A stretch of 64,000 bases of DNA from Chromatiales bacterium (lineage in GTDB: Bacteria; Pseudomonadota; Gammaproteobacteria; Steroidobacterales; GCA-2729495). How positions within the stretch are numbered: the stretch's first letter is position 1; each line of letters opens with the position of its first letter. Positions 1 to 64,000 of this stretch are shown piece after piece. The stretch lies in assembly GCA_016789885.1 (NCBI GenBank), contig JAEUPZ010000025.1, forward strand, positions 1-64,000. Reading direction: 5' to 3'. A program made the position numbers and the translations under genes. The notes beneath the pieces were generated by a model. The model had not been told where the DNA came from. It did not search any database and worked only from the letters and a program-made list of their open reading frames with translations.

Positions 1-1835
1 TGGGCGGCATCGGCCAGCAGCAGTCGCGCGCCGGCGTCCCTGAGGATGAAGGCGCGGCGCGCCGCCGGGTACGCGGGGTCCAGGGGCAGCAGTACGCCGC
101 CCGCCCGCAGCACCGCGAGCAGCGCGACGACGAGCGCTGCCGACCGCGGCAGCGCCACGCCCACCGGCACGCCGGGACCGGCACCGCGGGCGGCTAGCAC
201 CGCCGCCAGCGCGTCCACCCGGGCCGCCAGCTCGCCGTAGGCCAGCGTGGCGTCGGCCGCCCGCACCGCCGTGGCAGCCGGCGTCGCCGCGGCCTGGTCC
301 AGGAACCGCGCGACCAGCGTCGGCCCGCACGGCTCACCGATGGCCTGGCCCTGCCAGTCCCGCACGATCCGCACGCGTTCCTCCGGCGCCAGCAGCGACA
401 CGGCCGCGTGGGGCGAGCGGGGCGCCGCGAGCAGCGCGGCCAGCAGCCGCGGGTAGCCGTCGGCGATCGCGCGGGCCACGCCGGGCTCGACACGGTCCGT
501 GGCGAAGCCGAGGTGGCCCCCGTAGCCGCCGTCGACCGTGGCGCGCAGGCCCATCTCCAGGTCGAAGTAGGACGACCGGCGCACCGGCAGCGTCGCGAGG
601 CCGAACTCCACGCCATCGGCCTCGACGGCATCCCAGCCGGGCTCCACCGAGAACAGCACCTGGAACAGCGGATGCTCGGCCAGGCGCCGCGGCGGCCGGA
701 GCGCCGCCACGACATCGGCGAAGGGCACGGCGCGATGGTCCAGCGCCGCGAGCACCGTCGTGCGCTCGCGCACCACGACGTCGGCGAAGGTCGTGAGCCC
801 GTCGAGCGGCGTGCGCAGCACCACCGGGCTGACGAGGCAGCCGACGACGCGCGCCAGCGCCGGACCGTCGCGCAGCGTGAGGGGCGTGCCGACCAGCAGG
901 TCGCGCTCGCCGGTCACCCGGGACAGCGCGAGGCGGAAGGCCGCCAGCAGCACCATGAACGGCGTCGCGCGAAGCTCCCGCGCCAGCGAGCGCACCGCGT
1001 CACCGGTGGCTGGCGGGACCACGACGGCCAGCCGCTGCGACTCGCGCACCACCGGGGCCGCCGGGCGCGGCAGCGCGCCGAGGCCCGCCAGCGGCGCGTC
1101 CCGCAGCCCATCGACCACGGCGGCCAGCGCCGCCGGATCCGTGGCACCACCCCCGGCGGCGAAGGCGAAGTAACCGTCGTCGTCGACGGCGGGCAGCGGC
1201 TCACCGGCGTAAGCGCGCGCCAGGTCGTCCCGGATCACCGCCACCGACAGCCCGTCGGCGGCGAGGTGGTGCGCCGTCACGACGAGGCTGTGGCGGTCGC
1301 CGTCGTGGGTCGCGAGGACCGCCCGCACGGGTGGCACGGCCGCAAGGTCGAAGGGCCGCGCGAGCTCGACCGTGGCGAGGTCCGCCAGGGCATCGGCACC
1401 GGGCCCGGACAGCGCGACCTGCCGGAAATCCACCGGCTCCGCAGCCGGCCGCGGCACCTGCCGGACGTGGTCTCCGTCCGCCACGAACCGCGTGCGCAGC
1501 AGCGGATGGGCTGCCACCACCTGCGCCCAGGCGGCAGCCACGCGAGGCGCATCGACGGGCCCGCGGAGCGTGACGACGAACTGCTCGCCGGCGCTGGTGT
1601 CGCCCGGGTAGAGCGACTCGAGGAACCACAGGCTGCGCTGGGGTGGCGACAGCGGATGCCCGCGCCCGGCGTCCCCCGCGAGGCGCGCGAGCAGCGCCGC
1701 CTTGTGCGCACCGAGCGCCGCGCGCAGGACCGGGGTCAGCGCGCCTGCCGGCGCGTCGTAGCGCAGGCGGCCGTCGGCCGCCTGCAGCCGCACGCCGGCC
1801 TCGTCCAGCTGCGCGAGCAGCTGCTCCAGCGTCAT
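1..1835 (-). CDS. Nonribosomal peptide synthetase, docking-C-A (partial, runs off left edge)
   Basis: This is the first 611 residues of a nonribosomal peptide synthetase whose 3' end lies outside the window. Residues 1-50 (start MTLEQLLAQLDEAGV) resemble a TubC-type N-terminal docking domain, which binds the tail of a partner synthetase. A condensation domain follows at about 55-480 with an intact catalytic HHxxxDG motif (HHLAADG, near residue 188). An adenylation domain starts near residue 490 (AYGELAARVDALAA) and is cut by the window edge, so its substrate cannot be read. The ATG overlaps the stop of the upstream synthetase as ATGA, so the two are translationally coupled and this protein should act directly after it. 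Family assignment is secure; the product is unknown. Confidence 0.93.
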   Translation of the reverse strand, partial: MTLEQLLAQLDEAGVRLQAADGRLRYDAPAGALTPVLRAALGAHKAALLARLAGDAGRGHPLSPPQRSLWFLESLYPGDTSAGEQFVVTLRGPVDAPRVAAAWAQVVAAHPLLRTRFVADGDHVRQVPRPAAEPVDFRQVALSGPGADALADLATVELARPFDLAAVPPVRAVLATHDGDRHSLVVTAHHLAADGLSVAVIRDDLARAYAGEPLPAVDDDGYFAFAAGGGATDPAALAAVVDGLRDAPLAGLGALPRPAAPVVRESQRLAVVVPPATGDAVRSLARELRATPFMVLLAAFRLALSRVTGERDLLVGTPLTLRDGPALARVVGCLVSPVVLRTPLDGLTTFADVVVRERTTVLAALDHRAVPFADVVAALRPPRRLAEHPLFQVLFSVEPGWDAVEADGVEFGLATLPVRRSSYFDLEMGLRATVDGGYGGHLGFATDRVEPGVARAIADGYPRLLAALLAAPRSPHAAVSLLAPEERVRIVRDWQGQAIGEPCGPTLVARFLDQAAATPAATAVRAADATLAYGELAARVDALAAVLAARGAGPGVPVGVALPRSAALVVALLAVLRAGGVLLPLDPAYPAARRAFILRDAGARLLLADAA

Positions 1836-4702
1836 AGCTCGCCCTGGTCGCGGGCTCCCGCGGCAGCGTCCGCGGCACCGAGCCGCGGCGCCATGGCGGC
1901 AATGGTCGGCCCGTCGAACAGCGCCGCCAGCGGCACCAGGCACCCCAGCCGGCGCGCCACGGCGGTGACCAGCTGCACGGCGAGGATCGAGTCACCGCCC
2001 AGGTCGAAGAAGTCGTCGTCGCGGCCGACGCCGTCGATGCCGAGTACCTCTTCCCAGAGCGTCGCCAGCGCCTGCTCCTGCGGCGTGGCAGGTTGCACCC
2101 ACGGCGTGGCGAGGCGCGGCCGCGACGAGCCCGGCGACGGCAGCGCCGCGCGGTCGAGCTTGCCGTTGGTGTTCAACGGCAGGGCCGGTACGAACACCCA
2201 GGCCTGGGGCAGGCTCGTGTCCGGCAGCAGCAGCGAGAGCCCGGCCCGCAGGTCGCTGACGGACGGGCCCTCGCCGGCCGCCAGCGTCGCCGCGAGCGCG
2301 CGATGCAGCGCCGTCGTGCCGGCGTCGTCGCGGCCATGCCGCGACACGAGCCGCAGCACGCCGTCGGGCGCGTCCACCTCGACGACGTAGTCGGGGAAGC
2401 GCGGATCGCTCTCGTACACGCAGCGCCAGCGCACCGTGAGCCGCTGGCCGCGGGTGACGGGCAGCGCCGCGCCCGGCAGCGGCAGGAAGACCGGCAGCCA
2501 GCCCTGCTGCTCGGCGAGGTAATCGACGACGTCGCCTTGCATCACCTCGAGCTCGGCCCACAGCAGCAGCCCGTCGAGCAGCCCGTCCCGGGTGATGACG
2601 AAGCACGCCTCGCCCGCGTGGGTATCGGGGAGATCCTGCCGGAAGTCGAGCACCTCGAAGGTCGCGGCCCCGGCGAGCAGGTCGCCGGCGCCGAGGCCCC
2701 GCACGCAGAGGCGCAGGTCGGTGCGGCCGTCGCTCCCCTGCAGCTGCCGCGCATAGCGCAGCGCCGCGGCGTCGTAGCGAGGCGCGGCGCGGAGGCTCAC
2801 CGGCAGCGAGGCCGGCGCGATGCGCGTCGTGCAGCGCGCCGGCAGCGGCACGCAGCCCGGCACGAAGTGGCGGGCCGCGGCGCGCCAGGCGCTGACGACG
2901 CCGTCGGCCGAGCCGATGTTGCCGACGATGCCCTGGCAGCAGGCGTCGACGGGCACCGGCAGGGACAGGTCGGCGATGTCGCCGGCCAGCACCGTGATGC
3001 GGCCGGCGAGCCCGAGGCGCCCGACCAGTTCGCGCGCATCGCGCGCCGCGGCCTCCAGCACCTCGACGGCGTAGACGTGGGCGGCACCCGCCTCGACGGC
3101 GAGGCGCGCGAACAGCGCGTCGCGCCCGGTGCCGAGGTCGAGCACGACGCGCCCCGGCGCCACGGCGGCGAGCGCGCGGCGCATGGCCTCGAGCCTGCGC
3201 GGCTCGACGTTCATCAGCCCGTAGAGGAACTCGTCGTACAGGCCGTGGGCGCCGAGCGAGGGCCAGAAGGCGGCGCCCGTCGACGGCGCGCCGGTGGACT
3301 GGGCAGCCTCCGGCACGACGTAGGCCGTCAGCCGCGGCGGGCCGCGGCCATCGGCGCGCAGCACGACGGCGGCATCGCGCACGCCGGGCTGGCGCCGCAG
3401 GGCCGCCTCGACCTCGGCGGGCTCGAGGCGCGCGCCGCGGAACTTGATCTGGCTGTCGGCGCGGCCCAGCAGCCGCAGCGTGCCGTCCGCGCAGAGCTCG
3501 CCGCGGTCACCGGTGCGGTACCAGCGCCCGGGCTCGCCGGCCAGCGCCGCGAAGCGGCCCCTGCCGTCCGCCGGATCGAGGTAGTCCGCGACGCAGTCAC
3601 CGGCCACCCACACCTCGCCCGGCGTACTGGCGGGCAGCGCGTCGCCGGCGGCGCCGACGACCCGCAGGCGCCGGCCCGGCAGCGGCGCGCCGACGTTGGC
3701 GGCGTCGGGCGCCGCGGCGCTCGCGGGCCCGAAGCGGCGCAGCGTCAGCTGGCCCGCCGTCTCGGTGATGGCGTAGGTGTTCACGAGCTCCGGGCCCCGC
3801 GGGACCTGCGCGAACCAGCGCTGCACGTCGTCGTCGCGCACCGGCTCGCCGGACAGGGCCACGCAGCGCACCCGGCCCTTCGCCAGCCGTGCGGCGAAGT
3901 CCGGCGCGTCGAGCAGCCGGCGGAAGGCCGACGGCGTCTGGCTGAAGACCGTGACGCCCTCTTCGACCAGGAAGTCGGCCAGCGCGGCCGGGTCACGGCG
4001 CGTGGCCTCGGGCACCACGGCGAGGCATGCGCCGTGCAGCAGCGCGCCCCAGGTCTCCCAGATGGAGAAGCCGAAGGCCGGCGAGTGGAACCAGCTCCAG
4101 GTGTCGCGGTCGTCGAGCCCGAGCCCGGCGGTGATGCCGGCGAAGAGCCCGGCGACGTTGCCGTGGGTCACGACGACGGGCTTGGGCCTGCCCGCCGAGC
4201 CCGAGGTGAACACGAGGTAGGCCGGCGCCGTGGCCGGCAGCGGCAGGGCCATGTCCGTCGACGGCGCGGCGGCCACGGTCGCGACCTCCCGGTCGAGGTC
4301 GAACACCGCCACGCCCGGCGGCAGCCGGACCCGCAGGGCCGCGCGCGTAACGACGAGCGGCGGCGCCACGAGCCCGACCAGGGCGCCGAGCCGCGCGTCG
4401 GGCTGGACAGGATCGAGCGGCACCCAGGCGGCGCCCGCCTTCAGCACCGCCAGCAGGGCGACGAGCAGGTCGGGACCGCGGTCCAGCAGCACGGGCACGC
4501 ACTGCCCCGGCTGGACGCCCCGGCCCACCAGCGCGTGGGCCAGGCGGTTGGCCGCACCGTTGAGGTCGCGGTAGCCGAGCCGCCACTCGCCGTAGACCAC
4601 GGCCAGCGCGTCGGGACGCCGCAGCGCGTGGGCCTCGACCTGCCGCGGCAGCGGCAGCGCCGGCGCGGCAGCCGCCGCGACGAACGCCTCGCGGGCGCTC
4701 AC
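1832..4702 (-). CDS. NRPS module with adenylation domain interrupted by a PRMT-like methyltransferase, plus carrier domain
   Basis: A 956-residue loading-type NRPS protein with no condensation domain. The adenylation core spans 1-465: A3 FTSGSAGRPKP near 165, A5 NTYAITETAG near 308, A7 YRTGD near 395, A8 around 412-430. Between A8 and A9/A10 (LNTNGKLDR near 843) lies an insert of about 340 residues. It has an SAM-binding motif (VLDLGTGRDALFARL near 520) and a following beta-rich part like the PRMT barrel. A carrier domain with FFDLGGDSI (near 898) ends the protein. Interrupted A domains of this kind activate and methylate one building block. The A4 region reads FGFSIWETW, with Gly where most alpha-amino-acid-activating domains have the amine-binding Asp, so the substrate may not be a standard amino acid (inference). 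The start is GTG, overlapping the methyltransferase stop by 4 bp. Confidence 0.93.
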   Translation of the reverse strand: MSAREAFVAAAAAPALPLPRQVEAHALRRPDALAVVYGEWRLGYRDLNGAANRLAHALVGRGVQPGQCVPVLLDRGPDLLVALLAVLKAGAAWVPLDPVQPDARLGALVGLVAPPLVVTRAALRVRLPPGVAVFDLDREVATVAAAPSTDMALPLPATAPAYLVFTSGSAGRPKPVVVTHGNVAGLFAGITAGLGLDDRDTWSWFHSPAFGFSIWETWGALLHGACLAVVPEATRRDPAALADFLVEEGVTVFSQTPSAFRRLLDAPDFAARLAKGRVRCVALSGEPVRDDDVQRWFAQVPRGPELVNTYAITETAGQLTLRRFGPASAAAPDAANVGAPLPGRRLRVVGAAGDALPASTPGEVWVAGDCVADYLDPADGRGRFAALAGEPGRWYRTGDRGELCADGTLRLLGRADSQIKFRGARLEPAEVEAALRRQPGVRDAAVVLRADGRGPPRLTAYVVPEAAQSTGAPSTGAAFWPSLGAHGLYDEFLYGLMNVEPRRLEAMRRALAAVAPGRVVLDLGTGRDALFARLAVEAGAAHVYAVEVLEAAARDARELVGRLGLAGRITVLAGDIADLSLPVPVDACCQGIVGNIGSADGVVSAWRAAARHFVPGCVPLPARCTTRIAPASLPVSLRAAPRYDAAALRYARQLQGSDGRTDLRLCVRGLGAGDLLAGAATFEVLDFRQDLPDTHAGEACFVITRDGLLDGLLLWAELEVMQGDVVDYLAEQQGWLPVFLPLPGAALPVTRGQRLTVRWRCVYESDPRFPDYVVEVDAPDGVLRLVSRHGRDDAGTTALHRALAATLAAGEGPSVSDLRAGLSLLLPDTSLPQAWVFVPALPLNTNGKLDRAALPSPGSSRPRLATPWVQPATPQEQALATLWEEVLGIDGVGRDDDFFDLGGDSILAVQLVTAVARRLGCLVPLAALFDGPTIAAMAPRLGAADAAAGARDQGEL

Positions 4703-5490
4703 GCCGGCACCCGGCCGGCCCGCACGGCCGTCAGCGCCACGACGGGCGGCTGCTCGACGTAGCCGGCGAACCAGTCAGGATCCGCCTCGTCGCCGCAGCC
4801 CGGATCCAGCGAAAGCCCGTGCCAGCCGACGTTGGTGAAGCCGGCGGCCTGCAACGCGGCGGCGTAGGTCCCGCGCCCGTAGTAGCGGGTGTCGAAGCGC
4901 ACGAGCTCACGGCCGGCCACCAGCGCATAGTGGATCGGCGCGCCGTCGGTGAGCGCCGTGACCTCGCGGCTGAAGCCGTAGGGGGCGTAGCGCGACAGGG
5001 CGTCGGGCACCGGGTCGGGATTCTCGACCAGCGCCACGAGCCGGCCGCCGGGCCGGAGGTTGGCCGCAAGCCCCGCCGCCATGGCGGCGAGGTCCGTCAC
5101 CGACGGCGCGTAGTGCAGCAGGTAGGCCGCCAGGACGGTGTCGAAGGCACCGAGCACCGGCAGCGCCGCGGCATCGTGCTGCCGGTACTCGGCGCCGGAG
5201 GGGTCGCGGGCCTCAGCCTCCCGGGCCAGGTCCAGCATGGCGCCCGAGAGGTCGAAGGCGACGACGCGGCGGGCGCCGCGGGCGCGGAGGCCCCGCGCGT
5301 ACCAGCCGTCGCCGCAGCCGGCGTCGAGCACGGCCTCGCCCGTCACGTCGCCGAGCAGTTGCCAGAGCGTGAAGGCCTCGATGTGACGGCGCACCGGCGA
5401 ATGCCGCGTGCGCTGGTACGAGCGCGCAATGGCGTCGTAGGCGGCGCCGGCCTGCGGCGCCGGCGCCGCACCGGGCCGGGGCGTGGTCAC
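4699..5490 (-). CDS. Class I SAM-dependent methyltransferase
   Basis: A 263-residue free-standing methyltransferase. The SAM-binding motif I reads VLDAGCGDGWYARGL at about residue 50-65, followed by an acidic motif II (VVAFDLSGAML), as in the Rossmann-fold UbiE/BioC-like superfamily. The GTG start at 5,490 overlaps the deaminase stop (GTGA), and its own stop overlaps the GTG of the NRPS gene, so it sits inside the NRPS operon. It is therefore probably a tailoring enzyme for the peptide or for a precursor, but the acceptor cannot be deduced. A longer reading frame upstream exists; I reject it because it would run through the deaminase gene. Confidence 0.85.
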   Translation of the reverse strand: MTTPRPGAAPAPQAGAAYDAIARSYQRTRHSPVRRHIEAFTLWQLLGDVTGEAVLDAGCGDGWYARGLRARGARRVVAFDLSGAMLDLAREAEARDPSGAEYRQHDAAALPVLGAFDTVLAAYLLHYAPSVTDLAAMAAGLAANLRPGGRLVALVENPDPVPDALSRYAPYGFSREVTALTDGAPIHYALVAGRELVRFDTRYYGRGTYAAALQAAGFTNVGWHGLSLDPGCGDEADPDWFAGYVEQPPVVALTAVRAGRVPA

Positions 5491-5993
5491 GGCTGCCCCG
5501 GCAGCCGGCCCGGCGGCAGGGCGCCGGCCCAGCGCGCCAGCAGTGCGCGGCACTCGTCGCCCCGCACGGGGCCGGCCAGCTCGAGGGCGGAAGGTGGCGG
5601 CGCGAAGCACTCGTCGCCGGTGAGGCGGTGCATGTCATCGAGGCTCGCGCCAAAGACGACGCGGCGGATCCCGGCGTAGTGGCAGGCGGCGAGGCACATG
5701 GGGCACGGCTCGACGGTGGCGTAGAGCACGCAGTCGTCGAGGCGCGGGGCCCGCACGGCCCGGCAGGCGGCGCGGATGGCCAGGATCTCGGCGTGGGCCG
5801 TGGCGTCGGGGCTGCCGATGACGCCGTTGTGCTCGGCGGCGAGCACAACGCCTGCGTGGACGATGCAGGCCCCGACCGGCGGCTCGCCCAAGGCCAGCGC
5901 CCGGTCAGCCACCGCCAGCGCCTCGCCCATGAACCGGGCGTCGTCGGCGGGCACCGGGCCCGGGGGTGGTGGTCGCTGGGCGGCCTCATCCAT
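5487..5993 (-). CDS. Nucleoside/guanine deaminase-like protein (CMP/dCMP deaminase superfamily)
   Basis: A 168-residue zinc-dependent cytidine-deaminase-fold enzyme. The catalytic HAE (TAHAEILA) and the zinc-binding PCPMC motif (VEPCPMCLAACHYAG) are both intact. This spacing is found in bacterial guanine deaminases and in tRNA adenosine deaminase TadA. The PCPMC form, rather than the PCAMC of TadA, favours a free base or nucleoside substrate (inference). It starts at the ATG at 5,993, 13 bp after the queD stop, and overlaps the methyltransferase start. Coupling to queD and to NRPS genes suggests it works on a purine- or pterin-derived intermediate of the pathway rather than in housekeeping. 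Confidence 0.82.
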   Translation of the reverse strand: MDEAAQRPPPPGPVPADDARFMGEALAVADRALALGEPPVGACIVHAGVVLAAEHNGVIGSPDATAHAEILAIRAACRAVRAPRLDDCVLYATVEPCPMCLAACHYAGIRRVVFGASLDDMHRLTGDECFAPPPSALELAGPVRGDECRALLARWAGALPPGRLPGQP

Positions 5994-6006
5994 GGGCGGC
6001 CGCGCC

Positions 6007-6363
6007 TCAGGGGCCCTCGTAGATCGCCCCGCTCGTGCAGGTCTCGTGGACGGTGACCCGGGCAAGCTGCGGCAGCGAAGGCTTGAGGCGCGTCCAGATC
6101 CAGCGCGCCAGCACCTCGCTGGTGGGGTTCTCGAGGCCCTCGATCTCGTTCAGGTAGTTGTGGTCGAGCTGCTGGTACAGCGGGTCGAACCGCGCCTTGA
6201 TGTCGGCGAAGTCCATGATCCAGCCGGTGTGCGGGTCGATGTCGCCGCGCACGTAGATGACGCCCCGCCACGAATGGCCGTGCAGCCGGGCGCACTTGTG
6301 GCCCGGGGGCACGTTGGGCAGGCGGTGAGCCGCCTCGAAGACGAATTCCTTGAATATCTCCAT
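6007..6363 (-). CDS. queD: 6-carboxy-5,6,7,8-tetrahydropterin synthase / 6-pyruvoyl-tetrahydropterin synthase family (QueD)
   Basis: A 118-residue protein of full QueD length. The zinc histidines are visible in FEAAHRLPN and in CARLHGHSW, with the catalytic cysteine at [10 protein letters not shown] (residue 24). QueD converts dihydroneopterin triphosphate to 6-carboxytetrahydropterin, the second step toward 7-deazaguanine (queuosine) and deazapurine antibiotics. It is the first gene of a minus-strand operon that continues through the deaminase, methyltransferase and NRPS genes. It may serve queuosine synthesis alone, but its position as the leader of a biosynthetic operon makes a role in that pathway worth considering. 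The ATG at 6,363 is the only start that gives the family N-terminus. Confidence 0.9.
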
Positions 6364-6507
6364 GGGGACCAGTTCCGGGACGGCGGCGGTATTCTGCCCG
6401 ACGGTACCCGGCAGGGCCACCCGCCGGGCGGTCGGGGGCCCCGCCGTTTGGCGGCCGGGGCACGCGGTCAGTAACATGCGCGTCCCCCGCCCCCGGATAT
6501 CCCTGCC
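6364..6507. promoter_or_regulatory. Divergent promoter region between the queD-NRPS operon and the F420 operon
   Basis: These 144 bases separate two divergent operons and must contain both promoters. They are very GC-rich. I cannot point to convincing -35/-10 pairs on either strand. The nearest candidate is a CAGAAT-like -10 for queD near 6,391-6,396. Shared control of the two operons is possible on position alone. Confidence 0.5.
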
Positions 6508-7191
6508 ATGAACGACATCGCCATTCCCAGCACCGTCGCCATCGTCGGCGGCACCGGCGCCCTCGGCGGGGGGCTGGCGCGGCGCCTGGCCCGGGCGGGG
6601 CTGACCGTGGTGATCGGCTCGCGCGACGCAGCGAAGGCGGCCGCCGCGGCGACGAGCCTGGCGGCGGCGCTGCCGGGCAGCCGGGTCACGGGACTCGGCA
6701 ACCTCGCCGCCGCCAGCGCCGCCGGACTGGTGGTGCTGGCGGTGCCCTTCGCGAACCACCGGGCCACACTGCAGGAGATCGCCCCGGCCCTGGCCGGCAA
6801 GATCCTCGTCGACACGACGGTGCCCCTGGTGCCGCCCCGGGTCGCCCGGGTGCAGCTGCCGCCCGAGGGCTGCGCCGCCCTGGCCGCCCAGCAGCTGCTC
6901 GGCGACGGGGTGACGGTGGTGTCGGCCTTCCAGAACGTCTCGGCCGACTCGCTGCAGTCCGACGAGGAGCTGGACTGCGACGTGCTGGTGACCGGCAACA
7001 AGGCCGAGGCCCGCGAGGTGGTCGTCGGCCTCGCGGAGCGCGCGGGCCTGCGCGCCTGGCACGCCGGCTCGCTCGAGAACTCAGCCGCTGCCGAGGCCCT
7101 GACCTCGGTGCTGATCTTCATGAACAAGCGCTACGGCGGCGTGCACACCGGGATCCGCATCACCGGCATCGGCGACGGCGCCGCCGGCTGA
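6508..7191 (+). CDS. npdG: NADPH-dependent F420 reductase (F420H2:NADP+ oxidoreductase)
   Basis: A 227-residue Rossmann protein that exchanges hydride between NADPH and coenzyme F420. The N-terminal dinucleotide motif is [16 protein letters not shown], with Ser-Arg (IGSRD) after the second strand, as expected for NADPH preference. The middle ([11 protein letters not shown]) and the C-terminal half match the NpdG/Fno family rather than ketol-acid reductoisomerases. It leads a plus-strand operon of F420 biosynthetic genes 22 bp upstream of cofE, which fixes its role: it supplies reduced F420 for the LLM-class enzymes encoded elsewhere in the window. Confidence 0.92.
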
Positions 7192-7212
7192 CGACGACCC
7201 GGCCGCGGTCCC

Positions 7213-7977
7213 ATGGGGGCGCTGTCCTTCGAACCCGTCACCGGGCTGCCGCTGGTCGCGCCGGGCGACGACCTGGCCGCGCTGGTGGCCGCGGCCCTGC
7301 GCGCCGCAGGCCGCGCGCCCATGGCGGGCGACATCATCGCCGTCGCGCAGAAGGTCGTCTCGAAGGCCGAGGGCCGGCTGGTCGACCTGCGCGGCGTCAC
7401 GCCCTCGGACGAGGCCCGGGCCCTGGCGGCCCGCGCCGACAAGGATCCCCGCGTCGCCGAGCTGATCCTCCGGGAGTCGCGCCGCATCGTGCGGGTCTCC
7501 CGGGGCGTCATCATCGCCGAGCACAACGCGGGGACGATCCTCGCGAACGCCGGCATCGACCGCTCCAACGTGGCCGGCGACGACGAGCACGCGCTGCTGC
7601 TGCCCGTCGACGCCGACGCGTCGGCCCGGGCCCTGCGCGCGGCGCTGGAGCGCGAGTTCGGCGGGCCGCTCGGCGTGATCATCACCGACAGCATCGGCCG
7701 CGCCTGGCGGCTCGGCACCGTGGGCCACGCCATCGGCGCGGCCGGCGTCACGGCGGTGCTCGACCTGCGCGGCCGCGGCGACCTGTTCGACCGCCAGCTG
7801 CAGGTGAGCGAGGTCGCCGTGGCCGACAGCGTCGCGGCCGCCGCCGTGCTCGCCATGGGCGAGGCCGCCGAGGGCACGCCGGTGGTGCTGGTGCGCGGCG
7901 TGCCGCTCGCCACCGGTACCGGCGACGGCGGTGCCGCGGCCGTGCTGCGCAACCCCGACGAAGACCTGTTCCGCTGA
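7213..7977 (+). CDS. cofE: Coenzyme F420-0:L-glutamate ligase (CofE)
   Basis: A 254-residue single-domain CofE, which adds glutamates to F420-0 with GTP. Family signatures include AGDIIAVAQKVVSKAEGR near the N-terminus, SRGVIIAEHNAG in the middle and the metal-binding ITDSIGRAWRLGTVG segment near residue 157. Its length matches archaeal and proteobacterial CofE. It lacks the C-terminal flavin (nitroreductase-like) domain of actinobacterial FbiB, which reduces dehydro-F420-0. That lack is meaningful: either a separate reductase lies elsewhere or the organism makes 3-phosphoglycerate-derived F420, which does not need it. cofD follows 13 bp downstream. Confidence 0.94.
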   Translation: MGALSFEPVTGLPLVAPGDDLAALVAAALRAAGRAPMAGDIIAVAQKVVSKAEGRLVDLRGVTPSDEARALAARADKDPRVAELILRESRRIVRVSRGVIIAEHNAGTILANAGIDRSNVAGDDEHALLLPVDADASARALRAALEREFGGPLGVIITDSIGRAWRLGTVGHAIGAAGVTAVLDLRGRGDLFDRQLQVSEVAVADSVAAAAVLAMGEAAEGTPVVLVRGVPLATGTGDGGAAAVLRNPDEDLFR

Positions 7978-7990
7978 TGGCAGTGCCCGC

Positions 7991-8947
7991 ATGAGCACCC
8001 CCCGCTACGTCGTGCTCTCCGGCGGCGTCGGCGGCGCGCGCTTCGCCCGCGGGCTCGTGGCCGCCACGGAGCCCGGCCAGGTCACGGTCATCGGCAACAC
8101 CGGCGACGACTTCGTGCACCTGGGGCTGGCCATCTCGCCGGACCTCGACACGCTGATGTACACGCTGGCCGGCGTCGTCAACGAAGAGACCGGCTGGGGC
8201 CGCCGCGACGAGACCTGGAACTTCCTGGCGACGCTTCGGGCCATGGGCGGCGAGGACTGGTTCCGGCTCGGCGACCGCGACCTCGCGGTGCACGTCGAGC
8301 GCACCCGGCTGCTGGCCACGGGCCGGCCGCTGACCGACGTCACGGCCGAGCTGTGCCGCAGGCTCGGCGTGACCGCGCGCCTGCTGCCCATGACCGACGT
8401 GCCGGTGCGTACCCTCGTCGACACGGACGAGGGCGAGCTGGCGTTCCAGGACTACTTCGTGCGCCGTCGCACCGAACCCCGGGTCCGGGGCCTGCGCTAC
8501 GCCGGCGCGGCGACCGCGCCGCCGTCCGGCCCCGTGGCGGCGGCGCTCACCGACCCGGACCTGGCCGCCGTCTTCATCGGCCCGTCGAACCCATGGCTCA
8601 GCATCGCGCCCATGCTGGCCATCCCGTCGCTCGCCGCCGCCCTGCGCTCCGTGGCGGTGCCGGTGGTGGCCGTGTCCCCCATCGTGGCGGGCAAGGCCCT
8701 CAAGGGCCCGGCGGCGCGGATCATGGCGGACCTCGGTGTCCCCGTCTCGGCCACCGGTGTCGCCGAGTACTACCGGGGGGTTGCCACGGGCCTCATACTG
8801 GACCAGGCCGACGCCGGGCTCGCCCCGGCCGTCGGCGCCACCGGCCTCGCCGCCGGCATCACGGGGACCATCATGACCGACACTGCCGCAGCCACCGCCC
8901 TCGCCCGCTACTGCCTCGGGTTCGCGGCCTCGCTGCGCCGCAGGTAA
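7991..8947 (+). CDS. cofD: 2-phospho-L-lactate / LPPG:FO transferase (CofD)
   Basis: A 318-residue CofD that transfers the activated phospho-acid moiety to the deazaflavin FO. The N-terminal glycine-rich loop [23 protein letters not shown] and the late GPSNPWLSI segment are diagnostic. The start at 7,991 (MSTPRYVV) gives the family N-terminus; a longer frame upstream overlaps cofE and adds unrelated sequence. It lies between cofE and cofC and is separated from cofC by only 4 bp, so the genes are co-transcribed. Confidence 0.95.
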
Positions 8948-8951
8948 GCCC

Positions 8952-9629
8952 GTGCCGTCTGCCTGGGCCCTGGTGCCGATCAAGCGGTTCCCGGCCGCCA
9001 AGTCGCGGCTCTCCGCCGTCTTCAGCCGCGAGGAGTGCAACCGCCTGGCCGAGGCCATGGCGCGCGACGTGCTGCGGGCCCTGATCGCCGCGCCGGAGAT
9101 CAGCGGCATCGCCATCCTGACGGCGGAGCCCTCGCTCCCCCGGTTCCCCGAGGCGGCCGGTGCGCGTCTCTTCGCCGAGACCCCGGGCGGTGACTACTGC
9201 GCCGACCTGGCAGCGGCGGCGGCGACGCTGGCCGCCAGTGGCGTGCGCACGCTCGTCGTGCTGCCCTCCGACCTGCCGACGCTGTCGGCCGCCAGCATCC
9301 GCGCCCTGCTCACGGCCCACACGGAGACCCCCGAAGGCGTCACCGTGGCGGCAGCCCATGACGGCGGCACCAATGCGCTGGTGCTGACGCCGCCCACCGT
9401 CATCCCGTTCCTGTTCGGGCCCGACAGCGCGGCCCGGCACCTGGAGGCGGCCACGGCCCGCGGCGTCGCCTGCCAGCGCCTCGACATCCCGGCCTTCGCC
9501 CGGGACATCGACACCCCCGAGGACGTGCAGTGGCTCATCGGCCAGCGCGTCGCCTGCGCCACCATCGCGTGGCTGCGGGCCAGCGGCATCGTCGACCGGC
9601 TGAAGCAGCAGGCCGCCGCCGGACCATGA
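8952..9629 (+). CDS. cofC: Phospho-acid guanylyltransferase (CofC/FbiD)
   Basis: A 225-residue nucleotidyltransferase that activates the phospho-acid precursor of F420 with GTP. It begins at a GTG with ALVPIKRFPAAKSRLS, the CofC nucleotide-binding loop, and shows VVLPSDLPTLS and a C-terminal RDIDTPEDV, as in the MobA-like fold. Homologues use 2-phospholactate, phosphoenolpyruvate or, in Paraburkholderia, 3-phosphoglycerate. The substrate of this one cannot be read by eye. Its stop overlaps the fbiC start as ATGA. Confidence 0.92.
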   Translation: MPSAWALVPIKRFPAAKSRLSAVFSREECNRLAEAMARDVLRALIAAPEISGIAILTAEPSLPRFPEAAGARLFAETPGGDYCADLAAAAATLAASGVRTLVVLPSDLPTLSAASIRALLTAHTETPEGVTVAAAHDGGTNALVLTPPTVIPFLFGPDSAARHLEAATARGVACQRLDIPAFARDIDTPEDVQWLIGQRVACATIAWLRASGIVDRLKQQAAAGP

Positions 9630-12025
9630 ACACGATGACGACGCTGCATCCCGAAACCGGCGCCTGGCTCGCTGAACTCGAGGCGCCGCCGCTGCAGTCC
9701 CTGCTGGCCCGGGCCGCGGCGCTGCGGGACGAGGGCCACGGCGACGTCGTCACCTACTCGCGCAAGGTGTTCATCCCGCTGACGGAGCTCTGCCGCGACG
9801 TCTGCCACTACTGCACCTACGCCAAGACTCCGCGCCGGCTGAAGTCCGCCTACCTGACGCCTGACGAGGTGCTCTCCATCGCCCGGGCGGGGCAGGCGGC
9901 GGGCTGCCACGAGGCCCTCTTCACCCTGGGCGACAAGCCGGAGCTCCGCTACCGCGCCGCCCGCGAGGCCCTCGACCGGCTCGGCCATGCGACGACCGTG
10001 GACTACCTGCGGGCCATGGCGGAGCTCGTGCTGCGCGAGACGGGCCTGCTGCCGCACCTGAACCCCGGCGTGCTGACGCCCGCCGACTACGCGGTACTGC
10101 GGCCCGTGGCGCCGTCCTTCGGCCTGATGCTCGAGTCGGCGAGCCCGCGGCTCGCTGAGCGCGGCGGCCCGCACTTCGGTTCGCCGGACAAGGATCCGGC
10201 GGTGCGCCTCGCGGCGCTGCGGGCGGCGGGCGAAGCCCGCGTGCCCACCACGACGGGCCTGCTCATCGGCATCGGCGAGACCCGCGCCGAGCGCCTCGAC
10301 AGCCTGCTGAAGCTCCGCGACCTGCACCGCGAGTGCGGCCACCTGCAGGAGCTGATCATCCAGAACTTCGTGCCGAAGCCCGGCACGCAGATGGCAGGCC
10401 ACGCGCCGCCGCCGCCGGACGAGCTGCCCTGGACCATCGCCGCCGCGCGCCTCGTGTTCGGCGCAGGCATGAGCATCCAGGCGCCGCCGAACCTGAGCCC
10501 GGGGAGGCTCCACGAACTGCTCGGCGCCGGCATCAACGACTGGGGCGGCGTGTCGCCCGTCACGCCGGACCACGTCAATCCCGAGTCGCCGTGGCCGCAC
10601 CTGGACGAACTGGCCGCGGCCACGGGCACCGCCGGCCACGTGCTGGTACCGCGGCTCACGGTCTACCCGGCCTATGTCGCCGGACGCGAGCGCTGGATCG
10701 ACCCTGAGCTCGCGCCGGCCGTGCTGCGCGTCGCCGACGCCACAGGCCTTGCCCGCACCGATGGCTGGAGCGCCGGCGGCGGTGCAGCCGCCGAGCGGCT
10801 GCGGCCGGCGCTGCCGCCACCGACGGCGCCGTTGCGGCCCCGCCTCGCCGCACTGGTCGACGAGGCTCGCCGGGGCGAGCGCCTCGCCGAGGACGACGTC
10901 GTGGCGCTGTTCGCGGCCCGGGGCCCGGCGGTCACCGCCATCGCCGCCGCCGCCGACGCCGCGCGCCGCGAACAGGCGGGCGACACGGTCACCTACGTCG
11001 TCAACCGCAACATCAACTACACGAACCTCTGCGCGTACAAGTGCACGTTCTGCGCGTTCTCGAAGGGCAAGACCGACGAGGACCTGCGCGGCGCGCCCTA
11101 CGTGCTCGACCTCGCCGAGATCGGCCGGCGCACCGAGGAGGCCTGGCACCGCGGCGCCACGGAGGTGTGCCTGCAGGGCGGCATCCACCCGGCCTTCACC
11201 GGGCAGACCTACCTCGACGTGCTGCGCACGGTGAAGGAGGCGGCGCCGGGCATCCACGTGCACGCCTTCTCGCCGCTGGAGGTGACCCAGGGCGCGCGCA
11301 CGCTGGGCCTCACGGTCGAGGCTTTCCTGCGCCGGCTGAAGGACGCGGGCCTCGGCACGCTGCCGGGAACTGCGGCCGAGATCCTCTGCGACGACGTGCG
11401 GCGGCTCATCTGCCCCGACAAGGTGACCACGGCCCAGTGGCTCGACGTGGTGGGCACCGCCCACCGGCTGGGGCTGCGCACGACCTCGACCATCATGTTC
11501 GGCCACCTCGAGACGCCGCGGCACTGGGCCCGGCACCTGCTCGCCATCCGCGACCTGCAGACGCAGACCGGCGGCTTCACCGAGTTCGTGCCGCTGCCCT
11601 TCGTGCACATGGAGGCGCCGATGTACCGGCGCGGGCTCGCCCGGCCGGGCCCGACCTGGACCGAGGTGGTGCTGATGCACGCCGTCGCGCGGCTCGTGCT
11701 CGGCCCCGTCATCCGCAACATCCAGGTGAGCTGGGTCAAGCTCGGCGCAACCGGCGCCGGGGACATCCTGCAGGCCGGAGCCAACGACCTCGGCGGCACG
11801 CTGATGAACGAGTCGATCTCCCGGGCCGCCGGCGCCGCCTTCGGCCAGGAGCTGCCGCCGGAGCAGATGGACGCGCTGATCGACGCGGCGGGCCGCCACC
11901 CGGCGCAGCGGACGACCCTCTACGGCACGCCGCCGGCCGAGCGCGTACAGGCCTCCTACGAGGCGCCGGCCCTCACGGCCCTGCAGTTCCAGTCGGCCCG
12001 GGATTTCCGCGGCCAGATCGCCTGA
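9626..12025 (+). CDS. fbiC: FO synthase, fused CofG-CofH (FbiC)
   Basis: A 799-residue two-domain radical SAM enzyme that joins 5-amino-6-ribitylaminouracil and tyrosine into the deazaflavin FO, the chromophore of F420. The N-terminal CofG half carries the cluster motif CRDVCHYCTY near residue 53. The C-terminal CofH half carries CAYKCTFCAFSKGK near residue 470. The halves are joined by a Pro/Ala-rich linker at about 390-420. In archaea and cyanobacteria these are separate proteins; the fusion is typical of Actinobacteria and F420-making Proteobacteria. The ATG at 9,626 overlaps the cofC stop by 4 bp; an in-frame upstream start would lie inside cofC. Confidence 0.96.
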   Translation: MNTMTTLHPETGAWLAELEAPPLQSLLARAAALRDEGHGDVVTYSRKVFIPLTELCRDVCHYCTYAKTPRRLKSAYLTPDEVLSIARAGQAAGCHEALFTLGDKPELRYRAAREALDRLGHATTVDYLRAMAELVLRETGLLPHLNPGVLTPADYAVLRPVAPSFGLMLESASPRLAERGGPHFGSPDKDPAVRLAALRAAGEARVPTTTGLLIGIGETRAERLDSLLKLRDLHRECGHLQELIIQNFVPKPGTQMAGHAPPPPDELPWTIAAARLVFGAGMSIQAPPNLSPGRLHELLGAGINDWGGVSPVTPDHVNPESPWPHLDELAAATGTAGHVLVPRLTVYPAYVAGRERWIDPELAPAVLRVADATGLARTDGWSAGGGAAAERLRPALPPPTAPLRPRLAALVDEARRGERLAEDDVVALFAARGPAVTAIAAAADAARREQAGDTVTYVVNRNINYTNLCAYKCTFCAFSKGKTDEDLRGAPYVLDLAEIGRRTEEAWHRGATEVCLQGGIHPAFTGQTYLDVLRTVKEAAPGIHVHAFSPLEVTQGARTLGLTVEAFLRRLKDAGLGTLPGTAAEILCDDVRRLICPDKVTTAQWLDVVGTAHRLGLRTTSTIMFGHLETPRHWARHLLAIRDLQTQTGGFTEFVPLPFVHMEAPMYRRGLARPGPTWTEVVLMHAVARLVLGPVIRNIQVSWVKLGATGAGDILQAGANDLGGTLMNESISRAAGAAFGQELPPEQMDALIDAAGRHPAQRTTLYGTPPAERVQASYEAPALTALQFQSARDFRGQIA

Positions 12026-12031
12026 GCCGGC

Positions 12032-12060
12032 GCGAATCCGGCCATTCCGGCCGGATTCGC
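12032..12060 (+). terminator. Hairpin after the F420 operon
   Basis: A perfect 12-bp inverted repeat, GCGAATCCGGCC with its complement, around a 5-base loop starts 7 bases after the fbiC stop. No T-tract follows, so it is either a weak or Rho-assisted terminator or a 3'-end stabiliser. Confidence 0.6.
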
Positions 12061-12133
12061 GGCACGACAGCCGCGCGCTCCCTGCGCCACGCTGGCTGCC
12101 GTGGGCCGCGCGGCCGCGGCCGGGGCCAGTCCC

Positions 12134-12742
12134 ATGCGGCGTTTCTCCCCTGCCTGCGCCGTGCTGCTGCTCGCCGGCTGCGGCGTCACCGGCCACGTCG
12201 AGTTCGAAGGGGCCGCACTGGCGCCGGTCGTCGCGGTGACCGACGCGCGCCCGGCCGCCGACCGGGCCGGCAGCATCCGGACCGGGCCCGCCGGACGGCT
12301 GCACCACTTTGGCGACGCGGCGCTGGCGCCGGCACCCCCGGTGCTGCTCGCCCGGGCGCTGGCGGCCCGCGACCCGGCGGCGTTCGAGGGGCGGCACGTC
12401 GAACTCCACGAGTTCACCGTCACCGTCCTCGACCCGGCGGTGCGGCTGCCCGACGGCGCCGACATGGCCACCGGCGCCATCACGGCCGGCGGGGTCGCCG
12501 CGGTGCTGGGCTACGGGGTCATCGCCGGCATCGAGCACTCCCGCAGCCGCAAGACGCTGACGGTGCGCATCGCGGGCCTGGTCGACGGCCAGCCCTTCGC
12601 GGCGGGGCGAAGCACGGCCGCGCGCGGCCGGGTCACGGGCCGGCGCCTCGCACGGCTCGTCGGCGACACCCTGGCGGAGGCTGCGGCCCGGGCCGCGGCG
12701 GCGGCCGCCGCACCGGCGCCGGCCATGCTCACCGGCGGGTGA
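12134..12742 (+). CDS. Putative lipoprotein of unknown function
   Basis: A 202-residue protein with a lipoprotein signal: basic MRRF, a hydrophobic run, then the lipobox LLAGC with the modified cysteine at about residue 17. I do not recognise the mature domain. It contains a GVAAVLGYGVIAGIEH segment near residue 125 that could sit against a membrane, and an Ala-rich C-terminus. The start at 12,134 is chosen because it places the signal peptide at the N-terminus. It follows the F420 operon after a hairpin and precedes tal, with no evident link to either. Confidence 0.7.
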   Translation: MRRFSPACAVLLLAGCGVTGHVEFEGAALAPVVAVTDARPAADRAGSIRTGPAGRLHHFGDAALAPAPPVLLARALAARDPAAFEGRHVELHEFTVTVLDPAVRLPDGADMATGAITAGGVAAVLGYGVIAGIEHSRSRKTLTVRIAGLVDGQPFAAGRSTAARGRVTGRRLARLVGDTLAEAAARAAAAAAAPAPAMLTGG

Positions 12743-12820
12743 CCATCACGGCAGGGCGGCGTGCGCGGGCAGCCCCGGCTGGCGTACATTGCACCCCTTT
12801 CCGCTGCCGGGACCACGACC

Positions 12821-13948
12821 ATGCGCAAGCTCCGCAAGCTGGCCGAGTACGGCCAGAGCTTCTGGCTCGACGACCTCTCCCGCGACCTGATCCAGAGCGG
12901 CGAGCTCGCCCGCCGCATCGCCGACCAGGACCTGCGCGGCATCACGTCGAACCCGGCGATCTTCGCCAACTCCATCGGCAACAGCACGGCCTACGACGCG
13001 CAGCTGCGGGAGCTGGCCGCGGCTGGCCGCACGACCACCGCCATCTACGAGGCGCTCACCACGAGCGACGTGCGCGACGCCTGCGACCTGCTTCGCCCGG
13101 TCTACGACGCGACCGACGGCGTCGACGGCTACGTGAGTCTCGAGGTCTCGCCGCTGCTGGCCCGGGACACCGAGGCCTCCATCGCCGAGGGCCGGCACCT
13201 GGCGACCCTCGTCGACCGGCCCAACCTCATGATCAAGATCCCGGGCACCGTCGAGGGCATCCCGGCGGTGGAGACGCTGCTGGCCGACGGCATCAACGTG
13301 AACGTCACGCTGCTCTTCAGCGTCGAGCGCTACCAGGCCGTGGCCGAGGCGTGGCTGCGAGCCCTGGAGCGGCGTCACGCGGCAGGCTTGCCGCTGGCCC
13401 GCGTCGCCTCAGTGGCGAGCTTCTTCGTCAGCCGCATCGACACGCTCGTCGACCAGCTCATCGATCACCGCCTGCGGCCCGACGGCAGCTCGCCGGTCAC
13501 GCCGAGCCCGGCGCACCTGCGGGGCCGCATCGCCATCGCGAGTGCCAAGCTCGCCTACGCCGGCTACCGGCGCATGGTCGGCACCGAGCGCTGGCAGCGG
13601 CTGGCCGAGGCCGGCGCCCGGCCCCAGCGGCTGCTCTGGGCCAGCACCGGCACCAAGAACCCGGCCTATGGCGACACGCTCTACGTCGACACGCTGATCG
13701 GCCCCGACACCGTCAACACCATGCCCCTCGCCACGGCCGCCGCCTTCGGGGACCACGGCAAGCCCGCCCGCACGCTGGTGCGGGGCGTGCCCGACGCCCG
13801 CCGGGCGCTGCGCGAGCTCAAGGCCGCCGGCATCGACCTGCGCTACGTCACGTGGCAGCTCGAAAACGACGGCATCCAGAAGTTCATCGAGCCCTACGCG
13901 AAGCTGCTGGCGGGCATCGAGAAGAAGCGGAGCAGCGCGCCGGCGTGA
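12821..13948 (+). CDS. tal: Transaldolase
   Basis: A 375-residue transaldolase that moves a dihydroxyacetone unit between sugar phosphates in the non-oxidative pentose phosphate pathway. It shows the N-terminal GITSNPAIFANS motif, the Schiff-base lysine in NLMIKIPGT (near residue 138) and the VNVTLLFS strand. The length fits the longer TalB-like bacterial class used in GC-rich organisms. The start at 12,821 (MRKLRKLAEYGQSFW) matches the family N-terminus. Confidence 0.94.
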   Translation: MRKLRKLAEYGQSFWLDDLSRDLIQSGELARRIADQDLRGITSNPAIFANSIGNSTAYDAQLRELAAAGRTTTAIYEALTTSDVRDACDLLRPVYDATDGVDGYVSLEVSPLLARDTEASIAEGRHLATLVDRPNLMIKIPGTVEGIPAVETLLADGINVNVTLLFSVERYQAVAEAWLRALERRHAAGLPLARVASVASFFVSRIDTLVDQLIDHRLRPDGSSPVTPSPAHLRGRIAIASAKLAYAGYRRMVGTERWQRLAEAGARPQRLLWASTGTKNPAYGDTLYVDTLIGPDTVNTMPLATAAAFGDHGKPARTLVRGVPDARRALRELKAAGIDLRYVTWQLENDGIQKFIEPYAKLLAGIEKKRSSAPA

Positions 13949-14013
13949 CGGGCCGCCACCCGCGCACGACGGGCGATCCGTTAAGCTCGGCTGCCATTCC
14001 ACCGGAGTCACCC

Positions 14014-14313
14014 ATGGCTGCTGCTTCCGTCATCCGCGCCACCGGCCAGCTGTGGAAGCTGGGCCTTGCCCTGGCGGCCCTCGTGGCCGGCAGCGTCGCG
14101 CCGCTCTGGCCCGAGGCCACCGGCCTCGACTGGACCAGCGGTACGGTACTCGCCGTGGCGGGCTACGCCTTCGGCTGCCTCGCCATCCGCTGCCCGCAAT
14201 GCGGCGACCGCTGGTTCTGGTCGGCGGCCCTCGACGCCGGGCTCTACGGTCCCCTGTTCGGCAAGCCGGCCTGCCCGAAGTGCGGCCACGGCTTCGGCCA
14301 CGACCATGCCTGA
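14014..14313 (+). CDS. Small membrane protein with two-CxxC zinc ribbon
   Basis: A 99-residue protein with a hydrophobic segment at about residues 14-30 (LGLALAALVAGSVAPLW), a second weak one near 45-57, and a C-terminal zinc-ribbon built from CPQCGDRW and [12 protein letters not shown]. No family is recognised. It overlaps the next gene by 8 bases, so the two are likely co-translated. The zinc ribbon faces the cytoplasm if the usual orientation holds (inference). Confidence 0.7.
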   Translation: MAAASVIRATGQLWKLGLALAALVAGSVAPLWPEATGLDWTSGTVLAVAGYAFGCLAIRCPQCGDRWFWSAALDAGLYGPLFGKPACPKCGHGFGHDHA

Positions 14314-14653
14314 GCACGAGGTCATGTGGATCGGCCGGCGGCCCGCCGGCCTGCCCCCGGAGGAGAACCCGGCGGCGACCGAGGACTTCGCCGGCGCCCT
14401 GGTCGATGCCTGCTCCGACTGCGGCGTCGACGTCGAGGACTACGTCGCCGCGGCCGGCCCCTACGGCAGCTGGCTCGTCCGCTTCCGCCGCGCCGGGCGC
14501 CTGGAACGCCTCGTCTGGAACGGCCGCGAGGGCCGGCTGGTGCATGAGCAGGCCACGCCCGGCATCGACTGGACCGAGCTGGGGGCCGAGGTGCCCACCG
14601 CCCGTGACCTGACCGCCTTCATCGACAGCCTGGCGCGGCTGCTCCGCGCCTGA
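14306..14653 (+). CDS. Conserved-looking hypothetical protein, 115 residues
   Basis: A small soluble protein ([12 protein letters not shown]...) with a paired cysteine ([13 protein letters not shown]) near residue 34 and an aromatic beta-like stretch ([12 protein letters not shown]). I do not recognise a family. Reality is supported by tight coupling: it starts 8 bases before the end of the zinc-ribbon gene and is followed 10 bases later by a SEC-C gene. The three look like one transcription unit of small metal-binding proteins. Confidence 0.65.
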
Positions 14654-14663
14654 GGGACCCACC

Positions 14664-14861
14664 GTGAGCACGCCGAAGACCCCGACGCCCGAAGCAGCCC
14701 CCGGTATCCCGGGCCACGTCCACGGCCCCGACTGCAACCACGACCACGATCACGAGCCGCTGGAGCCCTACCGGCGCGCGGCGCCGAAGCTCGGCCGCAA
14801 CGACCCCTGCTTCTGCGGCAGCGGCAAGAAGTTCAAGAAGTGCCACGGCGCCGACGGCTGA
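14664..14861 (+). CDS. SEC-C motif protein
   Basis: A 65-residue protein ending in a textbook SEC-C zinc-binding motif: [19 protein letters not shown]. This is the module at the SecA C-terminus that binds zinc and contacts SecB and ribosomes; many stand-alone copies have unknown roles. The N-terminal half is His/Asp-rich ([15 protein letters not shown]), which could bind additional metal. The start is GTG at 14,664. Confidence 0.85.
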
Positions 14862-14888
14862 CCGCCACGGCGGCCTGAGGCGGCGGCA

Positions 14889-15710
14889 GTGGCGCTGGCC
14901 GCGATCTGCGTCGTCGCCGACGAGGGCGACGTCATCGCCGAGACGCTGTCCCACGCGGCGCAGTTCTGCGACCGCATCTACGTCATCGACAACGGCAGCC
15001 GCGACGACACCTGGGAAATCGTGCAGCGCCTCGCCGCCGGGGACCCGCGCATCGTGCCGTTCCTGCAGACCGGCAGCCCCTACAGCGACGGCCTCCGGGC
15101 GCTGGCCTACGAGGCCTTCCGCCGCGACTGGTCAGCCACGGACTGGTGGCTCGTGCTCGACGGCGACGAACTGCTCGCCGAGCCCCCCGGGCCCGTCATC
15201 GCGAGCGCCGAGGCCGAGGGCGCGGACCTCATCTGGGCCTGGCAGGCCCACTTCTACTTCACCGACCGGGACCTGGCCGACTGGGAGGCGGGCCGCGACG
15301 ACCGCAGCCGCCCCGTCACGGCGCGGCGGCGCTACTACGCCATCAACTGGCAGGAGCCGCGGCTGTTCCGCAACCGGCCGGACACGGCCTGGGATGGCGC
15401 GACCCACCCGAAACTGCCGCCGGGACTGGGACGGCGGGCCCGGCGCCTGATCATGAACCGCCACTACCAGTTCCGGGACCCGCCGCAGATGGCGACGCGC
15501 ATGGCCCGGCGCCATGGGCACCCGAACTTCGCCCGGCACGTGACGTCGACCGACTGGCAGGCCTACCTGCGCCCGGCCGCGACCCTCGTCGAGCACCGCG
15601 AGGGCGAGCCGCTGAAGTTCCGCGCGCGCGACGTGCTGCGCTACTACCGCCGCTGGTACTGGCGCCGGTTCATGCGCCGGCTGCGGGGCCAGCCGACGGC
15701 GCTGCGCTGA
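14889..15710 (+). CDS. Family 2 glycosyltransferase
   Basis: A 273-residue GT-A fold glycosyltransferase. The N-terminal AAICVVADEGDVIAETL and YVIDNGSRDDTWEIV strands are the family 2 nucleotide-sugar binding region. The metal-binding acidic motif is seen as LVLDGDELL near residue 93. The C-terminus is very basic (YYRRWYWRRFMRRLRG) and may hold it at the membrane. The start is GTG at 14,889. Its last 41 bases overlap, tail to tail, the end of the large exported protein on the other strand. The acceptor is unknown. Confidence 0.83.
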   Translation: MALAAICVVADEGDVIAETLSHAAQFCDRIYVIDNGSRDDTWEIVQRLAAGDPRIVPFLQTGSPYSDGLRALAYEAFRRDWSATDWWLVLDGDELLAEPPGPVIASAEAEGADLIWAWQAHFYFTDRDLADWEAGRDDRSRPVTARRRYYAINWQEPRLFRNRPDTAWDGATHPKLPPGLGRRARRLIMNRHYQFRDPPQMATRMARRHGHPNFARHVTSTDWQAYLRPAATLVEHREGEPLKFRARDVLRYYRRWYWRRFMRRLRGQPTALR

Positions 15711-18700
15711 CCGCACCGCGCCGCCGGCGCAGCCACACAAGCGGCGCCAGCAGTGCCAGCGACCAGGGATCGACGGCGCTGGAGCCCGGTACCGTCTCGG
15801 TCGACGTGGTGCTGGTGAAGGTGTCGCTCACGGCCCCGCCCACCCGGGTGCGGGCTCCGACGACGGGCGTTCCCACGGCGTTGACGCACACCGCCCGGCC
15901 CTCGACCTGCGACAGGAAGGTGCCGTCAGCACACTGCCAGCGCCCGCCGACCGTCAGCACCGAATCCACCGGCGCGTCGAGTACGGGCGCCGAAGGGTGG
16001 CGCACGCACACGGTGTCACCGTTGTTCACCGTGCCGTCGGCCCGCGTCCAGGGGCCCCGGCAGCCGATGGAGTACTCGCCGACGCCGATGCTGATGAGGG
16101 CCGGCGCCGTGATGCCGGTGATGGTCACCGGGGCCGAACTCACCAGCGTGGCCTGCCGCACGGCGGCCAGGTCGGTGAAGGCGAACGGCGCAGGTGTCGT
16201 GTCGCCGGTGGTGACGTTGAACTCTGCAGTGGTGAAGGACCCCGGCGGCCCGACCCCCAGCAGGTAGGTGACGGTCTGGGAATCCTCGCTGCCGGCGAAG
16301 GCCTGCAGGCACACCGTCTGGCCGTTGCTGATCGTGCCCTGGGTCGTCGCGTACGTACCGGTACAGCCGACCGAGTACGCCGCACCGGTGGTGACGGCAA
16401 TGGTGGCAGGCGCGTTGATGCCGGTGATGGTGACCGGCGCGGAGGTGACGAGTTCGCGCAGGCCGGCATTCGTCACCGGGGTGATGCTGAAGGCGTCGGG
16501 CACGATGTCGGCGACGCGCGTCGTCGACGCGAAGGTCGCCACGCGGCCGCCGATGCGCACCTCCGAGGTCACCGTGCCCTCGCTCGACGCGGACGAGGTG
16601 TGGCGCACGCAGAGCGTCTGGCCGTTGCTGATGCGGCCGGGCGTCGCCGTGAAGGTGCCGGTGCAGCCGACGGAGAACTGGTCGCCGGAACTGCCGCTCA
16701 CCGAGATCTCGGCCGGGCCGGTGAGCCCGGTGATGACGACCGGGGCCGAGGTCACGGGCGCCACGAGCTCGACGCCCGAAAGGCTGGCGAACTCGAACCG
16801 GTCCGGCAGCAGGTCGGCCTCGACGGTCGTGCTCCTGAAGGTCGCGAGGACGTCGGCGACGAGCAGCGTCGTCGTCACCTCGCCCCGGCTCGTGCCCGCC
16901 GAGGTGTGCCGCACGCAGAGCGTCTGGCCGTTGCGGATCTGGCCGAGCCCCACCGTGAAGGTGCCGGTGCAGCCGATGGAGTACTCGCCACCGCTCACGC
17001 GCACCAGCGCCTGGACGCCGGAGCCGATGCCCGTGATGGTGACCGGCGCCGACTGCACGACGGTGAGCAGCGGCACGTCGGCCAGCGGCGCGAAGGCGAA
17101 GGCGTCGGGCGTCGAATCGACGTCGACGGTGGTGCTCGTGAAGGTACCGGCCGTGCCGCCGATGACCAGCGTCGAGGTGACCGGCGTGTTGCCGGCCGTG
17201 GAGCTGACATGGCGCACGCAGACCGTGGCGCCGTTCGCCACCTGCCCCGGCTGGGCAGTGAAGAGCCCCGTGCAGCCGACGGAATAGCCGGCCGCTTCGC
17301 CTCCCGACACGCTGATGGCGAAGGGACCCGTGGCGCCGCCGGCACCCTGGACGGTGATGGTGTTCGACTGCTGGAAGGTCCACAGCGGCACGCCGGCCCT
17401 GCTGCCCAGGTCGAAGGCGGCGACGCTGCCCGCCGCCGTCACGCTGGTGAAGGTATCGCTGACGCCGCCGATGGTGAGCGTCGTGTCCGTCGCCGTGTTG
17501 CCCAGGGCCGAGGCGACGTGGCGCACCCGGATGGTCTGGCCGTTCTGGATGACGCCAGGGTCTGCCGTGAAGGTGCCGCTGCCGTCGATGCTGTAGAAGC
17601 CGCCCTCGATGCTGACGGGCGCGGGCGTGCGGATGCCGGTGATGGTGACCGTGTCCGAGGTCTGCACCGAGCCCGGCGCCACCGTCCCGGGCACGTCGGT
17701 GAAGAAGAACAGATCGGGCGTGGTGTCGACGACATCGGCCAGCGGCGAGCTGGTCACGACGGCCGCGAGGAACTCGGCGTCGTTGCCGAGGAGGCGCCGC
17801 GAGCCGGCCCCCGCGACGCCACCGCCCGGCAGGGCCTGGAGCCCGACCAGGAAGTCACCGCTGGCCAGCACGGACAGCGGGAACTGAGCACGGCCGTTGA
17901 CGCTGACCTGCACGAAGGGGATGCCGCTGCCGGCCGTGACCAGGGCGTCGTCGGCGAGGGCCACCACGTCGAAGGCCGCGGCCGAGGCCACCGGCGCGGG
18001 GATGTCCAGCACGCCGTTGGTGCCGAAGCTGGCGTCGACGCTGCCGTTCGGCAGCACGCGCACCAGCGACGCGATGCTCTGCTCGCCACCGGGCAGGCTG
18101 CGGACGCCGGCGAGCACGATACGGCCGGTGGACTGGACGGCAAAGCCGAACACGTCGTCCACCGACGCACCGCCGCCGGCGAGCAGCGTCTCGAGGTCCA
18201 CCGACAGGCTGCCGCCGGTGGCGAAGGCCGGGTCGAAGTCACCGTCGGCAGTCAGGCGGGCGACGTAGGCGTCGGTGCCGCCGCCGGCCACCAGCAGCGC
18301 GTCACCAGCCAGCACCGCCACGTCCCGCAGGCCGAACTCGAGCCCGTTGAGGACGGGGTTCGGCACGGTCAGGACGCCGGCGTCGGCGAAGGTCCCGTCG
18401 AGGACGCCGCCCGGCGTGAGCCGCAGCACGAAGCCGGCGATGCCGGCGACGGCGTCGCCGCTGCCGACGACGATGATGCTGCCGTCGGACTGCAGCGCGA
18501 GCCCGTCGGCCACCGTGTCGATGAGGCCCGGGATCGAGAGCAGCAGCACGCCGCCGGTGCCGAAGTCCGGATCGAGCCCGCCGTCGGTGTCGAGGCGCAG
18601 GACGAAGATCTGGCCCGGCGCGCCACCGCCGGGCGACCAGGCGCCGGCGACGAGGATCTTCTGGTCGGGCTGAACCAGCGCGGCGCGGCCATCGCCGCCG

Positions 18701-19038
18701 TTCAGCGGCTCGGCCGGCGTCCCGCCGGGCAGCAGCGACACCTGGCCGGCGGTGCCGAAATCCGGGTCCGGGGCGCCGTTGGCCAGCAGCCGCGCGACGC
18801 CGACGTAGGAGTACACCGTGCCGCCGAGCAGCTGGCGGCTGAGGCCCACCAGCACCAGCCGGCCGTCGGCCTGCACCGCCACGGCCCGGGCGCTGTCGAC
18901 GCTGGCGGCGAAATTGACGCCGGCGAGGCCGCCGGTGCCGAAACCGGGGTCGACGGCGAGGTCGGCCCGCGCCGGCTGCAGGGCCAGCAGCAGGGTGGCC
19001 GCGGCGGCAGCCGCAAGGCGCAGGCGGAAGGTCTTCAT
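15670..19038 (-). CDS. Large exported repeat protein with delta-60-like and Ig-like repeats and C-terminal sorting signal
   Basis: A 1,122-residue secreted or surface protein. It has a signal peptide (MKTFRLRLAAAAAATLLLAL, cleavage near QPARA). The first ~420 residues hold beta-propeller-like 'delta-60' repeats (DPDFGTGG, DPDFGTAG, DASFGTNG). Next come six or so ~95-residue repeats, each with APVTITGI, EYSIGCTGTF and NGQTLCVRHTS, carrying a conserved cysteine pair that could form one disulfide per repeat. The tail has a tripartite sorting-like end: a Pro/Trp motif, a hydrophobic helix (LALLAPLVWL) and an Arg cluster, then an unusual Ala-rich extension. It resembles GlyGly-CTERM or JDVT-CTERM tails, but the exact class is uncertain. 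No sorting enzyme is in the window. Confidence 0.85.
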   Translation of the reverse strand: MKTFRLRLAAAAAATLLLALQPARADLAVDPGFGTGGLAGVNFAASVDSARAVAVQADGRLVLVGLSRQLLGGTVYSYVGVARLLANGAPDPDFGTAGQVSLLPGGTPAEPLNGGDGRAALVQPDQKILVAGAWSPGGGAPGQIFVLRLDTDGGLDPDFGTGGVLLLSIPGLIDTVADGLALQSDGSIIVVGSGDAVAGIAGFVLRLTPGGVLDGTFADAGVLTVPNPVLNGLEFGLRDVAVLAGDALLVAGGGTDAYVARLTADGDFDPAFATGGSLSVDLETLLAGGGASVDDVFGFAVQSTGRIVLAGVRSLPGGEQSIASLVRVLPNGSVDASFGTNGVLDIPAPVASAAAFDVVALADDALVTAGSGIPFVQVSVNGRAQFPLSVLASGDFLVGLQALPGGGVAGAGSRRLLGNDAEFLAAVVTSSPLADVVDTTPDLFFFTDVPGTVAPGSVQTSDTVTITGIRTPAPVSIEGGFYSIDGSGTFTADPGVIQNGQTIRVRHVASALGNTATDTTLTIGGVSDTFTSVTAAGSVAAFDLGSRAGVPLWTFQQSNTITVQGAGGATGPFAISVSGGEAAGYSVGCTGLFTAQPGQVANGATVCVRHVSSTAGNTPVTSTLVIGGTAGTFTSTTVDVDSTPDAFAFAPLADVPLLTVVQSAPVTITGIGSGVQALVRVSGGEYSIGCTGTFTVGLGQIRNGQTLCVRHTSAGTSRGEVTTTLLVADVLATFRSTTVEADLLPDRFEFASLSGVELVAPVTSAPVVITGLTGPAEISVSGSSGDQFSVGCTGTFTATPGRISNGQTLCVRHTSSASSEGTVTSEVRIGGRVATFASTTRVADIVPDAFSITPVTNAGLRELVTSAPVTITGINAPATIAVTTGAAYSVGCTGTYATTQGTISNGQTVCLQAFAGSEDSQTVTYLLGVGPPGSFTTAEFNVTTGDTTPAPFAFTDLAAVRQATLVSSAPVTITGITAPALISIGVGEYSIGCRGPWTRADGTVNNGDTVCVRHPSAPVLDAPVDSVLTVGGRWQCADGTFLSQVEGRAVCVNAVGTPVVGARTRVGGAVSDTFTSTTSTETVPGSSAVDPWSLALLAPLVWLRRRRGAVSAAPSAGPAAGA

Positions 19039-19114
19039 GGCAACCCCGGTATGATCTTCTGCGGCATTCTACTAATAACCTCCGGCTGCCCGGCATCGCC
19101 CACGTTCCCGGACA

Positions 19115-19537
19115 ATGTCAAACCGCACCCCGCCCCTGCTGGTCCGCCCCGACGAGGTCAGCCTCACGGCCATCCGTGCCCAGGGCGCCGGCGGCCAGAA
19201 CGTCAACAAGGTCTCCAGCGCCATCCACCTGCGCTTCGACATCCGCGCCTCGTCGCTGCCGGACCGTCTGAAGGAGCGGCTGCTGGCCCTCGATGACCGG
19301 CGCATCACCCGCGACGGCGTCGTGGTGCTGAAGGCCCAGCGCTTCCGCCAGCGCGAGCAGAACGAGGACGACGCGCTGGCCCGGCTCGACGAACTGGTGC
19401 GCTCGGCGGCGCACGAGCGCCGGGCCCGGGTGGCGACCAAGCCGACGGCGGGCTCCCGCAAGCGCCGCCTCGAGGCCAAGACCGGCCGCAGCCAGACGAA
19501 GGCCCTGCGGCGGCCGGTGCGCGGCGCCGACGACTGA
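19115..19537 (+). CDS. arfB: Alternative ribosome-rescue factor ArfB (peptidyl-tRNA hydrolase domain)
   Basis: A 140-residue protein that frees ribosomes stalled on broken mRNA by hydrolysing peptidyl-tRNA. The catalytic GGQ sits in RAQGAGGQNVNKV near residue 27. The C-terminal tail is strongly basic (SRKRRLEAKTGRSQTKALRRP), as needed to insert into the empty mRNA channel. Length and architecture match ArfB (YaeJ) rather than full release factors. It diverges from the exported repeat protein, with only 76 bases between the two starts. Confidence 0.95.
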   Translation: MSNRTPPLLVRPDEVSLTAIRAQGAGGQNVNKVSSAIHLRFDIRASSLPDRLKERLLALDDRRITRDGVVVLKAQRFRQREQNEDDALARLDELVRSAAHERRARVATKPTAGSRKRRLEAKTGRSQTKALRRPVRGADD

Positions 19538-19610
19538 GCCGGGGCGAGGGCCACGGCCCCTGATGCCGGGAGCGGGGACACGGGCACTGCCGGCGGGCCG
19601 GCCACCGGGC

Positions 19611-20621
19611 TCAGGCCAGCGCCGGCACGACCTCGCGGCCGATCAGGCGGATCGACGCCGCCGGGTCGGCATAGAGCCGCAGCGCGATGCCGCCGAGGCC
19701 GGCCGCCTTGAAGGCGCGCAGGTGGCGGATGATGGCGGGCAGGTCGTCCGTCGACCCGCAGACCGTGACGTTGTCGACGAGGGCATCGAGCACCCGCCCG
19801 GGCACGCCCTCGACGACGTCAAGGCCGGCGGCAAATGCCCGGGCGAACGCCGGCTGGCTCGCCATGACCAGATCGACGTCGGCAGGGTCGAGGAAGCCCG
19901 CGAGCAGCCACGGCCGGAAGATTCCCCGGAGCAGCAGCCAGCGGCGCGCCTCGCGCCGGGCCGCCTCCCTGTCAGGATAAACGTGCCAGGCCGTGAACAC
20001 GGTGGTGGGAAACGCCACGGGCTCGCGCCCCGCCGCCGCCAGCGCTGCGTGCAGCGTGCCCAGCGCCGCCGCCGCAGGCCCCGCTGGCATGTCGCTCATC
20101 ATCACGCCGTCGGCGGCGCCGGCCGCCATGCGCAGCATCTGGGCCTGGCTCGCCCCGGCGTAGAGCTGCGGTGGCGTGGCCGTCAGCCACCGGAACTGCA
20201 GGTTGCGCACCTGGTACAGGTCGCCGGCGAAGTTCACGGGGCCGCCGCCCGCCGCAGCCCGGATGATCGTCAGTGCCTCCCGGACGGCCCTCACCCGCCG
20301 TGCGGGCGTGATGCCCAGCGCCTGCAGCGCCTCGCCGCCGCCGCCGATCACCACCCGGGCCCGGCCACCGGCCGTCTCGTTGAGCGTCAGCACGCCCGCA
20401 GCAATGCGCGCCGGGTGCGTGTCGAAGGGGTTCACCGCGATGGGCCCGATTCGGATGCGCGACGTGGCCGCCGCCAGCGGCATCAGGTTGGCCCAGGGAT
20501 CGCGCGAGTCGAGCAGGCTCGAGACCCAGATGCCGTGCAGGCCGTGGCGCTCGGCCAGCACGCCGAGGTCGCGCAGCTCACGGGCGCTGGCCCGCGTATC
20601 GAGGATGACGTCGATCTGCAC
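19611..20621 (-). CDS. LLM-class oxidoreductase, probably F420-dependent
   Basis: A 336-residue TIM-barrel protein of the luciferase-like monooxygenase superfamily. It begins MQIDVILDTRAS and shows RIRIGPIAVNPFDTHP and the phosphate-binding IGGGGEALQALG near residue 95. Such proteins use FMN or F420. The complete F420 pathway in this window and the kinship with the LLM proteins at 46.5-49.8 kb favour F420 (inference). It is last in a three-gene minus-strand operon of LLM proteins, 16 bases after its neighbour. The substrate is unknown. Confidence 0.88.
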   Translation of the reverse strand: MQIDVILDTRASARELRDLGVLAERHGLHGIWVSSLLDSRDPWANLMPLAAATSRIRIGPIAVNPFDTHPARIAAGVLTLNETAGGRARVVIGGGGEALQALGITPARRVRAVREALTIIRAAAGGGPVNFAGDLYQVRNLQFRWLTATPPQLYAGASQAQMLRMAAGAADGVMMSDMPAGPAAAALGTLHAALAAAGREPVAFPTTVFTAWHVYPDREAARREARRWLLLRGIFRPWLLAGFLDPADVDLVMASQPAFARAFAAGLDVVEGVPGRVLDALVDNVTVCGSTDDLPAIIRHLRAFKAAGLGGIALRLYADPAASIRLIGREVVPALA

Positions 20622-20637
20622 CGGCGGCTCCTCCGCT

Positions 20638-21588
20638 TCAGCCGGCGAGCGAGCGCACGGCGGGAATGACCTCGGCGGCCAGCGCCTCGAGCTGCTCCTC
20701 GAAGTCCCACAGCGGGTTCAGGATCAGCGTCGAGGCGCCGACGCGGGCGACCGCGGCCAGCGCTTCGGCCACGCGGGCCGGCCGGCCCCAGGCACAGATG
20801 TCGGCGACGAAGGACGGGTTGCGCTGGATCTGCCACGGATAGCGGGCCTGGAAGAATTCGTCGAGGCGGCGCTTGGCGCGATCCTCCTCGTCGTCGATGG
20901 CCAGGTACACGCGCTTCGACAGCGGCAGCGTTGCCGGGTCGCGCCGTTCCTCGTCGAGGAACACCCGCAGCTGTGCGACGAACTCCGCGAACTCCCGCGT
21001 CGTGTTGGGCCCCGCGCAGGTATAGGCGTCGCCGAAGCGCACCGCCCGGCGCAGGGCGTCGGGATGCTGGCCGCCGAACCACAGCGGCGGGTGCGGCCGC
21101 TGCACGGGCTTCGGCCACATGCCGGTGCCCTTCAGCTGGTAGAACTCGCCGTCGAAGTCGGTGCGCTCGCGCGTCCACAGCGACTTCATGACCTGCACGC
21201 CCTCGTTGAAGCGCCGCACGCCATGGCGCGAGTCGACGCCGTAGGTGCGGAAGAACTGCGGCGACATCACGTGGCCCAGGCCCAGCCCGAGGATGATCCG
21301 TCCGGCCGACAGGTTGTCGAGGGTGCTGACGATCTTCGCCACGTGCACGGCGTTGCGGATCGGGAACACCAGCACCGACACGCCGAGGCGGATGCGGGTC
21401 GTCAGCGCCGCGGCGTAGCCCATCAGCGTCAGCGACTCGTGCAGCGGCACGTCGCCGGCCACCTGGTCCTGGACCCAGGCGCTGTGGAAGCCGAGCCGCT
21501 CGCCGGTGGCGAGCACGCGGCGGATGAGGTCGAGGTCGGCCCGCCCGTCGAGGAAGACCTGCGGCACCGGGAAGCCGAACTCGATCAC
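20638..21588 (-). CDS. LLM-class oxidoreductase, probably F420-dependent
   Basis: A 316-residue LLM-superfamily protein, start VIEFGFPVPQVF at a GTG that overlaps the upstream gene's stop (GTGA). The barrel strands read WVQDQVAG, IRLGVSVLVFP and LSAGRIILGLGLGH, and the late PPLWFGGQHPDALRRAVRFGD is typical of F420-dependent glucose-6-phosphate-dehydrogenase-like and alkanesulfonate-monooxygenase-like members. It is clearly a different subfamily from the first and last LLM genes of the window. A longer frame reaching 22,485 exists but would run through the neighbouring gene. Confidence 0.87.
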   Translation of the reverse strand: MIEFGFPVPQVFLDGRADLDLIRRVLATGERLGFHSAWVQDQVAGDVPLHESLTLMGYAAALTTRIRLGVSVLVFPIRNAVHVAKIVSTLDNLSAGRIILGLGLGHVMSPQFFRTYGVDSRHGVRRFNEGVQVMKSLWTRERTDFDGEFYQLKGTGMWPKPVQRPHPPLWFGGQHPDALRRAVRFGDAYTCAGPNTTREFAEFVAQLRVFLDEERRDPATLPLSKRVYLAIDDEEDRAKRRLDEFFQARYPWQIQRNPSFVADICAWGRPARVAEALAAVARVGASTLILNPLWDFEEQLEALAAEVIPAVRSLAG

Positions 21589-22625
21589 AGCAGCTCCTTC
21601 GCCAGCAGCTCGAGGGCGGCCACCGACGCGCCGCCCACGAGCATCACCGCGACGTCGCCCCGGGCGGCGGCGGCCCGCCAGGCGCCGAGCCGCTCGCGGA
21701 TGCGGCCGGCGGGACCCACCAGCGCGATGGCATCGACCAGCGCGTCGGGCACGGCCGCCGCGGCCGCAGCCCGGTCCCCGGCGAGGTAGAGGTCCTGCAC
21801 GCGCCGGGCCTCGGCCGCCCAGCCCAGCCGCGCGACGTACGCCGCGTAGAAATTCTTCTGGCGCGGGCCCATGCCGCCGACGTAGAGGGCCAGGTTCGCC
21901 TTGACCGGCGCGCGGCAGGCGTCGACGTCGTCGCCGAGCACCACTGGCACCAGCGGGCACACCTCGAAGGCAGACGCCGGCTGCGGGGCCTCGCGCTCGA
22001 GGAAACCCTCGTCGAGGTACGGGCGGAGCAGCGCCGGCTGGTCGGGATCGAGCCAGATGGGGAACACGCCGTCGGCCACAGCCGCCGCGGTGCGCAGCCC
22101 GCCGGGCGTGACGGCGGCCGTGTAGATGCGGAGCCCCGGCTGGGGCTCGAGGATCGTGCGCAGCGGCTCGCCGAGCCCGCTGGCACCGGGGCCGTGGTAC
22201 GGGATCTGGTAGTGGTGGCCCTGGTGCTGCAGCGGGGCCGCCCGCGCGGCGACCTGGCGGATGACGTCGATGTACTCCCGCGTGCGCGTCATGGGCCGGC
22301 CATAGGGGACGCCGTACCACCCCTCGCTGACCCGCGGGCCCGAGGGACCGATGCCGAGCAGGAACCGCCCGCCGGACAGGGCGTTCAGCGTCATCGCCGT
22401 CATGGCGGCGCAGGTGGGCGTGCGCGCCGGCATCTGCATGATGGCGGTGCCGACGCGGATGCGCTTGGTCTGCGCGAGGATCCACGCCGCCGTCGACACG
22501 GCGTCGCTGCCGTAGGCCTCGGAGGTCCAGACCGACTCAAGCCCGAGGGACTCGGCCGCCAGGATCTCCCGCATCGGCACGCTGACAGCGGCCGGCGTGT
22601 AGCCGGCGACGTAACCGAGGCGCAT
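21585..22625 (-). CDS. LLM-class oxidoreductase, probably F420-dependent
   Basis: A 346-residue LLM-superfamily protein and first gene of the operon. Signatures: MRLGYVAGYTPAAVSV at the start, ESVWTSEAYGSDA, IRVGTAIMQMPARTP, and LSGGRFLLGIGPSGPRVSEGWYG, the last resembling mycobacterial F420-dependent 'Mer-like' reductases. The C-terminal 140 residues follow the family pattern (YVGGMG..., LVGPAGRIRERL). It begins at ATG 22,625, with 80 bases of upstream DNA that must contain the operon promoter. Confidence 0.88.
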   Translation of the reverse strand: MRLGYVAGYTPAAVSVPMREILAAESLGLESVWTSEAYGSDAVSTAAWILAQTKRIRVGTAIMQMPARTPTCAAMTAMTLNALSGGRFLLGIGPSGPRVSEGWYGVPYGRPMTRTREYIDVIRQVAARAAPLQHQGHHYQIPYHGPGASGLGEPLRTILEPQPGLRIYTAAVTPGGLRTAAAVADGVFPIWLDPDQPALLRPYLDEGFLEREAPQPASAFEVCPLVPVVLGDDVDACRAPVKANLALYVGGMGPRQKNFYAAYVARLGWAAEARRVQDLYLAGDRAAAAAAVPDALVDAIALVGPAGRIRERLGAWRAAAARGDVAVMLVGGASVAALELLAKELL

Positions 22626-22705
22626 GGCGGCCCTCCGGGACTGGAGCCCGGATGCTAGGAGCGCGAGGGAGCTGGATCAAGCGCGGCAGGGCCGCGCCGG
22701 CCGGA

Positions 22706-23332
22706 TCAGGGTGCCGGCTCGGCCACGGGAGCGGTGCGGGCGGCCTGCGCCTGGGCCAGCGCCTGCTTGAGCCGGGTCACCAGCACCGCGAGGGCATCGC
22801 GCTCCTTCTGCAGCCGCTGCAGCTGGGTGGCGGTCATGTCGCCGCCCGACTGCAGCACGTCGAGCTCGGTGCGCAGGTCCTTGAGCTCGCTGTTGGCCCG
22901 CGACAGCTCGTCGGCCCGGGCGGAGGCGTCGGCCTCGAGCTGGCGGGCCCGCTCGAGCTCGTGATCGAGGGTTTCGCGGGCGTCGCGGTGCTGCTGGTCA
23001 CGCTCGGCCAGCGCGGCCCGGAGCCCGTCGAGTTCCTCCTGCAGGCGCCGCACTTCGGCCTGGTGGGCCTCGCGGTCGCTGCGCGCCTGGTCCACCAGGC
23101 GCTGCGTCACCTTGAGTTCCTGCTGCAGGGCCTGCAGGCGGGGGTCCGGCTCGGCCCGGCGCTCCGGCACGTGGCGCGGCGTGAGCCCGAGCAGCTCGCG
23201 ATACGGCAGGCGCCCGGCGCGCAGCTCGGCCCGGGCCGCCGGCGCCGCCAGCAGCACGAGGAACACGGCGAGCACCGCGGTGAGCGCGATGCCGAAGAGC
23301 AGTCCGATCAGCAGGAAGCCCAGGGCCGCCAT
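22706..23332 (-). CDS. Membrane-anchored coiled-coil protein
   Basis: A 208-residue protein with one N-terminal transmembrane helix (FLLIGLLFGIALTAVLAVFLVLL) and then about 130 residues of heptad-rich coiled coil (from QALQQELKVTQRL to ALAVLVTRLKQALAQ). The end is Pro/Ala-rich. No catalytic motif is visible. It lies 6 bases after a second membrane coiled-coil gene, so they are co-transcribed and may form a hetero-oligomer. It loosely resembles the N-terminal part of RmuC-like proteins but lacks the nuclease domain. Confidence 0.75.
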   Translation of the reverse strand: MAALGFLLIGLLFGIALTAVLAVFLVLLAAPAARAELRAGRLPYRELLGLTPRHVPERRAEPDPRLQALQQELKVTQRLVDQARSDREAHQAEVRRLQEELDGLRAALAERDQQHRDARETLDHELERARQLEADASARADELSRANSELKDLRTELDVLQSGGDMTATQLQRLQKERDALAVLVTRLKQALAQAQAARTAPVAEPAP

Positions 23333-23338
23333 CGTCGC

Positions 23339-23926
23339 TCAGGTACCGAGGACCGGGTCGCGGCCCTGCGGACCGGCGGGCCGGCTGCGGGCCTGCACCA
23401 CCAGCTCCTCGCGCAGCGTGCGCACGAGGGTGTTGAGGTCGTCGCGCTCCTGCTCCAGGCGCGCCACCTGCTCGAGGATCACGTCGGAGCCGGCCCGGGC
23501 GACGCCGAGCTCGTTCTGCAGGTCGCGGAGCCTGGCCTGGCCGCGGACCGTCTCCTCCGCGCGCTCCGACAGCTCCTGCCGCAGGCGGGCGGTCTTGGCG
23601 AACTCGTTCTGCAGGTCGGCCTTGAGGCGGGTGAGCCGCTCGTCGCGGCTGGCGGACTCCTCGCGCTGGGTGGCGAGCTCCAGGCGCACGAGGCGCAGTT
23701 CCTCGCCGAGGCGGTCGAGCTCGGCGCGCTGCTGCTCGACGGACTTCTGGGCGACGCGCAGCTCGGCTTCCTGGGCGCGGACGCGCCGCTCGTCCTGGGC
23801 CGTGCGGCGGTCGCTGCTGCCGCCCGCCAGGGCGCCGGCCAGGCGGCCGACGACGACGCCGGCCACCGCCGCAATGACGACGGGGCCGGACAGCAGCGCC
23901 TGCAGGTAAGCGACGACGGCCGACAT
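23339..23926 (-). CDS. Membrane-anchored coiled-coil protein
   Basis: A 195-residue protein organised like its downstream neighbour: an N-terminal membrane helix (SGPVVIAAVAGVVVGRLAGAL) and a long coiled coil (RRVRAQEAELRVAQ through QVARLEQERDDLN). The start at 23,926 (MSAVVAYLQ) is preferred because it puts the helix first. The upstream 17 residues of the longer frame are Arg/Ala-rich and unlike a membrane-protein start. The paired layout suggests tandem duplication and divergence. Function is unknown. Confidence 0.73.
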   Translation of the reverse strand: MSAVVAYLQALLSGPVVIAAVAGVVVGRLAGALAGGSSDRRTAQDERRVRAQEAELRVAQKSVEQQRAELDRLGEELRLVRLELATQREESASRDERLTRLKADLQNEFAKTARLRQELSERAEETVRGQARLRDLQNELGVARAGSDVILEQVARLEQERDDLNTLVRTLREELVVQARSRPAGPQGRDPVLGT

Positions 23927-24020
23927 GCGGGCACTGTAGCCAGCCCGCGCAGGCTGCCGCCATGCGCCAGTTCTCACCCCCCGGGCCGGGGAGCCCGGCC
24001 CCGGGGACGGCGGGGCCGGG

Positions 24021-25997
24021 TCAGTCCGGCAGCGCGAACGCCATCACGTAGTCGTCGACGCCCTTGGCGTCGTACCACGAGTGACCGCCGACGGCGAAGA
24101 CGACGAACTGCTTGCCGCCCACCGAGTAGGTCATCGGCGTCGCCATGGCCGAGGTCGGCGTCCGGAAGGTCCAGACCTCCTCGCCGCTCTCGATGTCGAA
24201 GGCGTGCACGCGGTTGTCGGGCGTGGCACCGATGAAGATGAGCCCGCCGGCCGTGACGATGGGGCCACCCGCCGTCGGCGCGCCGAAGTTCAGCGGTATC
24301 GGCACCGGCATCAGCTTGTCGAGCCGGCCGAAAGGCACCTTCCAGAGGATCTCGCCCTTGGCCATGTCGACGGCCACCAGCATGTTCCACGGCGGCTTCG
24401 TGCACGGCGTGAAGGACGGCGACATCAGCGGGCCCTGCTGCACGCCGTACGGCGTGTCGCCGAGGAAGCCCGGCTTCTGCATCGGCGCGCCGGCCTCGGG
24501 CCGCTTCGCGTACTCGGGGTCGACCTGCTCGCGCGGGATCAGCTTGACGTAGTACGGGATCTGCGAGACCGGGGTGATCAGGATGTTGCGCGCCGGGTCG
24601 AAGGCGCCACCGCCCCAGTTAGGCCCGCCGCCGGGCTGCGGGAAGAGCAGCGTGCCCGTGGTCATGATGGGCTCGTAGTGCGAGCCGTGGCGCAGCTCCG
24701 CGATCTTGCGCCGGCAGGCGTTGCGGTCGAAGGCCGTGAAGCCCCAGGCGTCGTCCGGGGTGATGGTGTTCTTGACGAGCACCGGCGGTGCCGTCGGGAA
24801 CGGCTGCGTCGGCGAGAGCTTCTCGCCGACGACGTCCGTGTCGGTGGGCACCGGCCGCTCCTCGATGGGGAACACCGGGTCGCCGGTCTCGCGGTTGAAG
24901 GTGAACACCATGCCGGTCTTCACCAGCTGGATCAGCGCCGGGATGGCCTGGCCGTCCTTCGTCAGCGTGACGGCCATGGGCGGCGAGCCCACGTCGCGGT
25001 CCCAGACGTCGTGGTGCAGGGTCTGGAAGTGCCACACCACCTGCCCCGTCGAGCCCCGCACGGCGATGACCGAATTGGCGTAGCGGTTGTCACCGGGCCG
25101 GTGCACGCCCCAGTAGTTGGGCGCCGGGCTCGCCGTCGGGATGAACAGCAGGTCGCGCTCGTTGTCGACGGTCATCGGCACCCAGGTGTTGGCGCCGCCC
25201 ACCGCCATCGGCGTGGGCTCGAGCCCGGTGGCCGGATCCCGGACCAGCGTGTCGAAGGTCCAGCGCAGTTCCCCGGTGCGCGCGTCGAAGCCACGGATCG
25301 CGCCGTTCAGCGCCGACGTGCTCTTGAACTTGTTGGCGGTCGAACTGACCGCGACGATGCCGCTCACCACGGCCGGCGGCGACATCAGCTGCGCACCGCG
25401 CAGCGACTCCGGATCGGTCGGCAGCGTCGCCGCCAGCAGCGGCTCGACGTCGACCGTGCCGCCAGTGCCGAAGCCGGCGCAGAGCTTGCCGTCCCGGGCG
25501 TCGACGGCGATGAGCCGCTTGTCGGAGGTGGCAACGTACAGACGGTGGGCGCAGGCGGCGTCAGCCGGGGCTTCGGCGTCCTGCCAGTACGCAACGCCCT
25601 TGCACTTGAACCGGCCGGCGTAGGGCGTCTTGTCGATCTGCGGGTCGTAGGTCCAGCGCTCGGCGCCGCTGACGGGATCGAGGGCGATGATCTTGCTGAA
25701 CGGGTCGCACAGCACGAGATGACCGCCGGCCTCCGGGGGCAGCAGGGTCGGGGTCACCTGGAAATCGATGACCGACTTCAGCTGGGGATTCGCCGCGACG
25801 GCGCCGGTGCGGTACTGCCACGCCAGCTTCAGCCGGCCGACGTTGTCGCGGTTGACCTGGTCGAGGGACGAGTAGCGGCTGCCGCCCTCGTCACCGCCAT
25901 GGTGCAGCCAGCCCTGGGCGGCGACGGGACCCGCCAGCAGCAGCGGCAGGAGCAGGAACGCGCAGGCGACGCGGTAAACCGGCGGCAGGAGACGCAT
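24021..25997 (-). CDS. PQQ-dependent quinoprotein dehydrogenase (periplasmic)
   Basis: A 658-residue eight-bladed propeller dehydrogenase that oxidises an alcohol or sugar with pyrroloquinoline quinone. It has a signal peptide (VACAFLLLPLLLAGPVAAQG) and the quinoprotein entry motif SRYSSLDQVNRDNVGRLKLAW. The catalytic Asp region is HHDVWDRDVGSPP near residue 335, and the glycine-rich cofactor cover reads TTGTLLFPQPGGGPNWGGG. It has neither the five-helix membrane anchor of glucose dehydrogenase nor a heme-binding CxxCH, so electrons must leave through a separate carrier. No pqq biosynthesis gene is in the window. A paralogue lies at 28,794-30,791. Confidence 0.9.
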   Translation of the reverse strand: MRLLPPVYRVACAFLLLPLLLAGPVAAQGWLHHGGDEGGSRYSSLDQVNRDNVGRLKLAWQYRTGAVAANPQLKSVIDFQVTPTLLPPEAGGHLVLCDPFSKIIALDPVSGAERWTYDPQIDKTPYAGRFKCKGVAYWQDAEAPADAACAHRLYVATSDKRLIAVDARDGKLCAGFGTGGTVDVEPLLAATLPTDPESLRGAQLMSPPAVVSGIVAVSSTANKFKSTSALNGAIRGFDARTGELRWTFDTLVRDPATGLEPTPMAVGGANTWVPMTVDNERDLLFIPTASPAPNYWGVHRPGDNRYANSVIAVRGSTGQVVWHFQTLHHDVWDRDVGSPPMAVTLTKDGQAIPALIQLVKTGMVFTFNRETGDPVFPIEERPVPTDTDVVGEKLSPTQPFPTAPPVLVKNTITPDDAWGFTAFDRNACRRKIAELRHGSHYEPIMTTGTLLFPQPGGGPNWGGGAFDPARNILITPVSQIPYYVKLIPREQVDPEYAKRPEAGAPMQKPGFLGDTPYGVQQGPLMSPSFTPCTKPPWNMLVAVDMAKGEILWKVPFGRLDKLMPVPIPLNFGAPTAGGPIVTAGGLIFIGATPDNRVHAFDIESGEEVWTFRTPTSAMATPMTYSVGGKQFVVFAVGGHSWYDAKGVDDYVMAFALPD

Positions 25998-26078
25998 GGC
26001 AGGCCTCGGCATGGCGGGGGCCTTACTTTAAGCCATGGCGCCGGCACGGCGCGCCCGCGCGGCGGCCAAGCCTCGTGC

Positions 26079-26099
26079 GGAATCCTCGTGGTGGATTCC
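26079..26099. other. Small hairpin in the gap after the DUF98 gene
   Basis: GGAATCC and its complement flank a 7-base loop (TCGTGGT). It lies between the end of the chorismate-lyase-like gene and the start of the PQQ dehydrogenase on the same strand. There is no T-tract, so it may be an attenuator-like stop or merely a fold. Confidence 0.35.
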
Positions 26100-26146
26100 T
26101 CGCGATGGAGGTACAGCGCCCGTGGCGCTGCGCAGCGCCGCGGGGC

Positions 26147-26755
26147 TCAGCCGGGCGGCAGCTCCCAGGGAAAGAACTCCGTGATGACCATCGCGGGGTC
26201 CTCGACACCCGTACTGATGCGGTACGCCCGTGCGAGGAAGTCACCGCCGACCTGGCCGGCCAGTGCCGGCGGCACCGGCCGCCGCCCGCGGCCGAACCAG
26301 AGGCCCTCGCGGCGGGTCGCGAAGCCCGGCGCGCGCAGGGCCTGGCCGATGCCGATGGTACCGGCCTCGAGGGCCTGGCGGACGGCCGGTGGCAGCCGCC
26401 CCGGCACGATGGTCGAGTCGGCCAGCGCATGGACACGTCCGGTGGCCTCACCGACCAGGGCCACCGCGCGCTCGAGCACGGCCGTCCCGGCCGGGGCCGC
26501 CAGGTCGGGGCGGTCGGCGGGCAGCTCCACCAGCCGCTGGCCGAGCGGCACGATGCGGATGGGGTCGGCCCATACCGCCTCGAGGAAGGTCGTCACCGTG
26601 CCGTCGATGACCAGCAGGCCCCGCTGCAGCGGCGCCAGGGCCGCGAAGTCGATGGCGGCAAAGCCGGCCGGCAGCACCATGCCGGGCGTATAGAAACCGT
26701 GGGGAACTGCGGTGAGCCCGGGGGCCGGGCCACCCGGATGCCGGGTCTGGGTCAT
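26147..26755 (-). CDS. Chorismate-lyase-like protein (DUF98 / UbiC fold)
   Basis: A 202-residue protein resembling the DUF98 group that includes mycobacterial chorismate pyruvate-lyase Rv2949c. Shared features are an early substrate-handling strand (GLLVIDGTVTTFLEAVW), a central ADSTIVPGRLPPAVRQAL and the C-terminal FLARAYRISTGVEDPAMVITEFFPW block, quoted here only by its limits (about residues 166-190). UbiC-like enzymes release 4-hydroxybenzoate from chorismate for quinone synthesis. A role as such is plausible but unproven. ATG 26,755 is preferred over a TTG seven codons upstream. The PQQ dehydrogenase follows on the same strand. Confidence 0.72.
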   Translation of the reverse strand: MTQTRHPGGPAPGLTAVPHGFYTPGMVLPAGFAAIDFAALAPLQRGLLVIDGTVTTFLEAVWADPIRIVPLGQRLVELPADRPDLAAPAGTAVLERAVALVGEATGRVHALADSTIVPGRLPPAVRQALEAGTIGIGQALRAPGFATRREGLWFGRGRRPVPPALAGQVGGDFLARAYRISTGVEDPAMVITEFFPWELPPG

Positions 26756-26991
26756 GTCGATGGCCACGCCTGACAAGCCACCGCGCGAACGCTGTCCGCA
26801 GTCCGGTGGCGATGGCGGCAGTCAAGTTGACGAGGTACGCGCCGGCCGTATACTCCCGTGCGCAGGTAATAAGCAAGATCCGGCAGGGGGGACTTCCGGG
26901 GCTTGAAGGTGCCGGGCGTCATTCGGCGCTCCATCCACGCAGCCGCGCCGGAAGGCGACTGAATTGTCCCACCCGTTGGCACCCGCACACT

Positions 26992-27008
26992 CCCGGTGAT
27001 TCACCGGG
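26992..27008. promoter_or_regulatory. Perfect 17-bp palindrome upstream of the OmpA gene
   Basis: CCCGGTGATTCACCGGG has 8-base arms around a single T and ends 62 bases before the ATG of the OmpA-family gene. A one-base centre cannot form a stable hairpin, so a dimeric protein-binding site is the likelier reading. The arms contain the GGTGA/TCACC half-sites also seen upstream of several exported-protein genes at 55-63 kb. Confidence 0.5.
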
Positions 27009-27070
27009 CCAGATCCAGTCGAACCGCGCCAATGGGCGTCAGTTCGTTTCGTTCGCCAAGGAGTCTTCCG

Positions 27071-28144
27071 ATGAAGCGTGTCATCCCAGCGGCCCTGCTT
27101 GCCATCACCGCGGTCCCTGCCCTGGCCGCAGACGACAAGACCGCGTGGGAGATCGGCGCCGCCGCCGTGTTCGGCAACTACTCCTGGGACGACAGCAGCG
27201 TCGACGACAGCTCGACGGGCGGCAAGCTGTTCGGCGGTTACCGCTTCAACCGCTGGTTCGGCGTCGAGGGTGCGTACCACAAGTTCGGTGACTTCGAGGC
27301 CGACCTGCTGCCCGCCCAGGACGGCGGTGACAACAACGTCGAGGTCGACGGCTTCAGCTTGGCCGGCGTGCTCTTCATTCCCGTGCCGGTCGACAACCTC
27401 GAGCCCTTCCTCAAGGCGGGCTTCTATGACTTCGACCAGCAGCGCGTGGTCGACGACCTGGTGGTCGACTCCAACAGCCCGTCGGGCTTCATGGCCGGCG
27501 GCGGCGCCGACCTGGTCGTCACGGACAAGCTTCGCTTCCGGCTCGAGGCCGACTGGTTCGACATCGACGATGCCGACCTCTGGTCGCTGAACCTGGGCCT
27601 CTCGTACCTGTTCGGCCGGCCGGCGGCTCCCGTCGTGGCCGCTGCCGCTCCGCCGCCCCCGCCGCCGGCGGCTGCCCCCCCGCCGCCCCCGCCGCCCGTT
27701 CCTGTCGATTCCGATGGTGACGGCGTGGTCGACGGCGTCGACCAGTGCCCGGGCACGCCGGCCGGCGCCAAGGTCGACGCCCAGGGCTGCGAGACCGAGC
27801 TGACTCTCAAGGGCGTGACCTTCGCGCTGAACTCGGCCACGCTCACGGGCCAGGACCAGCTGCTGCTCAATTCCGTCGCCTCGATCCTGCAGCAGCGCCC
27901 GCAGTTCAACGTCGAGATCGTCGGCCACACCGACAGCACCGGCTCCGACGCCCTCAACCAGGACCTCTCGGAGCGCCGCGCTGCTGCCGTGCGCGACTAT
28001 CTGGTCGGGCAGGGCATTCCGGCCGAGCGGCTGACGTCGCGCGGCGCCGGTGAGAGCGAGCCCATCGCCGACAACGACACCGCCGAGGGCCGCGCCCTGA
28101 ACCGGCGCGTCACGCTGAACTTCTCCGGCCGGCCGGCGCAGTGA
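27071..28144 (+). CDS. OmpA-family outer-membrane porin with peptidoglycan-binding domain
   Basis: A 357-residue protein with signal peptide (MKRVIPAALLAITAVPALA), an N-terminal eight-strand barrel of about 175 residues ending YLFG, a Pro/Ala hinge made of two proline runs (about 195-220), a calcium-type thrombospondin-3 repeat (DSDGDGVVDGVDQCPGTPAG) and a C-terminal OmpA domain. The OmpA domain contains the peptidoglycan contacts: VEIVGHTDSTGSDALNQDLS and the later RALNRRVTL. It links the outer membrane to the cell wall. An AAGGAG ribosome-binding site precedes the ATG at 27,071. It overlaps the region of a second barrel gene immediately downstream. Confidence 0.95.
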   Translation: MKRVIPAALLAITAVPALAADDKTAWEIGAAAVFGNYSWDDSSVDDSSTGGKLFGGYRFNRWFGVEGAYHKFGDFEADLLPAQDGGDNNVEVDGFSLAGVLFIPVPVDNLEPFLKAGFYDFDQQRVVDDLVVDSNSPSGFMAGGGADLVVTDKLRFRLEADWFDIDDADLWSLNLGLSYLFGRPAAPVVAAAAPPPPPPAAAPPPPPPPVPVDSDGDGVVDGVDQCPGTPAGAKVDAQGCETELTLKGVTFALNSATLTGQDQLLLNSVASILQQRPQFNVEIVGHTDSTGSDALNQDLSERRAAAVRDYLVGQGIPAERLTSRGAGESEPIADNDTAEGRALNRRVTLNFSGRPAQ

Positions 28145-28158
28145 GCGGGGTGCATTCC

Positions 28159-28749
28159 ATGGCACGCCTCTCCATCGCCGGGCCAGCCGCCGGCGCCGCC
28201 CTCGCCCTGGCCCTGACCGCATCGCCGGCCTGGGCAGCGGACGAGACCAGCATCTGGAACTTCGGTGGCGCGGTCGTGTTCGGCAACTACAGCCTCGACG
28301 ACGACACCATCGACGACGATGCCGTGGGCGGCAAGGTCTTCCTGGGCTACCGCTTCAACCGCTGGATCGGCGTCGAGGGCAGCTGGCTGCGCAGTGGCGA
28401 AATCGACGACGACCTCGACCAGGACAACCCCGGCGGCGAGGTCGAGGTCGACCTGGGCGGCTTCACGGTGAGCGGGCTCCTGTATGCGCCGCTGCCCACC
28501 GATGACCTCGTGGCCTACGGCAAGGCCGGCTACTACCGTCTCGGCCAGGACCTCGATGTCTTCGACCGCGACGGCCAGGTCACCGATTCGTCGTCCCGCA
28601 CCATCACCGGCCTCACGCTCGGCGCCGGCGTCCGCGTGCGCGTCGCACCGCGGTTCGACATCCGGGCCGAGGGCGACTGGTACGACATCGACGGCGGCGA
28701 CTACTGGGCCCTGTCGCTAGGCGCCGACTACCGGTTCGGCGGGCAGTAG
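28159..28749 (+). CDS. Outer-membrane beta-barrel protein, paralogue of the OmpA barrel half
   Basis: A 196-residue protein with signal peptide (ALALALTASPAWA) followed by an eight-strand barrel. It closely tracks the barrel of the preceding OmpA protein: IWNFGGAVVFGNYSLDDD versus IGAAAVFGNYSWDDS, then GYRFNRWIGVEG versus GYRFNRWFGVEG, and GDWYDIDGGDYWALSLGADY near the end. It stops where the OmpA hinge would start, so it looks like a duplicated barrel without the peptidoglycan anchor. I take the ATG at 28,159; a GTG at 28,141 overlapping the previous stop is possible. Confidence 0.88.
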   Translation: MARLSIAGPAAGAALALALTASPAWAADETSIWNFGGAVVFGNYSLDDDTIDDDAVGGKVFLGYRFNRWIGVEGSWLRSGEIDDDLDQDNPGGEVEVDLGGFTVSGLLYAPLPTDDLVAYGKAGYYRLGQDLDVFDRDGQVTDSSSRTITGLTLGAGVRVRVAPRFDIRAEGDWYDIDGGDYWALSLGADYRFGGQ

Positions 28750-28793
28750 GCCGCCGCGCCCCCGCGGCGTGGGCCAGCCGACGCCCGTCGCTG

Positions 28794-30791
28794 ATGCCAC
28801 GTCGCGGACCGGAACTCCCGGCACTGCTGGCCGCCGTCCTGGCGGCCAGCACGCCCGCCGCGGGCGCAGACTGGACCTTCTACGGCGGTGACGCCGGTGG
28901 GTCCCATTACTCCCCGCTGGCGCAGGTCAACCGCGACAACGTCGGCCAGCTGAAGCTCGCCTGGGAGTACCGCACCGGCGAGCTCGAGCGCCACCCCGAA
29001 CTCAAGCAGTTCGCCAGCTTCCACGCCACACCCCTGCGGCTGCCCGAGGCAGCCGGGGGGTCGCTTGCCTTCTGCACGCCGTTCAACCGGATCATCGCCC
29101 TTGACCCGGCCACCGGCACCGAGCGCTGGGTGTTCGACCCGGACGTCCGGATCGGCCCTCCGGGCACGCGCTACAACTGCCGCGGCATCGCCTACTGGGC
29201 CGACCCGGTGGCACCAGCCGGATCGGCCTGCGCGCACCGGCTCTTCATGGGCACCAAGGACCTGCGCCTCGTCGCCGTCGATGCGCGTACCGGCCGCCGC
29301 TGCGACGGGTTCGGCACCGGTGGCGAGGTCGACGTCGGCGCCCTCGTGAGTGCCGAGGCCGAAGCGAAATCCGGCCGCATCGGCCGCCCCGCCAACCTGC
29401 GCTTCGGCGACGTCGAGTTCTCGTCGCCGCCCGTGCTGGCCGGCGACCGCGTCGTGCTCGGCAGCAGCAACAACACCAAGTTCCGGCGCAACGACGGCCC
29501 CAGCGGCGCCGTGCGCGCCTTCGACGCCCGCACCGGCACGCTGCGCTGGACCTTCGACCCGGTGCCGCGGAACCCGGGCGATCCGCAGGCGGCTGGCTGG
29601 ACCGCCGACAGCCTCGCCACGACGGGCGCGGCCAACGTCTGGAGCCTGATGTCCTACGACGCCGGGCGGGACCTGCTCTTCCTGCCGACGGCGAGCGCCG
29701 CGCCCGACTTCTTCGGCGGCACGCGCCCCGGCGACAACCGCTACGCCAACTCCGTCGTGGCCCTGCGCGGCACCACGGGCGAGGTCGCCTGGCACTACCA
29801 GCTGGTGCACCACGACGTCTGGGACCTGGACCTGCCGGCCCAGCCGATGCTCGTCACGGTCCGGCAGAACGGCCGGGTGATCCCGGCCGTCGTCCAGCTG
29901 ACCAAGATGGGCCTCGTGTTCGCCTTCGACCGCGACACCGGGACGCCCCTCTTCCCGGTCACCGAGCGCCCGGTGCCCCAGGAGGCCGTGCCCGGCGAGG
30001 TGCTGTCGCCGACGCAGCCGTTCCCGTCGCGCCCCGAGCCGCTGGTGGCGGCGGGCCTCGACCCGGACGACGCCTGGGGCTTCACCTTCATCGACCGCGG
30101 CATGTGCCGGCGCATGATCGAGCGCGCCCGCCACGGCAGCTACTACCAGGCGCCGAGCCTCGAGGGCACGGTGAACTTCCCCGGCATGGCCGTGAACAAC
30201 TGGGGCGGCGGCGGGTTCGACCCGGACCGCAACCTGCTGGTGGTCCCCATCAACCGGGCACCGACCTTCACCCAGCTGATCCCCCTCGACCAGGTGGACC
30301 CGGCCATGCTCGCCAGTCCCATGGCGGGCCTCATGGGCATCCCCGGCAAGCTCGACGGCACGCCCTACGCCCAGGTCTTCAAGCCGCTGCTGTCGCCGCT
30401 CTTCTCGCCGTGCAACGCGCCGCCGTGGGGCGAGCTCGCCGCCATCGACCTCGGCGACGGCAGCATCCGCTGGCGCCGCACGCTCGGCGTACTCGACAAG
30501 CTGATGCCCGTGCCGCTGCCGCTGCCCTGGGGAACGCCGACGGCCGGCGGCCCCATCGTGACCGGCGGCGGGCTCGTCTTCATCGGCGCCACCATGGACG
30601 AGCGCTTCCGCGCCTTCGACGTCGAGACCGGCCGGCAGCTCTGGGAGGCCATGACGCCGACCGCGTCCATGGCCACGCCCATGACCTACGAGGCCGGCGG
30701 CCGCCAGTTCGTCGTCATCGCCTCCGGCGGCCACATGTGGCAGTACGCCTTCAAGATCGGCGACTCGCTGGTGGCCTACGCGCTGCCCTGA
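28794..30791 (+). CDS. PQQ-dependent quinoprotein dehydrogenase (periplasmic), second copy
   Basis: A 665-residue propeller dehydrogenase with a short signal peptide (LLAAVLAASTPAAGADW). The family motifs are complete: SHYSPLAQVNRDNVGQLKLAW, the catalytic region HHDVWDLDLPAQPML as in membrane glucose dehydrogenase, VNNWGGGGFDPDRNLLVVP, and the final blade MATPMTYEAGGRQFVVIASGG. It is a clear paralogue of the gene at 24,021-25,997 but differs in its catalytic surroundings (DLDLPAQP versus DRDVGSPP), so the substrates may differ. No heme motif or membrane anchor is present. It ends 45 bases from the convergent DUF5666 gene. Confidence 0.92.
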   Translation: MPRRGPELPALLAAVLAASTPAAGADWTFYGGDAGGSHYSPLAQVNRDNVGQLKLAWEYRTGELERHPELKQFASFHATPLRLPEAAGGSLAFCTPFNRIIALDPATGTERWVFDPDVRIGPPGTRYNCRGIAYWADPVAPAGSACAHRLFMGTKDLRLVAVDARTGRRCDGFGTGGEVDVGALVSAEAEAKSGRIGRPANLRFGDVEFSSPPVLAGDRVVLGSSNNTKFRRNDGPSGAVRAFDARTGTLRWTFDPVPRNPGDPQAAGWTADSLATTGAANVWSLMSYDAGRDLLFLPTASAAPDFFGGTRPGDNRYANSVVALRGTTGEVAWHYQLVHHDVWDLDLPAQPMLVTVRQNGRVIPAVVQLTKMGLVFAFDRDTGTPLFPVTERPVPQEAVPGEVLSPTQPFPSRPEPLVAAGLDPDDAWGFTFIDRGMCRRMIERARHGSYYQAPSLEGTVNFPGMAVNNWGGGGFDPDRNLLVVPINRAPTFTQLIPLDQVDPAMLASPMAGLMGIPGKLDGTPYAQVFKPLLSPLFSPCNAPPWGELAAIDLGDGSIRWRRTLGVLDKLMPVPLPLPWGTPTAGGPIVTGGGLVFIGATMDERFRAFDVETGRQLWEAMTPTASMATPMTYEAGGRQFVVIASGGHMWQYAFKIGDSLVAYALP

Positions 30792-30836
30792 AGGGCCTGC
30801 CGCTCCGTCCGGGCGCGGACCAGCGGCGCCGACGGG

Positions 30837-32312
30837 TCAGTCGTCGTCGCCTGAGCCGTCGTCGTCGGCGTCATCCTCCAGCTGGATCTCCGTGGCGACG
30901 ATGGGGCTGCCGCCCTGGACGAACCTGACCTGCACCTCGCTACCGGCCGCGACCGCACCGAAAAAGGCGGCCGAATCGATCAAGGCGCCGTCGTCATCCC
31001 GGAACACCGTGGCACCCGTCGTCTGCACGGGCACGCCAAGCACGCTGAGCGCCGGGGGAACGATGGCCCCCGCGGGGCCGCGCAGGCGCCCGGTGCTGCT
31101 GGCGTCGTCGCGCTCGAGGAGCAGCGCCGTCAGCTGCGCACCGCTGCCCGGCGTCCCGCGGGCCTCGATGAAGTCGCCGACCGCGAGGCTTGCCAGCGTG
31201 AACGGCCGTACCCCGCTCCGCTGGTCCTCGACACGGGTGGCAGGCGTCACCTGGATCGTCACGCCGGCGGCCACGAGCGTACCTGCGGCCACGTTGACCG
31301 ACGCGACGTTGGCCTCCACCCGGCCATCGAGGGCGTCGTCATCGCCGTCGTCGTCGTCGTCGAAGGACTCGAACTCGACCTCGCGGGCCACGAGGACGCC
31401 CGAGCTGTTCACGCTGCCACTCACCTCGATCCGCGCGTTGAGGCGCAGGTCGGCCACGGACCCGTCTTCGTATACCGTCGCCGGCGTCGTCGTGACGCGG
31501 ACCCCCGCCACGGTGAAGTCCGTCGGCGAGTTGAACACCGTGATGAAGCCCTCGAGCTCGGAGTCGTCGCGCGAGCCGCCGAGGTCGGCGAAGTCGTCCT
31601 CCCGCTCGACCTCGGTCGCCACGAGGCGCCCCAGTCCGTCGATGGTCGAGCCACGGGCCTCGACGAAGTCGCCATTGACCGGAACGCCGTCGGGCAGCGC
31701 GGCGCCCGTGTACACGACCGTCAGTGCACCCAGCGCGAAGGTCTGGGCCGTCACCGTGGCAGCCACGCCGCGGACCTCGAGCTGGCGGCCGGGCCTCTGC
31801 CGCTCGATGCGGGTGGCCCGCAGCCGTCCGGCCGCGTCCGGGAGACCGCTCACCTCGACCGGCTCGCCCGCCGCAAGGCCCGTGAGGTCGCGCGGACTGA
31901 TGTCGCCGGAGAACGAGGTGTTCGCCGTGACCCGTACCGTCTGGCCGAGGACCACGAAGGTCCCGGCCGCCAGGTCGATGCTGCCGGCCGTGATCGGGCC
32001 CTCGACGGCGGCGTCGTAGTCGATGCGCGTGGCGCGGCGCGTAGTACCGCCATCGCCGCTCTCCCACCGCACGGTGACCTGCTGGCCCACCTGCAGGTCG
32101 GCCTGGGTCCCGGACGCGTCGTTGAAGCTGACCTCGGTCGTCGTGCCCACCTCGTAGCGGACCCCGTTGACGATGACGCTGCCGAAGCCCGTCACGGTGC
32201 CTGAGCTGATGCCCAGCCGGTCGATGCCGGCGGATGCCCCACCGCCACCGCTGCAGCCGGTGATGACCGCAGCCAGGGCCGCGGCGACAAATGCGAGCAG
32301 GCGGGTGCGCAT
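30837..32312 (-). CDS. DUF5666-repeat lipoprotein
   Basis: A 491-residue lipoprotein: signal with lipobox VITGCSGGGG, then repeated beta-rich OB-like units of 65-75 residues of the DUF5666 type. Each runs roughly 'G.V.....F.V.G..V......T.F.DG....L..G..V.V.G......L.A..V' (for example FTVAGVRVTTTPATVYEDGS and TFVVLGQTVRVTANTSFSGD). Acidic runs of Asp are frequent and arise from GTC/GAC triplet tracts. It ends with an Asp-rich tail. It is third in an operon headed by a DUF6502 protein and is a tandem paralogue of the preceding gene. Function is unknown; surface or periplasmic. Confidence 0.85.
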   Translation of the reverse strand: MRTRLLAFVAAALAAVITGCSGGGGASAGIDRLGISSGTVTGFGSVIVNGVRYEVGTTTEVSFNDASGTQADLQVGQQVTVRWESGDGGTTRRATRIDYDAAVEGPITAGSIDLAAGTFVVLGQTVRVTANTSFSGDISPRDLTGLAAGEPVEVSGLPDAAGRLRATRIERQRPGRQLEVRGVAATVTAQTFALGALTVVYTGAALPDGVPVNGDFVEARGSTIDGLGRLVATEVEREDDFADLGGSRDDSELEGFITVFNSPTDFTVAGVRVTTTPATVYEDGSVADLRLNARIEVSGSVNSSGVLVAREVEFESFDDDDDGDDDALDGRVEANVASVNVAAGTLVAAGVTIQVTPATRVEDQRSGVRPFTLASLAVGDFIEARGTPGSGAQLTALLLERDDASSTGRLRGPAGAIVPPALSVLGVPVQTTGATVFRDDDGALIDSAAFFGAVAAGSEVQVRFVQGGSPIVATEIQLEDDADDDGSGDDD

Positions 32313-32403
32313 GGCGATGTGTCCTTCATGGCCGCGCCCCGCGCGGCCTCGCTGATCGGTCGGGCGGGACCGGCGGCCGTGGCCGCCGGTCCCGTGCAGT
32401 CAC

Positions 32404-33897
32404 TCAGTCGTCGCTGTCGTCGTCGCCGTTGTCTTCGCTGTCGTCGTCGTCCGACTCCAGTTCGACCTCCGTCGCGACGCGGGGCGAAGCACCCGTCGGG
32501 AACTTCGCCTCGACCACGGCACCGACGGTGGCCGCCGCGAAGAAGGCGTCAGCGGTGATGTCGGTGTCATCGTCCTCGAACCTGGTAGCGCCGTCGGTAT
32601 CGATGGCCACGCCGAGGATGGACAGTGCCGGCGAGGCCAGCGCCGTCACCGGCCCCTTCAGGCTCGCATCGTCATCCGCCTCGTCCCGCTCGAGGATGAC
32701 CGCCTCGACGACGTTGCCGGGCAGGACGGTGCCGCGCACTTCGACGAAGTCGCCGACCCGCAGGGCCGCCGCATTGAGGAACTGGTCGGCACCCTCACCG
32801 TGGTCCTCGAACCGGGTACGGGATGTCAGCCGGATCGTGACGCCACCGGCGACGATGGTATCGGCAGCCGGGATCGCCGTGATCAGGTCCTCGATCCCGG
32901 CGCGACCGGGGCCGTCCTCATCATCGTCGTCGAGGTCGCTGCGGAACTCGACGGTTTCAGCGACGAGCACGCCGTTGACATCGAGGCTGCCCTCGACCTC
33001 CACCCGGGCGTTGATCGCCAGGTCGGCCACCGTACCGTCCTCGAACCGGGTTCCGGCGTTCGTCGTGACGCGGCGGCCGTTGACCTCGAAGTCGGTGGCC
33101 GAGGCAAAGGCCGTCACGAAGCCCTCGATCTCGACCTCGCCCTCGTCGTCATCGTCGGCGTCTTCACGCTCGACCTTGGTGGCCAGCAGCGTCGTGCCGT
33201 CGAATGCACTGCCTTCGACCTCGACAAAGTCACCATCGGCCAGCACCGGCACAGCGGGGACGCCGCTGTAGTCGACCGTCAGCCCGTTGATGACGAAGGT
33301 GCGGGCCAACGGATCGAGTCCCGCGATGCTGCCGCGGACCTCGAACTCGTCGTCGCTGTCGTCGTCGATGTCGTCATCGAGCTCGATCCGGGTGGCCTGC
33401 ACGATGCCGTTGGCGTCGATGAGACCGCTGACCTCGACCCGGTTGCCGGCAACGAGCCCGGCGAGGCTCCGCCCCGGCACGCTGTCGTCGAACGAGGTTC
33501 CCGCGCCGACCTGCACGATCTGTCCCAGCACGACGAACGTGCCGGCCACGAGGTCGATGCTGTTCGCGGCGATCGGCCCCTCCAGCGTGTCGTCGTACTC
33601 GACGATGGTGGCATCGAAGGTCTGCCCGCCGTCGCTGCTGCTCCAGCGGACCGTGACCTGCTGGCCGACCGCCAGGTCGTCCTGCCCGCCCGGGCCGTCG
33701 TCGACGTCGAACTCCGTCGCTCCGCTGGTCCGGTAGCGTACGCCATTGACGATGACGCTGCCGAAGCCGGTGATCGTGCCGCTGGTGACGCCCGCGGCCG
33801 CGCCGGTGGCGCCCGTGCCACCACCGCCGCCGCCACCACAGCCGGCCATGAAGACGGCCGCGGCCGTCATGATTGCCCATCCCGATTGCCTGTTCAT
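32404..33897 (-). CDS. DUF5666-repeat lipoprotein, paralogue
   Basis: A 497-residue lipoprotein with lipobox FMAGCGGGGGGG and about six DUF5666-type repeats, for example TFVVLGQIVQVGAGTSFDDS and GGVTIRLTSRTRFEDHGEG. It aligns unit by unit with the downstream gene, including the shared opening GTITGFGSVIVNGVRY versus GTVTGFGSVIVNGVRY, so the pair arose by duplication. Long Asp/Glu stretches give a strongly acidic protein and an Asp-rich tail. ATG 33,897 is chosen because it is followed at once by the signal peptide; it lies 14 bases after the DUF6502 stop. Confidence 0.85.
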   Translation of the reverse strand: MNRQSGWAIMTAAAVFMAGCGGGGGGGTGATGAAAGVTSGTITGFGSVIVNGVRYRTSGATEFDVDDGPGGQDDLAVGQQVTVRWSSSDGGQTFDATIVEYDDTLEGPIAANSIDLVAGTFVVLGQIVQVGAGTSFDDSVPGRSLAGLVAGNRVEVSGLIDANGIVQATRIELDDDIDDDSDDEFEVRGSIAGLDPLARTFVINGLTVDYSGVPAVPVLADGDFVEVEGSAFDGTTLLATKVEREDADDDDEGEVEIEGFVTAFASATDFEVNGRRVTTNAGTRFEDGTVADLAINARVEVEGSLDVNGVLVAETVEFRSDLDDDDEDGPGRAGIEDLITAIPAADTIVAGGVTIRLTSRTRFEDHGEGADQFLNAAALRVGDFVEVRGTVLPGNVVEAVILERDEADDDASLKGPVTALASPALSILGVAIDTDGATRFEDDDTDITADAFFAAATVGAVVEAKFPTGASPRVATEVELESDDDDSEDNGDDDSDD

Positions 33898-33911
33898 GGA
33901 TCCGCTCGCTT

Positions 33912-34748
33912 TCATTCGCCCTGGATTGCAAAAATTCCCACGCCCAGCCGCAACGCGCGGCCGTCATCCGTCTCACCGGCGACCTGGCCGGCCGGGTCAT
34001 CCGCGGCGCGCGGCAGTTCATGCGCCGTCAGCCACGCATCGACCCGCTCGAGGAAGGCCTGCCCCTCGGCCTCGAGGAACTCCCGGAAGGCCGGCAGCGC
34101 CGCCGGGTCCATGCACGTGCTGGTGGCCCGGCCAACGAAGCGGGTCGGCACCGGCGGCTCGGCCGACAGGTTGTGGCTGATGCTCGCGCCGAGGTCGCGG
34201 AGCGTCGTGCCGGCGTTGGCGAGCCACTGGGGATCGAGCCGCACCGGCATGTAGAAGCGGCGCACGGCACGCAGCCCGTCCGCGGTCTCGACGACGGCGC
34301 CGACCCGCAGCAGTTCCTTGCGCAGCGTGCTCGACGGAATGTCGCCCCCATGCGCCCGGCACAGGTCGTCGAAGCTGGGGCCGGGGCCCTCGTCTGCCAG
34401 GACGCATGGCTGTCCGTCCGGCCGGAGGAAGGCCGGGTCCTGGTGCCAGCCGGAGAGCACCCGCGTCGCGTCCGTCGTCTTGCCGGGCTCCGCCGGCGCC
34501 TCCGCATCGAGCAGCGCCCGCTGGCGGGCGACTTCCTTGCGGTCGATACCGGTGAGGATCGCGACGCGGGAGGCGTTGGTCGGCCGCCCGCGGATCCCGT
34601 ACTCGCGGCTCGCGACGTCGACGAAGACGGTCTTGGAAACCTCGGCGAACTCGCGCCAGGTCAGCCCGCACTTGAGCAGCAGGCTCGCCACCGGACCCAG
34701 CAGGGTCCGGCAGGCCGCCAGCGCCGCCGCTCGCAGGGCTTCAGCCAC
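33912..34748 (-). CDS. DUF6502 family protein
   Basis: A 278-residue protein. The N-terminus (LLLKCGLTWREFAEVSKTVFVDVASREYG, here residues 23-51) and the following VAILTGIDRKEVARQ look like a winged-helix DNA-binding region, in line with the DUF6502 family. The rest is a mixed fold ending in a short hydrophobic tail. I infer, but cannot prove, that it is a regulator. It heads an operon with two DUF5666 lipoproteins and has a striking inverted repeat 20 bases upstream of its start, a layout that suits autoregulation. Confidence 0.75.
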   Translation of the reverse strand: MAEALRAAALAACRTLLGPVASLLLKCGLTWREFAEVSKTVFVDVASREYGIRGRPTNASRVAILTGIDRKEVARQRALLDAEAPAEPGKTTDATRVLSGWHQDPAFLRPDGQPCVLADEGPGPSFDDLCRAHGGDIPSSTLRKELLRVGAVVETADGLRAVRRFYMPVRLDPQWLANAGTTLRDLGASISHNLSAEPPVPTRFVGRATSTCMDPAALPAFREFLEAEGQAFLERVDAWLTAHELPRAADDPAGQVAGETDDGRALRLGVGIFAIQGE

Positions 34749-34768
34749 GGGTCGAGGTCACCGGTGAG

Positions 34769-34801
34769 TCCATATTTGGTGAAACTACCCCCAAATATGG
34801 A
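34769..34801. promoter_or_regulatory. 11-bp perfect inverted repeat at the DUF6502 promoter
   Basis: TCCATATTTGG and its exact complement CCAAATATGGA are separated by 11 bases, so the half-sites are 22 bp (two helical turns) apart. On the minus strand a TTGACT box (34,805-34,810) is followed 17 bases later by TAGTTT inside the spacer, giving a weak but well-spaced promoter overlapped by the repeat. The octamer GTCAACCG also occurs twice, 20 bp apart, at 34,806 and 34,826. The arms are far more AT-rich than their surroundings. Confidence 0.75.
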
Positions 34802-34864
34802 TCCAGTCAACCGGACCCTGGTTATGTCAACCGAGACCGGACCTCCCGCCCGGCCTCGCGCGGC

Positions 34865-35866
34865 CTACACCACGACGAGGGCCTTGCCGACGTTCTCGCC
34901 GCGCATCAGGCGCGAGAACAGTTCCCCCGCCCCCGCCAGGCCTTCCACCCGGTCCTCGCGGTAGCGGATACGGCCGGCCCGGACCAGCGGGGCCACGGTC
35001 GCGACAAAGTGGTCGCGCCGGTCCTCGAAGTCGGTCACGACGAGGCCCTTCATCACGGCGCGCTTCAGGATCGGCAACGCGAGATCCAGCGGCTTCGACT
35101 TCGCCGGGTCGTTGTAGCGCTCCATGAGGCCGCAGAGGATCACCTGCCCGTGCAGCTTCAGCACGGTGAAGGCATCGGCGAGCATCTGGCCGCCGACGTT
35201 GTCGTGGTAGATGTCGACGCCCTCGGGCGCGGCGGCCGCCAGCGCCCCGAGCCAGCCCGGCGCTCGGTAGTTCACGGCACGCGCAAAGCCCAGCTCGCCC
35301 GTCAGGATCGCGCACTTCGCCTCGCTGCCGGCGATGCCGATGGCCGTCGCCCCGCGCCACATGGCCAGCTGGCCCACCATCGAGCCCACGGGCCCCAGGG
35401 CCGCCGAAACGAGTACCACCTGCCCCGGCTGCACGCCGGCCAGCTCGATGATGCTGCCCCAGGCCGTCAGGCCGGGCATGCCGAGGATGCCGAGGTACGT
35501 CGACAGCGGCGCCGCATCGGCATCGACCCGGTGCGTGCGCTCGCCGTCGCTGAGGGCCCAGGCCTGCCAGCCCCCGAAGTGGCGCACGTACGCGCCCTCG
35601 GGAAAATCCGGGTGGCGGGACCGGACCACCTGGCCCACGGCCTCGGCCGGCGGCATGTCGCCCGCCCCGAGCGGCGTCCGGCCCGACAGGTGGCGCCCGG
35701 CCATGGCCGCCCGCTGGTAGGGGTCGAGGGAAATGAACTGGTGGCGGACCAGCAGCTGGCCCGGCCCCGGCTCCGGCACCGGCGCCGTCTCGACGCGGAA
35801 GTCGCCAGGCTCGGGGATCCCCTGCAGCGGGCGGCTCAGGACGACGCGTTCGTTCGTTTCGGGCAT
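34865..35866 (-). CDS. NADP-dependent zinc-free MDR oxidoreductase (PTGR/CurA-like)
   Basis: A 333-residue medium-chain dehydrogenase/reductase without structural or catalytic zinc motifs. It has the substrate-domain opening (RVVLSRPLQGIPEPGDF), ISLDPYQRAAM typical of curcumin/leukotriene reductases, and the nucleotide-binding VLVSAALGPVGSMVGQLA near residue 150. These enzymes reduce enones with NADPH. It runs toward the DUF6502 promoter and is divergent from the DUF1838 gene, with 178 bases between. Confidence 0.9.
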   Translation of the reverse strand: MPETNERVVLSRPLQGIPEPGDFRVETAPVPEPGPGQLLVRHQFISLDPYQRAAMAGRHLSGRTPLGAGDMPPAEAVGQVVRSRHPDFPEGAYVRHFGGWQAWALSDGERTHRVDADAAPLSTYLGILGMPGLTAWGSIIELAGVQPGQVVLVSAALGPVGSMVGQLAMWRGATAIGIAGSEAKCAILTGELGFARAVNYRAPGWLGALAAAAPEGVDIYHDNVGGQMLADAFTVLKLHGQVILCGLMERYNDPAKSKPLDLALPILKRAVMKGLVVTDFEDRRDHFVATVAPLVRAGRIRYREDRVEGLAGAGELFSRLMRGENVGKALVVV

Positions 35867-44367: not shown

Positions 44368-45015
44368 CCGCGGCGGCGCCGGCATCAGCGGCACCGCCGG
44401 CAGGCCCGGCAGCCGCGGCATCGGCCAGAACCCCGGCAGCGCCTCGACCCGTTCCAGCCAGGCCCGAACGGCGCGATACCCCGACGTATCGATGCCCCCT
44501 TCCGACGCCAGCATCACGTACGGATAACAGGCCAGGTCCGCCACCGTCGCGTGGGACAACGCCAGCCACTCCCGCCCGGCCAGGTGGTCGTCCATGATGC
44601 CGAGGATGCGATACCCCATCCGTACCCCCTGGGCGTAGTCGTAGGGCCAGTTCAGCAGCTTCACGGCCCGGGGGATCGCGAGGCCGTTCTGGATCTCGTT
44701 CGCCGACACCGACAGCCAGCGCATGATCCGCGCCAGCAGCGCCGGCTCCAGCGGCGCCCACTCGTGGCCGGACGCATCCGGGTACTGGCCGGCCAGGTAC
44801 ATCAGGATCGCGTGGGAGTCCGTCAGCACCAGGTCGCCGTCGACCAGCACCGGGATCTGGCCGAAGCGGTTTCGGGCCAGGAACTCGGCGCTCAGGTTCT
44901 CGTTGCGCACGAGGCTCACGGCCCGCGCCTGGTACGGCAGCTTCAGCAGGCGCAGCAGCAGCTCCACCTTGTAGGCGTTGCCGGAGCCGGGGCTCGTGTA
45001 CAGCGTCAGTTGCAT
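44362..45015 (-). CDS. Glutathione S-transferase family protein
   Basis: A 217-residue GST. The N-terminal thioredoxin-like domain starts MQLTLYTSPGSGNAYKVELL, with the catalytic Ser/Tyr region at TSPGSGNAYK. The glutathione-binding QIPVLVDGDLVLTDSHAI follows near residue 53-70, and the all-helical C-domain with HATVADLACYPYV near 155. ATG 45,015 gives the family start; the 17 residues upstream in the longer frame are not GST-like. Its last codons lie in a repeat element, so the extreme C-terminus (Pro-rich PAVPLMPAPPRG) may be recent sequence. Confidence 0.88.
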   Translation of the reverse strand: MQLTLYTSPGSGNAYKVELLLRLLKLPYQARAVSLVRNENLSAEFLARNRFGQIPVLVDGDLVLTDSHAILMYLAGQYPDASGHEWAPLEPALLARIMRWLSVSANEIQNGLAIPRAVKLLNWPYDYAQGVRMGYRILGIMDDHLAGREWLALSHATVADLACYPYVMLASEGGIDTSGYRAVRAWLERVEALPGFWPMPRLPGLPAVPLMPAPPRG

Positions 45016-45064
45016 GGCGGGGAGTCCTGCGCGAAGGGCGGCGGTTGTCCGGTAGACTCGTACC

Positions 45065-45655
45065 ATGCCATACGCCTACTACCGGCGCCTGCGCCCCTGG
45101 CAGCAACGCATCTACCGCCGCAGCGACGAGATCGTCGCCATCCCGGTACCCGCCGCCGGCGAGCTCACCCACGTTGCGCTCGGCATCGGCCAGGCGCTGG
45201 CCTCGGGCGACCCCCAGGTCACCACCCGGGCCAGCCACGAACTGCTGCGCCGGATCTGCGCGCGCCTCGGCGTCGCGGCCCCTGTGGTGACGGTGCTGGC
45301 GGAACGCCCCGCCGGCCACTGGGGCGAACTGCACGGCCTCTACAACCCCGGCGACACCGGCGGGCGCATCACCGTCTGGATGCGCACGGCCCGGCGCGGG
45401 CAGGTCGTGGCCTTCCGCACCTTCCTGCGCACGCTGCTCCACGAGCTCTGCCACCACCTCGACTACGCCCTGCTGCGCCTCGAGTACTCGTTCCACACGG
45501 CGGGGTTCTACAAGCGCGAGTCGAGCCTGTACCGGCAGCTGATCCCGCAGCTGCCGGCGACGCGGCGGCGGGCGCCGTCCCGGTCGCCGGCCAGCGGGCC
45601 TGGCGATCCAGCGGTCGCCCCAAGGATCGACAATCCGCAGCAGCATCTCGTCTAG
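45065..45655 (+). CDS. Small HExxH zinc-metalloprotein (SprT-like)
   Basis: A 196-residue protein with an HExxH zinc-binding motif, LLHELCHHLDY at about residue 125. The upstream helix and beta strand (GRITVWMRTARRGQVVAF) form the usual edge strand of a minimal gluzincin/SprT-like fold. No signal peptide is present, so it acts in the cytoplasm. The C-terminal 35 residues are Pro/Ser/Arg-rich and disordered. It diverges from the GST gene, with 49 bases between the starts. Confidence 0.72.
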   Translation: MPYAYYRRLRPWQQRIYRRSDEIVAIPVPAAGELTHVALGIGQALASGDPQVTTRASHELLRRICARLGVAAPVVTVLAERPAGHWGELHGLYNPGDTGGRITVWMRTARRGQVVAFRTFLRTLLHELCHHLDYALLRLEYSFHTAGFYKRESSLYRQLIPQLPATRRRAPSRSPASGPGDPAVAPRIDNPQQHLV

Positions 45656-45689
45656 CGCCGGCGACGTCACGCCCGACGCCGTGCCACCC

Positions 45690-46529
45690 ATGGCCGCTGC
45701 CCGCGCCACCGCTGCGCCCGCCGGGGATGGCGGGCCGCTGCTGGCCGTCGTGCACGAGGACGCCGACCTGCTCGTCGTCGACAAGCCGGCCGGCCTCGTC
45801 TGCCACCCCAGCAAGGCTGGCCCCCGCTCGAGCCTGATCGGCCGCGTCCGGCTGCATCTCGGCGACGGCGCGACCGCCCACCTGATCAACCGGCTCGACC
45901 GCGAGACCAGCGGCCTCGTGCTGGTCGCGAAGACCGACCCGGTCGCCCGCGAGCTGCGGCGGCTGTGGGAGACGCGCCAGGTCGAAAAGGAGTACGTCGC
46001 GCTGGTCCATGGGCACGTCGCGGACGACGCAGGTTGCATCGAGGCGCCGCTGGGCAAGGACACCGGGAGCCGCGTCGTCATCAAGGACTGCGTCCGGCCC
46101 GACGGTGCCGCAGCCCGCACGGACTACACGGTGCTGCAGCGCCAGCACCTCGCCACCGCCGATGGCCGCGAGCTGCCGGTGACGCTGCTGCAGGTCATGC
46201 CCCGCACCGGACGCAAGCACCAGATCCGCATCCACCTGGCCCACCTCGGCCACCCCATCGTCGGCGACAAGCTCTACGGCGGCTGCGAGGACGATTACCT
46301 CGCGCTGGTGGAGGACCGGCTGACGCCGGAAATCGTGTCGCGGCTCGTGCTCCGGCACCACGCGCTGCACGCCCGGGCGGTGCGTTTCACGTGGCGCGGT
46401 GGCCTGCGCGCTTTCACATGCGCCCTGCCGGCCTGGTGCCCGCACGACCACGCACAGGATGCCGGCGTCGCCAGCGCCACGGCCGGCGCAGTCCCTGGCC
46501 GCACCTCGCGGCACCCCGCAAGCCCGTAG
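45690..46529 (+). CDS. RluA-family pseudouridine synthase
   Basis: A 279-residue pseudouridine synthase. The family core is intact: VVHEDADLLVVDKPAGLVCHPS at the start, the catalytic Asp in LINRLDRETSGLV (near residue 75) and RTGRKHQIRIHLAHLGHPIVGD toward the end. There is no S4 domain, as in RluA, RluC-short and TruC types. It modifies rRNA or tRNA, target unknown. The C-terminus carries a ~30-residue low-complexity tail. ATG 45,690 is preferred to a GTG three codons upstream. Confidence 0.9.
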   Translation: MAAARATAAPAGDGGPLLAVVHEDADLLVVDKPAGLVCHPSKAGPRSSLIGRVRLHLGDGATAHLINRLDRETSGLVLVAKTDPVARELRRLWETRQVEKEYVALVHGHVADDAGCIEAPLGKDTGSRVVIKDCVRPDGAAARTDYTVLQRQHLATADGRELPVTLLQVMPRTGRKHQIRIHLAHLGHPIVGDKLYGGCEDDYLALVEDRLTPEIVSRLVLRHHALHARAVRFTWRGGLRAFTCALPAWCPHDHAQDAGVASATAGAVPGRTSRHPASP

Positions 46530-46552
46530 CCGGGCGCTCCCGGCCTGCCCCG

Positions 46553-47599
46553 TCAGCCGGACCGCAGGGCGGGAATCACCCGCTCGCCGATGAGCCGCAG
46601 CGCCTCCTCCGGCTCGTCGTGCAGTTCGAGCACGATGTCGGTGCAGCCGGCGGCGTGCAGCGCCTTCAGGTAACCGATCATGCGCGGCAGCCCGGCCGGC
46701 GTGCCGGTCAGGGTCAGCGCGTCGACGCAGCGGTCGAGCAGTTCGTCGGGCACGCCGTCCACGGTCCAGGCCTTGCGCGGCACCATGCCGTAGATGGCGG
46801 CCTTGTGGGCCTCGATGACGTCGTACTCCGCGTCGGTCATGAAGGTGTTCAGCACCCACCGGCGGAAGAGCCCGCGGTAGCCGAGCCACATGCGCGCCTC
46901 GCGCCGGGCGCGCTCGCCATCGGCATAGACGTGCCAGGCGACGAAGTTGGAGAGGCGGAACGGCTCGTCCTGCCGGCCGAACTCCCGCAGGTGGTCCCGG
47001 ACCCAGCCGATGCGCTCCTGGCAGATGGGCGGCGTCAGGTCCGACAGCATGGCGCCGTCGGCGAGCCTCGCCGCCATGCGCAGCATCTGGGGCTTGTTCA
47101 CGGCCACGTCGATGGGCGGCTTCGGCGCCGTGATCCAGGACGGGAAGTAGTTCGCCACCTCGAACATGCCACCGCGGAACGAGAAGGGCCGCTCGGGCGT
47201 CGCGCCCTTCAGGACCTGCACCGCCTCGCCGACGGCCCGCACCCGCTTCTCGGGCTTGATGCCGAGCGCCTGCAGCGCCTCGCCGCCGCCACCGAGCACG
47301 ATGCGGGCCCGGCCCTTCGCGTACTCGTTGAAGGTGTAGAAGCCCGTGGCGATGCGCACGGGATGCGTGTCGTAGGGGTTCACCGCGATGGCGCCGAGCC
47401 CGATGCGCGACGTGGCCTGGGCCGCCGCCACCAGGTTCGACCAGGGATCCCGGGAGGCCAGGTAGCTGGCGGTCCAGCAGGTGCCGACGCCCGCGGCCTC
47501 GGCCTGGACGGCGAGGCGCGCCAGCACGTCCGGCGGGGCCAGGGCATTGAGGACGACGTCGATGTTCAGCGGCGCGGCAGGCGCAGTGGCGGCGGGCAT
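46553..47599 (-). CDS. LLM-class oxidoreductase, probably F420-dependent
   Basis: A 348-residue LLM-superfamily protein of the same subfamily as the one at 19,611-20,621: LNIDVVLNALAP, SRIGLGAIAVNPYDTHP and LGGGGEALQALGI. It is divergent from the next LLM gene, with about 160 bases between starts. ATG 47,599 is used; a frame start 10 codons upstream is possible. The N-terminus has a ~14-residue Ala/Pro extension. Cofactor F420 is inferred from the complete pathway in the same window. Confidence 0.88.
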   Translation of the reverse strand: MPAATAPAAPLNIDVVLNALAPPDVLARLAVQAEAAGVGTCWTASYLASRDPWSNLVAAAQATSRIGLGAIAVNPYDTHPVRIATGFYTFNEYAKGRARIVLGGGGEALQALGIKPEKRVRAVGEAVQVLKGATPERPFSFRGGMFEVANYFPSWITAPKPPIDVAVNKPQMLRMAARLADGAMLSDLTPPICQERIGWVRDHLREFGRQDEPFRLSNFVAWHVYADGERARREARMWLGYRGLFRRWVLNTFMTDAEYDVIEAHKAAIYGMVPRKAWTVDGVPDELLDRCVDALTLTGTPAGLPRMIGYLKALHAAGCTDIVLELHDEPEEALRLIGERVIPALRSG

Positions 47600-47759
47600 G
47601 GCAGCTCCCGTGAGGTTCCGGCCGCCCACCGGCCGGGTATCCGCACGGTAGCCCGCCGCCGCCCGGCGGCCAACGGGTTGTACTGATTGGCAGCCCCGCG
47701 GGCCACGGTGCGATCATGCGGCCGCAACACCGGCGCCGGGCGCCGGCCGAAAGCCAGCC

Positions 47760-48803
47760 ATGCAGATCGACATCATCCTCGAGCCAGACCTGCCGCCGTC
47801 CCAGGTGGTGGAGCTTGCCGTCGCCGCCGAGAACTACGGCTTCCGCACGCTCTGGCACTCGAATTACCACCAGAACCCGGACGCCTTCATGATGCTGCTG
47901 CCGGCGGCGCTGGCGACCAAGCGCATCCGCCTCGGCGTGCTGGCCGTCAGCCCCTACGAGATGCAGCCGCTCAAGATCGGCAACGCGCTGCTGACGCTGA
48001 ACGAGTTCAGCAAGGGCCGGGCCGTGGTCGCCATCGGCGGTGGCGGCTCGGTCATGGGCGCCTGCGGCATCAAGCTCGACCCGAAGGCCCTGCGCATGGT
48101 GCGGGGCGTGCGCGAGGCCGTCGAGATCAGCCAGGCGGTGGTCTCCGGCAAGTTCCACATGGGCTACAAGGGCGAGGTCTTCCAGGTCTCGCGGCCGTTC
48201 CACCACAAGTGGAAGAAGGCGCCGACGGCGAAGGTCTTCACCTGCTCCACCGGCTCCCAGATGCTCGAGATGGCCGGGCGCGTGGCCGACGGCACGCAGA
48301 TGAGCGACGTCACCCCCGAGAAGATCGGCCACCACATGGAACACCTGCGCAAGGGCCTCGCCGAACGCAAGACGCCGGCCGAGGACTTCCGCATCGGCAA
48401 CTTCTGGGCCTGGCACGTCAAGGCCGACCGCGAGAAGTCGATGTACGAGGCGCGGCGCGAGCTCGTCTTCCGCGGCGAGCTGCTGCCGCCGAAGTACGAC
48501 ATGGAGCCCTACGTCACGGCGGAGGAGCGCCAGCTCGTCATCAACAAGTGGCAGAACTTTGCCAAGGCCTTCTGGACCCGCTCCGGCAAGATCGAGGACG
48601 TGCCGGAGGACATCGTCAACCGGCTGATCGCCGCCTGCTCGTCCGCCGGCGGCCTGGACGCCATCGACCAGCAGATCGAGCGCTTCAAGGTGTTCGAGCA
48701 GGCGGGCCTCACCGAGCTCTCCGTCCGGCTCTTCGACGAGCCGATGGAAGGGCTGAAGATCCTCGCCGGGCACGTGCTGCCGCACTTCGAGAAGTACGAG
48801 TAA
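47760..48803 (+). CDS. LLM-class oxidoreductase, probably F420-dependent
   Basis: A 347-residue LLM-superfamily protein, first of a two-gene operon. It opens MQIDIILEPDLPPSQVV, with IRLGVLAVSPYEMQPLKIG and IGGGGSVMGACGIKLDP. It is close to the neighbours at 46,553 and 48,823 but has TQMSDVTPEKIGHHM and other family-specific differences. Its stop is 19 bases from the next start. Substrate unknown. Confidence 0.88.
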   Translation: MQIDIILEPDLPPSQVVELAVAAENYGFRTLWHSNYHQNPDAFMMLLPAALATKRIRLGVLAVSPYEMQPLKIGNALLTLNEFSKGRAVVAIGGGGSVMGACGIKLDPKALRMVRGVREAVEISQAVVSGKFHMGYKGEVFQVSRPFHHKWKKAPTAKVFTCSTGSQMLEMAGRVADGTQMSDVTPEKIGHHMEHLRKGLAERKTPAEDFRIGNFWAWHVKADREKSMYEARRELVFRGELLPPKYDMEPYVTAEERQLVINKWQNFAKAFWTRSGKIEDVPEDIVNRLIAACSSAGGLDAIDQQIERFKVFEQAGLTELSVRLFDEPMEGLKILAGHVLPHFEKYE

Positions 48804-48822
48804 GCCTGGCGCGCAGGCCGCG

Positions 48823-49848
48823 ATGCACATCCACTTCATCTTCGAGCCCGACTCGCCGCGGCGGCTGGGCGACCTCGGCCGGCTTGCCGAGGAGCTCGGC
48901 TTCGACGCCGTGTGGCTGCCCAACATCCTGTCGGCCCGGGACCCGTTCCTGGCCTTCAGCTGGCTGGCCCGGGAGTCGCAGCGGGTACGCATGGGCCCGG
49001 TGGCCATCAGCCCCTTCGAGCTGCACCCGCTCAAGATCGCCAACAGCCTGCTGACGCTGAACGAGCTGTCCGGCGGCCGGGCGAACATCGTCATCGGCGG
49101 CGGTGGGGGCACGGTCATCGGCATGGGCCTGAAGCCCGACCGCCGCAGCGTGCACCCGCACATGGTGGCGGGCGTGCGCGAGTGCCTCGAGTTCCTCCGG
49201 GCCATCCGGCCCGACGAGGCCGTGACCTTCACGGGCCGGCACTGGCACATCGAGGCCTACCGTCCCGACTGGGCGACGCAGCCGCCGCCAAGGCTCTACG
49301 TGGCCGCGAGCCGGCCCCGCATGCTGCGCCTCGCCGGCGAGCTGGGTGATGGCGTCATGCTGAGCGACATCGCGCTGCCGGCACTGCCCGCGACGCTCGC
49401 GACGCTGCGCGAAGGCCTCGCCCTGCGGGCCACGCCGCCGCCGGAATTCCCGGTGAACAACCTGCTCGCCTGGCACGTCAAGCGCGACCGCACGGCCGCC
49501 TACGCCGAGGCCCGCCGCAAGCTGTGGGTAAGGGGCATCTGGGAGCGCGCGCGCATCGCGCCCTACCTGGCGCCGGCCGACTGCGACCGCATCGAGCAGA
49601 ACCTGCCGGCGCTGGCGGCGGCCTATCACCGCGGCAGCGATCCCGGCGACGTGGTCGGGACCGCCGTCATGGACGCCCTCGTCGATGGCCTGACGCTGAC
49701 CGGCGGCCTCGAAGACATCGACCGGATCGTCGGCGAGCTGCGCGCCATGCGCGACGCCGGTGTCACGGAGCTGGGCCTGCGCCTCTACGGCGAGCCCGAC
49801 GAGGCAATCCGGCTCGTGGCCGAACGGGTACGACCGGCGCTGGCGTAG
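48823..49848 (+). CDS. LLM-class oxidoreductase, probably F420-dependent
   Basis: A 341-residue LLM-superfamily protein, second in the operon. MHIHFIFEPDSPRRLGDL, VRMGPVAISPFELHPLKI and IGGGGGTVIGMGLKPD match the subfamily of the three relatives at 19,611, 46,553 and 47,760. All four keep the NPYDTHP/SPFELHP-type block and the GGGG phosphate loop, so they share an ancestor. A single enzyme class has therefore been amplified here. Confidence 0.88.
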   Translation: MHIHFIFEPDSPRRLGDLGRLAEELGFDAVWLPNILSARDPFLAFSWLARESQRVRMGPVAISPFELHPLKIANSLLTLNELSGGRANIVIGGGGGTVIGMGLKPDRRSVHPHMVAGVRECLEFLRAIRPDEAVTFTGRHWHIEAYRPDWATQPPPRLYVAASRPRMLRLAGELGDGVMLSDIALPALPATLATLREGLALRATPPPEFPVNNLLAWHVKRDRTAAYAEARRKLWVRGIWERARIAPYLAPADCDRIEQNLPALAAAYHRGSDPGDVVGTAVMDALVDGLTLTGGLEDIDRIVGELRAMRDAGVTELGLRLYGEPDEAIRLVAERVRPALA

Positions 49849-50102
49849 CCGTCGACGGCCACGGGCTCCCCGGGATGTCGTGGCTCGCGGCGGAACGACG
49901 AGCGGCAGAGGCGCGTCGGAAACGTTTATAAACCCCGCTGAGCCGTCCCTCGCACAAACACCCACTGGCCGCCTAAACCGTTGTTCCGGATGCGATCACG
50001 ACACCGGGCACCGGGCGAGAACGATTCTTGCATCCTGGAACTGACGCTGTGCGCCCGCGCCGCGCCAACCACGATAAACATCAGGATTGGGGGGAAATCA
50101 GC

Positions 50103-50375
50103 ATGAGCCACATCCGCAAGTCACTTGGCGTCGCAGCGCTGCTGGCGACCACGGCACTGGCGTCGAACGCCTGGGCCGGGACCGGGACTAACGTTGGAGG
50201 AGCTATCGGGGGGGGCTTCGTTGGAGGTTCAGGGGGCACTGGCGGTCCAACGTGTAACTTTGGCACCACCAACTGCACCCCCACCGTGACCGTGCCGGAA
50301 CCCGGTGCGCTCGAACTGCTCGTGGGCGGTGTGGCCGTCGGCATCGCGGCCCTGCGCCTGCGCCGACGGAAGTAG
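50103..50375 (+). CDS. Small glycine-rich PEP-CTERM protein
   Basis: A 90-residue exported protein. The signal peptide (LGVAALLATTALASNAWA) is followed by only about 40 mature residues, rich in Gly/Thr/Asn (GGAIGGGFVGGSGGTGG), then VPEPGALELLVGGVAVG and RLRRRK, the PEP-CTERM signal. Almost the whole mature protein is sorting signal plus a glycine tract, so it may be a surface or matrix filler peptide. A strong GGGGGGAAA ribosome-binding site sits 7 bases before the ATG. Confidence 0.85.
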   Translation: MSHIRKSLGVAALLATTALASNAWAGTGTNVGGAIGGGFVGGSGGTGGPTCNFGTTNCTPTVTVPEPGALELLVGGVAVGIAALRLRRRK

Positions 50376-50447
50376 CACCGCGGACCTGGCCCTGCAGGAC
50401 GCTACGCTGAGCGGCGTCCGGCAGGGGCTGGTATCCAGACGATCGCG

Positions 50448-51254
50448 ATGGCCGAGCGGCTTCTCTCCCACTACGCGACCATCCACTGGCTGACGGTCCT
50501 CGGCCTGATCGCGGGGATCCTGGCGCTTGAGTCACTCTGGCCTTCGGCTCAGCTGAGACATCCGCTGCGCCCGCGCTGGCAGGTCAACGTCGGGCTGCTG
50601 ATCGTGAACGAGGTCTTCCTGCGCCTCGCGGTACCAGTGGCCGCGGCCGTGCTGATCGCCCGGATGGGCTGGGGCCTGCTGGCGATGGTGCCGCTGGGAG
50701 GCGCGGTCGCCTTCGTCATCACCTGGCTGGCAATCGACCTGGGCCTTTACGCGGCCCACCGGCTGGCCCATGTGGCGCCTGCGCTGTGGCGGATCCACCG
50801 GGTCCACCACACGGATGCCGACGTCGACGTGACCACCGGCTTCCGCTTCCACCCGGTGGAAGCCTCGCTGCAATCGCTGGTGGTGATCGCCGTAGCCACC
50901 CTGCTCGGGAGCCCGCCCCTGGCCGTGGCAACCTATTCGCTGCTTATGGCCATCGTGGGCGTCGTGTCCCACGCCAACATCCGGGTGCCACGGCCCCTCG
51001 ACCTGGCGCTACGGTGGTTGGTCATCACGCCCGGCATGCACCGCATCCACCATTCGGTGCACGCGGCCGACTACGACAGCAATTTCTCGGTGGCCCTCTC
51101 CTGCTGGGACCGCCTGCTAGGCACCTATCGCGCCGAGGCAAGCGCGGGCACCGTGGAGTTCGGACTGGAACCACAGGATCCGCAGCGCGACCAGCATCTC
51201 GTGCCGCTGCTCCTGGACCCTATTGCGCCACGGGTGGCGCGCAAGGCCTGGTGA
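50448..51254 (+). CDS. Sterol desaturase / fatty-acid hydroxylase family membrane protein
   Basis: A 268-residue integral membrane di-iron enzyme. The histidine boxes are clear: HRLAHVAPALWRIHRVHH, then HANIR and MHRIHHSVH, which bind two irons. About four membrane helices surround them (for example LTVLGLIAGILALES). Family members hydroxylate or desaturate sterols, fatty acids or carotenoids; which substrate applies here is unknown. It stands alone on the plus strand. Confidence 0.9.
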   Translation: MAERLLSHYATIHWLTVLGLIAGILALESLWPSAQLRHPLRPRWQVNVGLLIVNEVFLRLAVPVAAAVLIARMGWGLLAMVPLGGAVAFVITWLAIDLGLYAAHRLAHVAPALWRIHRVHHTDADVDVTTGFRFHPVEASLQSLVVIAVATLLGSPPLAVATYSLLMAIVGVVSHANIRVPRPLDLALRWLVITPGMHRIHHSVHAADYDSNFSVALSCWDRLLGTYRAEASAGTVEFGLEPQDPQRDQHLVPLLLDPIAPRVARKAW

Positions 51255-51368
51255 GCTGAGCCGCGGCCACGACCCGGCTGCCGCTGGCGTGGCCTCGCCC
51301 GTGCGCGCCGCGCGGGCGTCCGGCGAGGCCCTTTGCCTGGCTGCGCCGCTGACGGTTACCCTCCCCGC

Positions 51369-51815
51369 GTGAGCGACAGCACCACGGCCGCCATCCCCCG
51401 CTACCCCACCGCCATCGACGCGTGGATCGTTGCGGCGACGCTGGCGGCCATCGGCGTCGCGCTGGCCGAGGCGATCGTCGTCTTCCCGGCCAGCCCCCCG
51501 GCGGCGTTCCTGTCGATGACCGTCGTGCTGCTGGTGGCGGGCTTCGTCGGAGCCTTCAGCTATCCCTGCGAGTACCTGCTGGAAACGGACCACCTGCTGA
51601 TCCGGGCGGGCTTCGCCCGCTGGCGCATCCCGTACGCGCGCATCTCGGCCGTCGAGCCGAGCCGCAGCCTGTGGGCGGGTCCGGCACTGTCACTGCGACG
51701 CGTGAAGATCGACTACGGCAGGCGCTTCGTGCTGGTGTCGCCGCGGGACCGGGAAGGGTTCATCGAGGCGCTGCGCGCGCGTGTAGTCGGCGCGCAGGCA
51801 CGGACCGCGCACTGA
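51369..51815 (+). CDS. Membrane PH-domain-like protein (DUF304-type)
   Basis: A 148-residue protein with two adjacent N-terminal membrane helices (AWIVAATLAAIGVALAEAIV; SMTVVLLVAGFVGAF). A bacterial PH-like domain follows (LLETDHLLIRAGFARWRIPYARI, residues 72-94, and SRSLWAGPALSLRRVKIDYG). It resembles DUF304/YdbS-type proteins. The GTG at 51,369 is preferred because the longer frame upstream reads as random sequence. Confidence 0.65.
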   Translation: MSDSTTAAIPRYPTAIDAWIVAATLAAIGVALAEAIVVFPASPPAAFLSMTVVLLVAGFVGAFSYPCEYLLETDHLLIRAGFARWRIPYARISAVEPSRSLWAGPALSLRRVKIDYGRRFVLVSPRDREGFIEALRARVVGAQARTAH

Positions 51816-51907
51816 CGCGCGCTGGACGGCCACAGCCCGGTCCAGGGCGCCAACAGCCAGCACGGCCCGCCAACCAGCCGGCCGTGGTCCTTGCCAGTGT
51901 CGACCAT

Positions 51908-51940
51908 ATGAGCGACTATTGACTCTCATTTGAGGAGGTG
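51908..51940 (+). promoter_or_regulatory. Leader of the toxin-antitoxin operon
   Basis: ATGAG and CTCAT form an inverted repeat with a 12-base spacer. Just downstream CTCATTTGAG is a 10-base palindrome touching the strong GAGGAGGTG ribosome-binding site. Such repeats over the ribosome-binding site suit antitoxin autoregulation. The half-sites are short, so this is tentative. Confidence 0.4.
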
Positions 51941-51947
51941 CGGAGTC

Positions 51948-52514
51948 ATGGCGAAGCCGGCCAGGCAGCCCCCGACCGACAAGCCGAGGGCCACCGGTCT
52001 CTACAAGGCCTCGGGACGAGTACGGGAACACAAGGTCCGTGAACCTCAGGGGGCCGCAGCGACGAGGGTCTTTGTGGCGGAGGTTCCGGCGACGGCGCGA
52101 GCCGTATACCGGTCGACGCCGGTAGAGCGCATCCGGATGGTCCGCACCGGTGTACCTGCGCGGTTCGTGGTTGATCTCAGCGCCGCCATGGCCCTGCCGA
52201 GGGAACGCCTGTACGCGGCGACCGGACTGGCGCGCGCCACCATCGACCGCAAGGTGACGAACGAGGATGTCCTGGCGCGCGGCGAAAGCGAGGCAGTCGT
52301 CGGCCTCACGCAACTGATCGGCCAGGCTGCAGCCATGGTCGAAGAGTCCGGCCCGGCCGGGGACTTCGACGCCGCCCGCTGGATCGGGGCCTGGCTGCAG
52401 CGCCCCCACGCCGCCCTCGACGGCAAGACCCCGGCGGAGTTCATGGATACCGCAGAGGGGCGGGCCCTGGTCGCCAACCTGCTCGCCCAGCAGCAGTCTG
52501 GCGGCTACGCCTGA
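51948..52514 (+). CDS. Antitoxin, Xre/MbcA/ParS type (DUF2384)
   Basis: A 188-residue antitoxin paired with the RES-domain gene. The C-terminal DUF2384-like domain contains AAMVEESGPAGDFDAARWIGAWL, residues 129-151, and ends HAALDGKTPAEFMDTAEGR. The middle has a short helix-turn-helix (LYAATGLARATIDRKV). Antitoxins of this group wrap the toxin's active site with their C-terminus and bind the operon promoter. ATG 51,948 follows GAGGAGGTG by 8 bases. The longer frame six codons upstream has no ribosome-binding site. Confidence 0.88.
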   Translation: MAKPARQPPTDKPRATGLYKASGRVREHKVREPQGAAATRVFVAEVPATARAVYRSTPVERIRMVRTGVPARFVVDLSAAMALPRERLYAATGLARATIDRKVTNEDVLARGESEAVVGLTQLIGQAAAMVEESGPAGDFDAARWIGAWLQRPHAALDGKTPAEFMDTAEGRALVANLLAQQQSGGYA

Positions 52515-52516
52515 CC

Positions 52517-53002
52517 ATGGTGACGCTGTACCGGATCGGTGTGGACACGCCGGCCTTCGGGGCAGACGACACGACCGGCGAGGGGGCGCGCCTGCACGGC
52601 GGGCGCTGGAACCGGCCCGAGACGCCGATGCTCTACACCAGCACGACCCGGGCGCTTGCCTACCTCGAGGCCCTCGTGCACCTGTCGGGCGGCGCCCTCC
52701 CCCTCAACCGGTACCTGGTCGAGTTGTCGGTGCCCGACGACCTCTGGGCGACACGCTCAACGTTCGATCCGGCGAGCCATGTCGGGTGGGATGCGCGACC
52801 ACCGGGGCTCGTGTCGATGGACTGGGGCGACCGATGGGCCAGGGGTGGATCCACCCTGCTGGCCGAGGTGCCGTCCGTCGTCATTCCCGCCGAGACGAAC
52901 GTGCTCGTGAATCCGCGTCACCCCCGGATCGGCAAGGTCCGCGCGCGCAAGAGCCAGCGCGTCGAGTTCGACGCGCGGCTGATTCCGCAGCTGATGCCCT
53001 GA
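52517..53002 (+). CDS. RES-domain toxin
   Basis: A 161-residue RES-family toxin that depletes NAD+ in cells when unneutralised. The RES motif residues are seen: an Arg near GGRWNRPETPMLYTS, a Glu in YLEALVHL and a Ser near RGGSTLLAEVPS. It begins 2 bases after the antitoxin stop, giving the standard order antitoxin then toxin. The intact length suggests a working module. Confidence 0.9.
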   Translation: MVTLYRIGVDTPAFGADDTTGEGARLHGGRWNRPETPMLYTSTTRALAYLEALVHLSGGALPLNRYLVELSVPDDLWATRSTFDPASHVGWDARPPGLVSMDWGDRWARGGSTLLAEVPSVVIPAETNVLVNPRHPRIGKVRARKSQRVEFDARLIPQLMP

Positions 53003-53087
53003 GCCCGGGGACGCGGCGAGGCCCGGCACGCGCGGTGCGCCGGGCCGATGCCCATGCGGAAACCCGGCTGACGAAATCCGTGGAGCG

Positions 53088-53351
53088 TCAGGCCTGCGGA
53101 CCGCCAGCCTCGGCGAGCAGCGCATCCACCTCGATCTCGGCCGCCAGCCAGTCGTCGAGCTCGGAGCCCGGCTCGAAGCCCCGCTGCTCGGCGCGGTAGT
53201 ACGCGGCCTCGGCGATCATGCGATACCGGTCCTCGCCGGCGAGGGCCGCCGTGTGCGAGGCCCTTGCCCCGGAACTGCGTCCCTGTCGGGCGCGACTGGC
53301 GGCGCCCGCCGCAGGCGACCGGCTGACGTTCGTACCGACGATAGTGGCCAT
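53088..53351 (-). CDS. DUF2934 domain protein
   Basis: An 87-residue protein whose last ~45 residues match DUF2934 (YRMIAEAAYYRAEQRGFEPG... with the closing DDWLAAEIEVDALL). The N-terminal half is Ser/Arg/Ala-rich. The start at 53,351 (MATIVGTNVSRS) is preferred to a much longer frame because that region is Arg-rich non-coding sequence. The function of the family is unknown. It lies between the toxin gene and the TPR peptidase gene, on the opposite strand to the toxin. Confidence 0.75.
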   Translation of the reverse strand: MATIVGTNVSRSPAAGAASRARQGRSSGARASHTAALAGEDRYRMIAEAAYYRAEQRGFEPGSELDDWLAAEIEVDALLAEAGGPQA

Positions 53352-53521
53352 GATCCGTACCTCGCTGGCTGTGCTGTAGATGGACTGGCTTCCCCGCCCC
53401 TTCGTGCGCTGATGCAATGACTCCTGAGGATCACGCCGCCCGGGTCTCGGGGCCATACGCGGTTGCCGCAGCCCCGAACGCGACCCCGGGCCGGCGGCCG
53501 AACGCAGCCGGTCGCGACGGC

Positions 53522-55084
53522 TCAGTCGGCCGCGGTATCGCCGGCACCCGCCGGCCCGGCGGCGGCGCCAGCCGGCGCAGCGGGCCCGGCGGCCGCGCGG
53601 CCCTCCAGGTCGGCGAGCCACTGGTCGAACTCCGGGCTCGTGGCCCCGTGCCGGCGGGCCGCCACGGTCTGTACGTGGGGCAACGCCGCCGCGCGCTCAC
53701 CGGCCGCCATCAGCGCCTGGGCAAGCATCAACCGGATCTCCTCGTTGCCGGGGTACAGGTCCCAGGCCATCTCGAGGGACTCGACGGCCTTGTCGGGCCT
53801 GCCTTCGGCCAGGTACGTCATGCCGTTCATGGCGAGCGTCTCGGGGATGTCGGGGTTGATCTTGTAGCTGCGTGTGTAGTGGCGGCGCGCCTCGACCCAG
53901 GCGGTGCCCGCGGCCGCTGCGTCGCCGGCCTTTGCCGCCCGGATGGCGACATCCGCGTAGTACCCCCCAAGCTCCAGCTCGTTCAGCGCATTGCCGGGTT
54001 CAGCCTCGATGGCCCGCTGGTAGAGCGCTTCGGCAGCGGCAAAGTCACCACCGAACTTGCGCACGTCACCCATGCCGGCGAGGGCGCGGGCATTGGCCGG
54101 ATTGCGGGCGAGGGCCGCGGCGAAGTACGGCTCCGCGGCCTTCGCACCGTCGCCGCCGAACATCAACAGCCAGCCGAGTTGGGTGGCCACCTCATCGGCC
54201 GGCACGGCCCGCACGGAGGCGCGGTCAGCGGGATAGGGTCCGGGCATCTTCCCGCGGAAGAACGGCAGCTTCGTCGAGTACTTGCGCAGCACGCTGCGCA
54301 GCTTCCCGACCTCGATGCCGAAGGCCTGCTCGAAGGCCGCCGGGGGCGCCATGCCCTCGGCCGTGAGATCCAGGTACTCGGTCATCTCCGCCGCCAGGTC
54401 CGCATTGGGACGGCCGAAGTTCAGGTAGTGCATGAGCAGCCAGCTCTGGGCGAAGAACATCCCCATCTGGTCGCGTTCCAGCACCAGGGGACTCGCGACC
54501 GACAGCAGCCGGTCGAACTCGAGCACCTGCTGGTACTGGTTGGTGGCGTTCAGCCACGACGCGCGCAGCGGCGACACCTTGCCGAACACGATGTCGTTGC
54601 CCTTGATCTCGAAGGTCATCAGCACCTCGGCGAAACCTTCGTCGAACCACGCGGGATACAGCCGTGGACTGTGGTTGTGCACGACCATGTGCACGTACTC
54701 GTGCTTGATGGCATCGTCGAGGAAGCCACCGGACGGTGACAGCACCAGCTCGTTGCTACGCATCGTCTTGCGCAGGTAGCCGGCGACACCGTCCCGCAGG
54801 CCGAACTCCGGGCGCCGCTCCGGCATCAGGTACACCGTCGTCGGCACCCGCTCGCGCACGTCGTCCAGGTTGGTGACCGCGAGCACGAAGCGGCGGAAGT
54901 TCTCCAGCTCGACGGCGAACTCGCGGCTGCGCCGCTCGTCGAGGCCCGACAGCAGGCGGAGGTTGTCGGTGCGCACCTCGACCCAGGGGCGCTCCCAGAG
55001 TTCGGCGGCGGGTGCTGCACTGGCGAGGAACAGCAGGAGGACGGCGAAGGCGGCCTTCGACGGGGCCGGTGCGGTGACTGGCAT
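53522..55084 (-). CDS. Exported peptidase-MA-like protein with TPR repeats
   Basis: A 520-residue secreted protein with signal peptide (AAFAVLLLFLASAAPAAELW). The first half carries an HExxH zinc motif, IKHEYVHMVVHNH near residue 128, followed by WFDEGFAEVLM, which supplies the downstream Glu ligand: a gluzincin peptidase fold. The second half has four or five TPR units (NPANARALAGMGDVRKFGGDF, LYQRAIEAEPGNALNELELG, KAVESLEMAWDLYPGNEEI). A palindrome lies 52 bases upstream of its ATG. The protein may process cell-envelope proteins. Confidence 0.85.
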   Translation of the reverse strand: MPVTAPAPSKAAFAVLLLFLASAAPAAELWERPWVEVRTDNLRLLSGLDERRSREFAVELENFRRFVLAVTNLDDVRERVPTTVYLMPERRPEFGLRDGVAGYLRKTMRSNELVLSPSGGFLDDAIKHEYVHMVVHNHSPRLYPAWFDEGFAEVLMTFEIKGNDIVFGKVSPLRASWLNATNQYQQVLEFDRLLSVASPLVLERDQMGMFFAQSWLLMHYLNFGRPNADLAAEMTEYLDLTAEGMAPPAAFEQAFGIEVGKLRSVLRKYSTKLPFFRGKMPGPYPADRASVRAVPADEVATQLGWLLMFGGDGAKAAEPYFAAALARNPANARALAGMGDVRKFGGDFAAAEALYQRAIEAEPGNALNELELGGYYADVAIRAAKAGDAAAAGTAWVEARRHYTRSYKINPDIPETLAMNGMTYLAEGRPDKAVESLEMAWDLYPGNEEIRLMLAQALMAAGERAAALPHVQTVAARRHGATSPEFDQWLADLEGRAAAGPAAPAGAAAGPAGAGDTAAD

Positions 55085-55135
55085 GGCGGTTACCCCCGGG
55101 GTCTGCGCGGTCGTCCCGATGCTAGCGCCGGGCGC

Positions 55136-55153
55136 GGGTGAGGCGCATCACCC
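55136..55153. promoter_or_regulatory. GGGTGA-N6-TCACCC palindrome upstream of the peptidase/TPR gene
   Basis: GGGTGAGGCGCATCACCC is a perfect inverted repeat with 6-base arms, 52 bases upstream of the peptidase ATG. It is one of several GGGTGA/TCACCC sites in this region (see findings). Confidence 0.6.
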
Positions 55154-55634
55154 ATGGGGCGCGGCATGAACACCAGGACTGCCACCTGCCCTGCCAGCCA
55201 GGGACGCAGGAATCCGGCAGGCCAAACCGTTGATCCGAAATCCGTCTCAGCCTTCCCTGGATCTGCCTGCCACAGCGTCATGACTGGCTACAGGAGATTG
55301 CAAGGGCCGATCAGCCAAAGCGAATCGGTGGTTACGGGACACGCACCAGCTACGTATACAGCCATGTGTACAGGGGCTCGGCCTTATGCGGGCCGACGGT
55401 TTAGGTCACGCGCCGTGGCGAGCGCGCCAGCGGGCGGCGCTCACTGGCAGGACCCTGGGCCCGACGGCCAAGCGGTGGCAGGGCCAGGTACGACGTGAGC
55501 CCCTTCCGGCCGTCTGGCCCCCTGCGGTCAGGACGATGCTTCACGGGTGCCCGCCGATCTCCCTCCCGGGCCTCGCCCGGGCGTCACGCTCCGCCGTCCT
55601 GGTGGTCCGGTAGCTGGAAATGACAGGCGCGTCG
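55154..55634. other. 480-base gap with no convincing gene
   Basis: Short open frames occur on both strands but none has a ribosome-binding site, domain or composition that marks it as real. Base composition is a little lower in GC than in neighbouring genes. It may be decayed mobile DNA. The only shared short motif I see is AAACCGTTG-ATCCG near 55,217, similar to one at 49,975. Confidence 0.5.
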
Positions 55635-56816
55635 TCAATCGCTCGCCGGACCACCAGTGCCGCCCGGCAACGCTGGTGCATCGAGCACGACAAAACGGGT
55701 TCCGGGCCGGCCGGTAATCAGGACGGCGCAGTCACCCCAAGGTACAGGCACCGTCCAGGTCTTTCCGCCTTCGACGGGATCCATGAACGTACGCTGCTCG
55801 CAGCGAAGCTCCAGTTCGCCGAGAGATCCGGCTATGTCGCGGATCGTGAGACTTCGCCCGACGAGCTCGTAGATCCACGAGCCTTCCGCCGCACCTGGAC
55901 GGATCGCGGCAATCTCCCCGGGCACGGTGAACCCCGTCGTCCTCGTGGCCGCCTCGCGTATCGCCTCGGCGTTACTGTCCAGTGCATCGTTGCTGGCGCC
56001 GGGCCCGAAGCTCCTCAGCACGCCGTAAGTCTGCAGCGCGCTGCGGTACAGGTGCAGTCTGACCTGCAAGTCGAACAGGGTCCGGAGCACGACGGGAGCG
56101 TTCGTTGGGGACACGTACCGGACCGCCTCGAGCAGATTCCGCAGCTGTCCCTGCAAGTCGAGTCGGGCTGCGTCGACCTTGGCAAGGAACCAGTGAATGG
56201 TTCCCCAGACAGGGTAAGAGAGGTCCCGCTCTGCCCGAAGCTGTTCAAGTGCGAGCTCGGCGGCATCCAGCCGGCCCTCTTCGATGAGGCGGTTGATCCG
56301 CTTGAACGCCTTCTCGCGCCTCTCGCGCAGGGGGTACTTGTCGTCTGACGTCTTCAGGACGACAAGCCGATCGTCCATTCGTTGCGGGACCGGCTGCCCC
56401 TCCCTGGTGGCCGGAGCGTACTTCCTCGCGCCAACGGCCTCAGTCACGGCAGCTTCGAGGGCCGGAGTGCCACTGGAATCGACGATGATCAGGTCACCGA
56501 CCGTGCCATCGGGCAGCACGACGTAACTGACGTCAACCCAACCACCACCGTCCTGCGGAACCTTCGGCTGCCTGGCCTCGATGAGGCGTGCAGGAACGAT
56601 CGTGGTACCCGCTAGGGCCCCGGAGGCACCGGCCATGACCAGCAGGCTCATGCACCCGAGCGACGCGAGTACGCGTGTCGCGGCACGACGACCCCGACCG
56701 GCCTCTGAGGTTCCGGCGCGTGTTCGTCCGCGGTCTGCCCGGGTGATGGCACGCTCGGGCGTCGCCAACCCGTCGCTGTCCTGACCGTGATCCAGACCTT
56801 CAGACTCCCTCCACAC
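55635..56816 (-). CDS. TonB-C-terminal-like exported protein
   Basis: A protein of about 393 residues. A hydrophobic signal or anchor (VLASLGCMSLLVMAGASGALA) precedes a TonB C-terminal-like domain (WVDVSYVVLPDGTVGDLIIV... ARKYAPATREGQPVPQRM) that normally contacts outer-membrane receptors, and a ~220-residue C-terminal region without clear homology (helical, with cysteine pairs CEQRTF and WGDCAVLI). Start uncertain: GTG 56,816 is taken, but TTG 56,768 with an AGGA upstream is equally possible and would leave the palindrome at 56,839 about 70 bases upstream. Confidence 0.65.
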   Translation of the reverse strand: MWRESEGLDHGQDSDGLATPERAITRADRGRTRAGTSEAGRGRRAATRVLASLGCMSLLVMAGASGALAGTTIVPARLIEARQPKVPQDGGGWVDVSYVVLPDGTVGDLIIVDSSGTPALEAAVTEAVGARKYAPATREGQPVPQRMDDRLVVLKTSDDKYPLRERREKAFKRINRLIEEGRLDAAELALEQLRAERDLSYPVWGTIHWFLAKVDAARLDLQGQLRNLLEAVRYVSPTNAPVVLRTLFDLQVRLHLYRSALQTYGVLRSFGPGASNDALDSNAEAIREAATRTTGFTVPGEIAAIRPGAAEGSWIYELVGRSLTIRDIAGSLGELELRCEQRTFMDPVEGGKTWTVPVPWGDCAVLITGRPGTRFVVLDAPALPGGTGGPASD

Positions 56817-56838
56817 GTCCCGATCATGGCACGGCCAC

Positions 56839-56857
56839 GGTGACGGCGGCATCACCC
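56839..56857. promoter_or_regulatory. GGTGA-N8-TCACC site upstream of the TonB-like gene
   Basis: GGTGACGGCGGCATCACCC includes the exact 18-mer GTGACGGCGGCATCACCC that recurs at 60,611-60,628. It is followed by GCGCCGGGCGC, so a second half-site lies next to it. It is less perfect than the sites at 55,136, 58,932 and 62,816. Confidence 0.45.
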
Positions 56858-57101
56858 GCGCCGGGCGCTGTCGCGCAGTGGGGCAATTCCCGACCCGACA
56901 GCGTGAGTTGATCACCCAGCGTGACCTGGCGCAGTCGGATGGGGAACACTTGGCGAAGGCACGCGCCAGATCGGGGCACATGACCGAGAAATGGCGCCTG
57001 ACCCGTCAGTCCTGGCCGCCACCGGGTCACCCATTCGGATGGTGCGCGGCCGACAGTGGTCTGCTACAAGCGGTGTCATTCGAGGAACGGCCATCGTCGC
57101 C

Positions 57102-57551
57102 ATGGTCTGGATAGCTCAACCCCATCGCTTTGCAGTGCTTGCGTTAGCCGCGGCAGTCCAGACCACCGGCTGTTCGGGACCCGGGCCATTCATCAGCAGA
57201 GTCGATCGCCTTGCCAAGTTGCCCGCCCTTACCAATGCCAGATCCCTGACTGGCACTGAAAGGATCGCCGCGGTCGAGCAACAGCGCTGCGTGCTTCTGA
57301 CCTCTCGGCGAGAGATAGCAGCGCCAGTGGCTTACACCGAGGGAGGTGATGTCAAGAATGCCGCCGCGCTGATCGATCACGCCGTTGGATCGGATGGCGG
57401 GAATGCCTATTGGGTCTCCGACTACGTCTGGGTGCCCGGAATGTCCGGTGAATACCTGGCGACGCAATTACGAGTTCAGTTCGACACCTTCTTGTGCGAG
57501 GAGAACCTCGACGAGCAGCCCGCCTCTACTACTGACGACCCCATGACCTGA
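57102..57551 (+). CDS. Small lipoprotein, RcsF/DUF4156-like
   Basis: A 149-residue lipoprotein: signal AVLALAAAVQTTGC with the modified Cys near residue 24. The mature domain has a conserved-looking pattern (RCVLLTSRREIAAP..., then NAAALIDHAVGSDGGNAYWVSDYVW and a late cysteine FLCEEN) that recalls RcsF and DUF4156 lipoproteins, in which two cysteines form a disulfide. Resemblance is by eye. ATG 57,102 is chosen because it puts the signal first. A degenerate TCACCC...GG site lies 60-75 bases upstream. Confidence 0.6.
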   Translation: MVWIAQPHRFAVLALAAAVQTTGCSGPGPFISRVDRLAKLPALTNARSLTGTERIAAVEQQRCVLLTSRREIAAPVAYTEGGDVKNAAALIDHAVGSDGGNAYWVSDYVWVPGMSGEYLATQLRVQFDTFLCEENLDEQPASTTDDPMT

Positions 57552-57714
57552 CGCGACCACAGTATTTATCACGCAACGCCGACGCTCGTAGCATCAGATG
57601 CTCCCCTTTCAGGACCCAGCTCCGCCGGCGGGTTGCCAGAAGCAGGAGAACTGCAGGCAGGCCGGCTGGCGGGACTAGCCATTGTCGACAGCACGGCGCA
57701 GCCCGTCCCACCGA

Positions 57715-58854
57715 CTACCTGTAAAGCCGCGTGCGCCATAGGCCCATCAAGCCCAGCGCTGATCCGAGGAGCCATACGGCCGGGGGCGCAGGGATGGGTG
57801 TCAGGTTGGCGAGAAACGCCCGGCGAGACCCGCTGCGTTCGACGTACCCGGCGACCCACTGTCCATCGCCCGAGATGCCCCAGGCCACGCTCTCTGTCCA
57901 GCGCTCCATTCCGGTGGCGCCATTGGCCGCCAGGACGTCGAAGAGGCTCTGCATACCGCCGTCACTGGTCCACACGAAGGCCCGGTTGCCGTCGCGGGGT
58001 GTCCAGCCAGCACCCACCACGACTTTGCCGTCGTCCGAGACGTCGAACGCAACGGTCTGGAGCGCGCCACCCTGCGGCCCATTAAGACCCACCATGCCGC
58101 CTTCCTCGGTCCACCGGAAGGCCTCCTCGCCGGATGCGCTGTTGCCACCACCGACGACCACGCTGCCATCAGCGGAGGCGCCATAAGCAACACTGAAGAA
58201 CGCGCCGCCCGGCAGGTCGCCGAGGCCGGCCATGCCGCCGGCCTGCGTCCAGCGGAAGGCCTCGAAGCCGGCGTCGCCATTGCTTATCCCCACCACCACA
58301 CTGCCGTCGGCGGAGACGCCTGCGGCACGGCTCTCGAAGATCCCGCCCGGCAGGTCGCCGAGTCCGACCATGCCGCCTGCTTCGGTCCAGCGGAAGGCCT
58401 CGGCACCTGAGACGCTCGCTCCGAAACCGACCACGACGCTGCCGTCGGCAGAGACGCCATTGGCCCCACTCTGGAACGTCCCGCCCGGCAGATCCCCAAG
58501 GCCGACCATCCCGCCCGCCGCGGTCCAGCGGAAGGCCTCAAAACCTGACGCGCTGCTGCTACGACCGATCACTACGGCCCCGTCAGCCGAGACACCTCGG
58601 GCCGAGCTGAAAAAGTCGCCCCCAGGCAAGTCGCCGAGGCCGGCCATGCCGCCCGGCGCGGTCCAGCGGAAGGCCTCGGTGGCTGAGAAGTTGTTCACGC
58701 TCTCGCCCACGACCATGCGGCCATCGTCGGACACGCCGCCCGTCGCTTCGCTCCGCAGTTGGGAACCCGACAGGAATCCCAGCACCGTGAAGCTGGCCGC
58801 GCTGGCTGATCCACAAGCGAGCAGCAGGACCAGCCCGCCGAACAAGCGTTTCAT
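57715..58854 (-). CDS. Exported HAF-repeat protein with CTERM-type tail
   Basis: A 379-residue protein with signal peptide (LFGGLVLLLACGSASAASF) and about seven ~48-residue repeats of the HAF (probable extracellular repeat) type. Each has AFRWT..GGM.GLGDLPGG and GVSADGSVVVG, and together they fold as a beta-propeller. It ends in an exosortase-like signal IPAPPAVWLLGSALGLMG followed by a short basic tail (RTRLYR). ATG 58,854 is supported by the signal peptide. A perfect TCACCC-ATTT-GGGTGA palindrome lies 78 bases upstream. It diverges from a related gene at 59,359. Confidence 0.88.
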   Translation of the reverse strand: MKRLFGGLVLLLACGSASAASFTVLGFLSGSQLRSEATGGVSDDGRMVVGESVNNFSATEAFRWTAPGGMAGLGDLPGGDFFSSARGVSADGAVVIGRSSSASGFEAFRWTAAGGMVGLGDLPGGTFQSGANGVSADGSVVVGFGASVSGAEAFRWTEAGGMVGLGDLPGGIFESRAAGVSADGSVVVGISNGDAGFEAFRWTQAGGMAGLGDLPGGAFFSVAYGASADGSVVVGGGNSASGEEAFRWTEEGGMVGLNGPQGGALQTVAFDVSDDGKVVVGAGWTPRDGNRAFVWTSDGGMQSLFDVLAANGATGMERWTESVAWGISGDGQWVAGYVERSGSRRAFLANLTPIPAPPAVWLLGSALGLMGLWRTRLYR

Positions 58855-58931
58855 CGTCGTTCCCCCGCCGCGCGTGTACGCGCGTCTTTCGTTTGCGCCC
58901 GACGCTAACGCCCCCGTGGAATGCCCGTCAA

Positions 58932-58947
58932 TCACCCATTTGGGTGA
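58932..58947. promoter_or_regulatory. TCACCC-N4-GGGTGA palindrome upstream of the HAF-repeat gene
   Basis: TCACCCATTTGGGTGA is fully symmetric (7-base arms TCACCCA/TGGGTGA around TT), placed 78 bases before the ATG on the minus strand. This is the most regular member of the GGGTGA/TCACCC family in the window. Confidence 0.65.
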
Positions 58948-59006
58948 GGCTGCCCGAGGGTGCGTGATGTCCAGACGCATCTGCAGCGCAGGGCACTGCG
59001 GGCCGT

Positions 59007-59204
59007 TCACCTCGGTGGCGCGCTGGCCGCAGCAGCAGGAACCCCAATGCACCGCTGGCAGTCGGTGACGTCGAGTCGGAACACCCGCGCCAGCCGCTGC
59101 GCCCAGGTCAGCGCCCGGTACACGTCGGCCGGAGCGCAGCCGGAATTCGCTGCATCAGTCGTTGGCCAGGACGGGGCGGTGGGTCTGCGGGTCGGCGCGA
59201 GCAA
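59007..59204 (-). pseudogene. IS91-type transposase fragment
   Basis: A short open frame contains RALTWAQRLARVFRLDVTDCQRC, residues about 31-53, which matches the C-terminal WAQRLKRVF-x-(I/L)D-x-x-x-C-x-x-C segment of IS91/IS801-like rolling-circle transposases. The sequence on both sides does not continue the transposase in any frame, so only a scrap remains. It is the main sign of mobile DNA in the 55-63 kb region. Confidence 0.5.
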
Positions 59205-59358
59205 CTGGACATAAGTCGAGCATTCTCGCGCCGCCAGCCATCTGCGTTCCTGCTGCGGATTGGCGTAACGCCTGCGATGGTGTTCAATCGTGCGACCTGA
59301 CGTGTCGACGCCAGCCGTGTCGCCGTCGCGTTGGCATCAAACAGGGGGTGCTACTGCC

Positions 59359-60597
59359 ATGGTCAGTCAAGCAGCGTGCCGGGCGTTGAAAGCCGGCTCG
59401 ATCCTCGCGCTAATGGCAACCACGGGCCACGCTGCGACCTTCACGGCGCTTGGTCCCACCACCCTCGGCGCAAACTTCTTCGGCCCCAATGGCGTATCCG
59501 GCGACGGCACGGTCGTCGTCGGCAACTCGGACAGCGGCCCGTTCCGCTGGACGGCGACCACCGGCGCCGTGCTGCTGACCACCTTGGGCGGACCATCGGC
59601 CGCTACGGCGCGACGCGTATCTGCTGATGGCAATACTCTCGTCGGCAACAACTTTGGCGCCGGCCGCGCCTACCGCTGGAGCCTCGGCGGCGGTACGGAG
59701 CTACTGCCAAACATCTCCTTCGGCGGTGAGGGAGCCTTCGACGTATCGGCTGATGGCAGCGTGATCGTCGGCAACAACAGCGGCACTGGCGCCCTGTGGT
59801 CTGGCGGTGGCGTGAGCGCACTGCCGCCACTGGCCGGCGGGAACGAGTCCATCGCTTTCGGCGTCTCCGATGATGGCCTGGTCGCCGTGGGGCGTGCCGG
59901 GTTTCGCGAGCAGCTTGCACCCGACGGCGGCGAAGGTGCCGTACTGGGCCCATTGCGCAACCTTGCCACGCGCTGGGACGCGGGTCAGCCCACTGCCCTC
60001 GGCGTGTTGCCGGGCGGCCGGAACAGCCGGGCCAACGCGGCGTCGGCCAACGGCAGCGTCATCGTCGGAACCAGTGACGTCGGCGTCCTGATCGACGGCT
60101 TCGAGTTCACCACGTCCGAGGCCTTCCGCTGGACGGCGACTGGCGGGCTCCAGCCGCTCGGCCGAAGCGGTGCGCCGTTGCAGCCGGGACAACTGGCACA
60201 GAGTGCGGCCCTGGACATCTCGGCAGACGGGAAAGTCATCGGCGGCTTCGCGGGCTTCGGCGGCCCTGCCGTGAACCCGGGCGGTGGCGCCGCCGTCTGG
60301 ATCGGTGACAGCGGACCACTGCAGGTGTTTGCCCTGCTGGTCGCCCAGGGCGCGACGGGGCTCGAGGGGTGGACGCTCGACTCGGTGGAATCCGTCTCGG
60401 CCGATGGCAGGACGCTCGTGGGTGACGGGGTCTTCTGCGTGGCGGACACCTGTCGCCTACAGGGGTGGATTGCGACGTTCGATCCCGTGGTCGTGCCGGC
60501 GCCGGCAGCCGCATGGTTGTTCGGTTCCGCCCTGGGATTGCTCGGCGGGCTCCGCCGTCACCAGGCAGCTCCAAGCCGCCTCTGCCCAGCAGGGTGA
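59359..60597 (+). CDS. Exported HAF-like repeat protein with CTERM-type tail
   Basis: A 412-residue secreted protein with signal-like MVSQAACRALKAGSILALMATTGHAATF and ~45-residue propeller repeats (GVSGDGTVVVGNSDSGPFRWT, DVSADGSVIVGNNSGTG, GVSDDGLVAVG), more divergent than those of the neighbour at 57,715. The C-terminus has VVPAPAAAWLFGSALGLLGG, the sorting-type helix, followed by a non-basic ~15-residue tail that is unusual for the class. The start is ATG 59,359. The upstream 154 bases carry the promoter; no TCACCC palindrome is seen there. Confidence 0.83.
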   Translation: MVSQAACRALKAGSILALMATTGHAATFTALGPTTLGANFFGPNGVSGDGTVVVGNSDSGPFRWTATTGAVLLTTLGGPSAATARRVSADGNTLVGNNFGAGRAYRWSLGGGTELLPNISFGGEGAFDVSADGSVIVGNNSGTGALWSGGGVSALPPLAGGNESIAFGVSDDGLVAVGRAGFREQLAPDGGEGAVLGPLRNLATRWDAGQPTALGVLPGGRNSRANAASANGSVIVGTSDVGVLIDGFEFTTSEAFRWTATGGLQPLGRSGAPLQPGQLAQSAALDISADGKVIGGFAGFGGPAVNPGGGAAVWIGDSGPLQVFALLVAQGATGLEGWTLDSVESVSADGRTLVGDGVFCVADTCRLQGWIATFDPVVVPAPAAAWLFGSALGLLGGLRRHQAAPSRLCPAG

Positions 60598-61046
60598 TGG
60601 CACGGTGGCAGTGACGGCGGCATCACCCACCGCGTCACCCACGCAGGGTCGCATCAGGCAGCGCGGAGACTCCTACCCCGACATCCGGATTCGGTCGCGT
60701 CCGCTGCGGTCACACCCACGATCCACCCGGACCGTCCGGGCCTGACGGTGCCCATTAGGGACGGCACCTAGCCCAGCGCGAACCCAGCCTGCGACGGACC
60801 GAACACCGACCCGGGCAGATCCGCCCCGCCCAGGCTGTGCAGACGTTTGCAAACACTCGACCTCGGCTGCGTAGGTCCACCTGCCCTCATGTCCCTTTTC
60901 GTAGCTATTGGGTTCGGCAGTTAACCAGGCACACTCGACGGGGCTGCCTTATGGGTGTACACGCGGGGACGTTTCCACGACCAGCGGTCGCATTAGCCAA
61001 TTTTCAACGAATGCCGGTAGCAACCCTCGAAGACGACGGCTCGGAT
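60598..61046. other. 450-base gap with orphan palindromic sites
   Basis: No gene is convincing here. The gap holds GTGACGGCGGCATCACCC (60,611-60,628) and TCACCC-ACGCA-GGGT (60,635-60,649), resembling the sites upstream of other genes in the region. A palindrome GTTTGCAAAC near 60,844 and GTGTACAC near 60,955 are also present. The orphan sites may be leftovers of a lost gene. Confidence 0.5.
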
Positions 61047-62699
61047 CTACTGACTGGCGCTGCCGACCCGGAGTACCAGGACATCCGACTCACCCGCGCC
61101 GCTGGAGCGCGTGTCGCCCGCGAAGGCGAGACCACCGTCCGGCATCTCGACGACGGCGCGGGCCCAGTCGTTCTCAGGGCCACCGAAAGTCCGGTCCCAC
61201 AGTGGGGCACCGTCCCGGTCCAGCTTGAGCATCCAGACATCGTAGAGGCCGGCGCCCTGCGAGGTGGTGTAGCCGGCAAACGCATAGCCCCCGTCGCGGG
61301 TCTCGACCGCCCATCTGAGCCAGTCGTCCTGGGCACCGCCGAAGACGCGATCCCAGACGACATTGCCGGCGGCATCCAGCTTCAGCACACGGCTATCGAA
61401 GGCCGGCGCGCCGACGGCCTGGGTCTGGCCGGTGACGACGGCGCCGCCGTCAGCCGTGGCAGTGACGGCGGTGGCGTAGTCCACGCCCGGACCGCCGAAG
61501 GTGTGATCCCAGACCACCTCTCCGCGCGGATCGAGCTTCAGGACCCAGTAGTCCGCGTTGCCAGCGCCCTTCGACTCGGTATGGCCAACCACGACCAGGT
61601 TACCGTCGGCAGTCTCGGCGATGCCGTTGGTCCAGTCTGTGGCGGCACCGCCATAGCGACGCTCCCACAGCAAGCCGCCAGCGGCGTCCAGCCGGATCAC
61701 CCAGAAGTCGTAGGGAGCCCCGGGCGCGTCCTGCGTGTAGGCCGCCAGGGCGAGGCCGCCGTCGCGCGTTTCCACGACCCCGCTGGCCCAGTCGGTAGCC
61801 GCGCCACCGAAGCGCCGCTCCCACAGCAGCTGGCCGGCGGCGTCGAGCTTGGCGACCCAGACATCGAATTCCCCCGCGCTGCCCGACTCCGTGGCACCCG
61901 CCACCACCAGCCCGAGATCGCGGGTCTCCACCACGGCACGGCCGCGATCGATCGCCGCCCCGCCGAGGGCGCGGTCCCATAGCCGGCGGCCCTGCCCGTC
62001 CAGGCGCACGACCCAGACATCCTCGAGGCCGGCACCCTGGGAGGCGGTACGTCCGGCCGTGCACAGGCCGCCATCCCGGGTACCGGTCATGGCGTACGCC
62101 CAGTCCTTGTCGGGACCACCGTAGGCGAAGTTCCAGTCCACCGTGGCCGCGGTACCGTTGGCAGCGGCTGTGCCCACGCCGGCGTGAGGCAGGCGGTACT
62201 CCCGCAGCAGGCTGCGATCCATGCGCGCGACATAGGCGACCTTGGCCTCGTAGGAGCAGTTGCCGGCGAACTGCGTCAGGTAGTTCCGCGTCAGCGTCTG
62301 GACTTCGCCGTCGCGGGTCACCACGATCGGCTCGTCGCCGACGTAAGCGACGCGCGCCCCCGTCAGCCCAGCGGCCGCCGGGTTGGAGAAGTTCATCGAG
62401 AAGCCCTGCATCATCGGCGCATCGCCGGTGATGGTGATCACGCAGGTCTCGCCATCCTTGCGATACTCGGCGCGGGTCGAGATGCCACCGCCGAACGTGG
62501 CCGAATCCGCCGGTCCGGTGACCGGAGTGCTGCGGCGCCAGCCGGCATCGAGCGGCGGCGGCAGGAACTGCTCGAACCCCGTGGTCTGGCTGCCGGCGAG
62601 TGGCGCGCATGCCGCCATCGCCAGGGCGAGCAACGCGGCGGGCACCACCCGGATCTGTCGATAGCGCGGTGCGGACGTGTTGGCGGGGCGCCTGGGCAT
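61047..62699 (-). CDS. Lipoprotein with seven-unit propeller-like repeats
   Basis: A 550-residue lipoprotein: after MPRRPANTSAPRYRQ comes a hydrophobic run ending LALAMAACAPLAG (lipobox MAAC). A ~150-residue unknown domain (with CVITITG and GNCSYEAK, a likely disulfide) precedes seven repeats of about 52 residues. Each contains DGG, AG.T.S.GAG..D.WV.KLD..G and LLWERRFGGAATDWA, forming a propeller. The repeats are close to one another in sequence, so recent tandem duplication is likely. ATG 62,699 is chosen over longer frames. A perfect TCACCC-N5-GGGTGA site lies 117 bases upstream. Confidence 0.82.
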   Translation of the reverse strand: MPRRPANTSAPRYRQIRVVPAALLALAMAACAPLAGSQTTGFEQFLPPPLDAGWRRSTPVTGPADSATFGGGISTRAEYRKDGETCVITITGDAPMMQGFSMNFSNPAAAGLTGARVAYVGDEPIVVTRDGEVQTLTRNYLTQFAGNCSYEAKVAYVARMDRSLLREYRLPHAGVGTAAANGTAATVDWNFAYGGPDKDWAYAMTGTRDGGLCTAGRTASQGAGLEDVWVVRLDGQGRRLWDRALGGAAIDRGRAVVETRDLGLVVAGATESGSAGEFDVWVAKLDAAGQLLWERRFGGAATDWASGVVETRDGGLALAAYTQDAPGAPYDFWVIRLDAAGGLLWERRYGGAATDWTNGIAETADGNLVVVGHTESKGAGNADYWVLKLDPRGEVVWDHTFGGPGVDYATAVTATADGGAVVTGQTQAVGAPAFDSRVLKLDAAGNVVWDRVFGGAQDDWLRWAVETRDGGYAFAGYTTSQGAGLYDVWMLKLDRDGAPLWDRTFGGPENDWARAVVEMPDGGLAFAGDTRSSGAGESDVLVLRVGSASQ

Positions 62700-62815
62700 G
62701 GACCTCCAGCCGATTGAGGGTCGAACCAGAGCGCCAACCATACGCCAGCGGCAATGCGCCAGCCAGACCGCAGCAGTACCGCGCGGCGCAAGAACATCTG
62801 GCGCTACTGGCGGTG

Positions 62816-62832
62816 TCACCCGCCCAGGGTGA
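62816..62832. promoter_or_regulatory. TCACCC-N5-GGGTGA palindrome upstream of the propeller lipoprotein
   Basis: TCACCCGCCCAGGGTGA has perfect 6-base arms around five bases, 117 bases before the ATG at 62,699. The preceding GGTG also pairs with TCACC, giving a compound site like that at 56,839. Confidence 0.6.
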
Positions 62833-62960
62833 TGACGCGTCGATCGGCGCCCACCTCGACCGGCACCACCTCACCGGCGGCAAGGGGCCTCAGGCGGCGC
62901 TTGCACGGCGTTAGCATTAGACGCCCGACAAGGACCTCAGACTGGCGCGCAAACGCATGA

Positions 62961-63074
62961 AGGCGCTGGGCCCTCGAGGGCTCCGGCAAGCATGCGCCGT
63001 CGCTTGCCACGCTGAGTCGCTACGCCGAGGCGGTGGGTTGCGAACTGAAGGTCAAGCTCGTGCCTCAGAAGTGA
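62961..63074 (+). pseudogene. C-terminal scrap of an Xre-family antitoxin
   Basis: The last ~33 codons before a TGA at 63,072 read LEGSGKHAPSLATLSRYAEA, then VGCELKVKLVPQK. This is the tail of an HTH_Xre antitoxin of the HigA type: end of the recognition region, 'SLATLSRYAEAVGCELKVKL'. The frame is blocked upstream by a TGA at 62,958, and no helix-turn-helix N-terminus or toxin partner is in place. It is a broken gene. Confidence 0.6.
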
Positions 63075-63181
63075 CCGGGGAAGTACCGCAGGGCGCCGGG
63101 CCGTACGGCGGCCCCGTCGGGGTTCGACCGACGGACTGACCCGCAGGACCTTGCTGGACACCCGCAAAGCCCCCGCCCGGC

Positions 63182-63207
63182 GTTACAACTTGCTACAAAG
63201 CGTTACC
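63182..63207 (+). promoter_or_regulatory. Three 10-bp-spaced G(T/C)TACA repeats
   Basis: GTTACA (63,182), GCTACA (63,192) and GTTACC (63,202) recur exactly every 10 bases. This helix-phased arrangement suits an OmpR-family response regulator bound in tandem (inference). It lies about 120 bases upstream of the 34-residue membrane protein gene. Confidence 0.5.
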
Positions 63208-63259
63208 CCCCCGAAAAGAACCCCTTGCCGGTCAGGCCTAGAGTCACACCCATCGAGAA

Positions 63260-63300
63260 GGGCGCCGGGCGGCGCCCCAGGGGGCCGGAAGGCCGGCCCC
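63260..63300 (+). promoter_or_regulatory. Two adjacent stem-loops in the leader of the small gene
   Basis: GGGCGCC-GGGC-GGCGCCC (63,260-63,277) and GGGGCCGG-AAGG-CCGGCCCC (63,281-63,300) are perfect stems with 4-base loops, three bases apart. They sit 25 bases before the small gene's ATG and just upstream of its AAGAAGGGAGA ribosome-binding site. They may set translation or mRNA stability; no T-tract follows, so a terminator is less likely. Confidence 0.55.
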
Positions 63301-63325
63301 GCAGGCAAGAAGAAGGGAGACTCGC

Positions 63326-63430
63326 ATGGATACGGTGAACTTCGGTTACCTCTACCGCTCGGCCAACTGGCTGCTCGGGGTGACGGCAGTCGTGATACCG
63401 TTCGTCGCCCTCCGGCTGCTGCTGGCCTGA
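63326..63430 (+). CDS. 34-residue single-helix membrane protein
   Basis: A tiny gene: starts MDTVNFGYLYRSANWLLG and continues with a hydrophobic helix to a leucine-rich end (RLLLA). A good ribosome-binding site (AAGGGAGA) 6 bases upstream, a structured leader and a phased repeat in front support it as a real gene. No family recognised. It precedes a SOUL-family gene on the same strand by 67 bases. Confidence 0.65.
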   Translation: MDTVNFGYLYRSANWLLGVTAVVIPFVALRLLLA

Positions 63431-63497
63431 GTCCGGTAACGACCGGCGACCCGGTGGGCAGACGGCCGACGACGAACCCCCTTGTTCCGCAGTCCCG

Positions 63498-64000
63498 ATG
63501 CCCACCGACAAGCCCCGTTACGAGGTGCTCGCCCGCGCGGGCGCCATTGAAGTCAGGCGCTACGCGCCGATCATCGTCGCCGAGACCTTCGTCGAGGGTG
63601 AGCTGGGACCGGCCGGCAGCGAGGGCTACCGCCGGCTCCTGTCCTACATCTCCGGCTACAACCGGGCCCGCCGCGAGATTGACTGTCCCGGCCGGCTGCT
63701 GAAGGCCGAGACCGGCAACCGGCCCGCCGCGGCCAGCCCGCCCACCGCCTTCGTTCCCGCCGCCACCACGCCTGCCGCCGCCGGCACCCCCGCCGGCGAG
63801 TCCATACCGATGACGGCCCCCATGGGCCAGCGCCCCGAGGGCGCGGGCTACTGGGTGTCGTTCGTCATGCCGTCGACGCTGAGCCTGGTGACGCTGCCGC
63901 AGCCATCGCATCCGCAGATCCGCCTGCGCGAGCTCGCGGCCCGCACCGTGGCGGTGATCCGCTTCCGGGGCTGGTGGCGGCCGCGCACCGTCAAGCGCTA
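63498..64000 (+). CDS. SOUL heme-binding family protein (partial, runs off right edge)
   Basis: The first 167 residues of a SOUL-family protein. It has the opening YEVLARAGAIEVRRYAPIIVAE, residues 8-29, a central SIPMTAPMGQRPEGAGYWVSFVMP and the late TVAVIRFRGWW, all typical of the heme-binding SOUL fold. A Pro/Ala-rich insert of about 30 residues (near 75-105) interrupts the conserved core. No signal peptide is seen. The C-terminus lies outside the window. Confidence 0.9.
   Translation, partial: MPTDKPRYEVLARAGAIEVRRYAPIIVAETFVEGELGPAGSEGYRRLLSYISGYNRARREIDCPGRLLKAETGNRPAAASPPTAFVPAATTPAAAGTPAGESIPMTAPMGQRPEGAGYWVSFVMPSTLSLVTLPQPSHPQIRLRELAARTVAVIRFRGWWRPRTVKR

Follow-up and report, generated by a model that had tools for sequence, protein, structure and literature searches.

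NRPS1, a predicted loading synthetase encoded in the 64,000-nucleotide stretch of DNA analysed here (the window), has an adenylation (A) domain interrupted by a methyltransferase that folds like the protein arginine methyltransferases (PRMTs). In our alignments both glutamates of the PRMT double-E loop, which relatives of the insert keep, are replaced throughout the uncultured family of the window genome, and this replacement is new. So is a Gly in place of Asp235 in the A domain of 28 genomes. The locus is also a family trait, present in 34 of 37 genomes beside an F420 operon with pterin-forming enzymes, an association that is new as well. On balance, the best explanation appears to be an initiation module that loads and methylates an amine-free (hetero)aryl acid as its starter, for which pterin- or lumazine-6-carboxylate would be the most economical choice.

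The original prediction, made from the DNA letters alone, was of an A domain split by a PRMT-like methyltransferase in a protein without a condensation domain that feeds a second synthetase. We found this architecture in a single open frame (Table 1). Pfam placed AMP-binding at residues 23-372, followed by the opening half of AMP-binding_C (430-466), a generic Methyltransf_25 match (520-590) and PP-binding (877-938), and detected no Condensation domain in the 956-aa ORF. Motif A8 (GRADSQIKFRGARLEPAEVE) lies N-terminal to the insert, while A9/A10 (LPQAW...NGKLDR, with the A10 Lys) and the carrier domain follow it, so that the methyltransferase interrupts the A domain between A8 and A9, as predicted. 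Judging from its motifs, the A domain is intact around the insert. NRPS2 opens with the anticipated docking domain (TubC_N, Pfam E 2.7e-14), followed by C and A domains, and its ATG overlaps the NRPS1 stop codon (ATGA, 1832-1835). In some relatives the two genes form a single fused ORF of 4202 aa, which confirms the module order.

Table 1. Features of the NRPS1 locus and its neighbours, in window coordinates
Feature	Position	Strand	Basis
NRPS2 start: TubC_N docking, C, A	1..1835	-	Pfam; cut at contig end; probably continues on contig C20
NRPS1 loading module A-M-A-PCP, 956 aa, GTG start	1832..4702	-	Single frame, no stop
PCP (carrier) domain, GGDS	1889..2074	-	Pfam E 1.3e-16
Asub remainder, A9/A10 (NGKLDR, catalytic Lys)	2138..2254	-	Sequence; Lys invariant in alignment
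M domain, PRMT fold (Rossmann + beta-barrel), residues ~479-808	2279..3268	-	Sequence and structure searches
QGIVGNIGSADG, in place of the PRMT double-E loop	2900..2935	-	Alignment to PRMT6 and to SEI(I/V)G..GG.EG relatives
SAM-binding motif I VLDLGTG	3128..3148	-	Asp and the two Gly unchanged across 25 family members
A domain core, motifs A1-A8, code GFWSASTGQ	3305..4636	-	Pfam; Gly at position 235 instead of Asp235
MT2, class I SAM methyltransferase, conserved neighbour	4699..5490	-	Pfam Methyltransf_25 E 4e-18; 29/31 loci
TadA/guanine-deaminase-like deaminase, HAE...PCPMC zinc site intact	5487..5993	-	Second copy beside housekeeping TadA-type gene
QueD-type 6-carboxytetrahydropterin synthase (CxxxHGH)	6007..6363	-	TIGR03367 above cut-off; only PTPS in genome
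Divergent F420 operon npdG, cofE, cofD, cofC, fbiC (fused cofG-cofH)	6508..12025	+	Each gene scores above an NCBIfam equivalog cut-off

A frame error or chimera is ruled out, since the same stop-free A-M-A-PCP layout recurs in 18 relatives and 33 of the 37 family genomes, counting the window genome, contain the insert itself (40-57% identity). A model of full-length NRPS1 was confident per domain (AlphaFold; pLDDT 84, pTM 0.61). Its best Foldseek match was the TioS A-M-A structure 5WMM (E 4.8e-47), with a global TM of only 0.45-0.50 because the domain orientation differs.

NRPS2 runs off the contig, as base 1 of the window is also base 1 of contig C10. The end of a second contig (C20:82341) matches the first ~80 window bases with ~3 mismatches and carries the A domain on from the point where C10 ends. 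The two contigs are therefore likely joined, the assembly probably having broken inside the A domain. In the window genome (G000) and in G004 the third elongation module (L102:9886-16341) apparently consists of C-PCP without an A domain; G020 has one there. We found no thioesterase in those NRPS ORFs that were scanned.

Searches against PDB sequences and structures both placed the insert among the PRMTs. PRMT6 was the top sequence match (E 1.4e-9), followed by PRMT7, CARM1 and PRMT1. An AlphaFold model of the insert, built with 25 family sequences, had a mean pLDDT of 89, and its leading Foldseek matches were PRMT6 and CARM1. Superposed on PRMT6 with VIA-align, it matched over 284 residues, barrel included, with a Z of 29 and an rmsd of 2.5; Z was ~29 to PRMT1/5/6/8. 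The model combines a Rossmann domain with a C-terminal beta-barrel, as is characteristic of the PRMT fold superfamily. We therefore rejected a generic Rossmann methyltransferase, for which Pfam might be taken to speak as it returns generic models only. The two results that would have spoken against the original prediction, a placement outside the PRMTs and a fusion created by frame error, were thus both looked for, and neither was found.

The predicted SAM loop (VLDLGTGRDALF) is present. Asp57, Gly59, Gly61, Glu82 and Asp110 (insert numbering) are invariant in 25/25 family members, with motif I, the post-I Glu and the motif II Asp likewise held in all 25. The SAM motifs are thus intact, and this invariance rules out a degenerate SAM site. 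Conversely, the active-site loop differs from that of the PRMTs. The double-E loop (SE-8 residues-E) aligns with QGIVGNIGSADG, in which the Gln is present in 25/25 members, the first Glu is replaced by Gly in 24/25 and by Ser in 1/25, and the second by Asp in 25/25. None of the 25 therefore has the double-E signature of the protein arginine methyltransferase enzyme family: the predicted fold and SAM site stand, while an arginine-type active site does not. The THW-loop region reads QQ(A/G)WLPVF, on a comparison made by eye only. Median identity over the family is 48% for the M domain, against 44% for the surrounding A domain.

Both glutamates are retained in relatives of the insert from Nostoc, Tistrella, Amycolatopsis, Kibdelosporangium and Streptomyces. 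Two conserved peptides served as patterns for a scan of contigs from 84,980 species; within the reach of those patterns, an insert of the GNIGS type was confirmed only in the family of the window genome, and the two actinomycete loci found had the double-E form. In Amycolatopsis anabasis (L084:9914-11011) and Kibdelosporangium aridum (L085:9914-10999), a standalone PRMT-like methyltransferase gene with the double-E loop is flanked by two large NRPS genes. In another gammaproteobacterial family, a 3587-aa synthetase (G234:C207; L129/L130) contains a PRMT-like domain of 35% identity. This NRPS and the standalone homologues of Amycolatopsis, Kibdelosporangium and Streptomyces are relatives, but without the gene setting of the window locus. 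In a tree with PRMT-like outgroups, the family M domains formed one clade (100/99) next to the double-E relatives, the Tyr-module inserts among them, and together with these stood apart from the outgroups (100/99). This phylogeny points to common ancestry of the M domain with tyrosine O-methyltransferase inserts of the CrpC/LynB3 type.

The count of 34 NRPS1-bearing genomes includes G035, where only the start of the gene is left on the contig. Two genomes of the same genus (G003 and G007; 95% and 92% complete) lack the insert, QueD, the cluster deaminase and CofD, while G005 (70% complete) lacks the insert and CofD. Joint absence of these genes is modest evidence for a connection, because one deletion could explain it. 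That the genes stay adjacent from genus to genus within the family weighs more. The order PTPS(QueD)-deaminase-MT2-NRPS1-NRPS2, divergent from npdG-cofE-cofD-cofC-fbiC, recurs across the family, and a complete F420 operon, here in a gammaproteobacterial MAG, is divergent from the NRPS locus throughout. Among 31 relative loci, the deaminase and MT2 were present in 29, the other two being contig fragments, F420 genes in 27 and QueD in 21. F420 operons in other families of the order (G038, G046 and G049) had no such neighbours. Elsewhere in the window we observed a PQQ-dependent alcohol dehydrogenase-like beta-propeller protein (24021-26012, E 8e-209) and a protein with five DUF5666 repeats (30837-32312).

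GTP cyclohydrolase I (FolE) is encoded directly after the last NRPS (NRPS3) in the window genome (G000:C20:68595-69137; L102:2596-3138), where it is one of three copies. It holds the same place in G004, G010, G017, G020 and G023; in G022 the gene is ~5 kb away. The cluster-free genomes G003 and G007 likewise have FolE copies of this type. GTP cyclohydrolase I and a PTPS thus cluster with the NRPS in the window genome, across two contigs whose join is likely, though not in every genome. No close PTPS was found in three NRPS-bearing genomes (G014, G015 and G022). QueD is the sole PTPS of the window genome, which also has QueC, QueE and TGT, so the gene may also serve queuosine. Genomes that lack a PTPS nevertheless have QueE, QueC and TGT, which weakens the case for a purely queuosine role. 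Five genomes (G037, G042, G003, G007 and G022) have QueC and TGT, along with QueE (a weak match only in G042), and no recognisable PTPS/QueD, which leaves the QueD step of queuosine synthesis there unaccounted for.

The specificity code of the NRPS1 A domain, GFWSASTGQ in the window and G(F/Y)(W/F)S..(T/S)G(Q/N/R) in other family genomes, is not a Tyr code. Position 235 is Gly in 28 genomes (23 by code reading and five more through the alignment) and is invariant in 19 aligned modules. In amino-acid A domains Asp235 holds the alpha-amino group, whereas DhbE, an aryl-acid domain, lacks it, EnSynA1, a hydroxy-acid domain, has Gly instead, and keto-acid domains have an aliphatic residue; with a D235G change, EntE accepts larger aryl acids (PMC11253843). 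McyG, which takes Phe without the Asp, shows that this residue is not indispensable (PMC11253843). Glycine at this position makes an ordinary alpha-amino acid starter unlikely. We regard an amine-free acid as the likely substrate class. By analogy with EnSynA1 (PMC11253843), Gly235 alone also fits alpha-hydroxy acids.

The second A code, (I/V)DWVISTDA, has its Asp shifted to 236, as in the Nostoc-plasmid synthetase that follows the CrpC-like one. We read it as specifying a beta-amino acid of the beta-Ala type, taking VDWVISLADK to be the beta-Ala code. A DILQ code in a later module presumably specifies Gly, and a further NRPS code reads DA(Q/M)HVGG. The code following the second is DVGEIGSID, replaced by DIES(I/V)GT in three genera; DVGEIGSID(K) has been assigned to Orn (PMC3992020).

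Because the locus holds QueD, a deaminase, MT2 and, in several genomes, FolE, pterin- or lumazine-6-carboxylate is the most economical starter, and we tentatively propose it as one. QueD-type enzymes convert dihydroneopterin triphosphate to 6-carboxytetrahydropterin, and FolE and QueD could together supply this carboxylate-bearing ring. The zinc deaminase might then turn the pterin acid into the lumazine acid, and MT2 and the M domain would methylate it. The identities of the enzymes up to QueD follow from family membership, while the acid itself we infer. The NRPS1 A domain would adenylate this carboxylic acid without an alpha-amino group and load its own PCP, and the M domain would transfer the SAM methyl to the adenylated or PCP-bound starter, timing and target atom being conjectural. 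The methylated acyl group would cross the docking interface to NRPS2, to be extended by a beta-alanine-like residue, Orn (or a Lys-like residue) and further residues. An NRPS beside F420 and pterin genes suggests a product that is probably a methylated and novel peptide, and possibly pterin-capped.

Several other starters were weighed against this proposal. An alpha-hydroxy or alpha-keto aromatic acid, such as 4-hydroxyphenyl-lactate or -pyruvate, could be O-methylated on its phenol, with the pterin genes present by coincidence. This would accord with Gly235 in the hydroxy-acid domain EnSynA1 (PMC11253843) and with the clustering of the M domain with Tyr-module inserts of Nostoc and Tistrella. 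However, the PRMT glutamates kept in those very inserts are lost here, Pfam finds no ketoreductase domain in NRPS1, and the dedicated deaminase would be left unexplained; we consider such an acid unlikely. Quite unlikely, in our view, is 7-carboxy-7-deazaguanine (CDG) or its deaminated form, made via FolE, QueD and a shared QueE and then methylated. CDG has a carboxylate, QueE occurs in every genome tested and the locus has a guanine-deaminase-like enzyme, but queE lies outside the locus, and the sequence gives nothing to tell CDG from a pterin acid. NRPS1 might also load Tyr or another amino acid and O-methylate it as its starter, in the manner of CrpC, LynB3 and HcaA, with which it shares the insertion point and a homologous M domain (PMC10127204, PMC10949194). 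The missing Asp235, a code unlike the Tyr codes DASTIAGIG and DASTLAAVC, and the altered active-site loop make this very unlikely. Finally, that the M domain is an inactive, degenerate remnant with a structural role only is hardly credible: the double-E pair is lost, but motif I, the post-I Glu, the motif II Asp and the replacement loop itself are invariant, and identity over the family equals or exceeds that of the A domain.

A loading unit that methylates its own starter, as the original prediction had proposed, hence appears the most likely reading of NRPS1. It places a PRMT fold in an assembly line with the arginine-binding pair replaced and in a host A domain without the amino-acid anchor, and is thereby a clear-cut example from which to learn how interrupted A domains change what they methylate. 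Natural-product clusters are rarely core genes. Here a large NRPS is near-universal in a small-genome family, and F420 genes adjoin it in nearly every locus whose contig extends far enough. This near-core status suggests that the product has a fundamental function in F420-using gammaproteobacteria. It would be a long shot, but the family-wide NRPS may make a methylated peptide capped by pterin or lumazine (pterin-CO-betaAla-Orn-...), which is retained inside the cell and works with F420, as a new redox cofactor or F420 partner. If so, a PRMT-fold domain has been re-tooled to methylate a heteroaromatic acid.

Several known systems share parts of this arrangement. PRMT1/5/6/8 have the whole-domain fold and SAM motifs in common with the M domain, which differs in lacking the double-E loop and in being embedded in an NRPS. 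TioS A-M-A (5WMM), the best whole-protein structural match, likewise has a methyltransferase-interrupted A domain. Its methyltransferase, however, is a backbone N-methyltransferase and is absent from the sequence and structural matches listed for the insert. In a literature search on F420 and NRPSs in Gammaproteobacteria and on pterin NRPS starters, we found only the pepteridine cluster of Photorhabdus (PMC5384830). It too combines GTP cyclohydrolase I and a PTPS homologue with NRPS domains, but there a C domain assists in acylating the pterin, and the cluster has no loading A-M-A module, multimodular NRPS or F420 operon (PMC5384830). HcaA of hectoramide B is an earlier example of self-methylation by a first module, in that its O-methyltransferase acts on the first residue; HcaA differs in its C domain, Tyr substrate and extra N-methyltransferase (PMC10949194).

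The Tyr-module inserts are the closest parallel. Homologous inserts occupy the same A8-A9 point in an NRPS on a plasmid of Nostoc sp. ATCC 53789 (33% identity) and in one on pTM3 of Tistrella mobilis (40%). On the Nostoc plasmid, a PKS precedes the CrpC-like NRPS and an SDR-annotated synthetase follows it, which we take to be the order crpB-crpC-crpD. By strain and gene order, the two inserts would be the tyrosine O-methyltransferases of cryptophycin and didemnin. Their host A domains have Tyr codes (DASTIAGIG in Nostoc, DASTLAAVC in Tistrella) and the inserts keep the double-E motif SEI(I/V)GPIGG(S/C)EG; the window family has neither. In lyngbyapeptin B synthesis, LynB3 has an O-methyltransferase inside its A domain that is ~30% similar to arginine methyltransferases (PMC10127204). 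LynB3 and LynB5 thus resemble NRPS1 in the type and place of the insert, but their host is a Tyr A domain that holds an N-methylating insert as well (PMC10127204); NRPS1, a loading module whose code is not of the amino-acid type, has a single insert. The original remark that known interrupted A domains mostly carry other methyltransferase types therefore needs amending: with LynB3 (PMC10127204) and the Nostoc and Tistrella relatives, PRMT-like inserts in A domains were already known, and the window module is a variant of them.
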